From NCBI GenBank assembly GCA_024207135.1, contig CP042428.1:2542001-2606000 (forward strand): a stretch of 64,000 nucleotides of DNA, in the 5' to 3' direction. The notes beneath the pieces are model-generated. The model did no database searches and was not told where the DNA came from. It saw nothing but the letters and a program-made list of their open reading frames with translations. Position numbers and translations under genes: made by a program. The stretch comes from Arthrobacter sp. C2 (lineage in GTDB: Bacteria; Actinomycetota; Actinomycetes; Actinomycetales; Micrococcaceae). Positions 1-64,000 of this stretch are shown piece by piece (positions within the stretch are counted from its first letter, which is position 1; the number at the start of each line of letters is the position of its first letter).

Positions 1-3000
1 ATGGTGTGGGATTTTTTGTCCAGTGCCGCCAGCATCGATTTTTCCCGGGCCGCGGACACCCTGCCCAGGCCGTAGGCGTTGATGGCCAGCCTGGCCAGCC
101 GCCGTTGCTGGATCGGTCCTTCCGCTTCCACGATCTCGGCCAGCAGTGCGGCGGCCTTCCGCTTGCCCGCGGCCCTCTTCAACTCGTCGAGTTCATCGAC
201 GGTTCCCGCCAGGCGGGCAGCCCACGGCGTGAACGGTACGGCCTTTCCCGGATAACCGCGCGGCTGCACCTCGGTTTCCGCCTCAAGAGCGTCCTTTGCC
301 ACCGAGGCCGCGGTTTCGGTTTTTCGCTTGTTCGGGGAAACCTTGCGTGGCGCCGTTTCCCTGGCCGCCCGGACCTTGGAAGCCTTTGCCAGTTCGGCAT
401 CGATGGAGGCGAGGACCGATTCGGAATCCTGGAGCCAGGCCGGCAACCAGATCCGCACCACGGATTCCCAGCCCAACAGGTTCCGCAGGATCTCCTGCGG
501 CAAGCCGTCGCGGTCCCCCACGGTCTTGCGCGCGGCCCAGGGTTCGCCATCGAGCAGGATCGCCATCAATGGCTCGTCAGGGCGCTCGGGCAGCGCCACC
601 GTCGCATCGATCCTGAAGTCCGAAAGCCCGAGGTTCGTTTCCACCCGGTGCCCGCGTGCCCGCAGGGCGGCTGCCACCTGCTCGCGGTGCCGGTCGCGCG
701 CGATCACGGCCAGCGAGCCGTTGCCCAGGGCGTGGGTGCCCTCGGCTGCCAGGTCCAGGTAGGCGCGCAGGTGCTTGATGCCCAGCGCCGAGGAATCCTC
801 GGCGCGCAGGTCGGCTGGGTCGAAGCTGGTGAACACCATGACCTGGCGCCGGGCGCGGGTCACCGCAACGTTCAAGCGGCGTTCCCCGCCGATGTTGTTC
901 AGCGGGCCGAAGTTCAACGGCAGCCGTCCGCGCTCGTTGGCGCTGAAGGCGGTGGAAAACAGGATCACGTCCCGCTCGTCGCCCTGGACGTTTTCCAGGT
1001 TCTTCACGAACAGGCCTTCCTCCTGTGCATCCAACGCGGCACCCAGGCGTTCGTCCGCATGGTCGCGCAGCAGGGACTCGACCAGGTCGCGCTGCGGGGC
1101 GTTGAACGTGACCACGCCGATGGAGGGGACCGCTTCCGGTGAGGCATCAAAGCGCGCCTTGATCTCCGCGACGATGTGCCCGGCCTCCACCGGGTTGGTG
1201 CGCAGGATGCCGGCGGCACCCGTGCGGTGGAAGGTGCCCTGGACCCGGCGAAGGGAAATGCCGTAACCGTCCGGACCCGTGCGTGCGGCCCCGTTGCGCG
1301 GGGAGGGGAAGGAGGAGAGCTTGCCGGCGTAGTAATGCTTGTTGCTGAAGGCGATCAGGGACTCGTCCTGGCTGCGGTAGTGCCAGGACAGCCAGCGGCG
1401 GTCCACCCGGGCCATGACCGCCTCGGAGAGGATCGATTCCTCGTCGGCGACCAGCAGCTCGGATTCCTCATCGTCCTGCGGGTCGATGGACACCTCGGCA
1501 AAGGAATTGGGCGGCATCTGCTTGGAGTCCCCCACAATGACCGCCGACTTGGCCCGGCCCAGGGTGCCGATGGCGTCGGCGACGCGGATCTGCGAGGCCT
1601 CGTCGAAGACCACGATGTCGAATTCCCCGGCCCGCGGCGGGAAGAACCGGGCGGCGGAGTCGGGGCTGACCAGTACGCAGGGCAGGATACTGGTGACCAG
1701 GTCCCCGTAGGAATCCATGAGCCTGCGCACGCTCAGCCCTCCGCGGCGGCGCTCGAGCTGCCGCGCCAGCTCCCCCATGCGGCTCTCGGCCCTCTTCAGT
1801 TTTTCCGCACGTTGCCGGCTGATCGCCTCGGGCAGGGACTTGCCCACGTGCTTGCGCAAGGCCGTCGATGAGGAGGCGAACCGTTGGATGGCCCGCGCCT
1901 GGGCCTCGGAGTTGAAGGCATCGAATCCGTTGGCCGCAAGCCTTTCGGCCAGGGCGGATTCGGCGGTGCCGCGCACGAATCCGCGCAGCGCATCACCTGC
2001 AGGGAAGACCCCGGTGGCCAGTTGTTCCCAGGCAGCTTCGAGCCCGTGGGTCTTGAGCGGCTCGAGGTTTTCGATGAAGGCGTTCCAGCGTTCCAGGTCG
2101 CGTTGGGCCTGGGACCCGGTGCCGCGCTGTGCGGAGCTGCGGCCGAACCTGCCCAGGAATCCCGGTGCGTCGCTCCAGGCCGACGGCGTGTGGGTTTCGC
2201 GTGGAACCGCGTCGCGCAATGCTTCCCAGGCCGCTGCAACCTTGCGCAGTTCCCCGGCGAGCGCGGCAGGGAACGGAGCAGTCCGGCCCAGCAGCTCGCG
2301 CAGCAAGGTCATATACCGGTCATCCGCACCCGTGGCCCCGGCTTCGGAGAGCAGCCCGGCCAGGTGCACCAGTTTCTCGCGCTGCCCGGCCACCGAGGCG
2401 ATGTCGCCGTCGACAAAGGGATTCCAGTGCGCGTTCGGCTCCAGGCCCGGCAGTTCCCCGAGGCCTTGCACGAGTCTTGCGCACCGGGCCCGGGCCTCGA
2501 TCAACGACTCGATGATGGGCACAATGTTCTTGGCGTCGTCGTTGGTGCCCTTCCACTGCGGGCCGAAGTGTTCGGCGATGACCCGCAGCCGCCGCTTGTT
2601 TCGGCCAATGCCCAGGAAGCCGAATTTGTTGGCCTCAGTGGCCGCCGCGTGTGCCGGGGCAAGGTCGTTTTCCAGCACCGCGGGTGCGACAAGGTTCGGC
2701 AGCCAATCCATGGTTTTCGCCAGTTGGGTGGCTTCGGCCAGCAGCGCGGTGGAGCGTTCCTGCCAAGTGGAGGTGGCGGCGGCATCGAGCACCGGCAGCG
2801 GGACTGCGGCGGTGAGCAGGTCGGCCAGGTGCACCAGGTGTTCCGGTGCCGCGGCGCCATCGACCAGGGCGGCAACGGCGTCGTCGTTTCGTGTGCTGGT
2901 CGCCTGGGACATTGCGAGTTCCAGGGTTGCCGCGGATCCCAGCAGGGCGGCTTGTTGGTCGTCGGTGAGTGGGCCGCCCATGAATCCCCAGGGGTGCTCG

Positions 3001-6000
3001 AGCCGCGGGTTGGCCGGCTGGGCGGTGTCGGGAAGCTGGAGCAATGCCTCGCGCACCGCCGCAACCTCGGCTTCGCCGGCCTGCGCGGCAAAGGCCTCGG
3101 GGATCGGCAGGGCGGCGATGTCGGGGTCCATGGACAGCGCCGCGTTGTATGCCCCGTAGGCGGAGTAGCCGGCCGGATTCGCTTCGTGCAGGCCATGGGC
3201 GTAGCCGGCCAGGCGGCGGACCGAGGTTTCCAGGTCTCCGGTGGCCAGTTTCATCCCCGCGGTGTCGGCGAAGACCAGGTGGTCGAGGGATGCCTTGATC
3301 TGTGCGCGCACCGCGTTCGGGGAGGATCCCTTGTCATGCAGGTCCAGGGCGAACTCCCCCAGCCCCACCTCGTTCAGGCGCTTGGCCACCACCTCGAGCG
3401 CGGCACGCTTCTCCGCCACGAAGAGCACCCGCTGCCCGTTGGCCATGGCGTGGGCCAGCAGGTTGGTGATGGTCTGGGACTTCCCGGTGCCCGGAGGTCC
3501 CTCGAGCACGAAGGTGCGCCCGGCCCGGGCGGCGGCGACGGCCTCGAGCTGGGAGGCGTCGGCTGGGACCGGGAGTTGGGCGGCCAGCCGGTCAAGGTCA
3601 ACGACCGGTTCGGCCTCGGTGCTTGCCGGGTCGATGAATTCGCTGGTCGGGGTCTGCACCAGGTGGCGCACCAGCGGGGCGTCCATGAAGGTTTCCCAGT
3701 TCTCGTCCAGGTCGCGCCACATGCGGAACTTCGCGAATTGCAGGATCGCCAGGTCCACGCTCCCCTCCACGTGGAAGGGAAGCTCGGCCGCCACCAGCGC
3801 CTCGCGCAGCGCGGTGAGGGCGGCGGCCAGGTCGATGCCCGATTCGTCGCGCACCGGGTCCTCGAACCCGGGGATGCGCAGGCCGAACTGCTCGTGCAGC
3901 TTCTCGCTCAGGCAGTAGTTCGGGGTGGAGGAGCCGGTCTCGTCGATTTCGATGCGATAGTGCTTTCCGCGTCCGGCCGGCAACAGGCGCACCGGGACCA
4001 GGAACAAGGGCGAGCGCAGCGCCCGCCCGTCCATCGACCAGTTCAGCGACCCCACGGCCAGGTATAGGTTGTTGGCGCCGTTTTCCTCGACGATCCGCTT
4101 GGCGTCGCCGGCCATCCGGCGAAGCCGGGTCAGGTAGCGGTCCGCCTCCAGCCGGGTGTAGACCTTCCCGCGGTTCAGCAGCAGCTCGATGCGCCGCTCG
4201 ATCGGAAGCGACGGGCCGGAGGTGTATCGCTGGGCATCCAGGGCGGAAATCTCGTCGGCGGGCAGCAGTTCGATGGCCCGCCCGTTGTTGACCAGGTCCT
4301 CGAAGCCGTCCACCACGGATTCCGGAACGGCCAGCGGGAAACGCGCGCGTTCGGTGAAGTTCAGCAGGCGGTTGCGCAGGGACAGATCCAGCAGCCCGTT
4401 TTTCCAGGCGGTGATGCGCGGTGGCGCAGGCTTGCCCGCGGAGACCGGTGCCGAGCGTTGTCGCTCGGACTTTTCCTTGAAGAAGCGTGCCAGGGTGTCC
4501 GAGGCCGCTGCCTTGTACTCGATGACGACAGGCCGGCCGCTCTCCGAAAGCCCGCGGGCCGGCAGAGGGGTGATCCCGCTGCGCCTCGAGGCGCGGATGT
4601 CGATGGCGAAGACCAGGTGTTCGGCGGCAGTTGCACCTTGGGCGTAGTCACGCATGGTTGCGGCGGAGGACTCGGCGAGGGAGGTACGCCGGTCCGTGGT
4701 GATGGCGGTGCTCTCCACGATGCGAAGGTGGCCGGCCGCCACCAGGTTTGCCAGTGCCCCGGCGCCCTCGGCATCGAGGCTGCTGCTGGGCAATGCCCCC
4801 TCCGGGGTCCGCCAATAGGCCAGGAATGCATGGTCCTTGGCCAGCCAGACCACCGAGTTGATGCCCACGGCTTCCAGCAGCGCGGAGAACAGCAGCGTGG
4901 TTTCCAGGGAGGAGCCAACACGCTCGGTGAGGACCTCCTGGGCGCTGCGGAGGTATTGCCCGCCCAGATCGGCCAGGTCCCAGTTCGCCGGCGGGGCCCC
5001 GAAGCGGATGCCGCGGGTGCCGAGCACCTCGAAGATCGACTCGACCGACGCATCCACCCGTTCGGATCCGCCGAGTCCGGAGTCGGGGTTCGAGGTGCCG
5101 GTGCGGGCACGGAAAATGTCGCCGGCCTCGGACAGCAGCTCGGTGAGCAACGGGTGCTGCGGTTGCACGAACGCCGCCAGCAGTTCGGCGTTGGCCTGGG
5201 TTCCGGCACCGGTCCAATGGCTCGCCGGCAGCAACTCGATGGAACCGGATTGCTCGGCAACCAGCTTCCCGTTCTCCGCCACCCGCACGATCAACGTGCC
5301 CGGGCGCCTCGAATCGATCAGGGCAAAGGCAGCCGGATCCAGCACCACATCCAGGTCGTGCAGGGTGCTCACCCCGGCAGGAAGTTCCAGGCGGCGATCG
5401 GCCACGGCGGAGATCGGCAGGTTCCCGCTCATCACCACGGCGGTCACCAGAACCGAACGTGGTTGGCCGGCGCGATTCTCCAGCACCACCCGCTCGAGGA
5501 TGCGCGTGTGCGTGTGTGCCGTGGCGTAGTTGACCGACTTGCCGTGTGCGATGTCGACCGAAATGGAGCCGCGGCTTGGTCCCCGGACCGAAGCCGGCGG
5601 ATGGTCGCCCACGGCCGAGGAATGGAGCAGTTCCGCCACTTGCTCGGCCTCGTGGTCGAGATCCAGCCCGGCCAGGAAATCCTTGCAGGTTTCCAGGGCG
5701 CGCTGCATGTCGATCGCTGTGAAGGCGGTGCCATTCGCCCAGCCTTGGTGGATTTCCTGCAGCCGGCGCGCTTGCTGGCTCTGCTTTTCGGAGAGCCCGT
5801 GGTCTTCAGGTGCGGAGCATAGTTCGCGCAGTTGCGCGGCAAGGTCAACGATGCCCGTGGACGCACCGGGATTGCCCAGGACGTGGTCGAGTTGTCCCGC
5901 CAATCCCGTCCAGCCGGCGGCCGCGGTTCGGGCCGCGCGCTTCTGGTCCGTGAACACCGCGAGGGCACCGGAGACGATTTCCAGTGCATTTCCCATATAG

Positions 6001-6017
6001 TCACTGTGAATCGTCAA
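1..6017 (-). CDS. Giant DUF4011 / SF1 helicase / Vsr-like nuclease / DUF3320 protein (partial, runs off left edge)
   Basis: One reading frame stays open for 1998 codons on the minus strand from the ATG at 5996 and leaves the window without a stop. Numbering from that ATG: an unassigned beta-rich N-terminus to about 520; a DUF4011-like segment from about 525 (LLDLSLRNRLLNF); helicase 1A with Walker A GPPGTGKS (833-840); Walker B DEAS (1465-1468); the C-terminal SF1 motif LNVAVTRAR near 1702; a Vsr/MTES-type endonuclease segment near 1780-1870 (FRID, Asp1797; LLDGE, Asp1816; GDRDGLP); and the start of a DUF3320-like tail (EAEGPIQQRRLARLA). An in-frame TTG at 6015-6017 has AAAGGA eight bases upstream, whereas the ATG at 5996 has no ribosome site, so I prefer the TTG. 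The canonical nuclease E-C-D is L-L-D here, as I recall for actinobacterial homologues. By domain order this resembles the Hhe anti-phage proteins; a general repair role cannot be excluded. Confidence 0.88.
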   Translation of the reverse strand, partial: MTIHSDYMGNALEIVSGALAVFTDQKRAARTAAAGWTGLAGQLDHVLGNPGASTGIVDLAAQLRELCSAPEDHGLSEKQSQQARRLQEIHQGWANGTAFTAIDMQRALETCKDFLAGLDLDHEAEQVAELLHSSAVGDHPPASVRGPSRGSISVDIAHGKSVNYATAHTHTRILERVVLENRAGQPRSVLVTAVVMSGNLPISAVADRRLELPAGVSTLHDLDVVLDPAAFALIDSRRPGTLIVRVAENGKLVAEQSGSIELLPASHWTGAGTQANAELLAAFVQPQHPLLTELLSEAGDIFRARTGTSNPDSGLGGSERVDASVESIFEVLGTRGIRFGAPPANWDLADLGGQYLRSAQEVLTERVGSSLETTLLFSALLEAVGINSVVWLAKDHAFLAYWRTPEGALPSSSLDAEGAGALANLVAAGHLRIVESTAITTDRRTSLAESSAATMRDYAQGATAAEHLVFAIDIRASRRSGITPLPARGLSESGRPVVIEYKAAASDTLARFFKEKSERQRSAPVSAGKPAPPRITAWKNGLLDLSLRNRLLNFTERARFPLAVPESVVDGFEDLVNNGRAIELLPADEISALDAQRYTSGPSLPIERRIELLLNRGKVYTRLEADRYLTRLRRMAGDAKRIVEENGANNLYLAVGSLNWSMDGRALRSPLFLVPVRLLPAGRGKHYRIEIDETGSSTPNYCLSEKLHEQFGLRIPGFEDPVRDESGIDLAAALTALREALVAAELPFHVEGSVDLAILQFAKFRMWRDLDENWETFMDAPLVRHLVQTPTSEFIDPASTEAEPVVDLDRLAAQLPVPADASQLEAVAAARAGRTFVLEGPPGTGKSQTITNLLAHAMANGQRVLFVAEKRAALEVVAKRLNEVGLGEFALDLHDKGSSPNAVRAQIKASLDHLVFADTAGMKLATGDLETSVRRLAGYAHGLHEANPAGYSAYGAYNAALSMDPDIAALPIPEAFAAQAGEAEVAAVREALLQLPDTAQPANPRLEHPWGFMGGPLTDDQQAALLGSAATLELAMSQATSTRNDDAVAALVDGAAAPEHLVHLADLLTAAVPLPVLDAAATSTWQERSTALLAEATQLAKTMDWLPNLVAPAVLENDLAPAHAAATEANKFGFLGIGRNKRRLRVIAEHFGPQWKGTNDDAKNIVPIIESLIEARARCARLVQGLGELPGLEPNAHWNPFVDGDIASVAGQREKLVHLAGLLSEAGATGADDRYMTLLRELLGRTAPFPAALAGELRKVAAAWEALRDAVPRETHTPSAWSDAPGFLGRFGRSSAQRGTGSQAQRDLERWNAFIENLEPLKTHGLEAAWEQLATGVFPAGDALRGFVRGTAESALAERLAANGFDAFNSEAQARAIQRFASSSTALRKHVGKSLPEAISRQRAEKLKRAESRMGELARQLERRRGGLSVRRLMDSYGDLVTSILPCVLVSPDSAARFFPPRAGEFDIVVFDEASQIRVADAIGTLGRAKSAVIVGDSKQMPPNSFAEVSIDPQDDEESELLVADEESILSEAVMARVDRRWLSWHYRSQDESLIAFSNKHYYAGKLSSFPSPRNGAARTGPDGYGISLRRVQGTFHRTGAAGILRTNPVEAGHIVAEIKARFDASPEAVPSIGVVTFNAPQRDLVESLLRDHADERLGAALDAQEEGLFVKNLENVQGDERDVILFSTAFSANERGRLPLNFGPLNNIGGERRLNVAVTRARRQVMVFTSFDPADLRAEDSSALGIKHLRAYLDLAAEGTHALGNGSLAVIARDRHREQVAAALRARGHRVETNLGLSDFRIDATVALPERPDEPLMAILLDGEPWAARKTVGDRDGLPQEILRNLLGWESVVRIWLPAWLQDSESVLASIDAELAKASKVRAARETAPRKVSPNKRKTETAASVAKDALEAETEVQPRGYPGKAVPFTPWAARLAGTVDELDELKRAAGKRKAAALLAEIVEAEGPIQQRRLARLAINAYGLGRVSAAREKSMLAALDKKSHT

Positions 6018-6386
6018 GTGTGCCGTCCTTTGTTTCCCCGCGGGCTCGACATTTGCCGTGCCCACCCATTCGTTCCTTAGAACTTATCCCACGCAGGTAA
6101 GGAAATTCATGGGTCCCATCGTGGGCGCTACGTTATGCCTCTTCGAAGAGAAGCCGCCTGCGGAAGATGCTCATCTTCCGCAGGCGGCTTCGTCGGGTCT
6201 TGTTAGGATGTTGTCAGTTGAAGCACCGCGGCATCGCTGACGGCGCATGGACGACCGCGACTTCCACCGATGTGAGTGGAATCGGCCAGACGGTACCCCG
6301 AACGCGAATCAAATGCGATGTTGCTGCTCGGGGATGCGGCCTTTTCAGGGCACGCGGTCAGAAACTCTTGCTGTGGCAATCAGCTT
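6018..6386. other. Intergenic region without a supported gene
   Basis: It lies between the start of the giant helicase gene (minus strand) and the 3' end of the aldehyde dehydrogenase gene (also minus strand). It should hold the helicase promoter. The only clear structure is the 20-bp hairpin at 6150-6191. Short open frames here show no recognisable protein. Confidence 0.5.
6150..6191. terminator. Perfect 20-bp inverted repeat, terminator-like
   Basis: The arms 6150-6169 and 6172-6191 are exact reverse complements (GAAGCCGCCTGCGGAAGATG and its complement) separated by only two bases. It lies about 200 bases downstream of the aldehyde dehydrogenase operon on the minus strand. No clean T-run follows on either strand, so it may act as a structured RNA end or a transcription barrier rather than a textbook intrinsic terminator. 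Confidence 0.6.
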
Positions 6387-7856
6387 TCAATCGCCCTCAC
6401 CATTAACTTGTCGCGGAATTCCCAAGGGATTCGATTCCCGCAAATGGGTTGGCAAGAGGTGCTCCGGGAATCCTTGGAAAGCCAGAGGGCGGAGGAAACG
6501 ATCCATAGCCGCCGTGCCTACAGAGGTGCTTTGCACCGCGGTGCTTGCTGGGTAGGGGCCACCGTGCTGCTGTGCGTAAGTGACAGAAACACCCGTTGGC
6601 CACTGATTCCAGAGGACTCGTCCAGCCTTATGTGAGAGCACTTGCAAGAGGGATCCCACTTCACATGAATCAGTGCCATGGATCGAAGCCGTTAGTTGAC
6701 CTTCATATAGCCTTGCCACTTCGCTGAGCTCCGAAGAGTCTTCATACGTAATGACCAGTGCTGCCGGACCGAAACACTCTGCAAGCAACGACTCTGGGTC
6801 CCTGCGAATTTGCTCCAAGGTGGTGTGAAAGAGTATCGGCCGGGCATCGCCACTCGTTCGTGAATTGGATTCGTTCAGCACTTGTACCCCGGCGTGGCCC
6901 TCGAGCTTCTCTTTGGCATCGGAGAATGCAGCCAAAATTCCTTCATTGAGCAGGGGCGCTTCCGATGGAAGTTCCATATTGCGAAGCTCATCAAGAATTA
7001 CGCTCTCGCTCGGTATAAACAGAGTTCCTGGCTTTGTACAAAGCTGCCCCGCACTCTGAGTAAAGGAGGTCACGAACTCACGGGCGATGGATCCGCCACG
7101 CTCCTCTGCTGCTGCCGGAGTAACGAATACGGGGTTGTTGCTGCCCATTTCACCATAGAAGGGGATTGGTTCTGCACGTCCCGAGGCAATGTCGAACAAC
7201 GTTCGCCCACCTGGAATTCCCCCGGTAAACGCGCCAGCTTTGATGCGAGAATCCGCCAGCGCTTCAGCGCCATTTCGGGTTCCGAAAATTATGTCAAAGG
7301 TTCCGTCCGGCGCTCCGGCATCCACGAGTGCGGTTAGAACCACATCCGCGGTCTTGCGGGATAACGCCGGGTGTCCGCGGTGAACCTTGAGCACTACGGG
7401 GCAACCAGCGGCCAGTGCAGATGCAGTGTCACCGCCGGCGACAGAGAACGCAAAAGGGAAGTTGCTGGCGGCAAACACGAGAACTGGGCCAAGAGGCTGC
7501 ATAGTTCGGCGTAAATCGGGACGAGGAGCACCCATGGGCCACTCGTCGTCCTTATGGTCAATTCGCGCATCCAGGAATTCTCCTCCGAGAACCTGCTTGG
7601 CAAAGAGCCTCAACTGGAACGTTGTTCGTTTCAGTTCACCCCGGAGCCGGGGTTCCGCCAGGTGCGTTTCCGCCACTGCTAATCTGATGAGTTCGTCCGA
7701 GGCTTCGTCGAGCCGATCGGCGATGAGTTCCAATGCTTCAGAACGCTCGATCAGTGTGGTGCCGGCCCATGGCTCGAAGGAGGATTCCGCCTTTGCCAGA
7801 ATGAGTTCCAGTGCGGCTGCCGATGTTTCATTTATGGTCTCAAGTGTGAGCGCCAT
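6387..7856 (-). CDS. NADP-type aldehyde dehydrogenase (2-oxoglutarate semialdehyde dehydrogenase-like)
   Basis: This 489-residue enzyme oxidises an aldehyde to the acid with NAD(P)+. The oxyanion-hole region ASNFPFAF (Asn132), the general base in YGEMGSNNP (Glu236) and the catalytic Cys273 in QSAGQLCTKPG are all present. The FPFAFSVAGGDTASALAAGCPVV stretch and overall form are typical of the 2,5-dioxovalerate / KGSADH branch, and a paralogue sits at 45874-47481. I chose the ATG at 7856 because GAAAGG lies five to six bases upstream; the open frame continues further but reads into the preceding transporter gene. It is the last gene of a minus-strand operon (IclR, alcohol dehydrogenase, transporter, this gene), so it probably oxidises the aldehyde made by the alcohol dehydrogenase. 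The exact substrate is unknown. Confidence 0.88.
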   Translation of the reverse strand: MALTLETINETSAAALELILAKAESSFEPWAGTTLIERSEALELIADRLDEASDELIRLAVAETHLAEPRLRGELKRTTFQLRLFAKQVLGGEFLDARIDHKDDEWPMGAPRPDLRRTMQPLGPVLVFAASNFPFAFSVAGGDTASALAAGCPVVLKVHRGHPALSRKTADVVLTALVDAGAPDGTFDIIFGTRNGAEALADSRIKAGAFTGGIPGGRTLFDIASGRAEPIPFYGEMGSNNPVFVTPAAAEERGGSIAREFVTSFTQSAGQLCTKPGTLFIPSESVILDELRNMELPSEAPLLNEGILAAFSDAKEKLEGHAGVQVLNESNSRTSGDARPILFHTTLEQIRRDPESLLAECFGPAALVITYEDSSELSEVARLYEGQLTASIHGTDSCEVGSLLQVLSHKAGRVLWNQWPTGVSVTYAQQHGGPYPASTAVQSTSVGTAAMDRFLRPLAFQGFPEHLLPTHLRESNPLGIPRQVNGEGD

Positions 7857-7909
7857 GATTGCCTTTCTTAGGAGCTTCACCCAGGCCTCAGCCAAGGTTG
7901 CAGCAGAAA

Positions 7910-9217
7910 TTAGTCGATTTCTTGATTTCGCTTTTCTTTGGCGAATGAAACTGCCACGACCGAAATGGCGCCACAGAGCATAACGAACAGGCCGACCGGG
8001 ACGTAGCTGCCGGCAAACGCGGTCAGCAGTGCAGTTGCAATGAGCGGAGCGGGCCCACCGGCGATCGCTGCACCAAGCTGGTACCCCAAAGAAGCGCCCG
8101 TGTATCGGATATCCGGAGTGAAGCTCTCGGCAATGAGCGTTCCGATGAGCGATCCATAACTTGGCCAAATGATCGCGAAACCAATGAAGCAACCGATAGC
8201 CAAATGAATGAGCGATTTCTGGTTCAGAAGCCACAGGTAAGGCAGGATGAAGGCCATAACAGCGATGGAGCCACCAATGAATACCGGTTTGCGACCAATC
8301 TTGTCGGACAGCGCGCCAAACTTAACCATGGAGAAGACGCCGAGGATCGAGCAGATCAGAATTATCGCTAGTACGGGAGTCCGTTCGTAACCCAGTGAAA
8401 TGGCGTATGAGACGGTGAACGTCGCGAAAATGAAAAACGTAGATGTCTCGACAATCTTGGCACCGGTTGCGATGAGGACCGATCGCCAGTGGTACTTGAG
8501 CGTTTCTACGATCGGAATACGCTTTTCGTTGCCGGCAAGTTTCATCTGACGGAAGGACGGGGTTTCATCGACTCGATGTCGGATCCACAAACCAACCAGA
8601 AGCAGAACAGCAGAAAGCAGGAACGGAATTCGCCATCCGTATGTGAGGAACGCTTCCTTGGGGAAAAGAGCGTCGGCGCCAAGCGTGGCAATGTTTCCCA
8701 AGGCCAGTCCCAGGAGCGCACCAGTTTGCGGAACTGCGCCGAAGAATCCTCGGCGTTCCTTCGGAGAATATTCGACGGCCAGCAACAGCCCCCCGCCCCA
8801 TTCACCGCCCAACGCCAGACCCTGGATGAGGCGCAAGATTGTCAGGAGGATGGGGGCACCTACACCAATGGCTGCATAAGTAGGCATCAGACCGATAGCA
8901 ACAGTGGCAACGCCCATCATAGTCAGGGTGACTAGCAGCGTTTTCTTCCGGCCGATTCGGTCACCGATGTGGCTAAACAATATGCCGCCAATGGGTCGTA
9001 CGAAGAAGGCAAGAGCAAACGATGCAAGGGAGAGCATCTGGCTGGCGGTTGGATTATCCGAGGGGAAGAAGAGCGGACCGAAAACGAGGCCCGACATTGT
9101 GCCGTAGAGGAAATAGTCGTACCACTCGATGGTGCTTCCGACCGCGCTGCCCCAGAGAGCGCGCTTGCGGTCTTGATTGGTGACTTGGATGGTCACCGCA
9201 GATGTTTGGGCTGACAT
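7910..9217 (-). CDS. MHS-family major facilitator (metabolite:H+ symporter)
   Basis: A 435-residue, 12-TM transporter of the metabolite:H+ symporter family. The markers are the N-terminal GSTIEWYDYFLYG motif, the TM2-3 loop GDRIGRKKTLL, the GGEWGGGLLLAVEY motif in TM5 and a second GALSDKIGRKPV loop in the C-terminal half. MHS members import organic acids or zwitterions such as shikimate, citrate or proline betaine. AGGAG lies seven bases before the ATG. It ends 53 bases before the aldehyde dehydrogenase start and follows the alcohol dehydrogenase by 80 bases on the same strand, so it most likely imports the substrate of that alcohol/aldehyde pathway. Confidence 0.9.
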   Translation of the reverse strand: MSAQTSAVTIQVTNQDRKRALWGSAVGSTIEWYDYFLYGTMSGLVFGPLFFPSDNPTASQMLSLASFALAFFVRPIGGILFSHIGDRIGRKKTLLVTLTMMGVATVAIGLMPTYAAIGVGAPILLTILRLIQGLALGGEWGGGLLLAVEYSPKERRGFFGAVPQTGALLGLALGNIATLGADALFPKEAFLTYGWRIPFLLSAVLLLVGLWIRHRVDETPSFRQMKLAGNEKRIPIVETLKYHWRSVLIATGAKIVETSTFFIFATFTVSYAISLGYERTPVLAIILICSILGVFSMVKFGALSDKIGRKPVFIGGSIAVMAFILPYLWLLNQKSLIHLAIGCFIGFAIIWPSYGSLIGTLIAESFTPDIRYTGASLGYQLGAAIAGGPAPLIATALLTAFAGSYVPVGLFVMLCGAISVVAVSFAKEKRNQEID

Positions 9218-9297
9218 TTAGAACTCCTGTGTGAGTGATCAGGGAATGCCCTAGCTACGCTGCTGTGGCCTTCCTATGTCGATTTAGTTCGAGTTGA

Positions 9298-10395
9298 CTA
9301 AGTCATGAGGATGACGGCCCGGCCCGCGCCGCCGCCAGACAAGTCGTCGAAAGCTTCGTTAATCTCATCGAGCGCGAAGCTGTTGCCCAGCATTGCGTCC
9401 AGAGGCAGTTTTCCTGCCAGGTACATCCGCAGGATTTGTGGAATCTGAACCGAGAGATTTGAGGAACCGTACAAGCTTCCTCGGATGGTCTTTTCCTGTT
9501 GGACCGCTTGATTCAGGGGGAAACGGATGTCGGTATTCGGGTTGCCCAGTCCAATTACGAAGGCGGTGCCTCGTGGACGCAGTGCGGTAACGGCCGCAGT
9601 AATGGTTTCTTCACGCCCGATCGCTTCGATGGCCCAGTGAACTCCCGTTTCAGTGATCTCGAGAACTTGAGTAACTAAGTCCACGAGTTTGCTGTTGATC
9701 GTGTGGGTGGCACCTAGCTCCCGCGCTTTATCAAGTTTCTGGTCGTCGATATCGGCAACGATGATGGGGTAGGCGCCGACTGCGGCTGCCCCAATGACTG
9801 CCGAAAGTCCGACTCCGCCGGCACCAACAATAAGCACGGATTCACCGGCAGCATGCGGCATACCGTTGAGTACCGTACCCATGCCAGTTACGACGGCGCA
9901 TCCTACGATTGCCGCAATGGCTGAAGGAACTTCCTTAGGAACCTTGATGAGGGATTCTTCGGAAACAACGCACTCTTGCGCAAAGCAGGAAACACCCATG
10001 AGGTGATGGACAGCCGTGCCATCATGATCCAAGCGAGAACCGCCGCGCAGCAAGCCATTAGTGACGGCGTGGATCTTGCCCAGAGTGCAAAGCGCCGGAC
10101 GACCAGAAGAGCAGTATTCGCAGGAGCCGCATCGAGGTCGCCACGTCATGATTACCTTGTCACCAACTGCCACGCTTCGGACCCCGTCTCCAAGTTCTTC
10201 GACAATCCCAGCACCTTCATGCCCCATGACAATCGGCGTCTTACAGGCCAGATCGTTCTTCATATAGTGAAGGTCGCTGTGGCATACGCCTGCTGCCTCT
10301 ATCCGGACCCGGACTTCCCCAGGGCCCGGCGCGCTAATGACCAACTCGGTCACCCTCAGGGGCACATTGGGCTCTGTCATGACTGCGGCTTTCAC
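9298..10395 (-). CDS. Zinc-dependent medium-chain alcohol dehydrogenase
   Basis: A 365-residue member of the zinc-dependent medium-chain dehydrogenase family. It shows the catalytic zinc ligands in GVCHSDLHYM and GHEGAGIVEELG, the four structural-zinc cysteines in CGSCEYCSSGRPALC, and the Rossmann motif VGAGGVGLSA. I chose the GTG at 10395 because GAGGAG sits six bases upstream and the protein then begins VKAAVMTEP, the usual start of the family; the longer frame reaching 10482 would run through the promoter. It is the first enzyme gene downstream of the IclR regulator, with a perfect 17-bp palindrome (10489-10505) in its promoter. It probably oxidises an alcohol to the aldehyde handled by the aldehyde dehydrogenase downstream. 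Confidence 0.9.
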   Translation of the reverse strand: MKAAVMTEPNVPLRVTELVISAPGPGEVRVRIEAAGVCHSDLHYMKNDLACKTPIVMGHEGAGIVEELGDGVRSVAVGDKVIMTWRPRCGSCEYCSSGRPALCTLGKIHAVTNGLLRGGSRLDHDGTAVHHLMGVSCFAQECVVSEESLIKVPKEVPSAIAAIVGCAVVTGMGTVLNGMPHAAGESVLIVGAGGVGLSAVIGAAAVGAYPIIVADIDDQKLDKARELGATHTINSKLVDLVTQVLEITETGVHWAIEAIGREETITAAVTALRPRGTAFVIGLGNPNTDIRFPLNQAVQQEKTIRGSLYGSSNLSVQIPQILRMYLAGKLPLDAMLGNSFALDEINEAFDDLSGGGAGRAVILMT

Positions 10396-10424
10396 AAACG
10401 ACTCCTCGTAACGATTTTGTCGCT

Positions 10425-10440
10425 CGTGACGTTTGTCACG
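10425..10440. promoter_or_regulatory. Short palindrome CGTGAC-GTTT-GTCACG in the alcohol dehydrogenase leader
   Basis: A perfect 6+4+6 palindrome lies 30 bases upstream of the GTG start, between the IclR-type operator and the ribosome site. It could be a second regulator site or a leader hairpin. No partner is identifiable in the window. Confidence 0.35.
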
Positions 10441-10488
10441 GCGACTAGGAAATAGCCTGTGATCACGTGTCGTTGAAGTCAAAAAATC

Positions 10489-10505
10489 GTCCCACTCAGT
10501 GGGAC
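10489..10505. promoter_or_regulatory. Predicted IclR operator upstream of alcohol dehydrogenase
   Basis: GTCCCACTCAGTGGGAC is a perfect 8+1+8 palindrome. It matches the site in front of the iclR-type gene itself (11305-11321), with consensus GTCYYACTCAGTGRGAC. A TTGACT that could be a -35 box lies a few bases downstream in the direction of the alcohol dehydrogenase gene. The site is therefore just upstream of -35, a position compatible with activation (inference). Confidence 0.7.
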
Positions 10506-10513
10506 AGGTAATG

Positions 10514-11290
10514 CTAGAGGCTTGCCCAGTATGGCGTAGCCCGCACCTGACGGTTCAAGCCGAGCGTCGCGGCATGAACAGCCGGCCCCACTATGCGCAT
10601 ATCAACGCTACCTACCGGTGCGGTGATTGAGATTACTGCGAGCGCCGTTCCATCGCTTCGAAGGATTGGGCTCGCCGCACATGATAAACCTCCATGGGAC
10701 TCTTCAACCTCGTAGGCAATGCCATCTCGGCGCGTACGTTCCAATTGGGCGGCCAATTCTTTTGGATCGACGATGGTCCGAGGCCCGATTTTTGTGAGGG
10801 CGCTACTGAGGACCAGTTCTTGGACTTCCGCGGCCGAGTGGGCCAATAACGCCTTGCCTCCAGCAGTGGCATAACTGGGCACCCTCCCGCCGATTCGTGA
10901 GGGAATACGAAGCTCTCGGTGCTTTCCGCGGAGGATCTCGATATATACGACATCCAAGCCATCAAGCACGCCAAGTTGCACTGTCAGACCAGTTGCTTGC
11001 CGAAGATCAGACATGGTGGCCAAAGCCAGTCGGCGCAGGTTCTTGGGCTGTTGTGCCCGTTCCCCCAATTCAAAACACTTCATGCCAATCTGGTATCCGG
11101 ACTCGGTGTGGGCAACGAAATCATGCCGATCAAGGTCCACGAGTATCCGCGCGACAGTCGCCTTGGGCAGGCCCGTACGACGCGCAATTTCCGAGCCCGT
11201 CAACACCGGGTCATCAACATTAAACGTCTCGAGGATGACACCAATGCGATCGACCATCGAGACCGGTACCTGAGGGAGAGAAACAACCAT
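10514..11290 (-). CDS. IclR-family transcriptional regulator
   Basis: A 258-residue regulator. The N-terminal winged helix-turn-helix (about 10-65) contains GSEIARRTGLPKATVARILVDL. The C-terminal effector-binding domain shows ATAGGKALLA, then GIAYEVEESHGGLSCAASPIL and AVISITAPVGS, all characteristic of IclR. No Shine-Dalgarno is visible ahead of the ATG at 11290, so the transcript may be leaderless; an internal ATG (VSMVDRIG) is possible. It is co-directional with and upstream of the alcohol dehydrogenase / transporter / aldehyde dehydrogenase genes. Near-identical palindromes precede both this gene and the enzyme operon, so it very likely controls both. Confidence 0.9.
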   Translation of the reverse strand: MVVSLPQVPVSMVDRIGVILETFNVDDPVLTGSEIARRTGLPKATVARILVDLDRHDFVAHTESGYQIGMKCFELGERAQQPKNLRRLALATMSDLRQATGLTVQLGVLDGLDVVYIEILRGKHRELRIPSRIGGRVPSYATAGGKALLAHSAAEVQELVLSSALTKIGPRTIVDPKELAAQLERTRRDGIAYEVEESHGGLSCAASPILRSDGTALAVISITAPVGSVDMRIVGPAVHAATLGLNRQVRATPYWASL

Positions 11291-11304
11291 GCGAATTATT
11301 ATGC

Positions 11305-11321
11305 GTCTTACTCAGTGAGAC
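11305..11321. promoter_or_regulatory. Predicted IclR autoregulatory operator
   Basis: GTCTTACTCAGTGAGAC is a 17-bp palindrome with one mismatch, 14 bases upstream of the IclR start codon. It shares the ACTCAGTG core and outer GTC/GAC with the site at 10489-10505. A position overlapping the promoter suggests autorepression. Confidence 0.65.
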
Positions 11322-11587
11322 ATGCAACACAAATGAGCGAGGCGGCAGTTGTGTTTCTAAGTCCATTGAGGCGGATAGATCCTGCTGAGAAATTGATCAT
11401 CATCTGAACACCAGCATTCATCGCCCTCTCGTTGAAACGAATTTAGCGGCAGCCCAGATAGCTTCAACACTGCTGAAGGGGTACGTTGCTGATAGCAACA
11501 CTTGACTGCTCACCCAGGAGGGCATCTGCGATACGAGGCTTGGGAAATATCGTGCCTAGCAAGGCTGAGAGTAGGTTCCTCCGGCGC

Positions 11588-11931
11588 CTATTTGTGGTCG
11601 TTCTCGGTCAGTTCGATGACGAAGGTGCGGCGCTCGGTGATCAAGGCCTCGCGCATCACAAAGACCTCGCCTATGGCCATGCGTAAGACCTCGCCGGAGA
11701 ACTCGGTCATCACCACGTCGTCCCCTTCGACAAAGCGCACTATGAGCAGCACTGGCGGTCCACTGAAATCGGGGCTTGAGATCGCGGGTCGTAGACTTCC
11801 TTGCCGTTGAGCCGAAAGTGGCCGAAGGCCCTCCACTCAGTGTCGCCGGTCAGGCACGAGAGGATTTAGGCGTGATCCGAATTGTTTAATCCGTAGATGT
11901 ACTTCCTGGCGGTGTCTTTGTTGGCAGACAT
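11588..11931 (-). pseudogene. Decayed NTF2/SnoaL-like protein
   Basis: Read on the minus strand from the ATG at 11931, the sequence encodes MSANKDTARKYIYGLNNSDH, an in-frame TAA, then CLTGDTEWRAFGHFRLNGKE. After a frameshift it continues SGPPVLLIVRFVEGDDVVMT, FSGEVLRMAIGEVFVMREAL and ITERRTFVIELTENDHK to a stop at 11588. Joined together this has the length (about 115 residues) and pattern of a SnoaL-like / nuclear transport factor 2 domain: an N-terminal helix, then GDxEWRxFG, then strands with FxGEV and FVMRxxLI. One stop and at least one frameshift make it a pseudogene unless sequencing errors are involved. Confidence 0.7.
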
Positions 11932-11934
11932 ATT

Positions 11935-12165
11935 TAAAACCGCCGGGAATCGGGGTGTGGCGCTTCGATGGGCATCCGGCCCCGGTGTGCGCATCCGGTG
12001 ATCGATAACAAGTGGACAGGCGAGGCCGCCATGCATTTTTTCAAGGCTAACCACCGGTTCATCTCGATGGAATGCTTGTCCGCCCGAAATCCATTCGATG
12101 CGCGAGGTATCTTCCGGAGCACCGCCCTCCTTACTCGATTGCAGGCGGACGAGGTTGGCTCCTTA
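11935..12165 (-). pseudogene. Possible second gene fragment
   Basis: Immediately upstream of the NTF2-like pseudogene, about 75 codons on the same strand read NLVRLQSSKEGGAPEDTSRI, then EWISGGQAFHRDEPVVSLEK and MHGGLACPLVIDHRMRTPGP. The stretch has plausible protein composition but no start codon, and a TAA directly precedes it. I do not recognise the family. It may be the tail of a gene once co-transcribed with the NTF2-like gene. Confidence 0.3.
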
Positions 12166-12305
12166 GGCCATCGATGACCAGACGCAAAAATATTGATTCA
12201 CGACTGCTTGGTCGGGAGAAACAAAAGAGCCACTGTGACCCGCGTCAAGTATTCTTGGTCGCACGCGGAAAAGCATCCGCACACAACTGAATAGTCTTCC
12301 GGTCA

Positions 12306-12490
12306 CGCGCGGCTGGAGAGTCCCGGACACCACTCGGGCACCGAAGGGGCAAGCACCCGCAATCTCTCAGGTACCAGGAACAGCCGCGTGAGGAAACTCT
12401 GGAGAGCAGCCGCCGGGACCGGTGGCTCACCGACGAAGCACGCCGGTGCCATGGGGCACCGGTTTCACTTTCAGGTTCAGGACAGAGCGG
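12306..12490 (+). ncRNA. Tandem glycine riboswitch
   Basis: Two consecutive glycine aptamers. Aptamer I (about 12306-12390) has P1 arms CGCGGCTG (12308-12315) and CAGCCGCG (12381-12388), the GGAGAGT box, CACCGAAGGGGCAAGC and AATCTCTCAGGTACCAGG. A short linker follows. Aptamer II (about 12397-12487) has arms CTCTG and CAGAG, CTGGAGAGC, CACCGACGAAGCA, an extended CCGGTGCC/GGCACCGG hairpin and TTTCACTTTCAGGTTCAGGA. These are the conserved gcvT-type elements in the right order. It leads into the DUF5058-like membrane gene starting at 12565. I see no clear terminator hairpin, and the ribosome site of that gene is weak, so control could be at translation. Confidence 0.93.
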
Positions 12491-12564
12491 GCACGGTGGC
12501 ACCGGCATCACCCAGGGCCCGCATGCACCGCACTGACCCCTTCGATGAACGGTAGAACTCCCCC

Positions 12565-13314
12565 ATGCACGTACCTGCCATATTGCCCGCCGCTGCGGAC
12601 AGCAATTCCACGGACATCCTCGCCATAGCCAATTCGCCAGTCCTCTGGGCTTGTGCTGTCGGCGTCTTCCTGGTCATCGTCGTCCAGTCCGTCATCTATA
12701 TGAAGGCCGCACGGATCGCTGCACCCCATGTCGGGATGAGCCAGGCCGAATTGAAGACCAGCTTCCGCGCCGGCGCCATCTCCGCGCTTGGCCCCTCACT
12801 GGCAGTGGTCATGGTTGCCGTCGCCCTGCTGACGGTCTTCGGCACCCCCGCGGTGTTGGTGCGCATCGGCTTGATCGGCTCGGTGTCCTACGAGACCGCC
12901 GCCGCGGCAATCGCAGCCAACACCGCCGGAGCCGAACTCGGCGGGCCGACCTACACGCAGGCCGTCTTTGGCCTGGCCCTGGCCGCCATGAGCCTGGGCG
13001 GGGCCATGTGGATGATTGCCACGCTCATCCTGACCCCGCTGCTCAAGAAGGGCGACTCCGCGCTGCGCAAGGTCAACCCGGCCATCATGCTCGTGGTCCC
13101 GGGTGCCGCCATGGTTGCCGCCTTCATGGTGCTGGGAATCGGCGAACTGCCCAAGTCATGGATACACGTGGTCGCCTTCGTCTCCTCGGCCGCGATCATG
13201 ACCGGTCTGATGGTCATCGCCAAGAAGGTCAACCGGCCCTGGATCAAGGAATGGGCCCTGGGCATTGCCATCATCCTCTCCCTGGCCATCACCTACGCGG
13301 CCACCCGCCTCTAA
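12565..13314 (+). CDS. DUF5058-like membrane protein, glycine-riboswitch controlled
   Basis: A 249-residue protein with about seven hydrophobic segments (one near 27-47, the rest spread to the C-terminus) and small-residue-rich helices such as ETAAAAIAANTAGAELGG. It resembles the uncharacterised DUF5058 family (recognition from memory, moderate). The tandem glycine riboswitch lies 75 bases upstream, so expression should respond to glycine. A second small membrane protein and an M20D amidohydrolase follow. This suggests a two-component transporter for glycine, an N-acylglycine or a small peptide (inference). The ATG at 12565 has no strong Shine-Dalgarno, fitting a start regulated by the leader. 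Confidence 0.82.
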   Translation: MHVPAILPAAADSNSTDILAIANSPVLWACAVGVFLVIVVQSVIYMKAARIAAPHVGMSQAELKTSFRAGAISALGPSLAVVMVAVALLTVFGTPAVLVRIGLIGSVSYETAAAAIAANTAGAELGGPTYTQAVFGLALAAMSLGGAMWMIATLILTPLLKKGDSALRKVNPAIMLVVPGAAMVAAFMVLGIGELPKSWIHVVAFVSSAAIMTGLMVIAKKVNRPWIKEWALGIAIILSLAITYAATRL

Positions 13315-13342
13315 TCGCAGCCAAGATTCCCAGGAGCACATC

Positions 13343-14086
13343 ATGCCTCAGGCAACAGAAATCCACCAGGCGCTCGGCGCCTTCGACAAGACCACTTCCC
13401 GCTGGGGCCGGATCACCATGATCATTGGCCTGTTCTTCTCGCTGGCCGCCCCTGCCTACCTGGTCTTTTTTGCCGGACTGGACATCCAGGTCTCCGGCAT
13501 CATCGCCGCCTTCGGTGCGCTGGCCGCGGTCTTCGGGGTCATCTGGATCGTCGAGCCGCTGACCTACTTCCCGATCCTGGGCGCCTCGTCCATGTACCAG
13601 GCGTTCATGATCGGCAACATCTCCAACAAGTTGCTGCCGGCGGCCATGATCGCCCAGGCCACCATCGGCGTAAAGCCCGGCACCCGCAAGGGCGAGCTGG
13701 CCTCGGTCGCCGCGATCTGCGGTGCCGCCACCGTCCACCTGGCCTCGCTGTTCATCTTCGTCGGACTGCTGGGCACCTGGCTGGTCAGCGTGATTCCCAC
13801 TGACATCGTCCAGACCATCCAGTTCTACATCCTGCCCACCGTCATGGGCGCCGTGGTCGTGCAGGCGATCGTGAGCCAGAAGGCACCGCGCTCGGCGCTG
13901 ATTGCCTTGGTCGTCTCGATCATCGTGGTCTCCGTGGCCTTCTTCTTCAAGCCCTTCGGCCTGTTCTCCACCGCTGTCGCCGTGATTGCCACGGCTGTTC
14001 TCGCCTGGGTGCTGCGCGACCGCAAGACCCTGGGGACACCGGAGGACGTACCGGTGCATGCAACCCCCGAGGGGCCGGTCTACTGA
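13343..14086 (+). CDS. Multi-pass membrane protein, partner of the DUF5058-like protein
   Basis: 247 residues with about six to seven TM helices (for example LFFSLAAPAYLVFFAGLDIQ, GIIAAFGALAAVFGVIWIV and two near the C-terminus) and a short charged tail. Family not recognised with certainty. The ATG at 13343 is preceded by CAGGAGCACATC, an excellent ribosome site, and starts 28 bases after the DUF5058-like stop, so the two are co-transcribed from the riboswitch. Similar size and topology suggest the pair forms one membrane complex (inference). Confidence 0.82.
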   Translation: MPQATEIHQALGAFDKTTSRWGRITMIIGLFFSLAAPAYLVFFAGLDIQVSGIIAAFGALAAVFGVIWIVEPLTYFPILGASSMYQAFMIGNISNKLLPAAMIAQATIGVKPGTRKGELASVAAICGAATVHLASLFIFVGLLGTWLVSVIPTDIVQTIQFYILPTVMGAVVVQAIVSQKAPRSALIALVVSIIVVSVAFFFKPFGLFSTAVAVIATAVLAWVLRDRKTLGTPEDVPVHATPEGPVY

Positions 14087-14201
14087 CCGACGCACTCGGC
14101 TGCCCGGACCGGCCCGAGACCGAGCGCATCCACACCACAGTTACCGGCGGCGGCACTCCCGGGTGCCGCCGCCCCACCCAAGAGCAAGGAAACAACGCCC
14201 G

Positions 14202-15431
14202 ATGACGAACACCATCCCGCCGGCCCTGGCACTGACCGAGGACTCGACCGCGGAAGTGCACGAGACCTACAAGTACCTCCACGCCAACCCCGAGCTGTCC
14301 ATGCAGGAACACCGGACCGCCGACTACCTGGCCAAACGCCTGGAAGACCTCGGGCTCGAGGTGTTCCGCTGCGGCGGCACCGGGGTCGTGGGCATCCTGC
14401 GCAACGGCGAGGGACCGGTCATCGGCCTGCGCGCCGACACGGACGGGTTGCCGGTGCTCGAAGACACCGGGCTGGACTACGCCAGCACCGCCACCGGCTT
14501 CCTGGATGACGGCACCGAGGTCCCGACCATGCACGCCTGCGGCCACGACACCCACATGGCCACCGCGCTGAAGACCGCCGAACTGTACGCCGCCGCCAAG
14601 GACGCCTGGGCCGGCACCATCGTGTTCGTGCTGCAGCCGGGCGAGGAAACGGCCGCCGGCGCCAAGGCCATGGTTGAGGACGGATTGTGGGACAAGGCCC
14701 CCAAACCGGAAATCATGTTCGGCCAGCACGTGATGAACGGGCTCGCCGGCACCGTGGAGATCATGGGCGGTGCGGCCATGACCACCGCGGATTCCTTCAA
14801 GGTCACCGTCTACGGCCAAGGCTCCCACGGATCGATGCCCGAGCGCTCCATCGACCCGATCGTGCTGGGAGCGGCCATGGTGTTGCGCCTGCAGACCATC
14901 GTTTCGCGCCAGGTGGCCCCGCAATCCGCCGCGGTGGTGACCATCGGGTCCTTCCACGCGGGCCTGAAGGAAAACGTCATCCCCGATCGCGCGGTGTTCA
15001 CCCTCAACGTGCGCACCTTTGATCCCGAGGTGCGGGACATCGTGCTCTCCTCGATCCGGCGCATCATTGCCGCCGAGGCGCAGGCCTCGGGTGCCGCGGA
15101 ACCGCTCATCGAGGACATCTCCCACTTCCCGCCGCTGTACAACGACCCGGCCGAGGCCGAGAAGCTTGCCGAGCAGTTCCGTGCCGAGTTCGGCGAGGAA
15201 CGCGTTCGCCAGGGCTCGCCGGTCATGGGCAGCGAGGACTTCGGTGCGCTGGCCGCGGCGATCGGCGTGCCCTCGGTGTTCTGGTTCTTCGGCGGCAATG
15301 ACGCGAAGACCCTGGCCGCCGGCCACCCGCCGGCAAACCACTCGCCGTTCTTCGCCCCGGTCATGGAACCGACGCTGAGCACCGGCGTGCAGGCTGCGGT
15401 CCGCGCGCTGTTCTCCAAGGTCGGCAAGTAA
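14202..15431 (+). CDS. M20D amidohydrolase (hippurate hydrolase / N-acyl amino acid deacylase type)
   Basis: A 409-residue dinuclear-metal amidohydrolase that splits N-acyl amino acids into carboxylate and amino acid. Metal ligands of the M20D group are visible: Cys113 and His115 in HACGHDTHMA, Glu148-Glu149 in LQPGEET, His176 in FGQHVMNG and the late His in PPANHSPFF. The lid/dimerisation domain begins near 185 (TTADSFKVTVYGQGSHGSMP). The ATG at 14202 follows AAGGAAACAACGCCCG. It is the third gene of the riboswitch unit and is followed by a strong terminator. Hippurate hydrolase releases glycine, so a glycine sensor upstream makes an N-acylglycine substrate attractive (inference). Confidence 0.92.
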   Translation: MTNTIPPALALTEDSTAEVHETYKYLHANPELSMQEHRTADYLAKRLEDLGLEVFRCGGTGVVGILRNGEGPVIGLRADTDGLPVLEDTGLDYASTATGFLDDGTEVPTMHACGHDTHMATALKTAELYAAAKDAWAGTIVFVLQPGEETAAGAKAMVEDGLWDKAPKPEIMFGQHVMNGLAGTVEIMGGAAMTTADSFKVTVYGQGSHGSMPERSIDPIVLGAAMVLRLQTIVSRQVAPQSAAVVTIGSFHAGLKENVIPDRAVFTLNVRTFDPEVRDIVLSSIRRIIAAEAQASGAAEPLIEDISHFPPLYNDPAEAEKLAEQFRAEFGEERVRQGSPVMGSEDFGALAAAIGVPSVFWFFGGNDAKTLAAGHPPANHSPFFAPVMEPTLSTGVQAAVRALFSKVGK

Positions 15432-15445
15432 AGACGAAGACTCGG

Positions 15446-15485
15446 CGTCCGGCCAGATCCCCGGCGGGTCTGGCCGGACGTTTTT
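15446..15485 (+). terminator. Rho-independent terminator of the riboswitch operon
   Basis: The arms CGTCCGGCCAGA (15446-15457) and TCTGGCCGGACG (15469-15480) are perfectly complementary, with an 11-base loop, followed at once by TTTTT. It lies 15 bases past the amidohydrolase stop, between convergent genes. Confidence 0.92.
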
Positions 15486-15506
15486 AACCCAATCCGAAGC
15501 CAAGCT

Positions 15507-16259
15507 TCAGCGTCGACCGCGCATCAGCCCGCTGATCTCATTGGCCGTTCGCATCACGGCCGTGCCGTATTCCTCGTACTTGGAAGACACTATTCGGCTC
15601 GACGGCCCGGAGATGGACACACAGCCCACCGGTGCACCCGTGGAGTTCATGATTGCGGCTCCCACCGAGGTGATTCCGTCACTCAGTCCCTCCTCGTTGA
15701 TGGAGTAGCCGCGCTCGCGTGCCTCACGCACCAGTTTCCACACACTTTCCGGGGTTGTAGCCGTCTGCCCGCTGGTCTTTTCCAGCGGGCCCTTCAACAC
15801 TCCCTCGACAAACTCGTCGGTGGATGCCCCGAGGAACGCCAGTCCAGTGGCCGAGGCATGGAGCGGAATCGGCGTGCCCAACGCCAAGAACGCGCGCAGG
15901 ACATGCGGGGTATCGAGCCGTTCAATGACCACCAGACAGTTTGAATCCGGGACACAAAGGTGCACCGTTTCACGGGTATCCAGCTGAAGCCCATTCATCG
16001 GCCCAATGGCGATGTCGCGCAGGTCGACGCCCAGCCCTGCGCGGGCAGTCACTGCATAGGCGTGGAAGCTCAGCGACCAGGTTGCATCTCGCGTATCACT
16101 TTGCTCCACCCAACGCATATCCCTGAGAGTCGTGAGCATCCGCAGGACCGTGGCCTTTGAACCGCCGGTCCTTCTCGCGATATCCGAGAGGCCAATGGGC
16201 TGGTGCTCCGAGATGACCTCGATGATCTGCATTGCCGACTTCACGCTTTGTGTGCTCAA
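15507..16259 (-). CDS. IclR-family transcriptional regulator
   Basis: About 250 residues. The N-terminal winged HTH contains LSDIARRTGGSKATVLRMLTTL. The effector domain shows LHASATGLAFLGAS, RGYSINEEGLSDGITSVGAA and VGCVSISGPSSR. The open frame extends to 16454, but that would overlap the divergent transporter gene and its promoter. I therefore place the start at the TTG at 16259 (LSTQSVKSAMQII), which gives the usual IclR length; its ribosome site is poor and the start is uncertain. It is divergent from the transporter / CoA-transferase / hydratase operon and most likely controls it through the palindrome at 16330-16344. Confidence 0.85.
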   Translation of the reverse strand: MSTQSVKSAMQIIEVISEHQPIGLSDIARRTGGSKATVLRMLTTLRDMRWVEQSDTRDATWSLSFHAYAVTARAGLGVDLRDIAIGPMNGLQLDTRETVHLCVPDSNCLVVIERLDTPHVLRAFLALGTPIPLHASATGLAFLGASTDEFVEGVLKGPLEKTSGQTATTPESVWKLVREARERGYSINEEGLSDGITSVGAAIMNSTGAPVGCVSISGPSSRIVSSKYEEYGTAVMRTANEISGLMRGRR

Positions 16260-16329
16260 CCCGTACGCCCCAATTTCATCTCTTGCCCAATCCTTGTTTG
16301 TGATATAGCTTACAGCCAATGCAGCAAAA

Positions 16330-16344
16330 TGAACCGTCGGTTCA
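16330..16344. promoter_or_regulatory. Predicted operator in the IclR / transporter divergent promoter
   Basis: TGAACCGTCGGTTCA is a perfect 7+1+7 palindrome. A further TGAACC half-site follows at about 16350. It sits midway between the divergent regulator and the transporter GTG at 16383, the expected place for IclR binding. Confidence 0.65.
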
Positions 16345-16382
16345 CTAGATGAACCAATGAATGTTTTTGTGAAAGGATCACA

Positions 16383-17768
16383 GTGACTTCTCAGATCATT
16401 GCCTTGATAATTTTTGTAGGCATCTTCGCCTTGGCCACGATTCGCAAGGTGCACTTGGGCGTCATCATGTTCGCCGGTGCCGCAGGTGTTGGCATTTGGC
16501 TCGCCGACATGGAAATGAAGCAGGTTGTTGCCGGCTTCCCGATCTCCATCCTGGTGTTGCTCGTTGGCGTCACCTACTTCTTTGCCATCGCGCAGGCAAA
16601 TGGCACCGTGGACAAGATCATCGAATCCGCCATCTCGAAGGTCGGGGACAACGCCTTCGTTCTCCCCATGGTGTTCTTTGCCCTGACCGCAGGTATCTCC
16701 GCGATGGGCTCACCGCTTGCCGGTTTGGTGATGACCCCAATAGGCATGCCGCTGGCCAAGAAATACGGCATCGACCGGATGCTGATGGGGCTTGCCATCG
16801 GATGCGGCCTGAGCGCCGGCGGATTCGCTCCCACCAGCCTCTTTGGCATCGTTACCTACGGAACCGCCCATTCGGTCGGCATTCCGTTGAACCCGTTGTT
16901 GCTGTTTGCCGTGGCGCTCGGCGCCAACATCGTTTTGCTTGCGGCCGCATATGTCATGTTCGGGGGATTCAAGTTGCTCAAGACCCGGGCACCGGGTGAA
17001 ATCGGACCGGCCATTGCACCGAACTTCGCCGCCAAGGCCCCCCTTCCATCCCATCCTTTCGAACGCGAGGGCATCTCCAAGCGAAGCGCACAAATCGCGC
17101 GCGGCGGGCTAAAGACGCTCCAACGCACAGAAACCCCCGCTGCGGTTCGTCCACGAATGAACCCAACACAACTGATCACCGTGCTGTGCATGGCCGGATT
17201 GGTGGCCAGCGTCATCGCCCTCGCGCTCTTCGGGCTGGATCCGGACATCGGAGTCCTTTGCTTTGCCTTCGCTGCTGTCATGACACTGGTGGACCCCAAG
17301 ACCGGAAAGACCGCAGTGGCCAAAATCGATTGGTCCACGGTTCTGATGGTCGGTGGCATCATCACCTTCGTCGGAGTGCTGCAGAAGATGGGCGCAGTCG
17401 AGCTCTTGGGCGATGCCGCGAGCCAGATCGGAAGCCCATTGATCGCGGCCCTTGTCATTTGCCTGATCGGCGGGCTCGTCTCGGCCTTCGCTTCGACCAC
17501 CGGAATGCTCGCGGCCCTGGTGCCCCTGGCCATCCCGCTGGTGGCCTCGGGCGACATCGCCGGCTGGGCATTGATCGCGGCGCTTGGAGTCTGTTCCTCG
17601 ATCGTGGACGTATCCCCGTTTTCAACGGTGGGAGCCACACTGGTGGCCACCGTCGATGAGGACGAGCGCCCGCGCATCAACCAGCTGCTGACCCGGTGGG
17701 GCATGTCCATGGTCGTGATCGGCCCGCTGGGCCTCGTGGGCGCCCTAGTGCTTCCAACCATGTTCTAG
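16383..17768 (+). CDS. SLC13/MatC-like dicarboxylate transporter
   Basis: A 461-residue membrane protein of the ion transporter / MatC dicarboxylate-carrier superfamily. It has two homologous hydrophobic halves (about 1-200 and 260-461) around a hydrophilic loop at about 210-260. Re-entrant-type motifs are visible: SAMGSPLAGLVMTPIGMP, SAGGFAPTSLFGIVTYG and, in the second half, SAFASTTGMLAALVPLAIP and SSIVDVSPFSTVGA. The GTG at 16383 has GAAAGGA five bases upstream. It leads an operon with a CoA-transferase and an enoyl-CoA hydratase, so it likely imports the acid that is then activated to a CoA ester. Confidence 0.85.
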   Translation: MTSQIIALIIFVGIFALATIRKVHLGVIMFAGAAGVGIWLADMEMKQVVAGFPISILVLLVGVTYFFAIAQANGTVDKIIESAISKVGDNAFVLPMVFFALTAGISAMGSPLAGLVMTPIGMPLAKKYGIDRMLMGLAIGCGLSAGGFAPTSLFGIVTYGTAHSVGIPLNPLLLFAVALGANIVLLAAAYVMFGGFKLLKTRAPGEIGPAIAPNFAAKAPLPSHPFEREGISKRSAQIARGGLKTLQRTETPAAVRPRMNPTQLITVLCMAGLVASVIALALFGLDPDIGVLCFAFAAVMTLVDPKTGKTAVAKIDWSTVLMVGGIITFVGVLQKMGAVELLGDAASQIGSPLIAALVICLIGGLVSAFASTTGMLAALVPLAIPLVASGDIAGWALIAALGVCSSIVDVSPFSTVGATLVATVDEDERPRINQLLTRWGMSMVVIGPLGLVGALVLPTMF

Positions 17769-17811
17769 TGCCCCCGCCATTTCCGATTCATTTCATCCCA
17801 AGGAGGACACC

Positions 17812-19032
17812 TTGCTGCCATTGAGCGGTATTCGCGTCATCGACCTCAGCCGAGCACTGGCCGGCCCCTACTGCACAGCATTGCTCGCGGACATGGGTGC
17901 GGACGTCATCAAGATCGAGACCGTCACCGGCGGGGACTCGTCGCGGTCCTGGCCGCCGTTTGACGGCAACCACAGCCTGTATTTCGACTCCACCAACCGG
18001 AACAAGAAGTCGTTCTCGCTGGATCTCTACAGCGAATCCGGACGCCAACTGCTCTCCGAGCTGCTCGCGGATGCCGACGCGCTCGTGGAGAATTTCAAGC
18101 CCGGAACCATGGAAAAGATGGGGCTCGGGGCCGAACGGCTGCGTGCACTCAACCCGCGACTCATCGTTTCCTCCATTACCGGCTACGGCACGGCAGGACC
18201 ATGGAAGGACCGGGCCGGACTGGACCAGGTCATCCAGGCCGCCTCCGGGCTAACCTCGGTCACCGGCAAGAACACGGAGGAAACCTACCGCGTCGGCGTT
18301 CCCGTCATCGATATCGCCACCGGCATGATCTCCGCCTTCGCCCTGGTCAGTGCGCTCTACGCAAGGGCCCAGGGATGCGAAGCGCAGAACGTCTCCACCT
18401 CGCTGTTCGAAACCGCGCTGGGGCTTTCGGCATTCCAGGGACAGACCGCACTATCGCAGGACCGGGCACCGGAACCCCAGGGCAACAACCACCCGACCAT
18501 CGCCCCCTACGGGGCCTACGCAACGGCCGGCGACGACATCGTTCTGGCCGTTGCCACCGAGTCGCAGTGGGCGGCATTCTGCTCGGTGCTCGGCAGAACC
18601 GAGCTGACCGAAGATCCCCGTTTTGCCACCGGCAGGGACCGGGCCGTGCACCGCGAAGAACTCAACGCCTTGGTCACCAGGGAGCTGGCGACCCGCCCCG
18701 CCGCCGAATGGATCGAGGATCTCAACGCCGTGGGAATCCCCAGCGGGCCGGTGTTCGACTACCTGCAGGCGGTAAACAGCGACCAGGCCCGCGCGCTCGG
18801 GCTGATCGCCGAAACCCAGCGAGCCGACGGCACCAACCTGCGGATCCTGCGTGGTCCGGTCAGCATCGGCAATGCCCCCACACCGGTGCGCCATGCCCCG
18901 CCCGTGCTGGGCGAGCACAGCCGAGAGATCCTCACCGGCATGGGACTGGACAACGAACAGATCGACCGGCTGATGGCTGAGGGCATCGTGCGGGAACCGG
19001 CCGTCCTGGCCACGACCGGGGCAACGGCATGA
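17812..19032 (+). CDS. CaiB/BaiF family III CoA-transferase
   Basis: A 406-residue family III CoA-transferase that moves CoA between carboxylic acids without a covalent ping-pong anhydride pool. The N-terminal signature GIRVIDLSRALAGPYCTALL, the GADVIKIE motif, NRNKKSFSLDL, and the catalytic-Asp region PVIDIATGMISAFALVSAL are present. The TTG start at 17812 is supported by AAGGAGG six bases upstream and by the LPLSGIRVIDLS family beginning. It overlaps the hydratase by 4 bases (ATGA), so translation is coupled. It should activate the acid imported by the upstream transporter; the acid is not identifiable from sequence. Confidence 0.9.
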   Translation: MLPLSGIRVIDLSRALAGPYCTALLADMGADVIKIETVTGGDSSRSWPPFDGNHSLYFDSTNRNKKSFSLDLYSESGRQLLSELLADADALVENFKPGTMEKMGLGAERLRALNPRLIVSSITGYGTAGPWKDRAGLDQVIQAASGLTSVTGKNTEETYRVGVPVIDIATGMISAFALVSALYARAQGCEAQNVSTSLFETALGLSAFQGQTALSQDRAPEPQGNNHPTIAPYGAYATAGDDIVLAVATESQWAAFCSVLGRTELTEDPRFATGRDRAVHREELNALVTRELATRPAAEWIEDLNAVGIPSGPVFDYLQAVNSDQARALGLIAETQRADGTNLRILRGPVSIGNAPTPVRHAPPVLGEHSREILTGMGLDNEQIDRLMAEGIVREPAVLATTGATA

Positions 19033-19826
19033 GCGCGACGACGCTGGCCGGCCGCATCGCCAGCGAAGTCAGCGGGGATGTCGGCGCCATCGTGATCGAG
19101 AACCCGCGCCAGCGCAATGCGCTGACCCGGGACATGTGCCTCGAACTTGCCAAGCGGGTGCGCCGGCTCGATGCCGACCCGAGGGTTAAGGTCATCACGC
19201 TGCGTGGAAGCGGGCAGGACTTTTCGGCCGGCGCCGCGATCAACGAACTGCACCAGGTCTTGTTCGACGAGAGCCCGGACGGGGAAACCATCGACCACCT
19301 CAGCGCCGCCGATGCCGCGATCGGGGCGGCACGCAAGCCGACCGTGGCGCTGGTGCGCGGGACCTGCATGGGAGGGGGGTGGCAGATTGCCTCGGCCTGC
19401 GACATCAGCATCGCCGCCGATTCCGTCAAACTTGCGGTGACGCCGTCCAAGCTCGGCATCATCTATCCGCGCAGCGGCGTCGAACGCCTGGTCCAGCGTC
19501 TCGGCGCCGACAAGGCCAAGTACGTGCTGTTCAGTGCGGATCTGATCCCCGCGGAGAAGGCCGCGGCTTGGGGGCTGCTGACGGACGTGGTTCCCGAGGC
19601 CGACTTCGAGGCCCTCAGCCAAGGCTTGGTCGCCCGCATGGCCACGCGCTCCCAGTATTCGATCCACACCATGAAGAAGCTGATCGATTCCTTGGTTTCC
19701 GGAAGCGGCGCGGAGGATGAGCTGTGGCGCGAGGAATGGGCCAACCTGCCGGCCAGCGAGGACTTCGCCGTCGGCCAACGCGCGTTCCTGGAAGGCGAGC
19801 GGCCCAGGTTCACGTGGGGCGACTGA
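19029..19826 (+). CDS. Enoyl-CoA hydratase/isomerase family protein
   Basis: A 265-residue crotonase-fold protein. The oxyanion-hole elements are GQDFSAGAAINEL and RGTCMGGGWQIASACDISIA, and the usual trimerisation helices follow. It acts on the CoA ester made by the family III transferase with which it overlaps by 4 bases. Hydration, isomerisation or hydrolysis are all possible in this fold. At the second acidic position typical hydratases use Glu, while this protein reads TPSKLGIIYPRSG, so a non-standard reaction should be considered (inference). Confidence 0.87.
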   Translation: MSATTLAGRIASEVSGDVGAIVIENPRQRNALTRDMCLELAKRVRRLDADPRVKVITLRGSGQDFSAGAAINELHQVLFDESPDGETIDHLSAADAAIGAARKPTVALVRGTCMGGGWQIASACDISIAADSVKLAVTPSKLGIIYPRSGVERLVQRLGADKAKYVLFSADLIPAEKAAAWGLLTDVVPEADFEALSQGLVARMATRSQYSIHTMKKLIDSLVSGSGAEDELWREEWANLPASEDFAVGQRAFLEGERPRFTWGD

Positions 19827-19853
19827 GTCTTGCACTGGTCCATTCCTGAGGAA

Positions 19854-19896
19854 GGGTGGGCGGACACGCGCCAGCTGGCACATGTCCGGCCACCCC
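19854..19896. terminator. Bidirectional terminator hairpin between convergent genes
   Basis: A long imperfect inverted repeat runs from GGGTGGGCGGACA (from 19854) to TGTCCGGCCACCCC (to 19896), with CCAGCTGG at its tip. It separates the plus-strand hydratase from the minus-strand alcohol dehydrogenase. No T-run is obvious. Confidence 0.65.
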
Positions 19897-19915
19897 ACAA
19901 CGGGATCCGTAGGCG

Positions 19916-21013
19916 CTAGAACACGATGACCGGCTTGAGGGTCGATCCGTCCGCGGAATCGGCGAAGGCCTGGTTGATGTCTTCGAACTTGTACTTCTTG
20001 ATCAACTTGTCGAAGGGGAACATTCCCTGGGCGTGCAGGCTGATCAGCCGGGGAATGAATTCCTTGGGCACCGCGTCGCCCTCGATGACCATGGAAACCT
20101 TGATGCCGGTCAGCAGCAGGTTGCCGATGGCGAACGGCGCCTCGGTCCCCAGCTTCGCGGCACCGACGAGGGCGCCGTGGCCGCGGGTGGCCAACGACTG
20201 GGTCATCTGCGAGAACACCGGGGGTACGCCGGTGGTGTCCAACGCGTAGTTGACCCCGCCGCCGGTGATCTCCTTGATCGCTTCGACCGGGTCCACCTCC
20301 TTGGAATTCACGGTGTGGGTGGCACCCAGCTCCTTGGCGAATGCGAGGCGTTCGGGGACGATGTCCACCATGATGATGGTCGTGGCGCCGGCGGCCTTTG
20401 CGGCAAGCATGCCGGCCATGCCCACGGCCCCGGTGCCGAACACCGCGATGGAGGATCCGGGCTTCGGCTCAAGGACATTCAGGACGGCCCCGGAACCGGT
20501 CATGATCCCGCAGCCCAGTGGACCGAGGATCTCCAGCGGCACGTCGTTGGGGACCTTGACCACGCCACGGGCCGCGACATTGGTGTGCTCGGCGAAGGAC
20601 GACTGGCCGAAGAAGTGCGATCCGATCGCGCCGTTCTGGTCCGAAAAAGCCTTCGAGCCGTCGGCGCGCTGGACCCCGAAGTTCCGGTCGTAGAAGTTCA
20701 CGCAGTACATCGGGTGCCCGGCCAGGCATTGCTCGCACTGGCCGCAAAACGCCGGACCCATGACGACCTTGTCGCCCACGGAGAATCCCTGCACGTCCGA
20801 GCCAACTGCTTCGACGATCCCGGCTCCTTCGTGGCCCAGGACCACCGGCAGCGGCACCGGGTACCACTGGTCGCGGATGATGGCGTCGGTGTGGCACACG
20901 CCGGAAGCGACAATCTTCACGCGGAGTTCATCGGAACGGGGCTCGTCCACCTCGATCTCGCGGATCTCGAGGTCGGTTTCGGGGGCAATCGCCACTGCTG
21001 CTCTGGTCTTCAT
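19916..21013 (-). CDS. Zinc-dependent NAD(P)+ alcohol dehydrogenase (aryl-alcohol dehydrogenase-like)
   Basis: A 365-residue class III-like medium-chain dehydrogenase. It has GVCHTDAIIRD and GHEGAGIVEAVG (catalytic zinc), the structural zinc site CGQCEQCLAGHPMYC, and the NAD-binding motif FGTGAVGMAG. The insertion NFYDRNFGVQRADGS and GPLGCGIMTGSGAVLN are typical of benzyl/aryl-alcohol dehydrogenases. I chose the ATG at 21013 (MKTRAAVAIAP) because GAAGGGAAG lies upstream; the longer frame to 21106 would read through a 26-bp palindrome. It appears monocistronic, with that palindrome as the obvious control element. Confidence 0.9.
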   Translation of the reverse strand: MKTRAAVAIAPETDLEIREIEVDEPRSDELRVKIVASGVCHTDAIIRDQWYPVPLPVVLGHEGAGIVEAVGSDVQGFSVGDKVVMGPAFCGQCEQCLAGHPMYCVNFYDRNFGVQRADGSKAFSDQNGAIGSHFFGQSSFAEHTNVAARGVVKVPNDVPLEILGPLGCGIMTGSGAVLNVLEPKPGSSIAVFGTGAVGMAGMLAAKAAGATTIIMVDIVPERLAFAKELGATHTVNSKEVDPVEAIKEITGGGVNYALDTTGVPPVFSQMTQSLATRGHGALVGAAKLGTEAPFAIGNLLLTGIKVSMVIEGDAVPKEFIPRLISLHAQGMFPFDKLIKKYKFEDINQAFADSADGSTLKPVIVF

Positions 21014-21030
21014 GTGTCTTCCCTTCAGGT

Positions 21031-21056
21031 CATGCGCGTTCGAACGAACGCGCATG
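21031..21056. promoter_or_regulatory. Perfect 12+2+12 palindrome upstream of the alcohol dehydrogenase
   Basis: The arms CATGCGCGTTCG (21031-21042) and CGAACGCGCATG (21045-21056) are exact reverse complements around two bases. The element ends 17 bases from the start codon, overlapping the ribosome-site region. Its length and symmetry suit a TetR-type operator. No TetR gene is adjacent, so the cognate regulator may lie elsewhere. Confidence 0.7.
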
Positions 21057-21209
21057 CCCGCTTGGGGGCTCGCGCGTCGCATCCCGCACGGCTTCGGTGA
21101 AACCATTCACTGGCGCACAAGCGCCCTGGCCCACTGCCCTCATGCTAGCCCTTCGGCAGCACGAAGTGGTTGGGACGGCCCGGAAGCCAAAGCCCAGAGG
21201 AGCACCCGC

Positions 21210-22100
21210 TTAGACCCTTCGCGCGTAGTCCTCCTTGAACACGTCCAGGTGCGACCAGGACACGGTGCGCTTGACTCCCGGCAGCGCACGCAGGACCTCG
21301 AGGGTTTGTAGCAGCGCGGCAGGTGACTGGCCCACCAGCGTTGCCACGGCATCGAACCTGCCCACCGTCTCGGCGGCGAACTCGATGTCGCTCGAGGTGC
21401 GCAGCAGCTCGATCACTTCGTCGTGCCCCCCATTGATGTTCAGCCCCACCCCCATGGACAGCTGCCGTCCGTGTGCGCCGCGCGCCTCGACCGCACTGAT
21501 CTTGATGATTCTCAGGTCCAGCAGCCTCTGGACGCGGGTGCGCACCGCGGTGGCCGACAGTCCCACGATTCCGGCCATCTGCCGGTAACTGCTCCGCCCG
21601 TCGGCCTGCAGCAGCTCGATCAGCCGGGTGTCCATGGCATCGATCGCCGCGTCGCCGGTGTACTTGGAGATGAAAAAGCCCTTGATGACCGAGGTGTAGA
21701 TCAGGGTGTCGATCTTGGCCACCCCCGGCAGCCGCCGCACGTCCGCCAGCCTTCGGTGCAGTTCCTCGTGGCTGGTCACCCGGAACTCGGCAATCAGGTC
21801 GTGGTCGCCGCCGACCGCCGAAACCAGCACCGAATCCGAGTCTTGCACCAGGCCGTTGGCGATGACGCGCACCGGTCCCTCGGCCACGACCGAGACGTGG
21901 GCGATGACCCGCTGGCCCAGGAACGAGGGATCAACTGCCGCGATGACCCGAACCGTGCCCGCATCCAGCAACTGCTGCACCCGCGTGGCCACCGTCGCCC
22001 GCGGCGCACCGAGGTCCTTGGCGATGTCCAGGAAACTGGCGCGGCCATCGACCTGCAACGCGCGGATGATCGCGGTGTCAATGTTTCGTGGATCCTTCAT
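21210..22100 (-). CDS. Double-domain Lrp/AsnC-family regulator
   Basis: 296 residues with two copies of the Lrp HTH. The first is about 7-50 (DTAIIRALQVDGRASFLDIA); the second is about 157-197 (DTRLIELLQADGRSSYRQMA). Each is followed by a RAM-like ligand-binding half (for example DSVLVSAVGGDHDLIAEF and DIEFAAETVGRFDAVATL). Ordinary Lrp proteins have one copy in about 150 residues, so this is an internal duplication or fusion. I chose the ATG at 22100 (MKDPRNIDTA), with GAAGG just upstream. It is divergent from the transporter/amidohydrolase operon and probably its regulator. Confidence 0.88.
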   Translation of the reverse strand: MKDPRNIDTAIIRALQVDGRASFLDIAKDLGAPRATVATRVQQLLDAGTVRVIAAVDPSFLGQRVIAHVSVVAEGPVRVIANGLVQDSDSVLVSAVGGDHDLIAEFRVTSHEELHRRLADVRRLPGVAKIDTLIYTSVIKGFFISKYTGDAAIDAMDTRLIELLQADGRSSYRQMAGIVGLSATAVRTRVQRLLDLRIIKISAVEARGAHGRQLSMGVGLNINGGHDEVIELLRTSSDIEFAAETVGRFDAVATLVGQSPAALLQTLEVLRALPGVKRTVSWSHLDVFKEDYARRV

Positions 22101-22216
22101 GGCGCCTTCATTTCTCAGGTATGTTTCGACTCTGGAACAAAAACTGCGTAATCGTGCATGGATTATTTTCTCTGGAACGCAAATACTGATCGATCCATAC
22201 AATAGTGAAGATTACC

Positions 22217-22249
22217 TCACGGCAAGCGTATTTATTGTGTTTGCCGTCA
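22217..22249. promoter_or_regulatory. Inverted repeat in the Lrp / transporter divergent promoter
   Basis: TCACGGCAA (22217-22225) and TTGCCGTCA (22241-22249) form an inverted repeat with one mismatch around an A/T-rich centre. The 221-bp intergenic region is noticeably more A/T-rich than the genes. An Lrp site here would serve both directions. Confidence 0.45.
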
Positions 22250-22321
22250 CGCTTTTCCGTGGCTACAGTAGTCCGCATCACAGACAAGTTCTGGCTAGAG
22301 CTGGAAAAGGTGGAATCTCCC

Positions 22322-23671
22322 ATGGAACAAAATAGGGCCGCAGTGAAAGAATTCAGTCACGCCCGTGCACGACGGGCAGGCATGGCCGCATTCGTCGGCA
22401 CGGCCATCGAATGGTACGACTTCTACATCTACGCCACGGCGGCGGCCCTGGTCTTCGGGCCGTTGTTCTTCCCCGAGGCCGACCGCATGGTCGGCGTGGC
22501 CGCGGCCTTCGCGACCTACGCCGTCGGCTTTGCCGTCCGCCCGCTGGGCGGGATCATCTTCGGGCACATCGGTGACAAGTTCGGGCGCCGCCCGTCCCTG
22601 GTCATCACGTTGCTGGTCATGGGGGTATCCACCGCATTGGTCGGCCTGCTGCCCACCTACGCCAGCATCGGCGTCTGGGCACCGGCACTGCTGATCGTCC
22701 TGCGCGCACTGCAGGGCCTGGCCGTGGGCGGCGAATGGGGAGGCGCGGTCCTGATGGCCGTCGAGCACGCCCCCGAAAAGCACAAGACCTTCTACGGCGG
22801 CTTCGCCCAGCTGGGCAACCCCGCCGGCGCACTGATGGCCACGCTGATGTTCAGCGCCCTGACCTCCCGCGGGGACGACTTCCTGATGAACGGCGGCTGG
22901 CGCATCCCGTTCCTGCTCTCCTTCGTGCTGATCCTGGTGGGCTTCTGGGTCCGGAACCGGGTCGAGGAATCCCCGGTCTTCGAGGCCAAGGTCGAGGGCG
23001 TCGCCCAGACCCTGCCGCTGAAGACCGCCATCGTGAAGAACTGGAAGCCGATCCTGCTGGGCATCGGCCTGCTGCCGCTGTCCACCGGCGGCTACCAGCT
23101 GACCACCACCTTCGCCACCGCCTACGGCACCGACCCGTCGGTGGGACTGGACGAGACCCTGGTCCTCAACGCCCTGGCGCTGGCCGCGCTGGTGGAACTC
23201 GTGGCGACCCTCGGTGTTGCCTGGCTGGGCGATAGGTGGGGCCGCAAGCGCGTCATGTTCGTTGGCCTGCTCGGCTCGATGATCCTGGTGATCCCGCAAT
23301 TCCTGGTCATGTCCACCGGACCCGAGTGGCTGCTCTTCGTGGCTTTCTGCGCCATGCGCCTGATGATGACCGCGACCTACGCGCCGATGGCCACCATCAT
23401 GGCCCAGCTGTTCCCGCCGCAGGCCCGCTACACCTCCATCTCGCTGTCCAACGGCATTGCCGCAGCCTTCTGGGGAGGACTCTCCCCGCTGGCCGCGACC
23501 CTGCTCTACGCAACCACCGGCAGCATCTGGCCGGTCCTCGCGGTCTTCCTGGGCATGGGGACGCTGAGCATCTTCTGCCTGTACTTCGCACCGCAGCACC
23601 GCGACGAGGAGCCGTACTCCGAGACCACCGACTCCTCACTCGCCACCACGAACGAAACGATTGGGGCCTGA
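22322..23671 (+). CDS. MHS-family major facilitator transporter
   Basis: A 449-residue, 12-TM metabolite:H+ symporter. It shows GTAIEWYDFYIYATAAALVF, GDKFGRRPSLV, GGEWGGAVLMAVEHAP and WLGDRWGRKRVM. The ATG at 22322 follows AAAAGGTGGAATCTCCC; a longer frame from 22205 would cover the promoter. The stop lies two bases before the amidohydrolase ATG, so the two are one transcript. It should import the nitrogenous or carboxylated substrate processed by the amidohydrolase, ThDP enzyme and hydroxyacid dehydrogenase downstream. Confidence 0.9.
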   Translation: MEQNRAAVKEFSHARARRAGMAAFVGTAIEWYDFYIYATAAALVFGPLFFPEADRMVGVAAAFATYAVGFAVRPLGGIIFGHIGDKFGRRPSLVITLLVMGVSTALVGLLPTYASIGVWAPALLIVLRALQGLAVGGEWGGAVLMAVEHAPEKHKTFYGGFAQLGNPAGALMATLMFSALTSRGDDFLMNGGWRIPFLLSFVLILVGFWVRNRVEESPVFEAKVEGVAQTLPLKTAIVKNWKPILLGIGLLPLSTGGYQLTTTFATAYGTDPSVGLDETLVLNALALAALVELVATLGVAWLGDRWGRKRVMFVGLLGSMILVIPQFLVMSTGPEWLLFVAFCAMRLMMTATYAPMATIMAQLFPPQARYTSISLSNGIAAAFWGGLSPLAATLLYATTGSIWPVLAVFLGMGTLSIFCLYFAPQHRDEEPYSETTDSSLATTNETIGA

Positions 23672-23673
23672 CC

Positions 23674-25386
23674 ATGAGAAAACTGCAGACCTTCGACGCA
23701 CCGGCACGCACCTTCATCCCGCAGCTGGTCACCGCATCCACCATCCACACCATGGATGAGGCCACCCCCGTCGCCACCGCGATGCTGCTGCACGACGGGC
23801 ACCTGCTGGTCGTCGGCACCGCGGCCGAATGCCGCAAGGCCGCCACCGAACTGGGACTGCCGGAACCGCGCGTGCAGGACTTCGGGGACGCCACCGTGGT
23901 CCCGGGCTTCATCGATGCCCACGCCCACCCGTTGATGTACGGGCAGCTGAAGACCTGGGTCGACTGCGGGCCGGAGCAGGCCAAGAGCATCCCGGAGATC
24001 GTGGCGTTGCTCAAGGAACGCGCCGCACAGACCCCCAACGGGCTGCCGGTGCGCGGCTACGGCTACGAACAGACCAACCTGGTTGAGCAACGCCACCCCA
24101 CCGCCGCGGAACTCGACGAGGTCGCTTCCGACCGCGAGGTCTACCTGATGAACGCCTCGGGCCACGGCGGGGTCGTGAACAACTACACCTTCAAGCTGCA
24201 CGGGGTGGACAAGAGCACCGTGAACCCGGCCGGCGGCGAATTCTTCCGCGACGAGGCGGGCGAGCTCACCGGCGAGCTGTCGGACGCCGCCTGCAACATC
24301 CTCACCGGCGTCGAGGGCGTGAAGATCGGGCACCACGGTCCCAACTTCCACCTGGCCGACGCCCCCGAGGAACACCTGCGGCAGCTGCAGATCGCCCAGG
24401 AGGGATTCCTGGCGGGAGGGGTCACCACCGTGGGCGACGCCCAGGTCTCGCGCCGCGAATTCGACATGTACCTGCGCATGGCAAGCGCCAACCAGCTCAA
24501 GATCCGCGTGGGCATGTACCTGCTCTCGCACCTTTTGGACGAGGCGTCCGAGATGGGCATGCACGGGGCCTTCGGCAACGCGCAGCTGAGCTTCGCCGGC
24601 TTCAAGTTCTACGCCGACGGCACCCTGGGCGGCTGGACCGCCTACTTCCCCGACGGATACGTGGGCGACCCCTGCCGCACCGGCCAGCTCTACCACGAGC
24701 CCGCCGCCTACGCCGAGCTCATCGCCAAGGCCCACCGACTGGGCCTGCAGACCGCGACCCACGCCCAGTCCCCCACCGCGATGGAAATGGTCATCTCCGC
24801 GATCGAGGCGGCCCAGGCCGAACGCCCGGACACCGACGCGCGCCACCGGATCGAGCACTGCGGCCTCCCAACCGCGCAGCAGATCACCCGCATGGCGGCC
24901 GCCGGCATCCACCCGGTGAACCAGCCGCAGCACTACTACAACTGGGGCGAAGGCGTCACCGAGGCGATCGGCACCCCCGGCGAGCGCTTCAACCCGCTGG
25001 GCGAATTCATCGATGCCGGCGTGAAGGTGACCATTTCCTCCGACGCCCCGGTGGCCGAGCCGCTCCCGCTGGAGGCCATCCAGGCCGCCGCGACACGCGT
25101 GACCCGCCAGGGCCACAAGCTTGGCGGCGACGAGCTGCTCATCACCGCCAAGCAGGCCTTGGAGGCCCACACCATCAATGCGGCCTTTGCGATGGGCCGC
25201 GAGGACGACCTGGGCTCCCTGGTTGCCGGCAAGCGCGCCGACTTCGCCGTGTTGGCCGCCGACCCGCTGGCCGTTCAGGTCGGCGCGATCGCCGAAATCC
25301 GTGTGCTGGAAACCTGGGTGGGCGGCATCTGCCATTTCACCGCAGACCGCTCAACCTCCGTGGAAAAGGAACTCGAACATGTCTAA
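23674..25386 (+). CDS. Amidohydrolase family 3 protein (YtcJ / N-substituted formamide deformylase-like)
   Basis: A 570-residue metal-dependent amidohydrolase. The metal motif HAH is in GFIDAHAHPLMY; the barrel carries ATHAQSPTAM (His), RHRIEHCGL (His) and the catalytic Asp in VTISSDAPVAEP. The C-terminal composite domain (GSLVAGKRADFAVLAADPL) is typical of the YtcJ/NfdA branch, which hydrolyses formamides and related amides. It starts two bases after the transporter stop and overlaps the ThDP gene by 8 bases. The substrate is unknown. Confidence 0.88.
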   Translation: MRKLQTFDAPARTFIPQLVTASTIHTMDEATPVATAMLLHDGHLLVVGTAAECRKAATELGLPEPRVQDFGDATVVPGFIDAHAHPLMYGQLKTWVDCGPEQAKSIPEIVALLKERAAQTPNGLPVRGYGYEQTNLVEQRHPTAAELDEVASDREVYLMNASGHGGVVNNYTFKLHGVDKSTVNPAGGEFFRDEAGELTGELSDAACNILTGVEGVKIGHHGPNFHLADAPEEHLRQLQIAQEGFLAGGVTTVGDAQVSRREFDMYLRMASANQLKIRVGMYLLSHLLDEASEMGMHGAFGNAQLSFAGFKFYADGTLGGWTAYFPDGYVGDPCRTGQLYHEPAAYAELIAKAHRLGLQTATHAQSPTAMEMVISAIEAAQAERPDTDARHRIEHCGLPTAQQITRMAAAGIHPVNQPQHYYNWGEGVTEAIGTPGERFNPLGEFIDAGVKVTISSDAPVAEPLPLEAIQAAATRVTRQGHKLGGDELLITAKQALEAHTINAAFAMGREDDLGSLVAGKRADFAVLAADPLAVQVGAIAEIRVLETWVGGICHFTADRSTSVEKELEHV

Positions 25387-27019
25387 CCCGGAAACCACCT
25401 CCACCATCGAGCTGCCCGAGGGCGTCGTGGCCAACAACGCCGGCCTGGACGTGATGACGGTGCTGCGCAACTACGGCATCGACACCGTCTTCGGGATCCC
25501 CGGAACCCACAACCTCGAGTTCTACCGCCATCTGGCCCCGCTGGGCATCCGCCCGGTGACCAACCGCCACGAGCAGGGCGCCGGCTACGGCGCAGACGGC
25601 TGGGCCCAGCAAACCGGCCTGCCCGGCGTTGTCATCACCACCTCGGGGCCCGGCCTGCTCAACGCACTCTCCGCGGCGGGCACGGCCTACTGCGAGTCCC
25701 GCCCGCTGGTCATCCTCTCCCCCGGTGTGCCGGTGGGCGAGGAATTCGCGGACATCGGTTCGCTGCACGAGACCAAGGACGCCACCGGCGCCGTGGGCGC
25801 CATCGTCGAGTGGTCCCGCCGCGTGGCCTCCGGCACCGAGGCGGTCCAGGCGATCCACGACGCCTTCGAACTGTTCCGCTACTCCCGTCCGCGCCCGATC
25901 CACATCGAGATCCCGCTGAACATCCTCGAGGGCCCCTCGGACGCGCCTTTGCAGCTGCTTGAAGCGGTGGCGAAACGTGCCCCGCAGCAGGCAGACGCTG
26001 CTGCGCTCGCAAAGGCGGCCGAGGCGCTGCGCACCGCCACCAACCCGGTCATCCTGGCCGGCGGCGGTTCGCTGCGTGCCGGCGCCGATGTGTTGGCGCT
26101 TGCCGAGAAGCTGGCCGCCCCGGTGGTGACCACGCTGAACGGCAAGGGCGCGATCCCCGAATCGCATCCGCTGTCCCTGGGCTCGGACATCCGCCTGGAT
26201 GTTGCGCAGAAGTTCTGCGAGGACGCCGACGTGCTGCTGGTGCTCGGTTCCAAGGTGGGAGATGCCGAGCTTTGGTTCAATAGGTTGAACCCCTCGGGCA
26301 CCGTGGTGCGCGTGGACATCCTGGACACCCAGCTGAACAAGAACCTCGCCGCGGACATCGGCCTGGTGGGAGACTCCGCGGCCATCGTGCCGCAGCTGCT
26401 CGAAGCCCTGTCCGAACACCAGGCACCGGCGGCTCCGCGGCTGGAAGCCCTGCGCTCAACGATGCGCGCCGATGCCAGGGCCCTGTCCCCCGCATTCGCC
26501 GCACTGGCAGAACAGGTTGCCTCCGCGGTCCCGGCCAACACCATCATCGGCGGGGACTCCTCCCAGGCCACCTACCTGGGCACGGCAAGCTTCATCCCGC
26601 AGGATGCGCCGCACTCGCTGCTCTACACCCCCGCCTACGCGACGCTCGGTTACGGCCTGCCCGCATCCATCGGGGCGCGCATCGGCGCACCGGAGCGCCC
26701 GGTGGTCTGCGTGATCGGCGACGGCGCCCTGATGTTCGCCGTCCAGGAACTGGTCACGGCCGTGGAACAGCGCCTGGATCTCGTGGTGGTCTGCGCGGAC
26801 AACGGCGGCTACGGCGAGATCAAGCAGAACGAGCTGGACCGCGGCATCACGCCCGTCGGTGTGGACCTGGTGCAGCCCGATTGGGCGGCGCTTGCCACCG
26901 CGTTCGGCGGCACCGGCACCAGGATCGCCGACGCCGCAGAGCTGGCCCCGGCCATCCGCACGGCGCTGGCCAACGGCGGTGTGCAGCTCATCCACGTGCC
27001 GATGGCGCTGTTCAGCTAA
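25379..27019 (+). CDS. Thiamine-diphosphate-dependent enzyme (acetolactate synthase / 2-oxoacid decarboxylase-like)
   Basis: 546 residues in the POX/ALS order. The Pyr domain (about 20-185) has the catalytic Glu65 in NRHEQGAGYGADG. A central FAD/Rossmann-like domain spans about 210-345. The PP domain has the ThDP motif beginning GDGALMFAVQEL and ending near ADNGGYGEIKQ. The closest functional relatives I recall are 2-oxoacid decarboxylases such as 5-guanidino-2-oxopentanoate decarboxylase. GGAAAAGGAACTCGAAC precedes the ATG. Neighbours suggest it decarboxylates or condenses a 2-oxoacid produced after amide hydrolysis (inference). Confidence 0.87.
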   Translation: MSNPETTSTIELPEGVVANNAGLDVMTVLRNYGIDTVFGIPGTHNLEFYRHLAPLGIRPVTNRHEQGAGYGADGWAQQTGLPGVVITTSGPGLLNALSAAGTAYCESRPLVILSPGVPVGEEFADIGSLHETKDATGAVGAIVEWSRRVASGTEAVQAIHDAFELFRYSRPRPIHIEIPLNILEGPSDAPLQLLEAVAKRAPQQADAAALAKAAEALRTATNPVILAGGGSLRAGADVLALAEKLAAPVVTTLNGKGAIPESHPLSLGSDIRLDVAQKFCEDADVLLVLGSKVGDAELWFNRLNPSGTVVRVDILDTQLNKNLAADIGLVGDSAAIVPQLLEALSEHQAPAAPRLEALRSTMRADARALSPAFAALAEQVASAVPANTIIGGDSSQATYLGTASFIPQDAPHSLLYTPAYATLGYGLPASIGARIGAPERPVVCVIGDGALMFAVQELVTAVEQRLDLVVVCADNGGYGEIKQNELDRGITPVGVDLVQPDWAALATAFGGTGTRIADAAELAPAIRTALANGGVQLIHVPMALFS

Positions 27020-27121
27020 ACGACACCAACCGAAGTGCGGTTGCGGAAAGGATCCTTCCTTCCCGCAGCCCCACCGTCATATGCGCCGCCATTCCCTTTT
27101 CCCCAAACCAGGAGCCACCCC

Positions 27122-28096
27122 TTGCCAGCCACGCCCCGCGTCCTGATCACCGACGCATCCGACCTGGACCACACCATTGCCCTGGACCTGCTGGCGAAAG
27201 CCGGAGTCGAGGCCTCGTACCTGGATTCCCGCGACCGCGAACAGATCCTGGCCGCGGCGAAAAATTGCACCGGACTCATCCTGGGTTACGCCATCCTGGA
27301 TGCCGCGATGATTGCCGAGCTGCCGGAGTTGAAGGTCGTCGCCACCATGTCTGCCGGCTTCGACATGGTCGATGTCCGGGCCGCGGCAGACGCCGGAATC
27401 ACGGTGTGCACGGTGCCCTCCGCCGCCACCCGGGACGTGGCAACCCACGCCTTCGCCGGAATGCTCGCGCTGATCCGGCAACTGCCGCGTTCGCAGGCGC
27501 TCACGTTCTCCGGCGACTGGACCGGCACCGGGCTCCCGGTTCCGCCGCGACCAAGCAACCTGACCCTGGGGCTTGTCGGCTTCGGGCGGATCGCCCAACA
27601 TCTGGCCATGATTGCTACCCCGGTCTTCAAGGAAGTCATCGCCTACGACCCCTTCACCCCGGTGGAGTTCTGGCCCGCCTCGGTGCGCCGGGTCGGGCTG
27701 GACGAGGTGCTGGCCGGAGCCAATGTGCTGAGCCTGCACACTCCGCTGACCCCGGAAACCGAAAACCTGATCGATGCCGCGGCCATCGAATCGATGCAGC
27801 CCGGCTCTTACCTGGTGAATGTGTCCCGTGGCGGGCTGATCGACGAGACCGCGCTGCTCGCTGCCTTGGATTCGGGGCAACTGTCCGGGGCCATGCTGGA
27901 TGTGCTGGCCGAGGAGCCCGCGCCGGCGGACCATCCGCTGGTGAACCACCCCTCCGCGATCGTCACCCCGCACACCGCCTACCGGTCCGACGCATCGCTG
28001 CGCGAGTATATCGCCCTGCCGGCACTCAACGTCATTGCAGTCCTCCAGGGCGCCGAACCGGAAACGCCGCTGCTGGTCCCCTCCCCCGCACGCTAG
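27122..28096 (+). CDS. D-isomer-specific 2-hydroxyacid dehydrogenase
   Basis: A 324-residue NAD(P)-dependent 2-hydroxyacid dehydrogenase. The substrate-domain motif SAGFDMVDVRAAADAGI, the nucleotide motif LGLVGFGRIAQHLA, the catalytic Arg in NVSRGGLIDETALLAAL, the Glu in DVLAEEPAP and the His in VTPHTAYRSD are present. The start is the TTG at 27122, with CAGGAG seven bases before it. It is the fourth gene of the transporter/amidohydrolase/ThDP operon and may reduce a 2-oxoacid or oxidise the imported hydroxyacid. Confidence 0.88.
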   Translation: MPATPRVLITDASDLDHTIALDLLAKAGVEASYLDSRDREQILAAAKNCTGLILGYAILDAAMIAELPELKVVATMSAGFDMVDVRAAADAGITVCTVPSAATRDVATHAFAGMLALIRQLPRSQALTFSGDWTGTGLPVPPRPSNLTLGLVGFGRIAQHLAMIATPVFKEVIAYDPFTPVEFWPASVRRVGLDEVLAGANVLSLHTPLTPETENLIDAAAIESMQPGSYLVNVSRGGLIDETALLAALDSGQLSGAMLDVLAEEPAPADHPLVNHPSAIVTPHTAYRSDASLREYIALPALNVIAVLQGAEPETPLLVPSPAR

Positions 28097-28184
28097 GCAG
28101 ACTCACACCCGGATGGCCTTGCGCTGTGGATCGGCTGACGCAAGGCTGGAAGGGATACAACACCGACTGCGGCAGGGAAGAACC

Positions 28185-28631
28185 ATGTTGAAACTCGAAG
28201 ACCTGAACCTGGAGGAAATCGCCTGGGCCATGCAGAACGACCGCTCCATGGGCCACGAGTACTACCTCAACCTGGAATCCGGGGAAGTCGTCGTGCCGGG
28301 GCTCGACGAAGACCTCAGCGAGGATCAAATCGAGGAGGGCAACTACGCCTATGTCGATCCCCTAGAATCCTATGAGTCCTACCGGCACATGGAGGACTTC
28401 ACCGTGGGCCTTCCCGAGGGCGGGGCACGGGTGAAACTGGAGCAGGCGCTCATCCGCAGCAAGCCGTTCCGGCATTTCAGGGACGTGCTGGAAGACTTCC
28501 CGGCCGAACGCGAGGCCTGGTACACATTCAAGAACGACGCGATGAACAAGGTCGTGGTCGAATGGCTGGTCGGTATCAAGGCCATTGAGGATCCCGACCC
28601 TCACGGCATCTCCAGGACGGACACGGAATAA
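28185..28631 (+). CDS. UPF0158 family protein
   Basis: A 148-residue acidic soluble protein of unknown function. The pattern NLEEIAWAMQNDRSMGHEYY, LESYESYRHMEDFTV and IRSKPFRHFRDVLEDFPAER plus a C-terminal VVEWL matches the UPF0158 family as I recall it. Start at the ATG 28185 with AGGGAAG upstream. It lies 88 bases after the hydroxyacid dehydrogenase and ends 3 bases before the convergent amidase gene, with no terminator between. It may be a bystander. Confidence 0.75.
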   Translation: MLKLEDLNLEEIAWAMQNDRSMGHEYYLNLESGEVVVPGLDEDLSEDQIEEGNYAYVDPLESYESYRHMEDFTVGLPEGGARVKLEQALIRSKPFRHFRDVLEDFPAEREAWYTFKNDAMNKVVVEWLVGIKAIEDPDPHGISRTDTE

Positions 28632-28634
28632 GGC

Positions 28635-30095
28635 CTACCCCAGGAGCGGGAACCCCGGTCCCGGCACGAGGGACTCCACCGCCGCTGCGACGCGGAAGAC
28701 CATGGCCTCGTCAAAGGGGTGTCCCACGACCTGCACTCCGGTAGGCACCGAGTCGGTGGACAGCCCGCTGGGAATCGACATGACCGGGCAGCGGTTGGCG
28801 ACATTGAACGGGCTGGTCAGGTGCGCCTCCCAATAGTGGCCCAAGTGCCCTTCGGAGGTCTCGATCCCGTCCAGGTAGTCCCCGTCAGCGGCCAGCGAGG
28901 CCACCGCCGAGGTCGGGCACAATAGAGCATCCAGCCCCGCCATCGCCGCGGCGAGCTCGGCCTGGAGCGCATGGTCCATGGCCAGGGATTCCACCAGTGT
29001 GTGCCGGCTTGCGGCGGCGGCTGCGTCCTTGATGAACCGGGCCGTGTAGGCCGCCAGCTCGGACTCGGTGCCTGCGGTCTCCGCGGCCATGGCCGGGCCC
29101 AGGATGTGCCCGAAGTGGGCGAAGGTTGTTTCGGTGATCCGCGCCGTGGTCCAAGGCAAGTCAACCGGCACGACCACGGCTCCCGCGGCTTCCAGTGCCC
29201 GGGCCACCTTGAGGGTGTTTTCGACGATCTCCGGGGCCACAGGGTAGTTGCCCAGCGTGAGCGACAGCCCGATGCGCAGCCCTGTCACGTCCCGGCCGCC
29301 AAGCGGGTTGCTGCCGTTTTCACCCCAGGAGCCGTGATCCGAGCGGTGGCGTCCTGACATGACGCCGGCCAGCAGCGCGGTGTCTGCAACGGTGCGTCCC
29401 ATCGGCCCGTCGCCGCGGTACCAGTCTGCGGCCAGCGCCCCGGCCCCCGGGATCCGGCCATAGGGTGCCTTGTAGCCCACGGTTCCGGTGAACCCGGCCG
29501 GGATGCGGGTGGACCCGGCAATGTCCGAGGCGGTGGCCAGCGTGGTGAACCCCGCGGCCAGGGCGGCCCCGGAACCGCCGGAGGATCCGCCGGGCGAGGC
29601 CTGGGTGTTCCACGGGTTCCGGGTGATGCCCCACATGGGTGAATGCGTGGTGGTCGCACAGCTGAATTCGGGGCTCGTGGTGCGGGCGTGGATGATGCCG
29701 CCCGCGGTCTTCAGCCGTTCCACCACGGGGTGGTCCACCGGGGCAACGCGTCCGCGGTGGGCCGCCAGTCCCTGCTCGAGCTTCAGCCCGGCGATCCCGT
29801 GCTTTTCCTTGGTGGCCACGCTCAGCCCGAGCAACGCCGGGACCTCGCCACCCTCACGCGCCAGGCGCGCATACTCATCCGCCGCGACATGTGCCTGCGC
29901 GCGGGCGGAGTCGAAGAGCGTCTCGGTGAAGGCGTTGATACCGGTCTCCCGGTCCCCGTTGCGCGACTCGATCCGCTGGATCTGGGCCTCGAGGACTTCC
30001 ACGGGCGAAATTTCCAGGGACCGGAACAAGGCCAGCGCATCGGTTGCTGGCAGCAGCGCCAGCGAGTCCACGACGGTGGCTGCGCCCGGCCTCAC
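28635..30095 (-). CDS. Amidase (amidase-signature family)
   Basis: A 486-residue amidase-signature enzyme with the Ser-cisSer-Lys triad: Lys96 in SVATKEKHGI, the cis-Ser in SPGGSSGGSGAALAAG (171-172), and the nucleophile Ser195 in DIAGSTRIPAGFTGTVGYK. Start is the GTG at 30095, overlapping the upstream hydrolase stop by 4 bases (GTGA) with GAAGGCGGG before it, so translation is coupled. It hydrolyses a carboxamide to acid and ammonia. With the M20 hydrolase and transporter it forms a nitrogen-scavenging unit. Confidence 0.9.
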   Translation of the reverse strand: MRPGAATVVDSLALLPATDALALFRSLEISPVEVLEAQIQRIESRNGDRETGINAFTETLFDSARAQAHVAADEYARLAREGGEVPALLGLSVATKEKHGIAGLKLEQGLAAHRGRVAPVDHPVVERLKTAGGIIHARTTSPEFSCATTTHSPMWGITRNPWNTQASPGGSSGGSGAALAAGFTTLATASDIAGSTRIPAGFTGTVGYKAPYGRIPGAGALAADWYRGDGPMGRTVADTALLAGVMSGRHRSDHGSWGENGSNPLGGRDVTGLRIGLSLTLGNYPVAPEIVENTLKVARALEAAGAVVVPVDLPWTTARITETTFAHFGHILGPAMAAETAGTESELAAYTARFIKDAAAAASRHTLVESLAMDHALQAELAAAMAGLDALLCPTSAVASLAADGDYLDGIETSEGHLGHYWEAHLTSPFNVANRCPVMSIPSGLSTDSVPTGVQVVGHPFDEAMVFRVAAAVESLVPGPGFPLLG

Positions 30096-31369
30096 GCGGC
30101 ACCCGCCTTCGAGAGCTCGGACTCGGCCCGGTCGCTGGGGGCCAGCGCCCCGCTGACCATCTCCCGGGCCACCGCTTCGAGTGCCTTCACCCCGGCCACC
30201 ATGTCGGCATCGGTGGTGAACTCGCGTTCGCAGTGGCTGACCCCGTCCACCGAGGGAATGAACATCATCACGGTGGGGACGATGCGGTTCATGGCCACCG
30301 AGTCGTGCCCGGCCATGGTGCGGATCCGGCGCACCGAGAGCCCCAGGTTCGCGGCGACCTTCTCGGTCAGTTCCAGCCCGGCCTCGGGGTAGTGCTGGAT
30401 CCCGCGGACGTCGAAGTCGTTGACGTTGATGCGGATGTCGTGGTCCTTGGCAATCTGCGCAATGTCGGCCAGCAAGGAAGCCCGGGCCTCGGCGACGATG
30501 TCCGGGCTTGCCGAGCGCAGGTCGGCGACCAGGTGCACGCGGCGGGCCACCACGATCGGGGAGTTCGGCTCCAGGGTCAGCTGCCCGACCGATGACACCA
30601 GGGCCTCCTCGGAGAACTTCTGCGTGACGTCGTGGACCAGCAGCACGACCTTGGAGGCCGCCACCAACGCGTCGTGTCGATCCGCCATGGCGGTTGCACC
30701 GGTGTGCGACTGTTCGCCGAGCACCTCGATGTCCAGCTTCTGGGTGTGCCAGGAATAGTCGACGGCGCCCAGGGTGATGCCCTCGCGCTCCAGGATCCGG
30801 CCCTGCTCGATGTGGATCTCCGCGTAGCCGGCAAGTTCCGGGCGTTCGTCGCTGCCCAGGTAGCCGATGGCTTCCAGCGCCTGCGCGACGGTGGTGCCGG
30901 CCAGGTCCTTGACCGCCAGCATCTTGTCCTGGTCCATGAGCCCGGCGAAGACCGAGGAACCCATGATGGAGGGGGCGAAGCGCCCGCCTTCCTCGTTGAA
31001 CCAGTTGACCACGGCCAGGTTGAACACCGGGGTCGTGCCGGTGGCGGCCAGGGATCCTGCCACGCGTTCGGCGGCGTGCAGGCCCGCCAGCACCCCGTAG
31101 GCCCCGTCGAAGCGCCCGCCCAGCGGCTGGGAATCCAGGTGGGATCCGAGCAGGATGTACGGGGCGCCGGGGACAAGCTCGATCAGCGCGAACATGTTCC
31201 CGATCCCGTCGACGCGCACCTCCCAGTTCCGTTCCCCGGCAAAGGCGGCAAACCAGTCCCGGGTGGCTTTGTCCGCCGCGGTGGCGGCCTGGCGCTCGAC
31301 GCCGTTGTTCTCGGTGGCACCGATTCCGGCGACGTGGTGGAAATCGGTGAGGAATGTTGCATCTCTCAT
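30092..31369 (-). CDS. M20 amidohydrolase, N-carbamoyl amino acid / allantoate amidohydrolase type
   Basis: A 425-residue member of the hydantoinase/carbamoylase group. Metal-binding motifs are GSHLDSQPLGGRFDGAYGVLAG (His, Asp), NEEGGRFAPSIMGS (Glu-Glu), IEQGRILE and the late MAGHDSVAMNRIVPTVMMFIPS (His). The dimerisation domain carries GEQSHTGATAM. Start is the ATG at 31369; the longer open frame to 31753 overlaps the transporter gene. Members cleave N-carbamoyl groups or allantoate, releasing ammonia and CO2. Between transporter and amidase, so substrate import followed by two amide/ureide hydrolyses is likely. Confidence 0.88.
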   Translation of the reverse strand: MRDATFLTDFHHVAGIGATENNGVERQAATAADKATRDWFAAFAGERNWEVRVDGIGNMFALIELVPGAPYILLGSHLDSQPLGGRFDGAYGVLAGLHAAERVAGSLAATGTTPVFNLAVVNWFNEEGGRFAPSIMGSSVFAGLMDQDKMLAVKDLAGTTVAQALEAIGYLGSDERPELAGYAEIHIEQGRILEREGITLGAVDYSWHTQKLDIEVLGEQSHTGATAMADRHDALVAASKVVLLVHDVTQKFSEEALVSSVGQLTLEPNSPIVVARRVHLVADLRSASPDIVAEARASLLADIAQIAKDHDIRINVNDFDVRGIQHYPEAGLELTEKVAANLGLSVRRIRTMAGHDSVAMNRIVPTVMMFIPSVDGVSHCEREFTTDADMVAGVKALEAVAREMVSGALAPSDRAESELSKAGAA

Positions 31370-31425
31370 GGGGTGGGTGCTCCTTGCGGTGGGTCTGTGG
31401 TTCGCGTGGGGTGTCGAGAAGTGCG

Positions 31426-32757
31426 TCAGCCGACGCGGTGGTGGGTCTCCGGGACCTTGGTCAGCGTCAGCAGCAGGAACACGATGACGGCGGCGGCAGC
31501 CATGTAGTAGCCCGGCGCCGCGTTCAGCCCGGTCTGGGAGACCAGGAAGGTTCCGACGAAGGGTGCCGATCCACCGAAGATTGCGTAACCGACGTTGTAG
31601 CTGATGGCGGCGGAGGTGAAGCGCGTGCGGGTGGTGAAGATTTCCACGAAGAAGGTGTAGCAGCCGCCTCCGTAGATGCACATCGGGACCACGAAGAGCA
31701 GCTGTCCGGCGATGGCCAGCGGCAGCGAGCCGGAGGTGACCAGCATGAAGCACGGGATGGACAGCAGGGCCAGCGCCGCGGAGCCGGCGATCAGCATCGG
31801 CTTGCGGCCCACCTTGTCACCGATGATTCCGCCGATGGGCAGCAGGATCGCATAGAGCAGCATGGCCGTGGCGTTGGCCAGCAGCGATTGGTCGCGGCTC
31901 AGGTTTCCGGTGACCTGGACGTAGGACACGAAATAGCCGGAGAGGAAGTAGAAGCCCATGGCGGTCAGGCCCATGACGAAGATGACCTGCAGCATGCGGA
32001 CCTTGTTTTCCGCGAAGGCCTCGCGCAACGGGCTGTATTCCTTGGTCGATTCCTTGGCCAGCACGGCCTTGAACGCCTCGGATTCCTCGGTCTTGGAGCG
32101 GATCCACAGGCCGAAGAAGGCCATGGGCAGGGCCAGCAGGAAGGGGATGCGCCAGCCCCAGGACATGAATGATTCGGAGGACATGGAGCTGGAGAGCACC
32201 AGGATCAGCGTGCCGCCGAAGACCGAGGGAAGGGCGGTGGCGGCCAGGGTGATGTTCAGCCAGAAGCCGCGCCGATTGATCGGGGCGTGTTCGAAGACGA
32301 AGGCCGGGGCCCCGACGGATTCGCCACCGGCGGAGAAACCCTGCACCATGCGGCAGAGCACCAGCAACACCGGGGCTGCGGCGCCGATGGCCGCGTGGGT
32401 GGGCAGCAGGCCGATCGTCGCGGTGGCCGCGCCGATGGAAAGCAGCGTGATGAACAGGACCTTGCGGCGCCCGATCTTGTCCCCCAGGGCCCCGAAGAAC
32501 AGCCCGCCCAAAGGGCGGACCAGGAAGGCCACGCCGAAGGTCGCGAAGGTGGCCAGGAGCCCGGCCAGGGCACTGGTGCCAGGGAAGAAGAGTTGGGAGA
32601 GGACAACTGCGGACAGCCCGTAGAGCGTGAAGTCGTAGAACTCGATGAACTGCCCGATGCTGCCGCCGGCGAGCACTCGCTTCTGCATCCCGCTGGCGGC
32701 CTTGCGGTCCTGTTTCGTTCCTGTCTGCGGTAACTGGGATTTAATCTCGGTCTTCAT
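31426..32757 (-). CDS. MHS-family major facilitator transporter
   Basis: A 443-residue, 12-TM symporter of the MHS group. Motifs are GGSIGQFIEFYDFTLYGLSA, GALGDKIGRRKVLF, GFSAGGESVGAPAFVFEHAP and GDKVGRKPMLIAG. The ATG at 32757 has AGGAG six bases upstream. It is followed on the same strand by the M20 hydrolase and amidase and preceded by the LysR gene, with 148 bases of A/T-rich promoter between. Confidence 0.9.
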   Translation of the reverse strand: MKTEIKSQLPQTGTKQDRKAASGMQKRVLAGGSIGQFIEFYDFTLYGLSAVVLSQLFFPGTSALAGLLATFATFGVAFLVRPLGGLFFGALGDKIGRRKVLFITLLSIGAATATIGLLPTHAAIGAAAPVLLVLCRMVQGFSAGGESVGAPAFVFEHAPINRRGFWLNITLAATALPSVFGGTLILVLSSSMSSESFMSWGWRIPFLLALPMAFFGLWIRSKTEESEAFKAVLAKESTKEYSPLREAFAENKVRMLQVIFVMGLTAMGFYFLSGYFVSYVQVTGNLSRDQSLLANATAMLLYAILLPIGGIIGDKVGRKPMLIAGSAALALLSIPCFMLVTSGSLPLAIAGQLLFVVPMCIYGGGCYTFFVEIFTTRTRFTSAAISYNVGYAIFGGSAPFVGTFLVSQTGLNAAPGYYMAAAAVIVFLLLTLTKVPETHHRVG

Positions 32758-32905
32758 CGATGCTCCTGAATGTGCGGTCCGTTCGACCCGTTGGCTCAAA
32801 CGGCGGCTTTTGATGTTTACCCTGGAACCATTGTGGTGACCGCAGTCACACGGGTCTAACGGATTATTTCGGTTGAACCCATCGAGTGAATCGATTGGAA
32901 CTCGG

Positions 32906-33838
32906 TCAGGCGGAGGTCGATTGATCGGAGGCAGACCCGTAGAGTCCGATGCAGACCTGCTCGAATGCCAGCGACTTGCGTGTCGGCTTGGCGCCAATGG
33001 GTCGCACCAGCGACATCTCGATCGGCGGGAGGTCCTCGATAATATCCAGCGGCACCACCGAACCGCCGGCATAGGTCAGGTCACTGCTCAGCCGCTGGTT
33101 CAACAGCGAATACCCGTGGCCGCGGGCCACATAGGAGCGCACCGTCTCGTAGCCGGAGACGACGTGCCGGATGGAGGGATGGACCCCGAGCCGGCTGAAC
33201 ATGTCCAGATAGTATTCCCTGGTGTGTTTTGCATCCAGCAAGATCAGCGGTTCGTCGGCGAAGTCCCGCAGGCTGACCGGCGTATTCGGTGTGGCAGCCC
33301 GCGGGTGGTCGGCCGGGACCAAGACGTGCGGTGGAATCCGTTCCAGGACCCGCCGGTCAAACTCGGCCCCGATTCCCTGGTCGTACATGAGTGCCAGCTC
33401 GCAGACCCCGTCGAGCAGCGCCTGGCGCAGCGACTCCTGGTCCCCCTCGTGGAAGCTGACCTTCACGTGGGGATGCGCCGCCTCGAACGCCTGCAGGATC
33501 ACCGGGGCCTTGAACGGCGCCAATGGCGAGTACATGCCCACCACCAGCTCCCCGGCGAGCGCCTCGCCTTCGTCCAGGACCGCTTGATAGAGCAGGTCGG
33601 CCTCCTCCAGGAAGGCCTGGGACCCCAGCAGCAGGCGCTTGCCCGACGGGGTCAGCCGCAGCCCTTTGCTGGAGAGTCGCGTGAACAAGGAAGCCCCGAA
33701 TTCCTCTTCGAGCCTTGCGATGGCCGAGGAAAGTGTTGACTGGGTGACGTTCAATTCGGCCGCCGCTGCTGTCATGTTCTCCAGCCGGGCCACCGCTCCG
33801 AAGTAGCGCAGCTGCACCAGCGTGAAGGATTTGCTCAT
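32906..33838 (-). CDS. LysR-family transcriptional regulator
   Basis: A 310-residue LTTR. The N-terminal HTH (about 5-62) contains LRYFGAVARLENMTAAAAEL and NVTQSTLSSAIARLEEEFG. The effector domain follows from about 90. I place the start at the ATG at 33838 (MSKSFTLVQL). It is the first gene of the minus-strand transporter / hydrolase / amidase unit and the likely regulator. It is divergent from the 830-residue membrane protein gene. Confidence 0.9.
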   Translation of the reverse strand: MSKSFTLVQLRYFGAVARLENMTAAAAELNVTQSTLSSAIARLEEEFGASLFTRLSSKGLRLTPSGKRLLLGSQAFLEEADLLYQAVLDEGEALAGELVVGMYSPLAPFKAPVILQAFEAAHPHVKVSFHEGDQESLRQALLDGVCELALMYDQGIGAEFDRRVLERIPPHVLVPADHPRAATPNTPVSLRDFADEPLILLDAKHTREYYLDMFSRLGVHPSIRHVVSGYETVRSYVARGHGYSLLNQRLSSDLTYAGGSVVPLDIIEDLPPIEMSLVRPIGAKPTRKSLAFEQVCIGLYGSASDQSTSA

Positions 33839-33854
33839 GACTGCATTATGGTCC

Positions 33855-33868
33855 TGCAGGGCGCCCTG
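33855..33868. promoter_or_regulatory. 14-bp palindrome in the LysR / membrane-protein divergent region
   Basis: GCAGGGCGCCCTGC is a perfect palindrome 17 bases upstream of the LysR start. A wider inverted repeat GCCGCCGG ... CCGGCGGC surrounds the following 45 bases. It may be a regulator site. The 143-bp region must hold promoters for both directions. Confidence 0.4.
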
Positions 33869-33981
33869 CCGCCGGCAAGCTACCGGGAGGCGGGCAATAT
33901 TACACAGGAACCACACAAACCGGCGGCAGCCGATGCGGCCTCGGGACACTGTTAGTCAATAGACGTTAGAATCAGGTCGAT

Positions 33982-36474
33982 GTGCCACTTCCCGATTCAC
34001 GCGTGCCAATGACCAACCAGTTGATCCGTGCCCGACGCAAACCACGCTTCGGCCTTCCGTGGCTGGCCATGCTGTTGGGAATCGGCACCATCGTTTTCGC
34101 CGGAACCGGCATCCATGCCGTCACCGCGCGGCCAGCGGCACCCGTGGAAATCATCGTCGACGGCGAACATCCCTGGAACATCTCCCAGGCCACCGTCGAC
34201 GCGGTGGTCACCGAGCCGATCCTCGCGTGGCGACCGCTGACGATCCGGGTCACCAATCGCCTGCTGAGCTACGACGAGCTCCAGGGAAAAACGGATCCGG
34301 GCGCCGACGTCATCCTGAGCACCGCCATCATCGACGACTACCGGGGCTTCGGGCCGGACGCAGGCTTCACGGGTGCCGGCATCTACCCCGAGCTGGCCGA
34401 TCGCCAGGAGCATTCGACCAGCCGCTTCGCAATCCACAAGGCCTACATGGGCAACCTGGGGCTGGGCCACGGCCCAATGGCGGTCGTCGCCACCGCTCAG
34501 CGGGCCGCGGAGGTCCTCGACGACGGTCCCATCCGCACCCCCGTGTTCTGGGTGGCGGGCACGGCGTTCGGGCTCCTGCTCACCATCTTGGGCCTCGGTT
34601 TTTCCCTGTCCCGGCGCATGCGCCGGGAATCGCGCTATCGCCGGCTCACCGTCGCCCAGCACCAGCTGGCCCGCGTGGTGCTCGACCTCGAGGCACTGGA
34701 AGTCACTTACCAGGCCACGGAGAAGGCCATACGCCCGGCGGGGTTCAACGCCGCCTGGAACAAGATACGCACGTCTTCCCTGGACTTGGCGCGCACCGAG
34801 GCTGCCGTGGTCGAGGCGGTCTATGCGTCCCGGGACGCATTGAAGCCACACACCGCCACGCTCCTGGCGGAATTCGAGGCGGGCGGCCGCAGCCTCACGG
34901 CTTCCGCGGACGCCTTAATGGGTGCGGGGTCGGTGCTTGGACGGTCCATCAACAGCCGACGAACCCTCGACCGGCTGGCCGCGCCGCTGGCCTTTGCCAC
35001 GCGTGAATTGCTCGCACGCTTGCACGCCGCTCCCCCGGGCGCCGTGGCCCCAAAGCGTATCCGCCGTCTTGAAAGCGCGCTTGCCGCGCTGCTCACCGCC
35101 GGCGCCAAGGAGCAGGATTCCGCAGCGGCCGTGCGGGCCTGGGAGAAGGCCGAACATGCGCTGGAGCGCAGCGCAACGATCGTCAACAGGTGGCTGCGCC
35201 GCAAACGTGAAGGCCGGGTCCGAGGCACCTCCGCTGTTCGCGATGACCTGTCAACATTGCGTGCGGGCATGGGGCTCTCTCCCCGTGGTTCGCTGCGGGC
35301 GCTGCATGTCTTGGACGGCGCCAACGCCGCGGCCAAGGCACTGTTCGGCCCGTTGCCGGAAGCCATGGGATACCAGGAGCCCGCTGCCCCGCCCCGCCGC
35401 TGGAAATTGTCGCTGCCGCGCATTCGCCACCGGGGAGCGTGGATCGGCATCGGTGCTGTGGTCATGGTGGCGTCGCTCATCGCCGGCGGCGTGGCCAACG
35501 ACAAGCTGACGATGCGACCCTCGTGGACGCTTGAGGGTACCCAGCCCCTGCGCTCCCTGGCCATTGACGGACAGTCCGCGGTGATCACCGAAGCAGGAAT
35601 CCGCAAATACCTGGAGGACAAGTTCACCGAGCAGGTTGATGTCACCCTCGCCGTGCGCGATGCTGAGGAATACCTGCAGGTACGCCCCGAGCCGGACACG
35701 GACGACGAAGCCACCAGGCAGAAGATCGATCCGACAGTGCTGGTCGATGCCTTGTGGAAAATCAAGGGCGAACTCCCGGCCCTGGTCAATCCCGCCACCG
35801 GCGAGCTTTTCCCTGACCAAACCATCATCCCCGTGTGGACCTTCCCCGACGGGACAGTGACCATACCGGTCCTGATCACCGGCGCGGTGGGCCTGGGCGG
35901 CAACAGCAGGCTGGTCGACACCTCATGGAAGTACGGCAGCTACTACGTCTCGACCTACCCCGAGCTCAAGGTCGCCAACAGCATCGAGGAACTCGCGCGC
36001 GGCTTGCAGGGCAACGGGTTCACGAAACAACCGCTCAACGAATCGCTGCTCTACTGGCTGCTGACGCTGACCTTTGCCCTCGCGCTGACCACCCTCACCC
36101 AGGTCATCGCCTACGGCGGCACCGTCTCGATGCGGCTGGGCCGTTTTGGGCGCAACGCCAAGACTCTGCGCAGGCTGCGCCGCCGGTTGGACGACCTTGC
36201 GCTCGGCTTGGATGACTCGCGGCTCAACACCGTTGCGGTGCTTGGCGCCGGCCCGGCGGCCACCAGCGCGGAAGCCGACCAGCGGATCTTTGAACGCGCC
36301 CTGGCCGTGGCCTGGCGGATGGCGGACGACCTCGCTGCCCGTCCGCTGTCCCAGCGCCTCGGCACCGAATACCTGCTGCAGATCGACAAGTTGCAGGATC
36401 TGGTGGACAAGCTGGGCATACGCGACGCGGAAGCCCAACGCCGCTCCCATGAATTGCTGGATGCAGCGAGATAG
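33982..36474 (+). CDS. Large four-TM protein of unknown function
   Basis: 830 residues; I do not recognise the family with confidence (a Micrococcales family such as DUF5129 is possible). Predicted TM segments are about 25-48, 187-209, 486-505 and 687-712. Two extracytoplasmic-looking domains lie at about 50-186 (VEIIVDGEHPWNISQATVDA, RPLTIRVTNRLLSYDELQG) and about 510-685, alternating with an Arg-rich helical cytoplasmic region (about 210-470) and a helical C-terminus. The two halves (TM, exported domain, TM, helical domain) look like an ancient duplication. The GTG at 33982 is preceded by CAGGTCG; the ATG at 34009 is an alternative. A decayed IS element lies downstream and the LysR gene is divergent, so context gives no function. 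Confidence 0.82.
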   Translation: MPLPDSRVPMTNQLIRARRKPRFGLPWLAMLLGIGTIVFAGTGIHAVTARPAAPVEIIVDGEHPWNISQATVDAVVTEPILAWRPLTIRVTNRLLSYDELQGKTDPGADVILSTAIIDDYRGFGPDAGFTGAGIYPELADRQEHSTSRFAIHKAYMGNLGLGHGPMAVVATAQRAAEVLDDGPIRTPVFWVAGTAFGLLLTILGLGFSLSRRMRRESRYRRLTVAQHQLARVVLDLEALEVTYQATEKAIRPAGFNAAWNKIRTSSLDLARTEAAVVEAVYASRDALKPHTATLLAEFEAGGRSLTASADALMGAGSVLGRSINSRRTLDRLAAPLAFATRELLARLHAAPPGAVAPKRIRRLESALAALLTAGAKEQDSAAAVRAWEKAEHALERSATIVNRWLRRKREGRVRGTSAVRDDLSTLRAGMGLSPRGSLRALHVLDGANAAAKALFGPLPEAMGYQEPAAPPRRWKLSLPRIRHRGAWIGIGAVVMVASLIAGGVANDKLTMRPSWTLEGTQPLRSLAIDGQSAVITEAGIRKYLEDKFTEQVDVTLAVRDAEEYLQVRPEPDTDDEATRQKIDPTVLVDALWKIKGELPALVNPATGELFPDQTIIPVWTFPDGTVTIPVLITGAVGLGGNSRLVDTSWKYGSYYVSTYPELKVANSIEELARGLQGNGFTKQPLNESLLYWLLTLTFALALTTLTQVIAYGGTVSMRLGRFGRNAKTLRRLRRRLDDLALGLDDSRLNTVAVLGAGPAATSAEADQRIFERALAVAWRMADDLAARPLSQRLGTEYLLQIDKLQDLVDKLGIRDAEAQRRSHELLDAAR

Positions 36475-36666
36475 ACAAGAGCTGGTGAACGCCCTCGGCA
36501 ACGCGGATGGAGCGACACCGTCCGCACACCGACACTTACCACTACTCGGCAATAGACAAGAAACGGCCGAGAAAATCCGGCAACAGGCCCCCACTCCAGC
36601 ACCCTTGATCCGCTTACCAGCACCAGTAATCGCCGGCCAAGCGTCGTTTAGAAGCAAAGCGGGTAA

Positions 36667-37601
36667 GGCTCCTGTCAAGTATGTTTTCGACCAAGAAAAC
36701 TTTTGAGCGGGAGAACCTTATGCCGTTCGATCATTCATAGTCGAACCGTTCTGGTGCCAATTCGAGGTGTTGATCCCGCCGGTGGAGGAGCACCACCCCC
36801 TGGACTGCCACCAGCTGTGGAGCGGCGATCGCGTGGTCTGCGGCAAGATCGTCCAGGTCCTCGACCCCGAGGACGCCTCCGGGAAGATCGGCGACACCGG
36901 TTGCTCGGCCACATTCGATCCGGCGGCGGCGCGATGAATGGACCGGCTCTGTGTCCTTCCCCGCCCGGGAACGGATCCGTTTGGGGTCTTTCGACCTGAT
37001 CATTGGCCTGGAACCGGGCATCTCACCGTGGACGGGTGCACCGTAATGCCTCCTGCGGCGGGAAAATGGCCGGACAATCCATGGTGGACCGTGTCAAACT
37101 CGGCACCAAGTGTTCCGTGCTGACCGACGGCAGGGGCATCCCGCTGGACTGGGTGACCACTCCGGCCAACCGGAACGACTCCGCGCTGATGTGCCCCATC
37201 CCGGGGAAACTCTCACCCATCGGGTTCCACCTGTCCCACTGATCACCGCGCACCTGAACGCCGGTACGATAGCTCCAAGCTCAGGACCCTGCTCACCGGG
37301 CTCGGGTCCGACTGGGTGATCGGCACCAAAGGCGAACCGCTTCAGGCCGGCACCCGATTGGTGGTCGAGCGGATCAACGCCAGGAACACCTCCGGTTCCA
37401 CGAGGCTGTTGGTCTGCACCGCACACCGGCGCCGGGTCTTTGACACGATGATCACCCTGACCAGCGGCCTCGTCATGCTGCGGAACCTGATCCGCGCGCC
37501 GAGGCACACCCGGCGCCGAGACCCCGGTCCAAACGCAAGCTCTAACGGCCAAAGCCTGCGGGCGGTTTTCCAAGACGCGGATCGCAAAGGAATACTGAGC
37601 C
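36667..37601 (+). mobile_element. Degenerate IS5-type insertion sequence
   Basis: The span between GGCTC (36667) and its inverse GAGCC (37597-37601) encloses the broken transposase gene described separately. The terminal match is only five clear bases, so the exact ends are uncertain. I saw no target-site duplication. Confidence 0.5.
36731..37545 (+). pseudogene. IS5-family transposase remnant
   Basis: Transposase fragments appear in order but in different frames. They are FIVEPFWCQFEVLIPPVEEH; HPLDCHQLWSGDRVVCGKIV; a site where RRRRDEW needs another frame; TVDGCTV; MAGQSMVDRVKLGTKCSVLT; DGRGIPLDWVTTPANRNDSA; RYDSSKLRTLLTGLGSDWVI; GTKGEPLQAGTRLVVERINA; and RRVFDTMITLTSGLVMLRNL. These correspond to the N-terminal region, the DDE catalytic core and the C-terminal YREK-like part of actinobacterial IS5 transposases. 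At least three frameshifts and internal stops make it inactive. Confidence 0.8.
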
Positions 37602-37625
37602 CTAATAGCCGATAGCTGGTCTCGA

Positions 37626-38525
37626 TTATGGTTTGATCGTTGTGCTGAAACGGCGAGCCAACAAATCCAAAACGCGTTCGAGCGCGGGGTTGTCAAAGCC
37701 TCTTTTCCAGACGGCTAGGAGCTCTACTGGCGTGTGGATATCGCCTTTGAACTCAAGATAATCGACACCCTGGTATCCCATGACTTTGCTCGACTCCGGA
37801 ACCAACGCAATGCCATGTCCGCCGGAAACCAAGGCAATTATCGTCAAGATCTGGCTAGCTGTATGAGCCACGTTGTCACTGCTCGTCGGCACTGCCCTAA
37901 CCGAAAGGTCGTAGAAGTATCTGGCCTTGATAGGAGAATGCATGACCATGGGCTCTGCAGCGACATCTTGTGGAGAAATGGGCCGACCAAGCGAACATAA
38001 ATGGTGGCCTACGGGCACCGCAACCACAAGGTCTTCGCGTCCCACTGTCATGGTGTCGAACATCCTTGTATCCGCTGGCGGACGACCCAAGCCTATGTCG
38101 ATCAGACCCAGCTCAAGGGAGCTGTGTTGTTCGGTCGTCACCATTTCCCGCAAGTCGATGGAAATTCCATCGAGTTCCGCTGAGATCTCCGCGAGCAGCT
38201 TGCCCAAGAGACCAAAACTGGACCCTGCCGTGAAACCGATGCGGATCAGCCCACTGGAACCATCGGAAATGCGACGTGCTAGCTCGGGGGCGCTCTGCGC
38301 ATGGGCCAACAAACTGCGGGCTTCCGTCAGAAAGGCCTTCCCCGCAGGTGTAAGTGCCACATGCCGATTATCCCGCTTGAAAAGCTGCACCTTGATGCTC
38401 TTCTCCAACTTTTGGATCTGCCGACTCAACGGAGGTTGCGTCATATTAAGGCGTTCAGCTGCTCGGCCGAAGTGAAGCTCTTCGGCTACAGCCACAAAAG
38501 CACGCAATTGATCCAATGAGAACAT
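37626..38525 (-). CDS. LysR-family transcriptional regulator
   Basis: A 299-residue LTTR. The HTH includes FVAVAEELHFGRAAERLNMT and QPPLSRQIQKLEKSIKVQLF. The effector domain begins near 90 (GLIRIGFTAGSSFGLLGKLL). Start at the ATG 38525 (MFSLDQLRAF); an ATG at 38543 is an alternative and neither has a good ribosome site. The GC content is lower than the average of the window, as is that of the neighbouring ABC operon. It is divergent from the RidA / ABC importer / M24 hydrolase genes and is their probable regulator. Confidence 0.88.
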   Translation of the reverse strand: MFSLDQLRAFVAVAEELHFGRAAERLNMTQPPLSRQIQKLEKSIKVQLFKRDNRHVALTPAGKAFLTEARSLLAHAQSAPELARRISDGSSGLIRIGFTAGSSFGLLGKLLAEISAELDGISIDLREMVTTEQHSSLELGLIDIGLGRPPADTRMFDTMTVGREDLVVAVPVGHHLCSLGRPISPQDVAAEPMVMHSPIKARYFYDLSVRAVPTSSDNVAHTASQILTIIALVSGGHGIALVPESSKVMGYQGVDYLEFKGDIHTPVELLAVWKRGFDNPALERVLDLLARRFSTTIKP

Positions 38526-38915
38526 AGTGCGAAACACTACCATCGGGCCGAATCACCATGCCCGGGAATTTCCAACAGCCTGCGGCTTTCGTTGCCACGC
38601 AGACCTGCTCGCGGATGGACAAATCGGAACTGCCGCCTACTTGCTGTCGCTGGCCACTGCCAAATACCCCAACCGAGAAAGGCCGAACCCGACAAGTGCT
38701 GCCGAAGGTCAATATTCCAAGGACGCCGAGGCCGAAATCAGCTTTCGTGTTGGACAAGTCACAATCTAGATGTTTAGCTGTCTCCGTCACTTTGGCACCG
38801 CTCCGCTTCTCGCAGCGCTTGCCACATTCCTTTCCGAACCCCGCCGGCCCGCTGCCTCGTTTGGCACGGAGTCATCGGCGTGCCGGGCCGTCCAATTTTG
38901 AACCGGAGAATCATC
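38526..38915. other. LysR / RidA divergent intergenic region
   Basis: 390 bases between divergent genes. Short open frames exist on the plus strand but have no family resemblance or ribosome site. It should contain the LysR-controlled promoters. I could not pin down a T-N11-A box with confidence. Confidence 0.4.
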
Positions 38916-39380
38916 ATGAAGGCAATAATCTCTTCTCGCCTAGCTGACCTTGGCCTCGAACTTCCCGTCGCAACAGCTCCCAAGTATGCCTACGAGGCGA
39001 CCACCCAATGGGACAAGCTACTGTTCGTCTCCGGGCAGATTCCTCGACGCAACGGCACCATTGAGTACACCGGCAGCATGTCTACCGAAAGACCACTTGA
39101 AGACGGAATTCACGCCGCAGAAATTTGCGCACTCAATCTTCTGGCACAAGTTGAAGCAAATGTCGGCCTCGAGCGGATCGACCAGCTACTAAAGATCAAC
39201 GGATATGTCTCCAGCGAAACCAACTATTTCGACCAGCCCCAGGTGATCGATGGAGCTTCAAAACTGTTGCTCAACGTTCTCGGCGATGCGGGCCGTCACT
39301 CACGCACCGCTCTCGGAGTGCGTATGCTCCCCGCGAATTCACTCGTCGAGATCGAAGCGGTCTTTGGGCTCAAGGCATGA
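38916..39380 (+). CDS. RidA family (YjgF/YER057c/UK114) protein
   Basis: 154 residues. RidA proteins hydrolyse reactive enamine/imine intermediates or act as specialised deaminases. Motifs are WDKLLFVSGQIPRRNGTIEY, ICALNLLAQVEANVGLERID, LLKINGYVSS and ALGVRMLPANSLVEIEAVFG; the last lies near the usual Arg-containing substrate site (GVRMLP). GGAGAATCATC precedes the ATG at 38916. It opens the region with the ABC importer and M24-type hydrolase, suggesting catabolism of a compound that yields an imine (inference). Confidence 0.88.
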   Translation: MKAIISSRLADLGLELPVATAPKYAYEATTQWDKLLFVSGQIPRRNGTIEYTGSMSTERPLEDGIHAAEICALNLLAQVEANVGLERIDQLLKINGYVSSETNYFDQPQVIDGASKLLLNVLGDAGRHSRTALGVRMLPANSLVEIEAVFGLKA

Positions 39381-39506
39381 TTTTCCGGACAGAAAGGGAG
39401 ATGTTCATTGACCTTTGCAGCCGTTCGATCGCCGGTGGCTTCCCAAGCAAGTTCAAGCCAAGTCACTAATTTGTGGCCAACGTCTCCTCCGTTTCACAAA
39501 TATGAT

Positions 39507-39552
39507 ACCTTTTGGGTTTCGCTGCATACCAAATGGGTCCTAGACAGGTATC
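39507..39552. promoter_or_regulatory. Nested inverted repeats upstream of the ABC importer
   Basis: The 283-bp gap between RidA and the permease gene is A/T-rich. It contains ACCTTTTGG ... CCAAATGGGT (39507-39538, imperfect) and GATACC (39504-39509) ... GGTATC (39547-39552). These could be an operator or leader hairpin. A separate promoter for the ABC operon is plausible here. Confidence 0.35.
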
Positions 39553-39663
39553 GCTATGTCGCGAATACTATTTTCAATGCGAACGGCATATTACGGCCAA
39601 CGAAGCTCAGACACTCAGCCACGATGGCCACGGAAATGCACCAAACATGCTTGAGAGGGCGCC

Positions 39664-40524
39664 ATGAAACAACCAACCGTCATTGAAGATCTGGAAGTGA
39701 CCCCAGTAGCGAAACCCGGGTCGCCATCTGTCGCTCCACACCACAAACCGAGGCGGTTATCCGCTTCAAGCATCCTGCTTAGCCCAGCGGCCAAAGCTGT
39801 AACGGGGCTGGCACTGATGCTGGCAATTTGGGAAAGCATCGTACGCATATTTGATATGCCTCGCTATCTCCTCGTGGGCCCGCTTGAGGCGTTTGCCGAA
39901 CTGGCCGAACGACCCATGTTCTATCTGGAACACAGTTGGATCACCATCCAGGAAGCCCTGGCAGGATTCGCGTTAGGTGCAGCACTCGGAATAATTTGCG
40001 GTGCGATCCTTTTCTACATTCCTTTTATCCGGCATTTTCTCTACCCGACTCTCATTGCCATCGACACCATCCCGAAAGTCGCCCTCGCGCCGCTGTTCAT
40101 CGTATGGTTCGGCTTCGGCTTCGAGTCGAAGGCATTCGTCTCGATGGCGATTGCCTTCTTCCCGCTGGTTATCAATACCTTTGACGGACTTTCCTCCGTT
40201 CCTTCGGAGCTAAGGGAACTCGCAAAGATCAACAAGGCCAGCCGATTTATGCAAATGACAAAGATTGAATTCATCTACGCCCTACCGAACCTGTTTACCG
40301 GGATGAAAATTTCCATTTCCATGGCCGTCGGTGGCGCCGTCGTCGGGGAATTCATCGCAGGGTCTTCCGGTCTGGGCCATGTGGTTCTGCTGGCCAATAG
40401 CCAAGTAAACCTGGCCTCAATGTTCGCTGCTTTCATGGTTCTCGCGAGCATTTCGCTGCTTCTATTCCTGTTCATCGATCGCCTCGGCAAGAAACTTCTA
40501 CCCTGGCGAGACGCAGGCAAATAG
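39664..40524 (+). CDS. ABC transporter permease (SsuC/TauC type)
   Basis: A 286-residue inner-membrane permease with about six TM helices. It carries the cytoplasmic EAA loop (SELRELAKINKASRFMQMTK) and the BPD signature AVGGAVVGEFIAGSSGLGHV. The extended Pro/Lys-rich N-terminus precedes the first helix. GAGAGGG lies upstream of the ATG. It pairs with the lipoprotein and ATPase genes that follow to make an importer for small organic ions such as sulfonates, nitrate, pyrimidine precursors or carboxylates. Confidence 0.92.
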   Translation: MKQPTVIEDLEVTPVAKPGSPSVAPHHKPRRLSASSILLSPAAKAVTGLALMLAIWESIVRIFDMPRYLLVGPLEAFAELAERPMFYLEHSWITIQEALAGFALGAALGIICGAILFYIPFIRHFLYPTLIAIDTIPKVALAPLFIVWFGFGFESKAFVSMAIAFFPLVINTFDGLSSVPSELRELAKINKASRFMQMTKIEFIYALPNLFTGMKISISMAVGGAVVGEFIAGSSGLGHVVLLANSQVNLASMFAAFMVLASISLLLFLFIDRLGKKLLPWRDAGK

Positions 40525-40592
40525 ACCGTTCGAGCTCGCAAGTCCATAAAACACTCGTAAACACCGCACCACCACGGGAAAGGCCCATCATC

Positions 40593-41663
40593 ATGAAAAT
40601 CAGCCAGCATCTCAAGAAAAACGTCGGCAAAGGAATCGTCACAGCCGCAGCACTAGGTTTGACTCTCGGAATGGCTGGGTGCAGCTCGGGCGCAAGCGGC
40701 GCAGACGGGTTGCAGAAGGTGACCATGATGACGGATGTTGCATTCCTTCCAAAGCACGCTCCATTCTTCTCCGCAGCCAAGCAAGGTTTCTTCAAGGAAG
40801 AAGGGCTCGAACTCGAGATCTTGCCCGGATCCGGTTCCAACAACACCGTCGTTGCGGTGAACACCGGCAAGATTGATTTCGGTTGGGCCGATTTCGGTGT
40901 GACTGTCCTAAACCAAGGTAAGGGTGCCGAGGTCAAACAAATCAACCTCGTCCAGGCTAAGGATGCGTACGCGACTGTGGCCCTTGCCGAGAGTGGCATC
41001 AAGACCTGGGACGATTTGAAGGGCAAGACCGTTGCCACCGAGGGTGCCGGCGCCATGACATCGATGTGGCCCCTGGCTTTGGAGAAGCTTGGTTTTGCCG
41101 AGTCCGACATCGAAGTGGTTCACGCCGCAGGTGAGGCAAAGATTCCTGGACTTTTGGCTGGACAATGGGACGCGAACCTAGCCCTGTTTGTTTCTGACGG
41201 GCCAGTTCTCGTCGGACTGGAAAAAGAACCAGTCGTCCTGAAATGGGCAGATCTGGGCTTCGAACTCTACGGGAACGGCATCGTTGCCAGCGACCGCATG
41301 ATCGCCAAGGACCCGGAACTTATCAAGAAATTCAATCGTGCCATGTCCAAGGGCTTCATGTGGGCCTGTCAGAACCAGGACCAAGCAGCTGTAGACATCA
41401 TGGAAGAGGTCACTGGCCTCAAGGAAAGCGCCGTCAAGAACGCGCTTGATGGCCAATGCAGCCTGCTTTGGAACGATGAAAGCGAAAAGACCGGCTTCGG
41501 CACCATGAGCGATGCAGGGGTCAAGAACGCGATCGACACTGCCGCCACTTACCTCGGCCTGGAGAACCCGGACGAGCTCACGCCACAAGACGTTTACAGC
41601 AACGAATTCCTTGAGCCGATCAAGAAGGACGCCAAGATCGAGCTCCCTGCCAAGCAGTCGTAG
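40593..41663 (+). CDS. ABC transporter substrate-binding lipoprotein (NMT1/THI5/SsuA-like)
   Basis: A 356-residue exported lipoprotein. The signal peptide ends in the lipobox GMAGC (Cys30). The mature protein reads like NMT1/THI5-type binding proteins: DVAFLPKHAPFFSAAKQGFF, KEEGLELEILPGSGSNNTVV, KIDFGWADFGVTVLNQGKGA and DLKGKTVATEGAGAMTSMWP. It binds the ligand outside the membrane and hands it to the permease. GGGAAAGG precedes the ATG. Ligand unknown. Confidence 0.92.
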   Translation: MKISQHLKKNVGKGIVTAAALGLTLGMAGCSSGASGADGLQKVTMMTDVAFLPKHAPFFSAAKQGFFKEEGLELEILPGSGSNNTVVAVNTGKIDFGWADFGVTVLNQGKGAEVKQINLVQAKDAYATVALAESGIKTWDDLKGKTVATEGAGAMTSMWPLALEKLGFAESDIEVVHAAGEAKIPGLLAGQWDANLALFVSDGPVLVGLEKEPVVLKWADLGFELYGNGIVASDRMIAKDPELIKKFNRAMSKGFMWACQNQDQAAVDIMEEVTGLKESAVKNALDGQCSLLWNDESEKTGFGTMSDAGVKNAIDTAATYLGLENPDELTPQDVYSNEFLEPIKKDAKIELPAKQS

Positions 41664-41724
41664 CCGTGCCGTTCATCCGACAAGAAACCCCCACCAGTCC
41701 CAACGATGCTCGAGAGGAATCATG

Positions 41725-42504
41725 ATGAGCAGCAGTGCAGTCATTGAAGTCAAAGATGTGGGCATGACTTACAAAACTCGAGACGGCCGTTCGCATACGG
41801 CGCTCGAAGGATGCAACTTCGATGTTGCGCCCGGAGAATTTGTCTCGGTCGTCGGTCAATCCGGCAGCGGCAAGTCCACGCTCCTGCGAATTATCTCAGG
41901 CCTGATCAACAATACTTCCGGCGAGGTCCTGCTCAAGGGCAAGAACGTGGCCCATTCACTGCGGGAATTGGCCATGGTGTTCCAGGCTCCGGTCCTTCTT
42001 CCCTGGCGGAACAACTTGGATAACGTGTTGCTTCCCATGGAATTCCGCAAGGCAGTCACTCCGCAGGTTCGAGCGTATGCCAAAGAACTCCTGGAGATTG
42101 CCGGTCTGGGCGACCAGGCAACAAAGTACTCCTATGAGCTAAGTGGAGGAATGCAACAGCGTGTTGCCATTTGTCGAGCGCTGGTTTCCCGTCCCGACAT
42201 CCTCCTGATGGATGAGCCGTTTGGCGCTCTCGACGCGATGACTCGTGACACCATGAACTTTGAATTGCAGCGCATTTGGCACGAAACCAGGCAGAGCGTC
42301 CTCTTTGTCACGCACAGTATTCCCGAAGCAATCTGGCTTGCCGACCGCGTCATCGTGGTTGGAGACCGCCCCGGGCGCATCGTGGCTGACATCAAAATTG
42401 ATATTCCGCGATTGCGCACCCGCGAGCACAGGTTCTCAGAAGACTTCACTGCATATGAGCGCCAAATTGAGGCACTCATTGGCACGCCCGGAGCGATCAG
42501 CTAA
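41725..42504 (+). CDS. ABC transporter ATP-binding protein (SsuB/TauB type)
   Basis: A 259-residue nucleotide-binding subunit with Walker A GQSGSGKST, Q-loop VFQAPVLLPWR, signature LSGGMQQR, Walker B ILLMDEPFGALD and H-loop VTHSIPEA. All are intact. Two adjacent ATGs are possible (41722 and 41725); AGAGGA is better spaced for the second. It follows the binding protein and precedes the M24 hydrolase in one transcript. Confidence 0.93.
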   Translation: MSSSAVIEVKDVGMTYKTRDGRSHTALEGCNFDVAPGEFVSVVGQSGSGKSTLLRIISGLINNTSGEVLLKGKNVAHSLRELAMVFQAPVLLPWRNNLDNVLLPMEFRKAVTPQVRAYAKELLEIAGLGDQATKYSYELSGGMQQRVAICRALVSRPDILLMDEPFGALDAMTRDTMNFELQRIWHETRQSVLFVTHSIPEAIWLADRVIVVGDRPGRIVADIKIDIPRLRTREHRFSEDFTAYERQIEALIGTPGAIS

Positions 42505-42562
42505 CTCCTTCACAGCCACACCCTCAGGGCATTTTCGAGCAGCAGAAACGAAAGGCACAAGA

Positions 42563-44215
42563 ATGCGACTCATCAGCAAAGTTGAAACGATCCGGGAAAC
42601 TTATGGGCTTGATCCGGTGGCTCAGCTTCTTTTCACCAACATCCGACTTGACTCCCGAAAAATGGTGACACCACTCCTCGCCGAGACCAAGTCAGGCCGC
42701 TTCCTCATGGCTCGCCAGCAGGAAATGGGCAACTTGCTCTCCGCTGGAATTCAGCATGCGGACCTCAAGTTCTACGAGCCCTGGGTAACCATTGACGAAA
42801 GCATCACGGCCGGGGTTCCCGTCCTCCCGAAATTCGCCGATGCGGTCGAAGACCTGGCCCAGGGCACGTCGGTAGAGTTCGACGAAGGCATCCCCTTGGT
42901 CCACTACCGTGCACTGCAGGGTCGGGTCGCGGTGACGTTCCCCGACGCTCCTGTGCAGCAGGTACGTGCCTACGCCGTCGGCACCGCAGACGTGTTGGCC
43001 AAGTTCGAGTTGATTCGGGAATCCGGCGTCTCGACGGCCCGGACGCTCATCAACGGCATCGGTCACTTGGATGGTCTCGAAGCCGATTTGGTTTCGGGCG
43101 TCGACACCCGATTCACGGGTCTCGAGACGCTGGCCTCCAACCTGGATGTCGATGGATTCCTGCTTGCCTCGCCCCCGAACTTCTCGGAAGCCACCGGGTA
43201 CCGGGCCGACGAAGAAAGCGTGGCGCTTTGGAGCCGCGGTTCCGACGCCGTCATCATCATTGCCCCCGCGGGCAAGACGGATGTACCGGGGAAGCCAATC
43301 GGTCTCTTTGACTCGGCCGCCCACGCGCTGGCCGGACTATTGGAAGGGCCAACCCGCCGTATCGGCGTTGAGGAGCAGTGGATCAGCGCCCGTTTGGGCC
43401 TGGACATCGCCCAGGCTGGGTTGGAGACGGAGAACGCCTCGATCGCCCTCGGACACTGGCGCGATATCCGTGACCACGAGGATCTTCCGTTCCAGGTGAT
43501 AGCCGCGCGTGCCAGTGTCACCTGCATCGAGAATGCACTTGATTTCGCGCAGGCTCAGATTAGCTCCGGAAACGCGCTGACCGAGAACGATGTATACCGG
43601 ACGTATCTCGAAGCCATCCAGGAGTTCCGTGCCAAGAACGGGATTCCGTTCTGCATCGAACCATATTTCACCAATCTCCATTCGTCGTCCCGCATGCTGT
43701 TCCCCGGTCCCCCGACCGATTACCCGCTCGATGAAGAGACCCGGTGCATCCAGTTGGATGCGGGTGTCAAGGTAACTGTCGATGGCATTGTCGTGGCGAC
43801 CTCTGACATGGCCCGTTCGCTCCTCCTGACACCCGAAGGCAAGGAAGGCTACGACCTACTCACCCGGATCATGCGCGAGGACATCGTTGGGCAGCTCCGG
43901 CCAGGGGTGGTGTGCTCCGATGTCCATGAGCACACCATGACGGCCCTGACGGCCAACCGGACCCGGCTTGAGGAGCTCGGGCTCCTCGCCCCGGATCTTG
44001 ATTTCGTCAAGGAATACAAGAAGCGCAATGTCGGCCATCTCATGGGCAAGCAAGAGTCCTTCGCAAATGAGCTCCGCCCCGGCTACGATCATGTCCTTCA
44101 CGTAGGTTCCCTGGGCGCTGCGGAGATTCCGTGGCGTTTCAACGGGTACGCGATCGGGACCGAGGACATGTGGTACCTCGGCGAGGAGAAGACCTACCTG
44201 TTGACACTTCTGTAG
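42563..44215 (+). CDS. M24-fold (Xaa-Pro aminopeptidase / creatinase-like) hydrolase
   Basis: 550 residues, longer than the usual 350-450 of the family, with a pita-bread C-terminal domain. Probable metal ligands, in order, are the Asp in IQLDAGVKV (near 399), the Asp in VATSDMARSLLL, the His in RNVGHLMGKQE, the Glu in GSLGAAEIPWR and the Glu in AIGTEDMWYL. GAAAGG lies seven bases before the ATG at 42563. Creatinase-like members hydrolyse small C-N compounds. Placement behind an importer and with RidA supports a small-molecule substrate rather than peptides (inference). Confidence 0.82.
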   Translation: MRLISKVETIRETYGLDPVAQLLFTNIRLDSRKMVTPLLAETKSGRFLMARQQEMGNLLSAGIQHADLKFYEPWVTIDESITAGVPVLPKFADAVEDLAQGTSVEFDEGIPLVHYRALQGRVAVTFPDAPVQQVRAYAVGTADVLAKFELIRESGVSTARTLINGIGHLDGLEADLVSGVDTRFTGLETLASNLDVDGFLLASPPNFSEATGYRADEESVALWSRGSDAVIIIAPAGKTDVPGKPIGLFDSAAHALAGLLEGPTRRIGVEEQWISARLGLDIAQAGLETENASIALGHWRDIRDHEDLPFQVIAARASVTCIENALDFAQAQISSGNALTENDVYRTYLEAIQEFRAKNGIPFCIEPYFTNLHSSSRMLFPGPPTDYPLDEETRCIQLDAGVKVTVDGIVVATSDMARSLLLTPEGKEGYDLLTRIMREDIVGQLRPGVVCSDVHEHTMTALTANRTRLEELGLLAPDLDFVKEYKKRNVGHLMGKQESFANELRPGYDHVLHVGSLGAAEIPWRFNGYAIGTEDMWYLGEEKTYLLTLL

Positions 44216-44873
44216 GGCAAGGCCCAGCAGCCTCATCACTGAGGTCAAACCCTGCGCCCGCTCCGTGACTTCGATCCGCCGCGATTCCCCCGACGATGGC
44301 AGGTTCGAGGCCACGGAGCCTTCGGGTTTCCGCTACCGGAAAGGGGCCGTGTCCGAATTTGAAGATGGTTGTCCTCCATTTGGGTAGCCGTTCCCAGACT
44401 GGCGCGTCTCTTCACGCCGTCTCGATCGCTGACAGTGGCTCCTCCAACTCAACGTCGGTTGGCTCGCCCCGCCCGGATTCGCCCCCAAAGTCAGGCCTTC
44501 TTGCCTCTGTTCGGCCCGCTCTCCATCGCCGGCAGTGGCCCATTCCCGTCTAAACCCTGAAGCAACCCTGAAGTTCTCCCGCTATTGTCCCGGGACCCCG
44601 GACCAAGGCACCGCTACGGTGCAGCGTCGGGCAGTGGACAGCTTGGAACCAGCATCATCCAGGCGTTCCCTGCCCGTCCATGAAGTATGTCGCGCCCAGT
44701 CCACAACGGATTTTTCCGGGGAATCCAACGAGATTTGAACAATACCTTTCGAGCATCAATCAATACAAATATAGGCTTGGACATGCATCATTCTCGTCCA
44801 TAGGCTGGTGACAACGAACATCCCCCAATGCCGCAACCCCAATCGTGACGGCATAGAAAACTAGGAGTACATC
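44216..44873. other. 658-base intergenic region, no gene supported
   Basis: No open frame has family resemblance on either strand. A small hairpin CCTCA-TCA-CTGAGG just after the M24 gene could end that transcript. The last 150 bases, before kdgD, are A/T-rich (around TACAAATATAGG) and should hold its promoter. A lost regulator of the glucarate operon may once have been here, but nothing recognisable remains. Confidence 0.45.
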
Positions 44874-45812
44874 ATGGCCACTTACACCCCTGACGAACTT
44901 GCCAACAAGCTCAAGGATGGACTGCTCTCGTTCCCCGTCACTGCCTTTGACGACAATCTTGAAATCGACGAAGCCGCTTACCGCGCTCACTTGGATTGGC
45001 AGTCAAGCTTCGGCGTTGCCGGCCTCTTTGCCGCCGGCGGCACCGGCGAGGGTTTCACCCTCACCCCCGAGGAAGCCGCCCGCGTGGTGCGCATGGCGGT
45101 CGAGGAAGCCGGCTCGCGCGTTCCGGTGCTCGGCTCGGCCGGAGGCTCCACCAAGCAGGCCATCCAGAACGCCCAGGACTCCGAGGCCGCCGGCGCCGAG
45201 GGCCTGCTGCTGCTGCCGCCCTACCTGACCGAATGCGACCAGGAAGGACTCTTCCAATTCGCCTCCGAAGTCTGCAAAGCCACCTCCACGGGTGTCATTG
45301 TCTATAACCGCGCCAACGCCATCTACTCGGCAGACACCGTGGCCCGCCTGGCCGACACCCACGAAAACTTCATCGGGTTCAAGGACGCCACAGGCAACAT
45401 AGAGCACCTGACGAAGGTGTACTCGAAGAACGGCGACCGCCTCTTCTACCTCGGTGGCCTCCCAACCGCCGAGACCTTTGCCCTGCCGCTGCTGCAGCTG
45501 GGCATGAGCACCTATTCATCTGCCATGTACAACTTCGTGCCGGAGTTCGCCTTGGACTTCTACAAGGACGTACGCAACCAGGATCACAATGCCGTCACCG
45601 AGAAGCTCAAGCGCTTCGTGCTCCCCTACCTAGACATCCGCGACAGGGTCCAGGGCTACGGAGTTTCGATTGTCAAGGGCGGGCTGAATGCCGTTGGCCG
45701 CAATGGCGGATCGGTACGCCCACCGCTACAGAACATGACCGAGTCAGACTTGGCCGACCTGGGCGCACTGATCCAGGCGGCCGGACTGATGCCTGTGGCG
45801 GCGACCGTCTAG
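44874..45812 (+). CDS. kdgD: 5-dehydro-4-deoxyglucarate dehydratase
   Basis: A 312-residue class I aldolase-fold enzyme that dehydrates and decarboxylates 5-keto-4-deoxyglucarate to 2-oxoglutarate semialdehyde. Present are the GGTGEG loop (55-60), Tyr144 in VIVYNRANAIY, and the Schiff-base Lys170 in FIGFKDATGNIEHL. The sequence from LKDGLLSFPVTAFDDNL on is typical of KdgD. AGGAG precedes the ATG. The next gene encodes the enzyme for its product, so the two form the lower glucarate/galactarate pathway. Confidence 0.93.
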   Translation: MATYTPDELANKLKDGLLSFPVTAFDDNLEIDEAAYRAHLDWQSSFGVAGLFAAGGTGEGFTLTPEEAARVVRMAVEEAGSRVPVLGSAGGSTKQAIQNAQDSEAAGAEGLLLLPPYLTECDQEGLFQFASEVCKATSTGVIVYNRANAIYSADTVARLADTHENFIGFKDATGNIEHLTKVYSKNGDRLFYLGGLPTAETFALPLLQLGMSTYSSAMYNFVPEFALDFYKDVRNQDHNAVTEKLKRFVLPYLDIRDRVQGYGVSIVKGGLNAVGRNGGSVRPPLQNMTESDLADLGALIQAAGLMPVAATV

Positions 45813-45873
45813 CCCCGGTTGGGGACGCACCAGCACCACTACCGATAAACCCACGCGCAACGCAGGAGAAGCA

Positions 45874-47481
45874 ATGTCCACGGATACCCAGCAGCTCACC
45901 GGCCAGTCCATCGTGGCCGGGGTCGGCACACATGGAAATGGGGGCGAGGTCCGGGGCTTCAACCCGGCCTCAAACCAAATGCTCGACCCGGCCTACAGCC
46001 TGATCGGCATCGAGCAATTGAGGTTGGCAACGTATGCTGCCGAAGATGCTTTCGAGTCCTTCCGGTCCCTTGACCCCGAGACCCACGCAAGGTTCCTCGA
46101 ATCCATCGCCGAGAACATCGAGGCCGTGGGAACCGAGCTGGTCCAAAGGGCCATGGCGGAGACCGGGCTTCCCCAGGCACGGCTCATCGGCGAGCTCGGG
46201 CGCACCTGCAACCAGCTGCGGCTCTTTGCGCAGGTGGTTCGCCAGGGCGACCACCACGGGGTGCGGATCGACCCGGTGCTCCCGGATCGCACGCCGATGC
46301 CGCGGGTGGACATCCGCCAGCGCAAGATCCCGCTGGGCCCGGTCGCGGTGTTTGGTGCGTCCAACTTCCCCCTGGCATTCTCCACCGCAGGCGGTGACAC
46401 GGCCTCGGCCCTGGCCGCTGGCTGCCCCGTGGTCTTCAAGGCCCACAACGCCCACCCGGGCACCAGCGAAATCGTGGGCCGGGCCATCACCCAGGCCATC
46501 TCGGATGCGAGCCTGCACCCGGGCATCTTCTCGCTGGTCTACGGGCCGGGCGCCAGCATCGGCCAGGCTCTGGTCTCGGACCCGCGCATCAAGGCCGTGG
46601 GCTTCACCGGTTCCCGCGGCGGCGGCACCGCGCTGATGGCCACCGCCGCCGCACGTCCGGAGCCGATTCCTGTCTACGCCGAAATGAGCTCCATCAACCC
46701 CGTCATCTTCTTCGCTGGCGCGCTGGCCGAGGACGCCGCCGGACACGCCAAGGCCTACCTGGGATCGGTCACCGGCTCCAGCGGCCAGCTCTGCACCGCC
46801 CCGGGACTGGTCTTTGTCCCGGCAGGCGGGGAAGGCGACAAGTTCGCCGCGGCCCTGCGCACCGAGACGGCCACCGCCGCCGGACAGACCATGCTCACCG
46901 AAGGCATCTACAACTCCTGGGTCCAGGGCGTGGAAACCCTCGGCCAGCAGCCCGGAGTGAAGCTCTTGGCCCAGGGCACCAAGGGCGAAACCGAGAACGC
47001 ACCGGCCCCGTCCATCTTCTCCACCGGGGTTGCGCAGCTGCTGGACAACCCGGTGCTGCACGAGGAAATCTTCGGCGCAGCCTCCCTGGTCATCCGCTAC
47101 GTGGATGGCGCCGATCTGGCCGCCGCACTGTCCAAGCTCGAGGGCCAGCTCACCGCAACCTTGCAGCTGAACGACTCGGACCACGAGGCCGTCGCCGCGG
47201 TGCTGCCCATCCTGGAGCGCAAGGCCGGTCGCATCCTGGTCAACGGCTGGCCCACCGGAGTCGAGGTCGGCCACGCCATGGTGCACGGCGGACCGTTCCC
47301 CGCCACCTCGGACACCCGGACCAGTTCGGTCGGCACACTAGCCATTGAGCGCTTCCTGCGCCCGGTCGCCTACCAGAACCTGCCGGATGGCCTGCTGCCG
47401 GCACCATTGCAGCAGTCAAACCCGTGGAAGCTGACCCGCCGCTTCGACGGCACCTTGAGGTCTGCTGGAGAACAAGCATGA
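45874..47481 (+). CDS. 2-oxoglutarate semialdehyde (2,5-dioxovalerate) dehydrogenase
   Basis: A 535-residue NADP-type aldehyde dehydrogenase. Asn164 in GASNFPLAFS, Glu270 in PVYAEMSSINP and the catalytic Cys307 in SSGQLCTAPG are present. It directly follows KdgD, whose product it should oxidise to 2-oxoglutarate. CAGGAGAAGCA precedes the ATG. It is a paralogue of the enzyme at 6387-7856, sharing the PGxxSNFPxAFSxAGGDTASALAAGCPVV core. Its stop overlaps the ATG of the glucarate dehydratase stump (ATGA), showing the three were once one coupled operon. Confidence 0.92.
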   Translation: MSTDTQQLTGQSIVAGVGTHGNGGEVRGFNPASNQMLDPAYSLIGIEQLRLATYAAEDAFESFRSLDPETHARFLESIAENIEAVGTELVQRAMAETGLPQARLIGELGRTCNQLRLFAQVVRQGDHHGVRIDPVLPDRTPMPRVDIRQRKIPLGPVAVFGASNFPLAFSTAGGDTASALAAGCPVVFKAHNAHPGTSEIVGRAITQAISDASLHPGIFSLVYGPGASIGQALVSDPRIKAVGFTGSRGGGTALMATAAARPEPIPVYAEMSSINPVIFFAGALAEDAAGHAKAYLGSVTGSSGQLCTAPGLVFVPAGGEGDKFAAALRTETATAAGQTMLTEGIYNSWVQGVETLGQQPGVKLLAQGTKGETENAPAPSIFSTGVAQLLDNPVLHEEIFGAASLVIRYVDGADLAAALSKLEGQLTATLQLNDSDHEAVAAVLPILERKAGRILVNGWPTGVEVGHAMVHGGPFPATSDTRTSSVGTLAIERFLRPVAYQNLPDGLLPAPLQQSNPWKLTRRFDGTLRSAGEQA

Positions 47482-47674
47482 GTGCAAACCAGCCCACCAT
47501 TGCTCCCTCTAAGTCGTCCCGGTTGCCGCGCACCATGCAATGCTGCGGAACCTCTCAGTGGCCCACCAGCTCTACCTGGAGCACGGGCTGGGCTCACGCG
47601 ACAACGCCGCCTCGATGCAGTACCTGATTCCGGGGTGGGAATTCGACGCCAAGTCCCCGGCGCTGGTGCGCTGA
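47478..47674 (+). pseudogene. gudD: Glucarate dehydratase remnant (internal deletion)
   Basis: The ATG at 47478 overlaps the aldehyde dehydrogenase stop and begins MSANQPTIAPSKSSRLPRTM. In another frame the sequence then reads NLSVAHQLYLEHGLGSRDNA, ASMQYLIPGWEFDAKSPALV and R to a TGA at 47674. The MQYLIPGW-FD-K-P--VR ending is the C-terminus of glucarate dehydratase. Around 380 codons, including the whole catalytic barrel, are missing. The operon thus keeps the lower pathway but has lost its entry enzyme. Confidence 0.75.
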
Positions 47675-47700
47675 GAGGGCTCTTGGGAACAATAAAATAG

Positions 47701-47751
47701 GGCAAGGGACGGCGGGGATGGTTCAAGCGAACTTCCCCACCGTCCCTTGCC
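47701..47751. terminator. Strong hairpin terminator after the glucarate operon
   Basis: GGCAAGGGACGG (47701-47712) pairs perfectly with CCGTCCCTTGCC (47740-47751), extended inward by GGGGA/TCCCC. The A/T-rich AATAAAATAG lies on the left side, so it reads best as a terminator on the minus strand, but it will also block the plus-strand kdgD transcript. Confidence 0.75.
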
Positions 47752-47808
47752 GTCCTTGGCGGACACCGGTTCGCCACGACGATCACCAACGCCTATTCGG
47801 GAGGCCGT

Positions 47809-48750
47809 GTGCAAGGAGTGCTCCAGGGGTTCTCGATCGTGCTGATCCTGATTGGCGTTGGCCTGGTCACGGCAAGGGTCCTGCCGCGCAAGCGCGAGTC
47901 CATTGCCGCCGGGCTGACACCGCTGATCTACTACATCACCAATCCGGCGCTGATGTTCATGCTGCTTTCGGAGACCGACCTGCGCTCGGTGATCGGCGTG
48001 TACACCCCGATTGCGCTGATCACTGCAGCCGTGACCGGTGGTCTGTATGCGCTGAGCGCCAAGCTGTTCTTCAAGGTCCCGGCCAACCGGCTTCCCGGCG
48101 CAGCCATGTCAACCAGCTACGTCAATGCCGGGAACATCGGTGTTCCACTGGCGCTCTACGCCGTAGGCAGCACCAACCCCGTGGTCTCGGTCCTCATCGC
48201 CCAGCTGCTGCTGATCGCCCCGGTTTACCTGGGCATCTTCGCCCTGGCCGCCCGGGCCAGGGGCAACCAGGAAAACAGGTCCCCGCTGGGCAGGACCATC
48301 CTTCGTTCCATCGCCAGCCCGGTCACCATCGCCACATTCATTGGGGCCCTGTTCGCTGCATTCGACCTGAACTTGCCCGAAGTCATCAACATCCCCATTG
48401 ACATGCTGGGCCAGGCCTCCATTCCGCTGCTCTTGATGGCCTTTGGCATGTCGCTCTTCGGGCAGCGTCCGCTGGCCGACAAGGCGTTGCGCGGAGAGGT
48501 CTTCCTGGCCACCTTCTTCAAGATGCTTTTCATGCCGGTGGTCGCCTGGGCCTTCGCGGCGCTCGTTTTCAGGCTGGAAGAAACGGACCTGCTAGGGGTG
48601 GTGATCATGGCGGCCCTGCCCACGGCGCAAAACGTGTTGCTCTTCTCCCAGCAATTCAGGCTTGAAACCACCGTCGTCCGCGAGGTGATCCTGTGCAGCA
48701 CGCTGCTGGCGCTGCCGGTGACGCTGGTGATTACCTTCGTCCTCGGCTGA
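47809..48750 (+). CDS. AEC (auxin efflux carrier) family transporter
   Basis: A 313-residue protein with ten predicted TM helices in two inverted halves. Family features are YYITNPALMFMLLSETDLRS, SYVNAGNIGVPLALYAVGST, a charged central loop (ARARGNQENRSPLGRTILRS), and the second-half PTAQNVLLFSQQF. The GTG at 47809 has GGGAGG close upstream. AEC proteins move organic acids. It follows the glucarate operon after a strong terminator, so a link is possible but unproven. Confidence 0.88.
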   Translation: MQGVLQGFSIVLILIGVGLVTARVLPRKRESIAAGLTPLIYYITNPALMFMLLSETDLRSVIGVYTPIALITAAVTGGLYALSAKLFFKVPANRLPGAAMSTSYVNAGNIGVPLALYAVGSTNPVVSVLIAQLLLIAPVYLGIFALAARARGNQENRSPLGRTILRSIASPVTIATFIGALFAAFDLNLPEVINIPIDMLGQASIPLLLMAFGMSLFGQRPLADKALRGEVFLATFFKMLFMPVVAWAFAALVFRLEETDLLGVVIMAALPTAQNVLLFSQQFRLETTVVREVILCSTLLALPVTLVITFVLG

Positions 48751-49775
48751 TTTGCACATCGGTTTCCATGACGTTGCCCGTGGACATTCGTTGCTTTCTG
48801 GTGAAGTTATTCCAGCAAGATCTTCTTCAACGTCTCGGCCGATGCGTTGGTGGACGATATGCGTGTATTCTGCTTCGACAGCCGGTGGGCCCGGTGATTT
48901 CCTCGAAGACCACACCACGCGGTCCTGTCGCCTGAACCCGTGCAGCAGTCCCGGCGATAGGCTAGGCACGCACACGTCAGATGGTTCAGGCGCCTGGAGG
49001 AATTACCGGAGCCAAGGCATGCTAGTACGTTGGACGGGCAAGATCCGAGATCCTGAACGGGCACCAGTGCCCGCAAGAACATCGTACGTATCTTGAGGTC
49101 CGGGCCGCCATGTACCCCCGCCGTCGGGGACGGTCTTCAGCACGCAGTAGTCACTGTTTTCCTCCTTTGCGAGGATCATTGTCGTACGATCCCCTACCCA
49201 CAAGGTGGGAATGCCCGAACACTGTCCGCTCGAGGTAATCGTTCGGGCGGTACAGCAGCGCTGTCGTGCACGTTGAATCCGCCGATGCATCTCTTGTCGG
49301 TTTCCGTGTTTGCAGGCTGCCGACATGCGACTTGGCTGGGCCGTCCAGCATCTGCTTCCGAGGCAGGATCCGGCGCTGCACTAAGTAAACCCCTCGGCCA
49401 CAGCGACGGATTATTCGGTTCAGGCAGCCAGGCCATCGCGCCTTGCCCAGAGAACAACGGAAATCTTTTACGGAAATGTGCCAGCAGCGCTACACCAACC
49501 GTAGCTGTCCGCTCGTGGCGGTTCTTTGTCCAAGTTACAGATCGGCCTCGAATGCGCGTCCGCTCCGCAGGCATTTGCTGCACCGACCGCATGCCCGGCT
49601 TTCGCTGCAGCAGAGCGAATGAGAAGAGGAATCCCAACGCGGAAATCGTCGTGGTCATCCGCTTTGACGCGGGCCACCCCCAACGGTGTGGCCCGCGAAG
49701 CAACCGCCACCACTACCGAAGGGGAGGTCTCACGTGGAAGCCGCAGAATCGTTGTTCCCCATGAAGAGGTTTCTC
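48751..49775. other. 1-kb region without a supported gene
   Basis: Open frames exist on both strands but none shows a domain, a good ribosome site or a coherent codon pattern. The minus-strand stretch near 48770-48960 (EAEYTHIVHQRIGRDVEEDL) has a faintly protein-like composition that could be a decayed gene. I call nothing here. Confidence 0.4.
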
Positions 49776-50879
49776 TCAGGAGAGCAACTCAAGCTCCCAG
49801 TCCTTGACGTCGGCCAACGGGGCAAAAAGGCTCGCGTCCAGCTCGTCGAGGGGCCGTCCGTGGCGAACCCGCTCCGGCCAGTCTCTGTTGCCCAGAGCCG
49901 CCTTGCCCAGGGCAATGACATCGGCTGTGCCGTCGGCCAGCAGCGCTTCCGCTGTCTCGGGGTCGTCAAGGTTGCCATTGGCAATCACCGGCAACCCGGA
50001 ATACCGCTTGGCCAGGGCGGCCAGCGAGGGACTCCCGTCGCCAAACGCCGGAGCATAGGCTTTGTACTCGGTGGTGTGGATGAAGTCGACGCCGGTGTCA
50101 CCCAGAGTGGAGAAAATGACCTCGGCCTCATCGATTCCGCCGGCCCACCGGTGGTCGTGGTCGCTGACTTTGGCCTGGGAGATGCGGATACCGACGGTCA
50201 TTTCAGGCCCGACGGCCTCACGCACGGCGCGAGCGATCTCCGCGGGGAAACGCACCCGGTTCTGGGCGGAGCCTCCGTACTCGTCGGTGCGGAGGTTGAG
50301 GTAATCGGTGAGGAACTGGTCCAGCAGGTAGCCGTTGGCGCCGTGAATCTCCACGCCATCGAACCCAGCTTCCTTGGCGCGCAATGCGGCATCCACGAAG
50401 CCTTCGCGAACTTCCTGCATTTGCTCCCGAGTGATTTCAGCGGGCACCCGGTAAGCTCCCTCGCCGCGATAGAAGGCCAGTTGCTCTCCCTTGGGCGCAA
50501 CCTCGGAGGGACCCACCGTGGCGTCCGCAAAACGGCTTCCCTGGGCTTGGGATCCAGCGTGCATGAGCTGCGCGAATATTGCGGACCCTGATGCGTGGAC
50601 GGCGTCGACAACCCTGGCCCAGGACCGGGCCTGTTCATCATTTGCCAGACCAGGCTGATGCAAGTAGCCCTGGCTGTATGAAGTGTCGGGATAGATGCCC
50701 TCGGTGATGAGCAGCGCGAAGCCGCCCCTGGCGAAAGCCTCGTAGTAGGAGACCATCTTGTCCGTGACCAATCCGTCCTCGGTGGCACTAACACGGGTCA
50801 TGGGTGCCAACGCCACGCGGTTGGACAACTGCGTGGAACCGATCTGCAGGCTCGACCAGAACGGGCTGGGGTTTGTCAT
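49776..50879 (-). CDS. Old yellow enzyme family NADH:flavin oxidoreductase (ene-reductase)
   Basis: A 367-residue FMN TIM barrel. The FMN/substrate motifs are NRVALAPMTRV, IFAQLMHAGSQAQG, GFDGVEIHGANGYLLDQFLT, GIRISQAKVSDHD and the phosphate loop VIANGNLDDPETAEALLADG. It reduces activated C=C bonds such as enones and maleimides. AAGGAGACATTC precedes the ATG. A predicted LacI operator lies 66 bases upstream (50945-50958), identical in core to those before the LacI gene and the MFS operon, placing it in that regulon. An ArsR-like regulator is divergent. Confidence 0.92.
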   Translation of the reverse strand: MTNPSPFWSSLQIGSTQLSNRVALAPMTRVSATEDGLVTDKMVSYYEAFARGGFALLITEGIYPDTSYSQGYLHQPGLANDEQARSWARVVDAVHASGSAIFAQLMHAGSQAQGSRFADATVGPSEVAPKGEQLAFYRGEGAYRVPAEITREQMQEVREGFVDAALRAKEAGFDGVEIHGANGYLLDQFLTDYLNLRTDEYGGSAQNRVRFPAEIARAVREAVGPEMTVGIRISQAKVSDHDHRWAGGIDEAEVIFSTLGDTGVDFIHTTEYKAYAPAFGDGSPSLAALAKRYSGLPVIANGNLDDPETAEALLADGTADVIALGKAALGNRDWPERVRHGRPLDELDASLFAPLADVKDWELELLS

Positions 50880-50944
50880 GAATGTCTCCTTGGATTTTCA
50901 GGGGCGACGCTATTCCGGTGGAAAGCATGCGCATATTGGTTACC

Positions 50945-50958
50945 CGAACGTTTGTGTA
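50945..50958 (-). promoter_or_regulatory. Predicted LacI operator before the old yellow enzyme gene
   Basis: On the minus strand it reads TACACAAACGTTCG, flanked by CC and GGGTAACC. It is the same 14-base element (TACACAAASGTTYG) found at 54264-54277, 55472-55485 and 55551-55564. Confidence 0.65.
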
Positions 50959-51250
50959 GGCAAAGATGCCCTACGTTCGGTTTGTTGAATTTTCGGGATT
51001 TCCAGTTCGGTCTATCGGAGACCGCGTTAGTCGCCAACCGCACCAAGTATGTATGGATCAGTGCATTATTGGCGGTTCATGGATCCGCACGAGGGTGGCA
51101 GAGCAGACAGGGGTACAACGACCTGTGCATTTTCAGCACGCAAGCCCTTGCCGCCGTTACCCGCATTCAAAGTACGACACTCTTCGTAGTACTAGAAATA
51201 TCGTACAATAGATTCTCAGTCAATTCAGCAATCGAGGAGGCCAAGTACAC
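50959..51250. other. Old yellow enzyme / ArsR divergent intergenic region
   Basis: Rather A/T-rich promoter DNA. It includes the imperfect element CGTAGTACTAGAAATATCGTAC just before the ArsR gene, which may be an ArsR half-site pair. No gene is supported. Confidence 0.4.
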
Positions 51251-51589
51251 ATGCGCGCTCTCGCCCACCCGACCCAAGCAGAGATGCAGCTGGACACGGT
51301 GCTTTCCGCGCTATCCGACCCAGTGCGACGACAAATTGTTGGCCAACTCGCGAACGCATCTATCGATCAGGCTTGCAGCGCTTTCCAACTGCCAATCAGC
51401 AAGTCCACCTCCACGTATCACTTCAGGGTCCTGCGTGAGGCTGGCCTGATTGAACAGCGCTACAGCGGCACCACGATCCTCAACACGCTACGAGCAGCCG
51501 ACCTCGAAGCCCGGTTCCCGGGGTTGCTGCGAGCGGTTCTTCGTGCCGCCCGCAGCGAAACGACCCTCGCCACGTCCGAAGTGGAATGA
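51251..51589 (+). CDS. ArsR-family HTH regulator
   Basis: A 112-residue winged-helix protein. The core LDTVLSALSDPVRRQIVGQL, FQLPISKSTSTYHFRVLREA and GLIEQRYSGTTILNTLRAAD follows the ArsR pattern. There is no obvious CxC metal site in the recognition region, so it likely senses a small molecule or redox state. GAGGAGG lies nine bases before the ATG. It is divergent from the old yellow enzyme gene, a common pairing, so it probably represses that gene alongside LacI. Confidence 0.88.
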   Translation: MRALAHPTQAEMQLDTVLSALSDPVRRQIVGQLANASIDQACSAFQLPISKSTSTYHFRVLREAGLIEQRYSGTTILNTLRAADLEARFPGLLRAVLRAARSETTLATSEVE

Positions 51590-51753
51590 CTGGATGCAGG
51601 TCCGTCGATTGGTCGCGGGGAGCCCGAAGCTCCCCCAAGGCGGGACTGCTTGACATGCGGCAGCTCCCGTCTGGACCACCAAGGGTTACGCGACGTGCCA
51701 GCCTCCACAGGGCTTCATCCGGCGTCCTGTAAACGAGCAGCGAAGTCTCGTTT

Positions 51754-52176
51754 TCACGAGGCCGGAGCCGGCAGCGAAACAGAGCCCAGAATGGCCCCAT
51801 CGACTGCAACCATGATGAACGGCGCCAGCCGGTACGGGAATTCCACCGCTGCGCTAGGTGCTTCCAATGTCCTGAGCCCGAGTCCAAACGCGGTCAGGCG
51901 GAGGTGCGTTGGAGCAGCACGGGATCGAACAAGGACCAAGGCAGGTACGCGCCCGGCAACGGCGGGCAGAGGCAGATAGTCGCTGAATTCCTCGGCTCTT
52001 GCGGATCCCAGGTATTCCAGAAGAGCCGCATCCAAGGCTTCCCAGCCGGCGGCGGAGCAGTGCTGCCCAACCATGTCTAGGAGTTCATCGAAGGTTGAAG
52101 CGGTGCGAGCCGCACCCGTTTGTTTGGAAACGGTCCATCCTCCGGGGAAGGTGCCGACCTTGATCCCTCGGCACAC
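51754..52176 (-). CDS. Hypothetical protein, possibly a fragment
   Basis: The frame reads STFDELLDMVGQHCSAAGWE, ALDAALLEYLGSARAEEFSD and PYRLAPFIMVAVDGAILGSV, with plausible codon use, but no family is recognised. It stays open upstream to 52272, but that part crosses a 14-bp-stem hairpin, so the GTG at 52176 is the latest reasonable long start and has no ribosome site. It could be a C-terminal remnant. Confidence 0.3.
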   Translation of the reverse strand: MCRGIKVGTFPGGWTVSKQTGAARTASTFDELLDMVGQHCSAAGWEALDAALLEYLGSARAEEFSDYLPLPAVAGRVPALVLVRSRAAPTHLRLTAFGLGLRTLEAPSAAVEFPYRLAPFIMVAVDGAILGSVSLPAPAS

Positions 52177-52206
52177 ACCCGTGAGGAACCGACCAATCGA
52201 GGCACG

Positions 52207-52245
52207 CCGGATTGGGCCGGAGACCATTGGCCCGGCCCAATCCGG
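52207..52245. terminator. Perfect 14-bp hairpin downstream of the cyclic-imide hydrolase-like gene
   Basis: CCGGATTGGGCCGG (52207-52220) and CCGGCCCAATCCGG (52232-52245) are exact reverse complements with an 11-base loop. It lies 50 bases past the stop of the minus-strand deacetylase-fold gene. There is no T-run, so it is a terminator-like structure. Confidence 0.65.
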
Positions 52246-52294
52246 TGCGACGCGTGCGCAGGCTCCACACATGTGCGTGCCGACTTCCTTCCAG

Positions 52295-53176
52295 CTACTT
52301 CTGGCGCGGGTTCCGCGCCTTGAACTCTTCAGCGATGGTGTTGAAGTCGGTCCACTTCACGCCTTCGTGGCTGTTGATGTGCTCGATCAGGCGTTCCAGC
52401 ATCAGCAACACCTGTGGGCGGCCGGAGACGTCGGGGTGGATCGTCATGGTGAAGACCGCCTGGTCGTGTTCGCGGTACACCCAGTCGAACTGGTCTCGCC
52501 ACATTTCTTCCAGGTGGCGGGGGTTCACGAAACCGTGGCTGTTCGGGCTGGACTTGATGAACATCATCGGCGGCAGGTCGTCGAGGTACCAGTTGGCCGG
52601 GATCTCCACGAGGTCGGTTTCCACGCCACGGACCAGGGGCTTCATCCAGGTGCTGGCGGGCTTGTCGTAGTCGATCTTGGTCCAGCTGTCCCCGACACGC
52701 ACGTAGTACGGTTCGAAGTCGCGGTGCATGAGCGAGTGGTCGTAGGTGATGCCGCGTTCGAGCAAGAGCTCGTTGGTGACGTTGGAGAATTCCCACCACG
52801 GTGCCACGTAGCCGGTCGGCCGCTTGCCGGTGCGCTGCTCGATCAGGTTGATGCAGTGGTCCAGGATGTCCGTTTCCTGCTCGCGGGTCATCGCGAGGGG
52901 GTTTTCGTGGCTGTAGCCGTGCACCCCGATTTCATGGCCCGCGGCGACGACTTCGTCGAACTGCTCGGGGAAGGTTTCGATGGAGTGGCCAGGCCAGAAC
53001 CAGGTTGCCGGCAGGTCGTACTTCTTCAGCAGGGCGTTCAGCCGCGGGACGCCGACCTCGCCGGCAAACATGCCGCGCGAGATGTCATCCGGGGAGTCTT
53101 CTCCCCCGTACGATCCAAGCCATCCACCAACGGCATCAACGTCGATGCCGAACGCCACGGAAATTTCTTTTGCCAT
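52295..53176 (-). CDS. Polysaccharide-deacetylase-fold hydrolase, probable cyclic imide hydrolase
   Basis: 293 residues. The NodB-type fold shows the Asp motif [20 protein letters not shown], the metal His pair in [17 protein letters not shown], and the later [39 protein letters not shown] and [20 protein letters not shown]. From memory it closely resembles the 293-residue cyclic imide hydrolase of Pseudomonas putida. That enzyme opens succinimide, glutarimide or dihydropyrimidine rings to half-amides. Start is the ATG at 53176 (MAKEIS), five bases after AAGGA; the upstream ATG at 53182 sits directly on the ribosome site. It follows the asparaginase-type gene by 29 bases on the same strand, so the product half-amide could be hydrolysed by it. 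Confidence 0.85.
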
Positions 53177-53205
53177 CTTCATTCCTTATCTTGTTGCGGA
53201 TCGGT

Positions 53206-54177
53206 TCAAATGTAAGCTGCGAGCAGCTCAGGGTTTGGCTTCTGCCCCTGTGAGAGCATCAATGCCAAAAGCAGGCGGGCCTGGAAAAGCGGCAGCGAGC
53301 CGAGCTGCAGCGCACCCGCCCTGAGCAGGTCGGCGCCGCCCCCGTTGCCGTAGAACGGGACCACGGGGCCTTCAGGAACCCGGGTGCCCAGCCCCACGGT
53401 GATTCCTGCCTGCACGGCTTCCTCGGCCCAGGCCAGGATGGACGAGTTGCCGTTGCCCACCCCGCTGCCGGCGATGATGACGCCTTGGGCTCCGGCTTCA
53501 ACGGCGGCCCTGGCAAGGGTGGCGTCGGAACCCGGGTGGACGGTGACGATGTCGACCCTGGTGCTATCGAACGCCGGCGGGGGCAGGGCAAGAGCCTTGG
53601 GCCGGATCGGGGCCGAGAGGAAGCGGGCCTGCCCGTTTGCAACCTGTCCGATCGGGCCGCCGTCCATGGTCTTGAAGGGCGAGGGCGCGATGGTGTGGGC
53701 CTTGCGGGTGCCCCTGGCTGCATAGATGTTGCCGGCGAAACTGATCATCGCGCCCTTGCCTAGGGCCGAGGAACTTGCCGCGACAGCGATGGCCTCCTGC
53801 AGGTTTCCCGGGCCGTCAGGGCAGGGGTGGTCGGCAGGGCGTTGGGCGCCGGTCAGCACCACGGGCTTGGAAGAGGAATGGACCAGGTCCAGGAGATATG
53901 CCGTTTCCTCCATGGTGTCGGTTCCATGCGTGACAACAATGCCGTCCACGTCGCCATCCGCCAGTTCCGCGGCCACGGCTTCGCAGACCACGCGGAGGTC
54001 GCGGTGGCCCAACAGGTAGGACCCGAGTCGCATGACATCCCGCGACGACACGTTGGGCCCGCCGGCGGCGATGCCGTCCAGCAGCTCGCCCGCCCCACGA
54101 CTTGCAACCGAGGCTCCGCGATCGTTTTCGCTTGAGGCAATGGTCCCTCCCGTTGCCAATACCGAAACCTGAGGCAT
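53206..54177 (-). CDS. L-asparaginase-type amidohydrolase
   Basis: A 323-residue asparaginase/glutaminase-family protein. Both active-site signatures are present: SVLATGGTIASS (Thr nucleophile) and GIVVTHGTDTMEETAYLL (Thr-Asp pair), with Lys in VLTGAQRPADHPCPDGPGN at a non-canonical spacing. No signal peptide is seen from the ATG at 54177 (MPQVSVLATGG), so it is cytoplasmic. AAAGG precedes it. It is first in an operon with the cyclic-imide-hydrolase-like gene, behind a LacI operator. It may act as a half-amidase (succinamate to succinate plus ammonia) rather than a true asparaginase (inference). Confidence 0.88.
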   Translation of the reverse strand: MPQVSVLATGGTIASSENDRGASVASRGAGELLDGIAAGGPNVSSRDVMRLGSYLLGHRDLRVVCEAVAAELADGDVDGIVVTHGTDTMEETAYLLDLVHSSSKPVVLTGAQRPADHPCPDGPGNLQEAIAVAASSSALGKGAMISFAGNIYAARGTRKAHTIAPSPFKTMDGGPIGQVANGQARFLSAPIRPKALALPPPAFDSTRVDIVTVHPGSDATLARAAVEAGAQGVIIAGSGVGNGNSSILAWAEEAVQAGITVGLGTRVPEGPVVPFYGNGGGADLLRAGALQLGSLPLFQARLLLALMLSQGQKPNPELLAAYI

Positions 54178-54263
54178 GCTGTGCACCTTTGCCTGGACCC
54201 TTCCGTTGCAGGAGTACTCCCGCGTCAGCTGCTGCTGCGGGAACGAATACCGCAAGCATGCCC

Positions 54264-54277
54264 TACACAAACGTTTG
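54264..54277. promoter_or_regulatory. Predicted LacI operator between asparaginase and LacI genes
   Basis: TACACAAACGTTTG contains the perfect core palindrome CAAACGTTTG (54268-54277), typical of LacI-family sites. It lies in the 207-bp divergent region, 87 bases from the asparaginase ATG and 108 from the LacI ATG, so it can control both. Confidence 0.75.
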
Positions 54278-54384
54278 CCGCAAGTGCGTCACGTCACCTT
54301 GGTGCGATGAAATATGCTGGGGCATTGATGAGTGCACAACCAGTCGCGCATGCGGCTGAGGCACGCGGCACCTTCGGAGGAGAC

Positions 54385-55401
54385 ATGGACAAAGGTTCAG
54401 AGCCCGTTACATTGCGCATGATTGCGGACGAGGTCGGGGTCAATGTTTCCACCGTTTCCCGGGTCATCAATTCCTCCGACAAGGAGGCGCGGCGGTGGGC
54501 GTCCAGTGAGATGATCGACCGGATCCGAACGGTGGTCGCCGCCCGGGGCTACCAGCGAAACCCCCACGCCGCGAGCCTGCGCACGCGCCGCTCGGGTCTG
54601 GTGGGCGTGCTGGTCCCCCGGCTTCAGGACTTTGTCCTGGCCACGGTCTACGAAGGCATCGAGGAAGCCGCAACGGAGCAGGGAATCTCCACCTTTGTCA
54701 CCAACTCGCTCGACCGACCGGAAAACCAGGCCTCTCGCACCGAGCTCATGCTCTCGCGGCGCGTTGACGGGCTGATCTTCGGTGATGCCCATGCCGGGGA
54801 CCCGTTTCTTGACACCCTGGCCAAGCGCGGCATCAAGTTCACCCTGGTGTCCCGCCGATCGGGCGACCACATCTCTGCCACGTGCGACGACATCCTGGGC
54901 GGACGACTGGTTGCCGAACACCTCCTGGCAACCGGCCGCAGGGACATCGGCATCCTGTCGGGCCGCCAGTACGCATCCACCGGCAACGATCGAACGGCCG
55001 GTGTGGTCCAAGCTTGCCTGGAGGCCGGCATCAGGATCCGGCCCGAGCGGATTGTCCATGGAGGTTTCGATGCCCCGGGCGGGCGGCAGGCCACCGAGCG
55101 CCTACTCGAGCAGGGCGGTTGCCCAGATGCCATCTTCGCCACCAACGACTTCGCCGCCATCGGTGCCATGGGCGTCCTGCGCGATCGCGGGATCGGGGTG
55201 CCCGACGACGTGGCGATCGTCGGCTACAACGACACCCCGCTGGCCGCCGAGCTTTCAATCCCGCTGACCACGATCCATTCGCCGATGCATGAGATGGGGC
55301 GCGCCGGCTTGAACTTGCTGCTCGCGATGCTGCGTGGCGAAGCCGTCCAGTCGGTACGACTGGCCCCTGAACTGGTCGTCCGCGCCTCGACCGCAGGCTG
55401 A
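54385..55401 (+). CDS. LacI-family transcriptional regulator
   Basis: 338 residues. The N-terminal HTH and hinge helix are VTLRMIADEVGVNVSTVSRV and RGYQRNPHAASLRTRRSGLV. The periplasmic-binding-like domain shows GLIFGDAHAGDPFLDTLAKR, ILGGRLVAEHLLATGRRDIG, and IFATNDFAAIGAMGVLRDRG. Start is the ATG at 54385, with GGAGGAGAC just upstream; the longer frame would cover the operator. It sits at the centre of four identical-core operators serving its own promoter, the asparaginase/imidase operon, the MFS/SDR operon and the old yellow enzyme gene. Confidence 0.92.
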   Translation: MDKGSEPVTLRMIADEVGVNVSTVSRVINSSDKEARRWASSEMIDRIRTVVAARGYQRNPHAASLRTRRSGLVGVLVPRLQDFVLATVYEGIEEAATEQGISTFVTNSLDRPENQASRTELMLSRRVDGLIFGDAHAGDPFLDTLAKRGIKFTLVSRRSGDHISATCDDILGGRLVAEHLLATGRRDIGILSGRQYASTGNDRTAGVVQACLEAGIRIRPERIVHGGFDAPGGRQATERLLEQGGCPDAIFATNDFAAIGAMGVLRDRGIGVPDDVAIVGYNDTPLAAELSIPLTTIHSPMHEMGRAGLNLLLAMLRGEAVQSVRLAPELVVRASTAG

Positions 55402-55471
55402 AAGTCTCCGGCACCTCGATCGCGGGGGTGACAAGCAACACCTTTCCCGTGTAATGTCCCTTTCTGACACG

Positions 55472-55485
55472 TACACAAAGGTTTG
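55472..55485 (+). promoter_or_regulatory. Predicted LacI operator 1 of the MFS/SDR operon
   Basis: TACACAAAGGTTTG, flanked by CG and CGTACG so that the extended site is a near-palindrome (CGTACACAAAG / GTTTGCGTACG). It lies 108 bases upstream of the MFS ATG. Confidence 0.7.
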
Positions 55486-55550
55486 CGTACGTGCCCTCAC
55501 ACACTCGATCAAGTTCCACGCATGCCCCGGCCCCGTCTCGTTTGGCCGTT

Positions 55551-55564
55551 TACACAAAGGTTTG
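55551..55564 (+). promoter_or_regulatory. Predicted LacI operator 2 of the MFS/SDR operon
   Basis: TACACAAAGGTTTG again, with core CACAAA-GG-TTTGTG. It starts exactly 79 bases after operator 1 and ends 29 bases before the MFS ATG. Two spaced operators would allow cooperative or looped repression. Confidence 0.7.
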
Positions 55565-55593
55565 TGGAACTTTCACCCCGAAAGGAGCAGTCC

Positions 55594-56952
55594 ATGGATT
55601 CCACAACATCGGCTTCCCGCCGCACCCAGACTGCCGCTACAAAAATCGAACCGTGGAACGTGGTCATCACCGGCAAGAAGATGGCCTACGTATCCGTGGT
55701 CTGCTTCATCGCCTGGGTTGCCTCCGTCTACGACTACACGCTCTTTGGCACCCTCCTGCCGGTCATCGCCGAAGACTTCGGCTGGACTGCGGCACAGTCC
55801 ATGTCTGTGAACACCTGGGCAACCGTGGGAGTCTTCCTGGTTTCGCTGGTGGTCGGAACGATCATGGACAAGATGGGCCGCAAGCGCGCCCTGATCCTGC
55901 TGGTCATCGGTGGAGCGGTCAGCTCCGGCCTGACCGGCGCAGCCGCCGGTGCACTCTCCATGGTCATCATCCGCGGCTTTTCCGGCTTCGCGATCTCCGA
56001 AGAGGTCGTCAACGCCGTCTACCTGAACGAGATCTACAAGAAGGCCAAGGGCCGCGGCTTCATGTTCAGCCTGGTCCAGTCCGGCTGGCCGGTGGGCGCC
56101 CTGCTCGCCGCGGGCATGACGGCCCTGTTCCTCCCGATCGTGGGATGGCGCGGCAGCTTCGTCATCGCGGCCCTCGTTTCGCTGGTCGTGGTGTTGCTGG
56201 CCGCCAAGCTCCCCGAATCCCCCACCTTTGCAGCAATGAAGGAAGTCGAACGCAGGCGCAAGGCCGGCGACGAAGCCGGCGCCGCGGCGCTGGCTGCCGA
56301 ACACGAGCTGGAAACCGGCACGGATTCCAAGAGTGGCCTCCGGGGCGTCTTCACCCCCGAGCTGCGGGTCCACACCATCAGCATTTCGCTGGCATGGCTG
56401 TTCAGCTGGATGGCCATCCAGGTGTTCTCCGTGCTCGGGACCACCGTCCTGGTCGAAGCCAAGGGCCTCTCCTTCGACAACGCCCTGTTCATCCTGATCC
56501 TGGCCAACGCCGTTGCCTTCACCGGATACCTGTTCCACGGCTGGGTGGGCGACAAGTTGGGCCGACGCAACACGGTGCTGGGCGGATTCGTCCTCGGCGG
56601 CATTGCCAGCGCCGCCATGCTGCTGGGTCCCAACAGCTCGGGCTTCGTCATCACCATGTACGCATTGACGTTGTTCTTCCTCACCGGTCCGTTTGCCGCC
56701 ATGCTGTTCTACATGGGTGAGTCCTTCCCTGCCCACGTCCGTGGCACCGGCAGCAACCTTGCCCACGTGATGGCTCCCGTCGGCGCCATCGTCGGCTCGG
56801 CCCTGGTCTCCGTCCTGCTGACGGCCGGAGTGCCGATGACCGCCGCAGCACTGCTGGCAGGATCGCTCCCGCTCGCCCTGGCGGGACTGGTCATGCTCGG
56901 CGCCCGCAAGGTCGACCACCGCCAACCCGCAATCGAAGGAGTATCGGCATGA
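55594..56952 (+). CDS. Major facilitator superfamily transporter
   Basis: A 452-residue, 12-TM permease. Motifs are WVASVYDYTLFGTLLPVIAE, MDKMGRKRALILLVIGGAVS, the central cytoplasmic loop with ERRRKAGDEAGAAALAAEHE, and GWVGDKLGRRNTVLGG. The ATG at 55594 has AAAGGAG upstream; the longer frame from 55483 would run through operator 2. It is first in an operon with two SDR dehydrogenases, the first overlapping by 4 bases. As part of the LacI regulon it should import the inducing substrate. Confidence 0.92.
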   Translation: MDSTTSASRRTQTAATKIEPWNVVITGKKMAYVSVVCFIAWVASVYDYTLFGTLLPVIAEDFGWTAAQSMSVNTWATVGVFLVSLVVGTIMDKMGRKRALILLVIGGAVSSGLTGAAAGALSMVIIRGFSGFAISEEVVNAVYLNEIYKKAKGRGFMFSLVQSGWPVGALLAAGMTALFLPIVGWRGSFVIAALVSLVVVLLAAKLPESPTFAAMKEVERRRKAGDEAGAAALAAEHELETGTDSKSGLRGVFTPELRVHTISISLAWLFSWMAIQVFSVLGTTVLVEAKGLSFDNALFILILANAVAFTGYLFHGWVGDKLGRRNTVLGGFVLGGIASAAMLLGPNSSGFVITMYALTLFFLTGPFAAMLFYMGESFPAHVRGTGSNLAHVMAPVGAIVGSALVSVLLTAGVPMTAAALLAGSLPLALAGLVMLGARKVDHRQPAIEGVSA

Positions 56953-57740
56953 ACAATCTCGTCCGCGACGACGGCCTCGAAGGCAAGGTTGCAGTGATTT
57001 CCGGAGCCGGCAGCGGCATCGGGCGGGCCCTTGCCGTCGCCTACGCCCGTGCCGGCGCCAAGACCGTGGCAGGCTACTACCCCGGCGACCCGCATGATGT
57101 CCAGGAAACCGTCGACGCCGTGCGCGCGGCCGGAGGCGAATGCCATCCGGTGGCGGTGGACGTGCGCAGCACCGAGCAGGTCGATGCCCTGGCCGAGCAG
57201 GCCATCCAGCGCTTCGGCTCGTTGGACATTGCCGTGGCCAGCGCCGGGATCCTGCGTCGCGCGCCCTTGGCCGAGATGACCGACCAGGTCTGGGACGACA
57301 TGCTCTCCGTTGACCTCACCGGGGTCTTGCGGTTGTTCCGCTCCAGCGCCCGGCACATGGGCGATTCCGGCGGCTCCATGGTCGCGGTTTCATCGATTGC
57401 CGGCGGCGTCTACGGCTGGGACGATCACGCCCACTACGCCGCCTCGAAGAGCGGTCTGCTGGGGTTGTGCCGCTCCTTGGCCACCGAGCTGGCTCCGCGG
57501 GGCATTCGCGTCAACACCGTGATTCCGGGGCTGATCGAGAGCCCGCAGTCCCTCGACGCAAAGAACTCCCTCGGCGCGGAAGGCCTGAAGGCCGCAGGCA
57601 AGCTCATCCCCAAGGGCCGGGTTGGCACCGTGGATGAGTTGGCCCGCACCATCCGGTTCCTGACCAGTGACGACGCCGCCTACATCACCGGGCAGCAGCT
57701 CATTGTCGACGGCGGCCTGACGGTTCGCTGGCCCAGCTGA
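56949..57740 (+). CDS. SDR-family oxidoreductase
   Basis: A 263-residue classical short-chain dehydrogenase. The cofactor motif is GAGSGIGRAL (Thr-Gly replaced by Ser-Gly in the usual TGxxxGxG); also NAG-type ASAGILRR, catalytic Ser in VAVSSIAGGVYGW, and Tyr/Lys in HYAASKSGLLGLCRSLATEL. It overlaps the transporter stop by 4 bases (ATGA) with GGAG seven bases before the ATG. It interconverts an alcohol and ketone in the pathway controlled by LacI; the substrate is not predictable. Confidence 0.9.
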   Translation: MNNLVRDDGLEGKVAVISGAGSGIGRALAVAYARAGAKTVAGYYPGDPHDVQETVDAVRAAGGECHPVAVDVRSTEQVDALAEQAIQRFGSLDIAVASAGILRRAPLAEMTDQVWDDMLSVDLTGVLRLFRSSARHMGDSGGSMVAVSSIAGGVYGWDDHAHYAASKSGLLGLCRSLATELAPRGIRVNTVIPGLIESPQSLDAKNSLGAEGLKAAGKLIPKGRVGTVDELARTIRFLTSDDAAYITGQQLIVDGGLTVRWPS

Positions 57741-57843
57741 CCCTTTGCACATCATGGTGTCGGGTGGTCTCCCCGGCAGAAGCTGCGGAGCCCGCCCGGC
57801 ACTTTGAACCATCACACGTACCAATCTCCTGAAACGAGGAACC

Positions 57844-58596
57844 ATGAGCGGACAGCTTGAGGGCAAAATCGCCATCGTCACGGGCGGAGCCAGCGGCATC
57901 GGCCGTGCCATCGCCGAACTCTACGCACGCGAGGGTGCCACGGTGGCCATCGCGGACCTGAACCTGGAAGCGGGCCAAGCACTCGCCCGGGAACTGGGGT
58001 CCCTTGGCGGCTCGCACAGCGCCCACGCCGTGGACGTGACCGACGAGCACTCCACGAAGGCCCTGGCCGAGGACGTCGCGGCGCTCCACGGAAGGATCGA
58101 CATCCTGGTCAACAGCGCCGGCATCCTGACGGAAATCCCGTTCCTGGAAATGGAACCCGCGGACTTCGACAAGATGATCGCCGTCGACCTGCGCAGCGTC
58201 TTTTTGTGCAGCCGCTGGGTTGCCCCGTTCATGGTGAAGCAGCAGTGGGGACGGATCATCAACATCGCCTCCCAGATCGGACTCAAGGGCGGCCACGGGC
58301 TGGCCCACTACGCCGCGGCCAAGGCCGGCGTGCTCGGCCTGACCAAGTCGATGGCGCGCGAGCTTGCCGCCGACAACGTCCTGGTCAATGCCATCGCCCC
58401 CGGCCCGATCGTCACCCCGTTGCTGGGTGACTTGAGCGATGAGTGGCGCGCGGAAAAGCAGGCAGAACTCCCCTTGGGCCGCTTCGGCACGGCCGAAGAG
58501 GTTGCCCCCAGCGCGTTGCTGCTGGCGTCGTCTCCCGGAGGGAACCTGTTCATGGGACAGACCTTGGGTCCCAACAGCGGCGATGTCATGCCCTAA
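57844..58596 (+). CDS. SDR-family oxidoreductase (3-oxoacyl-ACP reductase-like)
   Basis: A 250-residue classical SDR. Motifs are VTGGASGIGRAI, NSAGILTEIPFLEM, the Ser in IINIASQIGLKGGHGL, YAAAKAGVLGLTKSMAREL with Tyr and Lys, and NAIAPGPIVTPLL. GAGGAACC lies just before the ATG, 103 bases after the preceding SDR. Its terminator follows immediately. The two SDRs are distinct proteins of one operon, perhaps acting on successive steps. Confidence 0.9.
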   Translation: MSGQLEGKIAIVTGGASGIGRAIAELYAREGATVAIADLNLEAGQALARELGSLGGSHSAHAVDVTDEHSTKALAEDVAALHGRIDILVNSAGILTEIPFLEMEPADFDKMIAVDLRSVFLCSRWVAPFMVKQQWGRIINIASQIGLKGGHGLAHYAAAKAGVLGLTKSMARELAADNVLVNAIAPGPIVTPLLGDLSDEWRAEKQAELPLGRFGTAEEVAPSALLLASSPGGNLFMGQTLGPNSGDVMP

Positions 58597-58613
58597 GGGA
58601 CTGAATCTTGGCA

Positions 58614-58642
58614 GCGGGCGTCCCGGGTAACGGGACGCCCGC
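58614..58642 (+). terminator. Terminator hairpin of the MFS/SDR operon
   Basis: GCGGGCGTCCCG (58614-58625) and CGGGACGCCCGC (58631-58642) pair perfectly around GGTAA, 18 bases after the SDR stop. It is followed by TCGTTTGG, a weak T-run. Confidence 0.8.
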
Positions 58643-59006
58643 TCGTTTGGCGAGAACGGCCGGCAACGGCCGTTTCTCCCCACGCTCGCAGTCAGGCGAT
58701 GCCACAGCCCCATGGCGTCCTCCCAAACGTCGTGTGCGCTCGCATTCGGACCGGGTTGTGGAAGTTCCTTCGGTCTACGGTTATCGATACACCATCTGCC
58801 CCATCGCCGTCCCTCGTCAGGCGGCCGTGCGGATGCGCTTCGTCCCGTTTCCGGGCGAATCGGTCGCGGCGTAGTTGTCCCGGTTTGCAGGGGCCTTGCA
58901 CCCGGAGTCAGGCCATGACCGGCCTCAAATACGTGCATGTTGCGTCTTCTGAAAAATTCCCCCGGGGCTATGGACGTGCCGGCATTTCCCATGTTGGACT
59001 GTCCCC
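58643..59006. other. Intergenic region before the FMN reductase gene
   Basis: No supported gene. Short frames lack family resemblance. It presumably contains the promoter of the FMN reductase gene. No palindrome stands out. Confidence 0.4.
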
Positions 59007-59615
59007 ATGACTAACTACAACATTGGTTATTTCGTCGGTTCGCTGTCCTCCAACTCCATCAACCGCACCCTGTCCAAGGCGTTGATCAAGCTGGCACCGG
59101 ACAACCTTCAATTCACCGAGATCCCCATCAAGGACCTCCCGTTGTACAACTACGACTTCGACGCCAGCTACCCTCCCGAGGGCACGGCGCTGAAGCAGTC
59201 CATCGAGGCAGCCGACGGGTTGCTGTTCGTCTCCCCCGAATACAACCGCTCCATCCCCGGGGCCCTGAAGAACGCCATCGACTGGGGTTCGCGCCCCTGG
59301 GGCGCCAACTCCTTCGCCCGCAAGCCCTCGGGCATCGTCGGGGCCTCCGTCGGCGCAATCGGCACCGCGGTCATGCAGTCCTCCATGCGCAGCGTGCTCA
59401 GCTTCCTGGACGCCCCGCAGTTGAACTCCCCCGAGGCCTACATCGCCTTCAAGCCCGGGCTCTTTGAGGACGACGGAACCGTCACAGACAGCGGAACCGC
59501 CGACTTCCTGGCCCACTACATGCGCGAGTACGCCGCATTCGTCGAGCGTGTGCTGGACGCCAGCGCCGAGGGACACATCGGCGATCCCGATCCGATGGAA
59601 AAGGCCGAAAAGTAG
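59007..59615 (+). CDS. NADPH-dependent FMN reductase (flavodoxin-like quinone reductase)
   Basis: 202 residues. The FMN-binding loop YFVGSLSSNSINRTLSKAL, the second loop SPEYNRSIPGALKNAIDWGS and VGASVGAIGTAVMQSSMRSV match the NADPH-dependent FMN reductase / chromate-quinone reductase family. It acts in the cytoplasm, reducing quinones or flavins. The C-terminus is extended by about 20 acidic residues. It is monocistronic with a terminator directly after it; the ribosome site (TTGGACTG) is weak. Confidence 0.9.
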   Translation: MTNYNIGYFVGSLSSNSINRTLSKALIKLAPDNLQFTEIPIKDLPLYNYDFDASYPPEGTALKQSIEAADGLLFVSPEYNRSIPGALKNAIDWGSRPWGANSFARKPSGIVGASVGAIGTAVMQSSMRSVLSFLDAPQLNSPEAYIAFKPGLFEDDGTVTDSGTADFLAHYMREYAAFVERVLDASAEGHIGDPDPMEKAEK

Positions 59616-59627
59616 AGGCACACGTGT

Positions 59628-59666
59628 GAGGGTTGGGACCGGAGGATTCATCCGATCCCAGCCCTC
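59628..59666. terminator. Terminator-like hairpin after the FMN reductase gene
   Basis: GAGGGTTGGGA (59628-59638) pairs with TCCCAGCCCTC (59656-59666) with one G-T pair, and an inner CGGAGGATTCATCCG can extend it. CACGTG-containing flanks add an outer stem. No long T-run. Confidence 0.7.
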
Positions 59667-59802
59667 TGTCGTTCACGTGTCCTCGGGGTACACTCGGCCC
59701 GGGCTTTGCACTCGCGGAACGACCACAAGCATGGCCAGTCTCCGCTTGCCGGTGAACCCGAAAGACCTTGCCCCCAGCGAAATTCATGGCTAGCCTACGA
59801 CG

Positions 59803-60345
59803 ATGGAGGTTGGTGCCAATATGCCAGGAGTCCAGCGCTGGGCCTTGCTCGCTGCGTGGGGAGCGTTCCTCGCGACCGTTCCCTCGGCGCTCTGGCGGGT
59901 TCTCATGATTGTCGGGCTGTTGCCCGGGACCGCGAAACTTCGAGAATTCGAGCTCGCTGGCGACCCGGTCCAGGGGTACGTTGACGTCTTCGCCCTGAGC
60001 GGGGTGCAACTCATCGCCGGCTTCCTCTCGATCGGTCTGGTTCGGCCTTGGGGCGAGCGGTTCCTTGGACGGACAATACTTCTCGCACCTGTCCTCGCGG
60101 TCGCCATCTTGGGTGGGCTGGCCGTGACATGGCTGTTTACCATTACGACCATCGCGCAGTTCAGTGCCGGTCTGCGCCCGGACAACGCTCTGGTCTCCGG
60201 GATTCCACTGGCAGTCATGGTTGTTTGCTATGTACCGATCTTGTTCTGGGGACCTCTCGAACTGGTGGCAACCGCCGGATACTGGAAACGGCGAGCGGGT
60301 TACCGCGACGCCGAACAACGCGTGGGCAACGCAGACCGCGCCTAA
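59803..60345 (+). CDS. Small four-TM protein of unknown function
   Basis: 180 residues with about four hydrophobic helices (near 13-39, 65-80, 92-118 and 132-160) and a basic C-terminal tail (GYWKRRAGYRDAEQRVGNAD). Family not recognised. The start could be the ATG at 59803 or the ATG at 59821 (MPGVQRWALL); GGAGG falls between them, close to the second. It stands alone between an FMN reductase and an MFS gene. Confidence 0.6.
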   Translation: MEVGANMPGVQRWALLAAWGAFLATVPSALWRVLMIVGLLPGTAKLREFELAGDPVQGYVDVFALSGVQLIAGFLSIGLVRPWGERFLGRTILLAPVLAVAILGGLAVTWLFTITTIAQFSAGLRPDNALVSGIPLAVMVVCYVPILFWGPLELVATAGYWKRRAGYRDAEQRVGNADRA

Positions 60346-60754
60346 ACCGGTACGGCGACCTCCGCTCAGCGAAACCACGCGGTTCATTGAGTCAGCAAGC
60401 CGCTAAGAACTTCTGGCGTGGGCTTTAACCATGATTGCCAAGGGCTCCTGAGGATCGCGGAGCGCCGCTTCACGGCATTGCGCGATATTCTCGCTCGGAC
60501 TGAATTGGAGCAGAGTGTTTCTCTCCTTTACGCCGGAAACCGGGCGATAATCAGCAAGCACATTTCTCGGGTTTCCTTCTAGGCTTGCCGTGCGATCCCC
60601 GCGGCGAGGGTATTCGATCATGGATATTCAGGCCGCCCCCGACTACCTAACCCCCGTCCCACGGCCCGCGCTGAGTGGAGGCTTGGACGAGGTCCAATTT
60701 CATGGGAACCCCGTGACATACTTCGACCATCCGTGCCGCATGTGAAACCGTTGG
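60346..60754. other. Intergenic region, no gene supported
   Basis: 409 bases with only short frames on either strand. A 72-codon minus-strand frame (60403-60621) has no ribosome site or recognisable domain. The MFS promoter should lie near the right end. Confidence 0.4.
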
Positions 60755-62152
60755 ATGACCGCCCACCCTTGTGAGAAAGCCAAGCCCTTGACATTGCCTT
60801 CCCCGTCCGCCGATCCCACCCGCAACGCGGTGCCGCGCAAGTCGCCGCGAATTCACCGCGCCTGGCTCGTGGCCGCGGTGACGGTGCTCGCCCTCGTGGC
60901 GGCCGCAGCCTTCCGCTCCACCACCGGCGCGTTCTTTGAACCGCTGGAATCCGAGTTCGGGTGGACCCGTTCCCAGCTTTCGACCGCGGTGACCATCAAC
61001 CTGGTGGTCTACGGTTTGGTGGCACCGTTCGCCGCGACGTTGTTGGAACGGTTTTCGATGCGTTTCGTTGCCGCCTTGGCTCTTGGCTTGGTCTCGGCCG
61101 GGGCCGGGCTGGCGGTCTTCGTTTCAGAGGTGTGGCAGCTCTGGCTCCTCTGGGGCGGGTTGGTCGGAATCGGCACCGGCGCCATTGCTTTGGTCTTCGG
61201 GGCGGTGGTGGCGAACCGCTGGTTCGCCGCGCGGCGCGGCCTGGTGATGGGCATCTTCTCCGCGGCCAATGCCTGCGGACAGCTGATCTTCCTGCCCACC
61301 ATCGTGCACCTCACCGGACTCCACGGCTGGCGCACCGCCTCGTTGCTGGTGGCGGGCTTCGCGTTGGCCATTGTCCCCCTGCTGTTCTGGCCGTTCGCCA
61401 ACAGCCCGGCCGAGGCGAAGACCACGGCCTATGGAGCCGCCGATGAGACGAGCTCCGGAACGGCACCGGCCAAGGCCCGTCCAACCGGCAACGCCATGGC
61501 CGAAACTCTGGCGGTGCTCCGCCATGCCATGAGGTTCCGGGCCTTCTGGATCCTGGCGTTCACGTTCTGGATCTGCGGCTGGTCGACCAACGGCCTGATC
61601 CAGACGCACTTCATTCCCGCATCCCACGACCACGGCATGCCGGCAACCACCGCATCCGGGCTCCTGGCATTGATCGGTGTCTTTGACATCATCGGCACCA
61701 TCGCCTCTGGCTGGCTCACCGACCGGGTCCGCCCGTGGCTGCTGCTGGTGTTCTACTACGGACTGCGCGGAATATCGCTGCTGACCGTCCACTCGCTGCT
61801 CGGCCCCACGGTGGAGCCGGTGCTCTGGATCTTCATCCTCTTCTACGGGCTGGACTGGGTGGCCACCGTCCCGCCCACCGTCGTGCTGTGCCGGCAATAC
61901 TTCGGCCCGGTGCGGGCGGCTGTGGTCTTCGGCTGGGTCTTCGCGTTCCACATGGTAGGCGCTGGCGTGGGTGCGCTGACTGCGGGAATCGGCCGGGAGA
62001 TGTCGGGCAGCTACCTGATCGCCTGGATCACCACCGCGGTTCTATGCTTCCTCGCCGCGGGAAGCCTGTTCTTCATGCCGGGCTCGCGGAAGTCGGTTGA
62101 GGCGGACCCGGAGATCGTCTCCGACGAACTGGATACGTCCCGAGTTGAGTGA
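60755..62152 (+). CDS. MFS transporter, OFA/monocarboxylate-porter-like
   Basis: A 465-residue, 12-TM permease. The pattern WTRSQLSTAVTINLVVYGLV, RWFAARRGLVMGIFSAANAC, a hydrophilic centre (about 225-250) and SGWLTDRVRPWLLLVFYYGL is that of the oxalate/formate antiporter and monocarboxylate porter branch. The unusually polar 30-residue N-terminus makes the start uncertain: an ATG at 60755 or TTG codons shortly downstream. It ends at a bidirectional terminator. No enzyme partner is adjacent on the same strand. Confidence 0.87.
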   Translation: MTAHPCEKAKPLTLPSPSADPTRNAVPRKSPRIHRAWLVAAVTVLALVAAAAFRSTTGAFFEPLESEFGWTRSQLSTAVTINLVVYGLVAPFAATLLERFSMRFVAALALGLVSAGAGLAVFVSEVWQLWLLWGGLVGIGTGAIALVFGAVVANRWFAARRGLVMGIFSAANACGQLIFLPTIVHLTGLHGWRTASLLVAGFALAIVPLLFWPFANSPAEAKTTAYGAADETSSGTAPAKARPTGNAMAETLAVLRHAMRFRAFWILAFTFWICGWSTNGLIQTHFIPASHDHGMPATTASGLLALIGVFDIIGTIASGWLTDRVRPWLLLVFYYGLRGISLLTVHSLLGPTVEPVLWIFILFYGLDWVATVPPTVVLCRQYFGPVRAAVVFGWVFAFHMVGAGVGALTAGIGREMSGSYLIAWITTAVLCFLAAGSLFFMPGSRKSVEADPEIVSDELDTSRVE

Positions 62153-62160
62153 CCACGCGT

Positions 62161-62196
62161 AAAAAGGGTGGCCCGTGATCGCAGGCCAGCCTTTTT
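62161..62196. terminator. Bidirectional Rho-independent terminator
   Basis: AAAAAGGGTGGCC (62161-62173) pairs with GGCCAGCCTTTTT (62184-62196) with one internal G/G mismatch. A-run and T-run on the outer sides make it functional on both strands, between the convergent MFS and monooxygenase genes. Confidence 0.9.
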
Positions 62197-62205
62197 ATGT
62201 AATCG

Positions 62206-63240
62206 CTAGTTCTTCAACGCCGCCCGGACCGCGGGCAGGACCTCGGTGGCCAGCAGTTCGATGGAGCGCAGCGTCTGCGCCTGCGACAGGCCGCCGAGCC
62301 CGACCTGGGCCAGGAAGCGGGTGTGTCCCAGGATCTCGTGCTCCCAGAGGATCTTCTCCACGATCTCCGCCGGGCTGCCGGCGAACAGTGCACCGCTCGG
62401 TGACGCCCAGGATTCGAAGGCCGCCCGGTCCAGGCGGCCGGCCCGGGGCATGTTCTGCCCGATGTAGGAGCTGTAGTGCGGGAAGAACGTGTCCTTGGCA
62501 CCCTGGGAGGTTTCCTCGACGTAGAAGTGCGAGGTCACCCCGATCCGCCCGGGCTCCCGGCCCGCTGCCACGGCGGAGCGCCGGTACAGTTCGGCCAGCG
62601 GAGCGAAGCGCGGAGGATCGCCAAGGATGGCCAAGTACAGCGGCAGGCCGAGTTTTCCGGCCCGCACCGCTGAAGCGGGGGTTCCGCCCACGGCGGCCCA
62701 AATCGGCAGGGATTCTTGGACCGGGCGCGGGAAGACACCCGCGTCGTGCAGCGGCGCGCGGGTGCTGCCGCTCCACGTGACCGGGTTTTCGTCGCGGATC
62801 TTCAGCAGCAGCTCAAGTCGGTCATCGAAGTACTCGTCGTAGCGCTGCAGGTCCTGGCCGAAGAGCGGGAAGGATTCCAGGTAGGCGCCGCGGCCCGCGG
62901 TGAGCTCGGCCCGCCCGGAGCTGATCAAATCAAGCGTCGCGAAGTCCTCGAACACGCGCACCGGGTCGGCGCTGGAGAGCACCGTGACGGTGCTGGTCAG
63001 GCGAATGTTCTTGGTTTGCGCGGCTGCGGCCGCCAGCACGACCGGCGGTGAGGAGACGGCGAAGTCCTCGCGGTGGTGCTCCCCCACGCCAAAGACGTCG
63101 AGTCCTGCCTCGTCGGCCACCCGCGCCCATTCGAGGATGTCGCGCATGCGGGTTGCTGCGTCGATCGGCGTGCCGGCGGCGTCGCGGGTGAGCTCGCCGA
63201 AGGTGAAGATCCCGATCTCGAACGGGTTGGCGGCACTCAT
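62206..63240 (-). CDS. LLM-class flavin-dependent oxidoreductase (luciferase-like monooxygenase)
   Basis: A 344-residue TIM-barrel FMN protein. GIFTFGELTRD, ARVADEAGLDVFGVGEHHRE, IRLTSTVTVLSSADPVRVFE, GRAELTAGRGAYLESFPLFG and GGTPASAVRAGKLGLPLYLA are typical of the LLM class. It uses reduced flavin to oxidise a small organic substrate. Its ATG overlaps the stop of the upstream hydrolase by 4 bases (ATGA), so the two are co-translated; the ribosome site is otherwise weak. Confidence 0.9.
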   Translation of the reverse strand: MSAANPFEIGIFTFGELTRDAAGTPIDAATRMRDILEWARVADEAGLDVFGVGEHHREDFAVSSPPVVLAAAAAQTKNIRLTSTVTVLSSADPVRVFEDFATLDLISSGRAELTAGRGAYLESFPLFGQDLQRYDEYFDDRLELLLKIRDENPVTWSGSTRAPLHDAGVFPRPVQESLPIWAAVGGTPASAVRAGKLGLPLYLAILGDPPRFAPLAELYRRSAVAAGREPGRIGVTSHFYVEETSQGAKDTFFPHYSSYIGQNMPRAGRLDRAAFESWASPSGALFAGSPAEIVEKILWEHEILGHTRFLAQVGLGGLSQAQTLRSIELLATEVLPAVRAALKN

Positions 63241-63887
63241 GCGCCGGAGACCACCTCGGCGCCGAGGTGGGCGGTGATGAAGTCGCGGACGTCGTCGAGC
63301 TCGGCGGCGTTGATGCCGTGGGCCAGTCCCGGGTAGACCTTCTCGATGAGCGAGGAATGGGCCGGCAGGAATTCGGTGGTGCGGGCGATCGCGACCGGGG
63401 CAATGACCCGGTCCTCGGCGCCGCGGCCCCAGAAGACCGCCGGAAGGTTTTCGCGCAGCGACTCGTCGCCGGGCTGGGTGGCACCGAGGACGAATCCACC
63501 CAGGATCACCGGGGCGATCACGCGCTCGGGGCGGGTGCGCAGCAGCTGGCTGGCCATCAGGCCGCCTTGGGAGAACCCGACGGGAATGATGCGGGTGGCC
63601 GGGTCGACGTTTTGTTCAATCCAGGCCCAGATGGCGGCGGTTGCCGCCTCAACCGGTGCCGCATCCGGGACGCCGGGGGTGGTGATCTCGAACCAGGCGG
63701 CCCCGCCGTTGCCCAGTTCGAGCGGTGCGCGCAGCGATGCCCACGGCAGGTCCAGGCCGAGGGCCGGGGCCAGAGAGCTGAGGTCTTGTTCGTTGGAGCC
63801 GAAACCGTGCAGGAAGAGCACGACCGCGTCACGCACCTCGGTGGTGGTCCAGCCGGTCGAGCGTACGTCGCGCAGTGTGGTGGTCAT
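63237..63887 (-). CDS. Alpha/beta hydrolase (phospholipase/carboxylesterase family)
   Basis: A 216-residue serine esterase. The oxyanion motif LFLHGFGSNEQDLSSLAPAL, the nucleophile elbow VGFSQGGLMAS, and the late Asp (RGAEDRVIAP) and His (YPGLAHGINAAELDDVRDFI) complete the catalytic triad. Start is the ATG at 63887 (MTTTLRDVRS); AAGGAG is eleven bases upstream. It is coupled with the LLM monooxygenase, so the pair may hydrolyse an ester made by oxygenation, as in a Baeyer-Villiger-like route (inference). Confidence 0.87.
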   Translation of the reverse strand: MTTTLRDVRSTGWTTTEVRDAVVLFLHGFGSNEQDLSSLAPALGLDLPWASLRAPLELGNGGAAWFEITTPGVPDAAPVEAATAAIWAWIEQNVDPATRIIPVGFSQGGLMASQLLRTRPERVIAPVILGGFVLGATQPGDESLRENLPAVFWGRGAEDRVIAPVAIARTTEFLPAHSSLIEKVYPGLAHGINAAELDDVRDFITAHLGAEVVSGA

Positions 63888-63954
63888 GGGTGGATCGGCT
63901 CCTTGGACAGGGGTGGGCGGGAGAGGGTGGTGCTCTGCCTTCAACGATACACGA

Positions 63955-63976
63955 ATTACTTTAATCTTCAAGCAAT
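63955..63976. promoter_or_regulatory. MarR-like palindrome upstream of the esterase/monooxygenase operon
   Basis: ATTACTT (63955-63961) and AAGCAAT (63970-63976) are inverted repeats with one mismatch and an 8-base spacer that includes AATCTTC. The region is strikingly A/T-rich compared with the genes. Size and spacing fit a MarR-family operator; such a regulator may start just beyond the right edge. Confidence 0.5.
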
Positions 63977-64000
63977 TAATGCGGGTTGACGGTCAGATTA

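Follow-up and report, generated by a model that had tools for sequence, protein, structure and literature searches.

A probable LacI-controlled gene set for the catabolism of a small N-heterocycle in Arthrobacter sp. C2

The stretch of DNA that was analysed (the window; 64,000 nucleotides of contig CP042428.1 of Arthrobacter sp. C2, a soil-type actinobacterium) raises the question which compound would be consumed by a group of genes that encode: an old yellow enzyme (OYE), a CE4-fold protein (CIH), an asparaginase-fold amide hydrolase (ASN), a divergent LacI-family regulator, an MFS importer, two SDRs and a 172-residue protein with an MCxxCG motif (X). Most likely, these genes are co-regulated and would serve to import a small ring-shaped nitrogen compound, to open its ring and to release the nitrogen.

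Gene content and operator-like palindromes

The features of the locus are the following (coordinates within the window).

49776..50879, minus strand: OYE, old yellow enzyme, 367 aa (PF00724, E 7.2e-80), candidate ring ene-reductase
50942..50957: predicted LacI-type operator before OYE, ACCCGAACGTTTGTGT (palindrome search)
51754..52272, minus strand: X, 172-aa MCxxCG protein from a family without a name; it lies 22 bp downstream of CIH
52295..53176, minus strand: CIH, putative HpPgdA/HxnM-type cyclic imide hydrolase, 293 aa (the reading frame extends to 53182)
53206..54177, minus strand: ASN, asparaginase-fold amide hydrolase, 323 aa (PF00710, E 8.1e-52; PF17763), ATG at 54177
54264..54280: predicted LacI-type operator in the region between the divergently transcribed ASN and LacI (palindrome search)
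54385..55401, plus strand: LacI-family regulator, 338 aa (PF00356, PF13377)
55472..55488: predicted LacI-type operator 1 before MFS (palindrome search)
55551..55567: predicted LacI-type operator 2 before MFS (palindrome search)
55594..56952, plus strand: MFS importer, 452 aa (PF07690)
56949..57740, plus strand: SDR1, 263 aa (PF13561), its start overlapping the MFS stop
57844..58596, plus strand: SDR2, 250 aa (PF00106)

All genes named in the first-pass annotation were recovered at or near the positions it gave and were confirmed with Pfam, although its plural "old yellow enzymes" comes down to a single OYE between 49776 and 58642, and its list passed over X, which lies in the same operon as CIH. 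For ASN a TTG-start reading frame is also open to 54270, and elsewhere in the genome six places resemble OYE in DNA.

Four copies of one palindrome were found: one before OYE, which has its own predicted operator 62 bp upstream, one between ASN and LacI, and two before MFS. When the window was searched for the pattern ACACAAASGTTTGYGT with at most three mismatches, 8 strand matches were obtained, at 4 places, where 0.84 were expected, and none of 100 shuffles reached 8. In the whole 4.56 Mb genome TACACAAASGTTYG gave 4 exact matches, all at this locus, which are exact by construction because the pattern was drawn by eye from the four sites themselves; the informative part of the test is the absence of any further close site, as no match with one mismatch was found in that genome. 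With two mismatches 14 rows were recovered, 3 of them the other-strand reading of the same four sites, and the reversed pattern, used as a control, yielded 23 rows in the whole genome, versus 18 in all for TACACAAASGTTYG. Among relatives, an operator core, chosen post hoc, was present in promoter windows at 40 of the 47 other loci that carry the same LacI family (family labels taken from codon-model gene calls), and these windows, 25,808 bp in total, contained 87 sites, versus 16 in the 1,479,185 bp outside. A LacI gene adjoins the operon and a palindrome lies at each promoter, and the regulator would bind and repress there. That the importer and the two SDRs share this regulator, as had been proposed earlier, is supported beyond mere adjacency by the palindromes before all three units.

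Candidate imide and amide hydrolases

CIH matched the structure of Helicobacter pylori HP0310/HpPgdA (3qbu) over its full length and without gaps (E 7.9e-158, residues 2-295), and the seven active-site residues D12, D14, H86, H90, W127, W128 and H247 are present in CIH and in 80 of 80 loci (the best 80 of at least 588 relatives). A cyclic imide hydrolase of Pseudomonas putida, AAY98498, presumably derives from strain YZ-26. It is placed in the same CE4-type imidase family (PMC9304392, PMC8478523), and for HpPgdA the roles of the conserved residues are described as metal-binding or catalytic (D12, D14, H86, H90, H247) and as forming a lid (W127/W128; PMC3084791). The first-pass likening of the 293-residue protein to cyclic imide hydrolase thereby gains in weight at the level of sequence, and we regard the cyclic imide reading of the cluster as well supported. 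The metal ligands and the tryptophan pair are common to both proteins, but HpPgdA was named a peptidoglycan deacetylase, on crude-peptidoglycan and mutant data, whereas we read CIH as a putative imidase; the same account describes purified HpPgdA as inactive on all compounds tried, including GlcNAc, chitotriose and, as a ring compound, allantoin, and judges the site too closed for polymers (PMC3084791). The CE4 superfamily is also shared with the allantoinase PuuE, whose model (TIGR03212) was the top-scoring NCBIfam model for CIH, but at 77.8 bits versus a cut-off of 424.6; moreover, CIH has metal-binding residues, whereas PuuE is reported to bind no metal at its site (PMC3084791). The hydantoin-ring enzyme DdaH is known from Paenarthrobacter YJN-5 (PMC9869045), and plasmid pYJN5-3 encodes a protein 34% identical to CIH that may or may not be that enzyme.

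ASN shares its fold and catalytic residues with type II L-asparaginase (PF00710): the window protein and all 64 gene-called relatives have T89, D90 and K162, whereas S58 is found in 63 of these relatives and T12 in 60, the remainder being gaps (the four for T12 stem from short gene calls). Q59 and E283 (E. coli asparaginase numbering), which we take to bind the alpha-amine of the substrate, are both replaced: position 59 is Y or F in 62/64 relatives (one S, one gap, Q in none) and position 283 is G, A or S in all 64, acidic in none. Four of the five solved asparaginases that were compared have Q at 59 (three of these are near-identical; 9bad has T), and an acidic E stands opposite the G or A of the window protein in all five, although MAFFT placed an N of 9bad there instead. 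ASN also scored below the cut-off of TIGR00520 (205.3 versus 314.3 bits). As the catalytic residues are kept but those that bind the alpha-amine are changed, ASN is probably not a plain L-asparaginase, which fits the earlier suggestion that it would hydrolyse the half-amide produced by CIH. ASN is the sole PF00710 protein of its genome, and this would be equally compatible with a role as a general asparaginase, although two PF06089 asparaginases are encoded elsewhere.

Conservation of the cluster

To describe the genetic context of CIH we used the best 80 of at least 588 confirmed relatives, a choice that makes the sample lean to near relatives, with homology-based reading frames and a neighbourhood of 8 kb; 63 of these loci were flanked by 6 kb or more on either side. 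Within this sample ASN lay near CIH in 68/80 loci (none in 12), MFS in 47, SDR1 in 46 and SDR2 in 47, whereas an OYE orthologue (at least 45% identity) was found in only 8. The importer and both SDRs occurred together in 46 loci, and together with ASN and LacI in 42; the loci that lack ASN or the full MFS-SDR-SDR set (the latter incomplete in 34/80, and in 26 of the 63 with 6 kb on both sides) indicate that CIH also works in other settings. Specific names for these partners were not obtained: the nearest NCBIfam subfamily of MFS, TIGR00895 (aromatic acid/H+ symport), scored 156.2 bits versus a cut-off of 418.55, so that MFS was not assigned to it, and naming the SDRs by similarity was dropped, as their best matches were generic FabG-like and their scores fell under the curated cut-offs of the NCBIfam models shown.

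Similar gene sets occur in other, unrelated bacteria, and the pairing of CIH with an amide hydrolase, which adds to the case for ASN acting after CIH, is seen again in different phyla, the partner coming from either of two unrelated families of amidases. An amidase-signature enzyme adjoins CIH instead of ASN in Klebsiella, Paraburkholderia, Leisingera, Variovorax, rhizobia and two Pseudomonas (assigned with Pfam for loci L082 and L114, and otherwise by homology or annotation, the latter for L121). Some proteobacteria have ABC or NCS1 importers instead (an NCS1 permease in Leisingera), the two SDRs of Skermanella flank a dihydropyrimidinase and adjoin asparaginase and CIH, and in Haematobacter (locus L127) a phenol-hydroxylase-type enzyme adjoins CIH. 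No such cluster was seen on the Rouxiella, Halorussus and Paenarthrobacter plasmids among 16 of 104 plasmid records, which were hand-picked for variety and included one unannotated record, the PLSDB gene tables being incomplete. Nor did the titles listed from the open-licence literature include a description of this bacterial cluster.

An HMM recovered X in 58 of the 80 loci, with 60 matches: the starts of 17 fall within 250 bp after CIH, those of 40 within the same distance after SDR2, and those of 3 elsewhere. For 52 members of the family, neither Pfam nor NCBIfam gave a match at E<=0.01, and a search with the confidently predicted structure (pLDDT 86.4) gave no PDB match at E<=0.001. Of the 72 HMM matches, 68 have the Cys pair and 75 or more residues; the invariance of the pair is partly by construction because it served to trim the family. 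X thus represents a small family that accompanies the imidase in two phyla, and it is probably an accessory of CIH, with metal handling as a candidate role.

Proposed route and competing explanations

We consider it probable that these genes form a regulon under LacI control for the breakdown of a small N-heterocycle, either a hydroxylated lactam or a cyclic imide, which would follow a route of the lower-nicotinate type with CIH and ASN; the reactions and the substrate we infer from the gene content, the shared palindromes, the conservation of the cluster and the residue patterns. MFS would bring in the N-heterocycle, OYE, where present, would saturate a ring double bond, one SDR would oxidise a ring carbinol to an imide carbonyl, the metal-dependent CIH would open the imide to a half-amide, and ASN would free ammonia from the latter, leaving a dicarboxylate for the TCA cycle; the second SDR would perhaps oxidise a hydroxyl before or after ring opening. 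The template would be the lower Aspergillus nicotinate route, which runs from 5,6-dihydroxypiperidin-2-one via 3-hydroxyglutarimide and 2-hydroxyglutaramate to 2-hydroxyglutarate and uses an OYE, an SDR, an imidase and an amidase (PMC9304392). The lower half of the A. nidulans hxn system (HxnT, OYE; HxnW, SDR; HxnM, cyclic imidase; HxnN, amide hydrolase; HxnP and HxnZ, transporters) unites the same enzyme classes in one regulon, a correspondence that for our cluster consists of enzyme class and shared sites, the likeness of the SDRs and OYE to the Hxn proteins being judged at family level. HpPgdA is the nearest solved structure for CIH and also the closest known structural homologue of HxnM, which is 64.2% identical to a P. 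putida cyclic imide hydrolase homologue and whose deletion strain alone is reported to accumulate 3-hydroxypiperidine-2,6-dione (PMC9304392). In both systems an amide hydrolase step follows ring opening, but the enzyme has an asparaginase fold here, whereas HxnN is FAAH-like; the regulator is LacI instead of HxnR, and the cluster has two SDRs and the extra protein X. No equivalents of the upstream HxnS, HxnX and HxnV were found among the annotated cluster genes. Co-occurrence of a HxnV-type monooxygenase was considered as a link to pyridines and dropped, since the domain (PF07976) is present in 138 of 149 family genomes and its co-occurrence is therefore uninformative.

The first-pass annotation had proposed a more specific route, in which OYE would convert maleimides to succinimides, CIH would open the latter to succinamates (we take EC 3.5.2.16 to denote maleimide hydrolase) and ASN would yield succinates and ammonia. 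Its general frame, a LacI-linked regulon with an importer and with CIH and an amide hydrolase in series, stands, but the specific route is less supported because the two conserved SDRs would be idle and OYE is an optional member, and we consider it rather unlikely, even though OYE has its own palindrome, N-ethylmaleimide reductases are among its matches (under the curated cut-off) and HxnM-type enzymes are assigned EC 3.5.2.16 (PMC8478523). By analogy, the lower fungal nicotinate pathway is the better template. A pathway that salvages the amino-imides formed when asparagine or glutamine is damaged (3-aminosuccinimide, 3-aminoglutarimide), and in which ASN would use either amino acid as substrate, would accord with the fold of ASN and its being the only PF00710 protein, but the replaced residues at 59 and 283 speak against it and the importer and two SDRs are left unexplained, which makes it very improbable.

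LacI regulators are mostly sugar-sensing, which counts against the N-heterocycle reading, and a function in sugar or cell-wall metabolism, in which CIH would deacetylate a polysaccharide while LacI, MFS and the SDRs would serve a sugar acid, would suit the Pfam name of CIH (Polysacc_deac_1) and the sugar dehydrogenases among the SDR matches. The older results for HP0310, from crude peptidoglycan and from mutants, point the same way, but purified HpPgdA was inactive on the sugars named and has a site judged too closed to admit polymers (PMC3084791), inspection of the CIH sequence revealed no signal peptide, and CIH is often paired with an amide hydrolase; we regard this explanation as extremely improbable. 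A cluster for hydantoin, allantoin or another ureide would be in keeping with the dihydropyrimidinase, hydantoinase/oxoprolinase or NCS1 permease genes that adjoin some relatives and with PuuE as the top-scoring model, yet that score is far below its cut-off, HpPgdA was described as inactive on allantoin (PMC3084791) and the partner of CIH belongs to the amide hydrolases, not to the carbamoyl hydrolases, so that this too seems improbable.

A wider interpretation extends the nicotinate-type reading and is put forward as a doubtful though conceivable one: the cluster would correspond in bacteria to the fungal 3-hydroxyglutarimide route, and all members of the HpPgdA family, H. pylori HP0310 among them, would be cyclic imidases rather than peptidoglycan deacetylases. 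They would depend on or be tuned by the new MCxxCG family, which would help to mature the metal site, in proteobacteria together with a CobW-type GTPase. The results for HP0310 from crude peptidoglycan and mutants, cited in PMC3084791, argue against this interpretation, as does the fact that X was not found in 22 of the best 80 loci. Several steps of the fungal route were described by their discoverers as being without prokaryotic equivalent (PMC9304392), and the present cluster is a candidate for such an equivalent with a simple genetic layout of one LacI and four palindromes. The structure of HpPgdA dates from 2011 and its substrate specificity was still called unknown in the fungal paper of 2022 (PMC9304392); the conserved operon, in which close relatives of HpPgdA lie amid genes for import, for two dehydrogenases and for an amide hydrolase, points to what to assay.

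Gene layout and shared palindromes

The genes under study lie in the window G000:C1:2542001-2606000 of a 4.56 Mb genome (one contig) and are split by a divergent promoter, with ASN, CIH and X running leftward and LacI, MFS, SDR1 and SDR2 rightward. The elements are:

49776-50879, -, OYE, old yellow enzyme, apart from the rest, beyond the ArsR-type gene
50942-50957, palindrome before OYE
51251-51589, +, ArsR-type regulator between X and OYE
51754-52272, -, X, MCxxCG protein, ORF starting 22 bp after CIH
52295-53176, -, CIH, CE4-fold candidate cyclic imide hydrolase (imidase)
53206-54177, -, ASN, asparaginase-fold amide hydrolase
54264-54280, palindrome between ASN and LacI
54385-55401, +, LacI, regulator
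55472-55488, palindrome before MFS
55551-55567, palindrome before MFS
55594-56952, +, MFS, importer
56949-57740, +, SDR1, short-chain dehydrogenase
57844-58596, +, SDR2, short-chain dehydrogenase

As a set of genes and sites, the regulon holds up; the first-pass annotation had named all genes of the cluster, with X missing. The four palindromes are of one kind, and a whole-genome scan with TACACAAASGTTYG recovered no site besides these four with at most one mismatch. The 2-mismatch level added 14 rows, 3 of which repeat known sites on the opposite strand, and a reversed-pattern control was no rarer (23 rows versus 18, whole genome). Since the pattern was derived from the four sites themselves, the independent test lies in other genomes. 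The same LacI family occurred within 7 kb of CIH in 47 of the 80 nearest CIH loci, and the core CAAWSSWTTG, picked after inspecting sites in relatives, was present in at least one of the promoter windows (LacI, MFS or OYE) in 40 of these and absent from them in 7, with a density of 87 sites per 25,808 bp of promoter windows versus 16 per 1,479,185 bp elsewhere. In Arthrobacter-type relatives both arms vary in concert (ACCCAAACGWTTGGGT and similar), as expected for what would be a true operator. From its family membership we infer that LacI represses rather than activates.

The closest named relative of CIH among the matches listed was that of Paeniglutamicibacter sulfureus (99% identical), where the ArsR-type regulator (51251-51589) also has a counterpart (92% identical). 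A search of this locus (L008) turned up no MFS, SDR1 or SDR2, although the palindromes of the MFS promoter and the opening codons of that gene are still there (~7560-7760), apparently a natural loss of the three genes. Within the window, DHDPS-family and aldehyde dehydrogenase genes lie at 44874-47481 (+) and carry no copy of the LacI palindrome; such a pair also occurs in sugar-acid (glucarate-type) breakdown.

Conservation and spread of the cluster

Among the 80 CIH loci, the best 80 of at least 588 confirmed relatives, the genes counted were those no more than 8 kb from CIH. ASN was present in 68 (at most 150 bp away in 54), and MFS, SDR1 and SDR2 in 47, 46 and 47, respectively, all three together in 46, and together with both ASN and LacI in 42; OYE was near in 8. 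The subset with 6 kb on both sides (n = 63) gave 54 for ASN, 37 for the MFS-SDR1-SDR2 trio, 34 for the trio with ASN and LacI, and 8 for OYE. At E ≤ 1e-80, CIH was found in 37/149 family genomes (a sample with 8 members of the genus, 2 of which have it) and 23/296 phylum genomes, own genome counted, a patchiness that fits an accessory catabolic island.

A lactam-type set (PxpABC/biotin carboxylase) is represented by two or more nearby genes in 9/80 loci (L025, L033, L066, L069, L071, L076, L077, L080, L087), where PxpA, biotin carboxylase and PxpB/PxpC-like genes (lactam or 5-oxoprolinase type, names assigned by inspection) adjoin the imide cluster, which suggests that lactams and imides are handled together; a PucR regulator accompanies them in several loci (by Pfam in L066 and L025). 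In three Pseudonocardia loci (L030, L036, L038) CIH adjoins molybdenum hydroxylase-type genes (MoCoBD, CoxG; Pfam on L030 only), with no asparaginase up to 8 kb away.

Plasmid contexts were examined for 16 of the 104 records with a CIH relative, 15 of them annotated. A Rhodococcus plasmid has the order LacI/ASN-CIH-MFS-SDR-SDR-OYE. Klebsiella and Paraburkholderia carry amidase-CIH-MFS-SDR-SDR-X-CobW with a GntR gene nearby, and Pantoea is similar, GntR included, yet lacks the amidase. In three Rhizobiaceae (L116, L118, L124) an ABC importer, two SDRs, CIH, X, CobW and an amidase occur together; the amidase of L116 is annotated as hypothetical and was assigned by homology. Leisingera combines an NCS1 permease with amidase, CIH, X and CobW; Bradyrhizobium has an asparaginase, CIH, X and CobW with an ABC importer alongside; Variovorax CIH-amidase; and Skermanella (L122) ABC importer genes, a dihydropyrimidinase between two SDRs (L122:4750-6183), an asparaginase, CIH, X and CobW. 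Three records speak against the pattern: those of Rouxiella and the archaeon Halorussus, where no such cluster was found, and that of Paenarthrobacter, whose relative (34% identical) has hydantoinase-type neighbours. Of the 15 annotated records, 10 place an amide hydrolase close to CIH (3 asparaginase-type, 7 amidase-type), and an amidase replaces ASN in two Pseudomonas contigs among the 80 (L082 by Pfam, L084 by family label). In 8 plasmid loci the two SDRs match best SDR1 (44-65%) and SDR2 (50-58%). That importer, regulator and amide hydrolase interchange around imidase and SDR pair is strong evidence, at the level of gene neighbourhoods, that these would belong to one pathway.

The MCxxCG protein

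X belongs to an unnamed family that accompanies the imidase in both actinobacteria and proteobacteria; hhalign unites the two sets in a single family (probability 96.7, E 4.5e-10). An iterated HMM found it in 58/80 CIH loci and 12/16 plasmid loci, including the unannotated Halomonas record, and not in the other 22 and 4. The 60 matches begin within 250 bp after SDR2 (40) or CIH (17), or elsewhere (3); our genome has one copy. No Pfam or NCBIfam match at E ≤ 0.01 was obtained among 52 members, nor a PDB sequence match below E 0.59. Its AlphaFold model, of good quality (pLDDT 86.4, pTM 0.84), shows helix-strand-strand-strand units, is least certain in the N-terminal MCxxCG stretch and has no PDB fold match at E ≤ 0.001. 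In proteobacteria X is followed by a CobW-type GTPase (by Pfam in L082, by annotation elsewhere), and COG0523 proteins have been described as putative metal chaperones (PMC2770081); on these grounds we propose that X may assist in loading or retaining the metal of CIH.

Probable enzyme identities and chemistry

The nearest solved structure to CIH is HpPgdA (3qbu; full-length, ungapped, E 7.9e-158), and seven positions from the HpPgdA paper are unchanged in 80/80 loci. PuuE allantoinase is much more distant (NCBIfam score 77.8 versus a cut-off of 424.6). A second, distant CE4 relative (~33% identical to CIH) is encoded at G000:C1:4422581-4423285 of the same genome. According to PMC3084791, purified HpPgdA showed no activity towards GlcNAc, chitotriose, N-acetyl dipeptides, N-acetylputrescine or allantoin, polyamine importers neighbour its gene, and a small-molecule substrate was judged more likely; a crude-peptidoglycan test and mutant data are cited there for peptidoglycan deacetylation.

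ASN retains the catalytic residues. The genome encodes no other PF00710 protein, but two PF06089 asparaginases are present elsewhere. Q59 and E283 are the residues that bind the alpha-amine of L-asparagine in known asparaginases. Among 64 gene-called relatives position 59 is Y/F in 62 (one S, one gap) and position 283 G/A/S in all. Pairwise alignments to five solved enzymes point the same way: position 59 is T in 9bad and Q in the other four, three of which are near-identical chains, and the G or A of ASN faces E in 5/5, although MAFFT instead put an N of 9bad at that place. These changed positions make a substrate without alpha-amine (e.g. succinamate or 2-hydroxyglutaramate) likelier than asparagine.

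The best reading, which we consider probable, is ring opening of a cyclic imide or hydroxylactam followed by amide hydrolysis. This part of the first-pass route stood; its specific form, from maleimide over succinimide to succinamate via OYE and CIH, leaves the SDRs unexplained and appears unlikely. A hydroxyglutarimide version would employ all parts of the cluster, which shares the OYE, SDR, imidase and amide hydrolase classes with the lower nicotinate pathway of Aspergillus nidulans, though the upstream enzymes of that pathway are not found nearby. According to PMC9304392 the fungal order is OYE (HxnT), SDR (HxnW, which oxidizes the 6-hydroxyl to the imide carbonyl), imidase (HxnM) and amide hydrolase (HxnN). 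HxnM has HpPgdA as closest structure, is 64.2% identical to a Pseudomonas putida cyclic imide hydrolase homologue and was proposed, from deletion metabolomes, to open 3-hydroxypiperidine-2,6-dione; several fungal steps are, in the authors' view, without prokaryotic equivalent (PMC9304392). No description of the bacterial cluster was found in open-licence literature, judged by the titles listed.

In a single case, a Haematobacter plasmid without an amidase adjoining CIH, a phenol-hydroxylase-type FAD monooxygenase of the HxnV domain type (L127:10243-12123) directly follows CIH-X-CobW.
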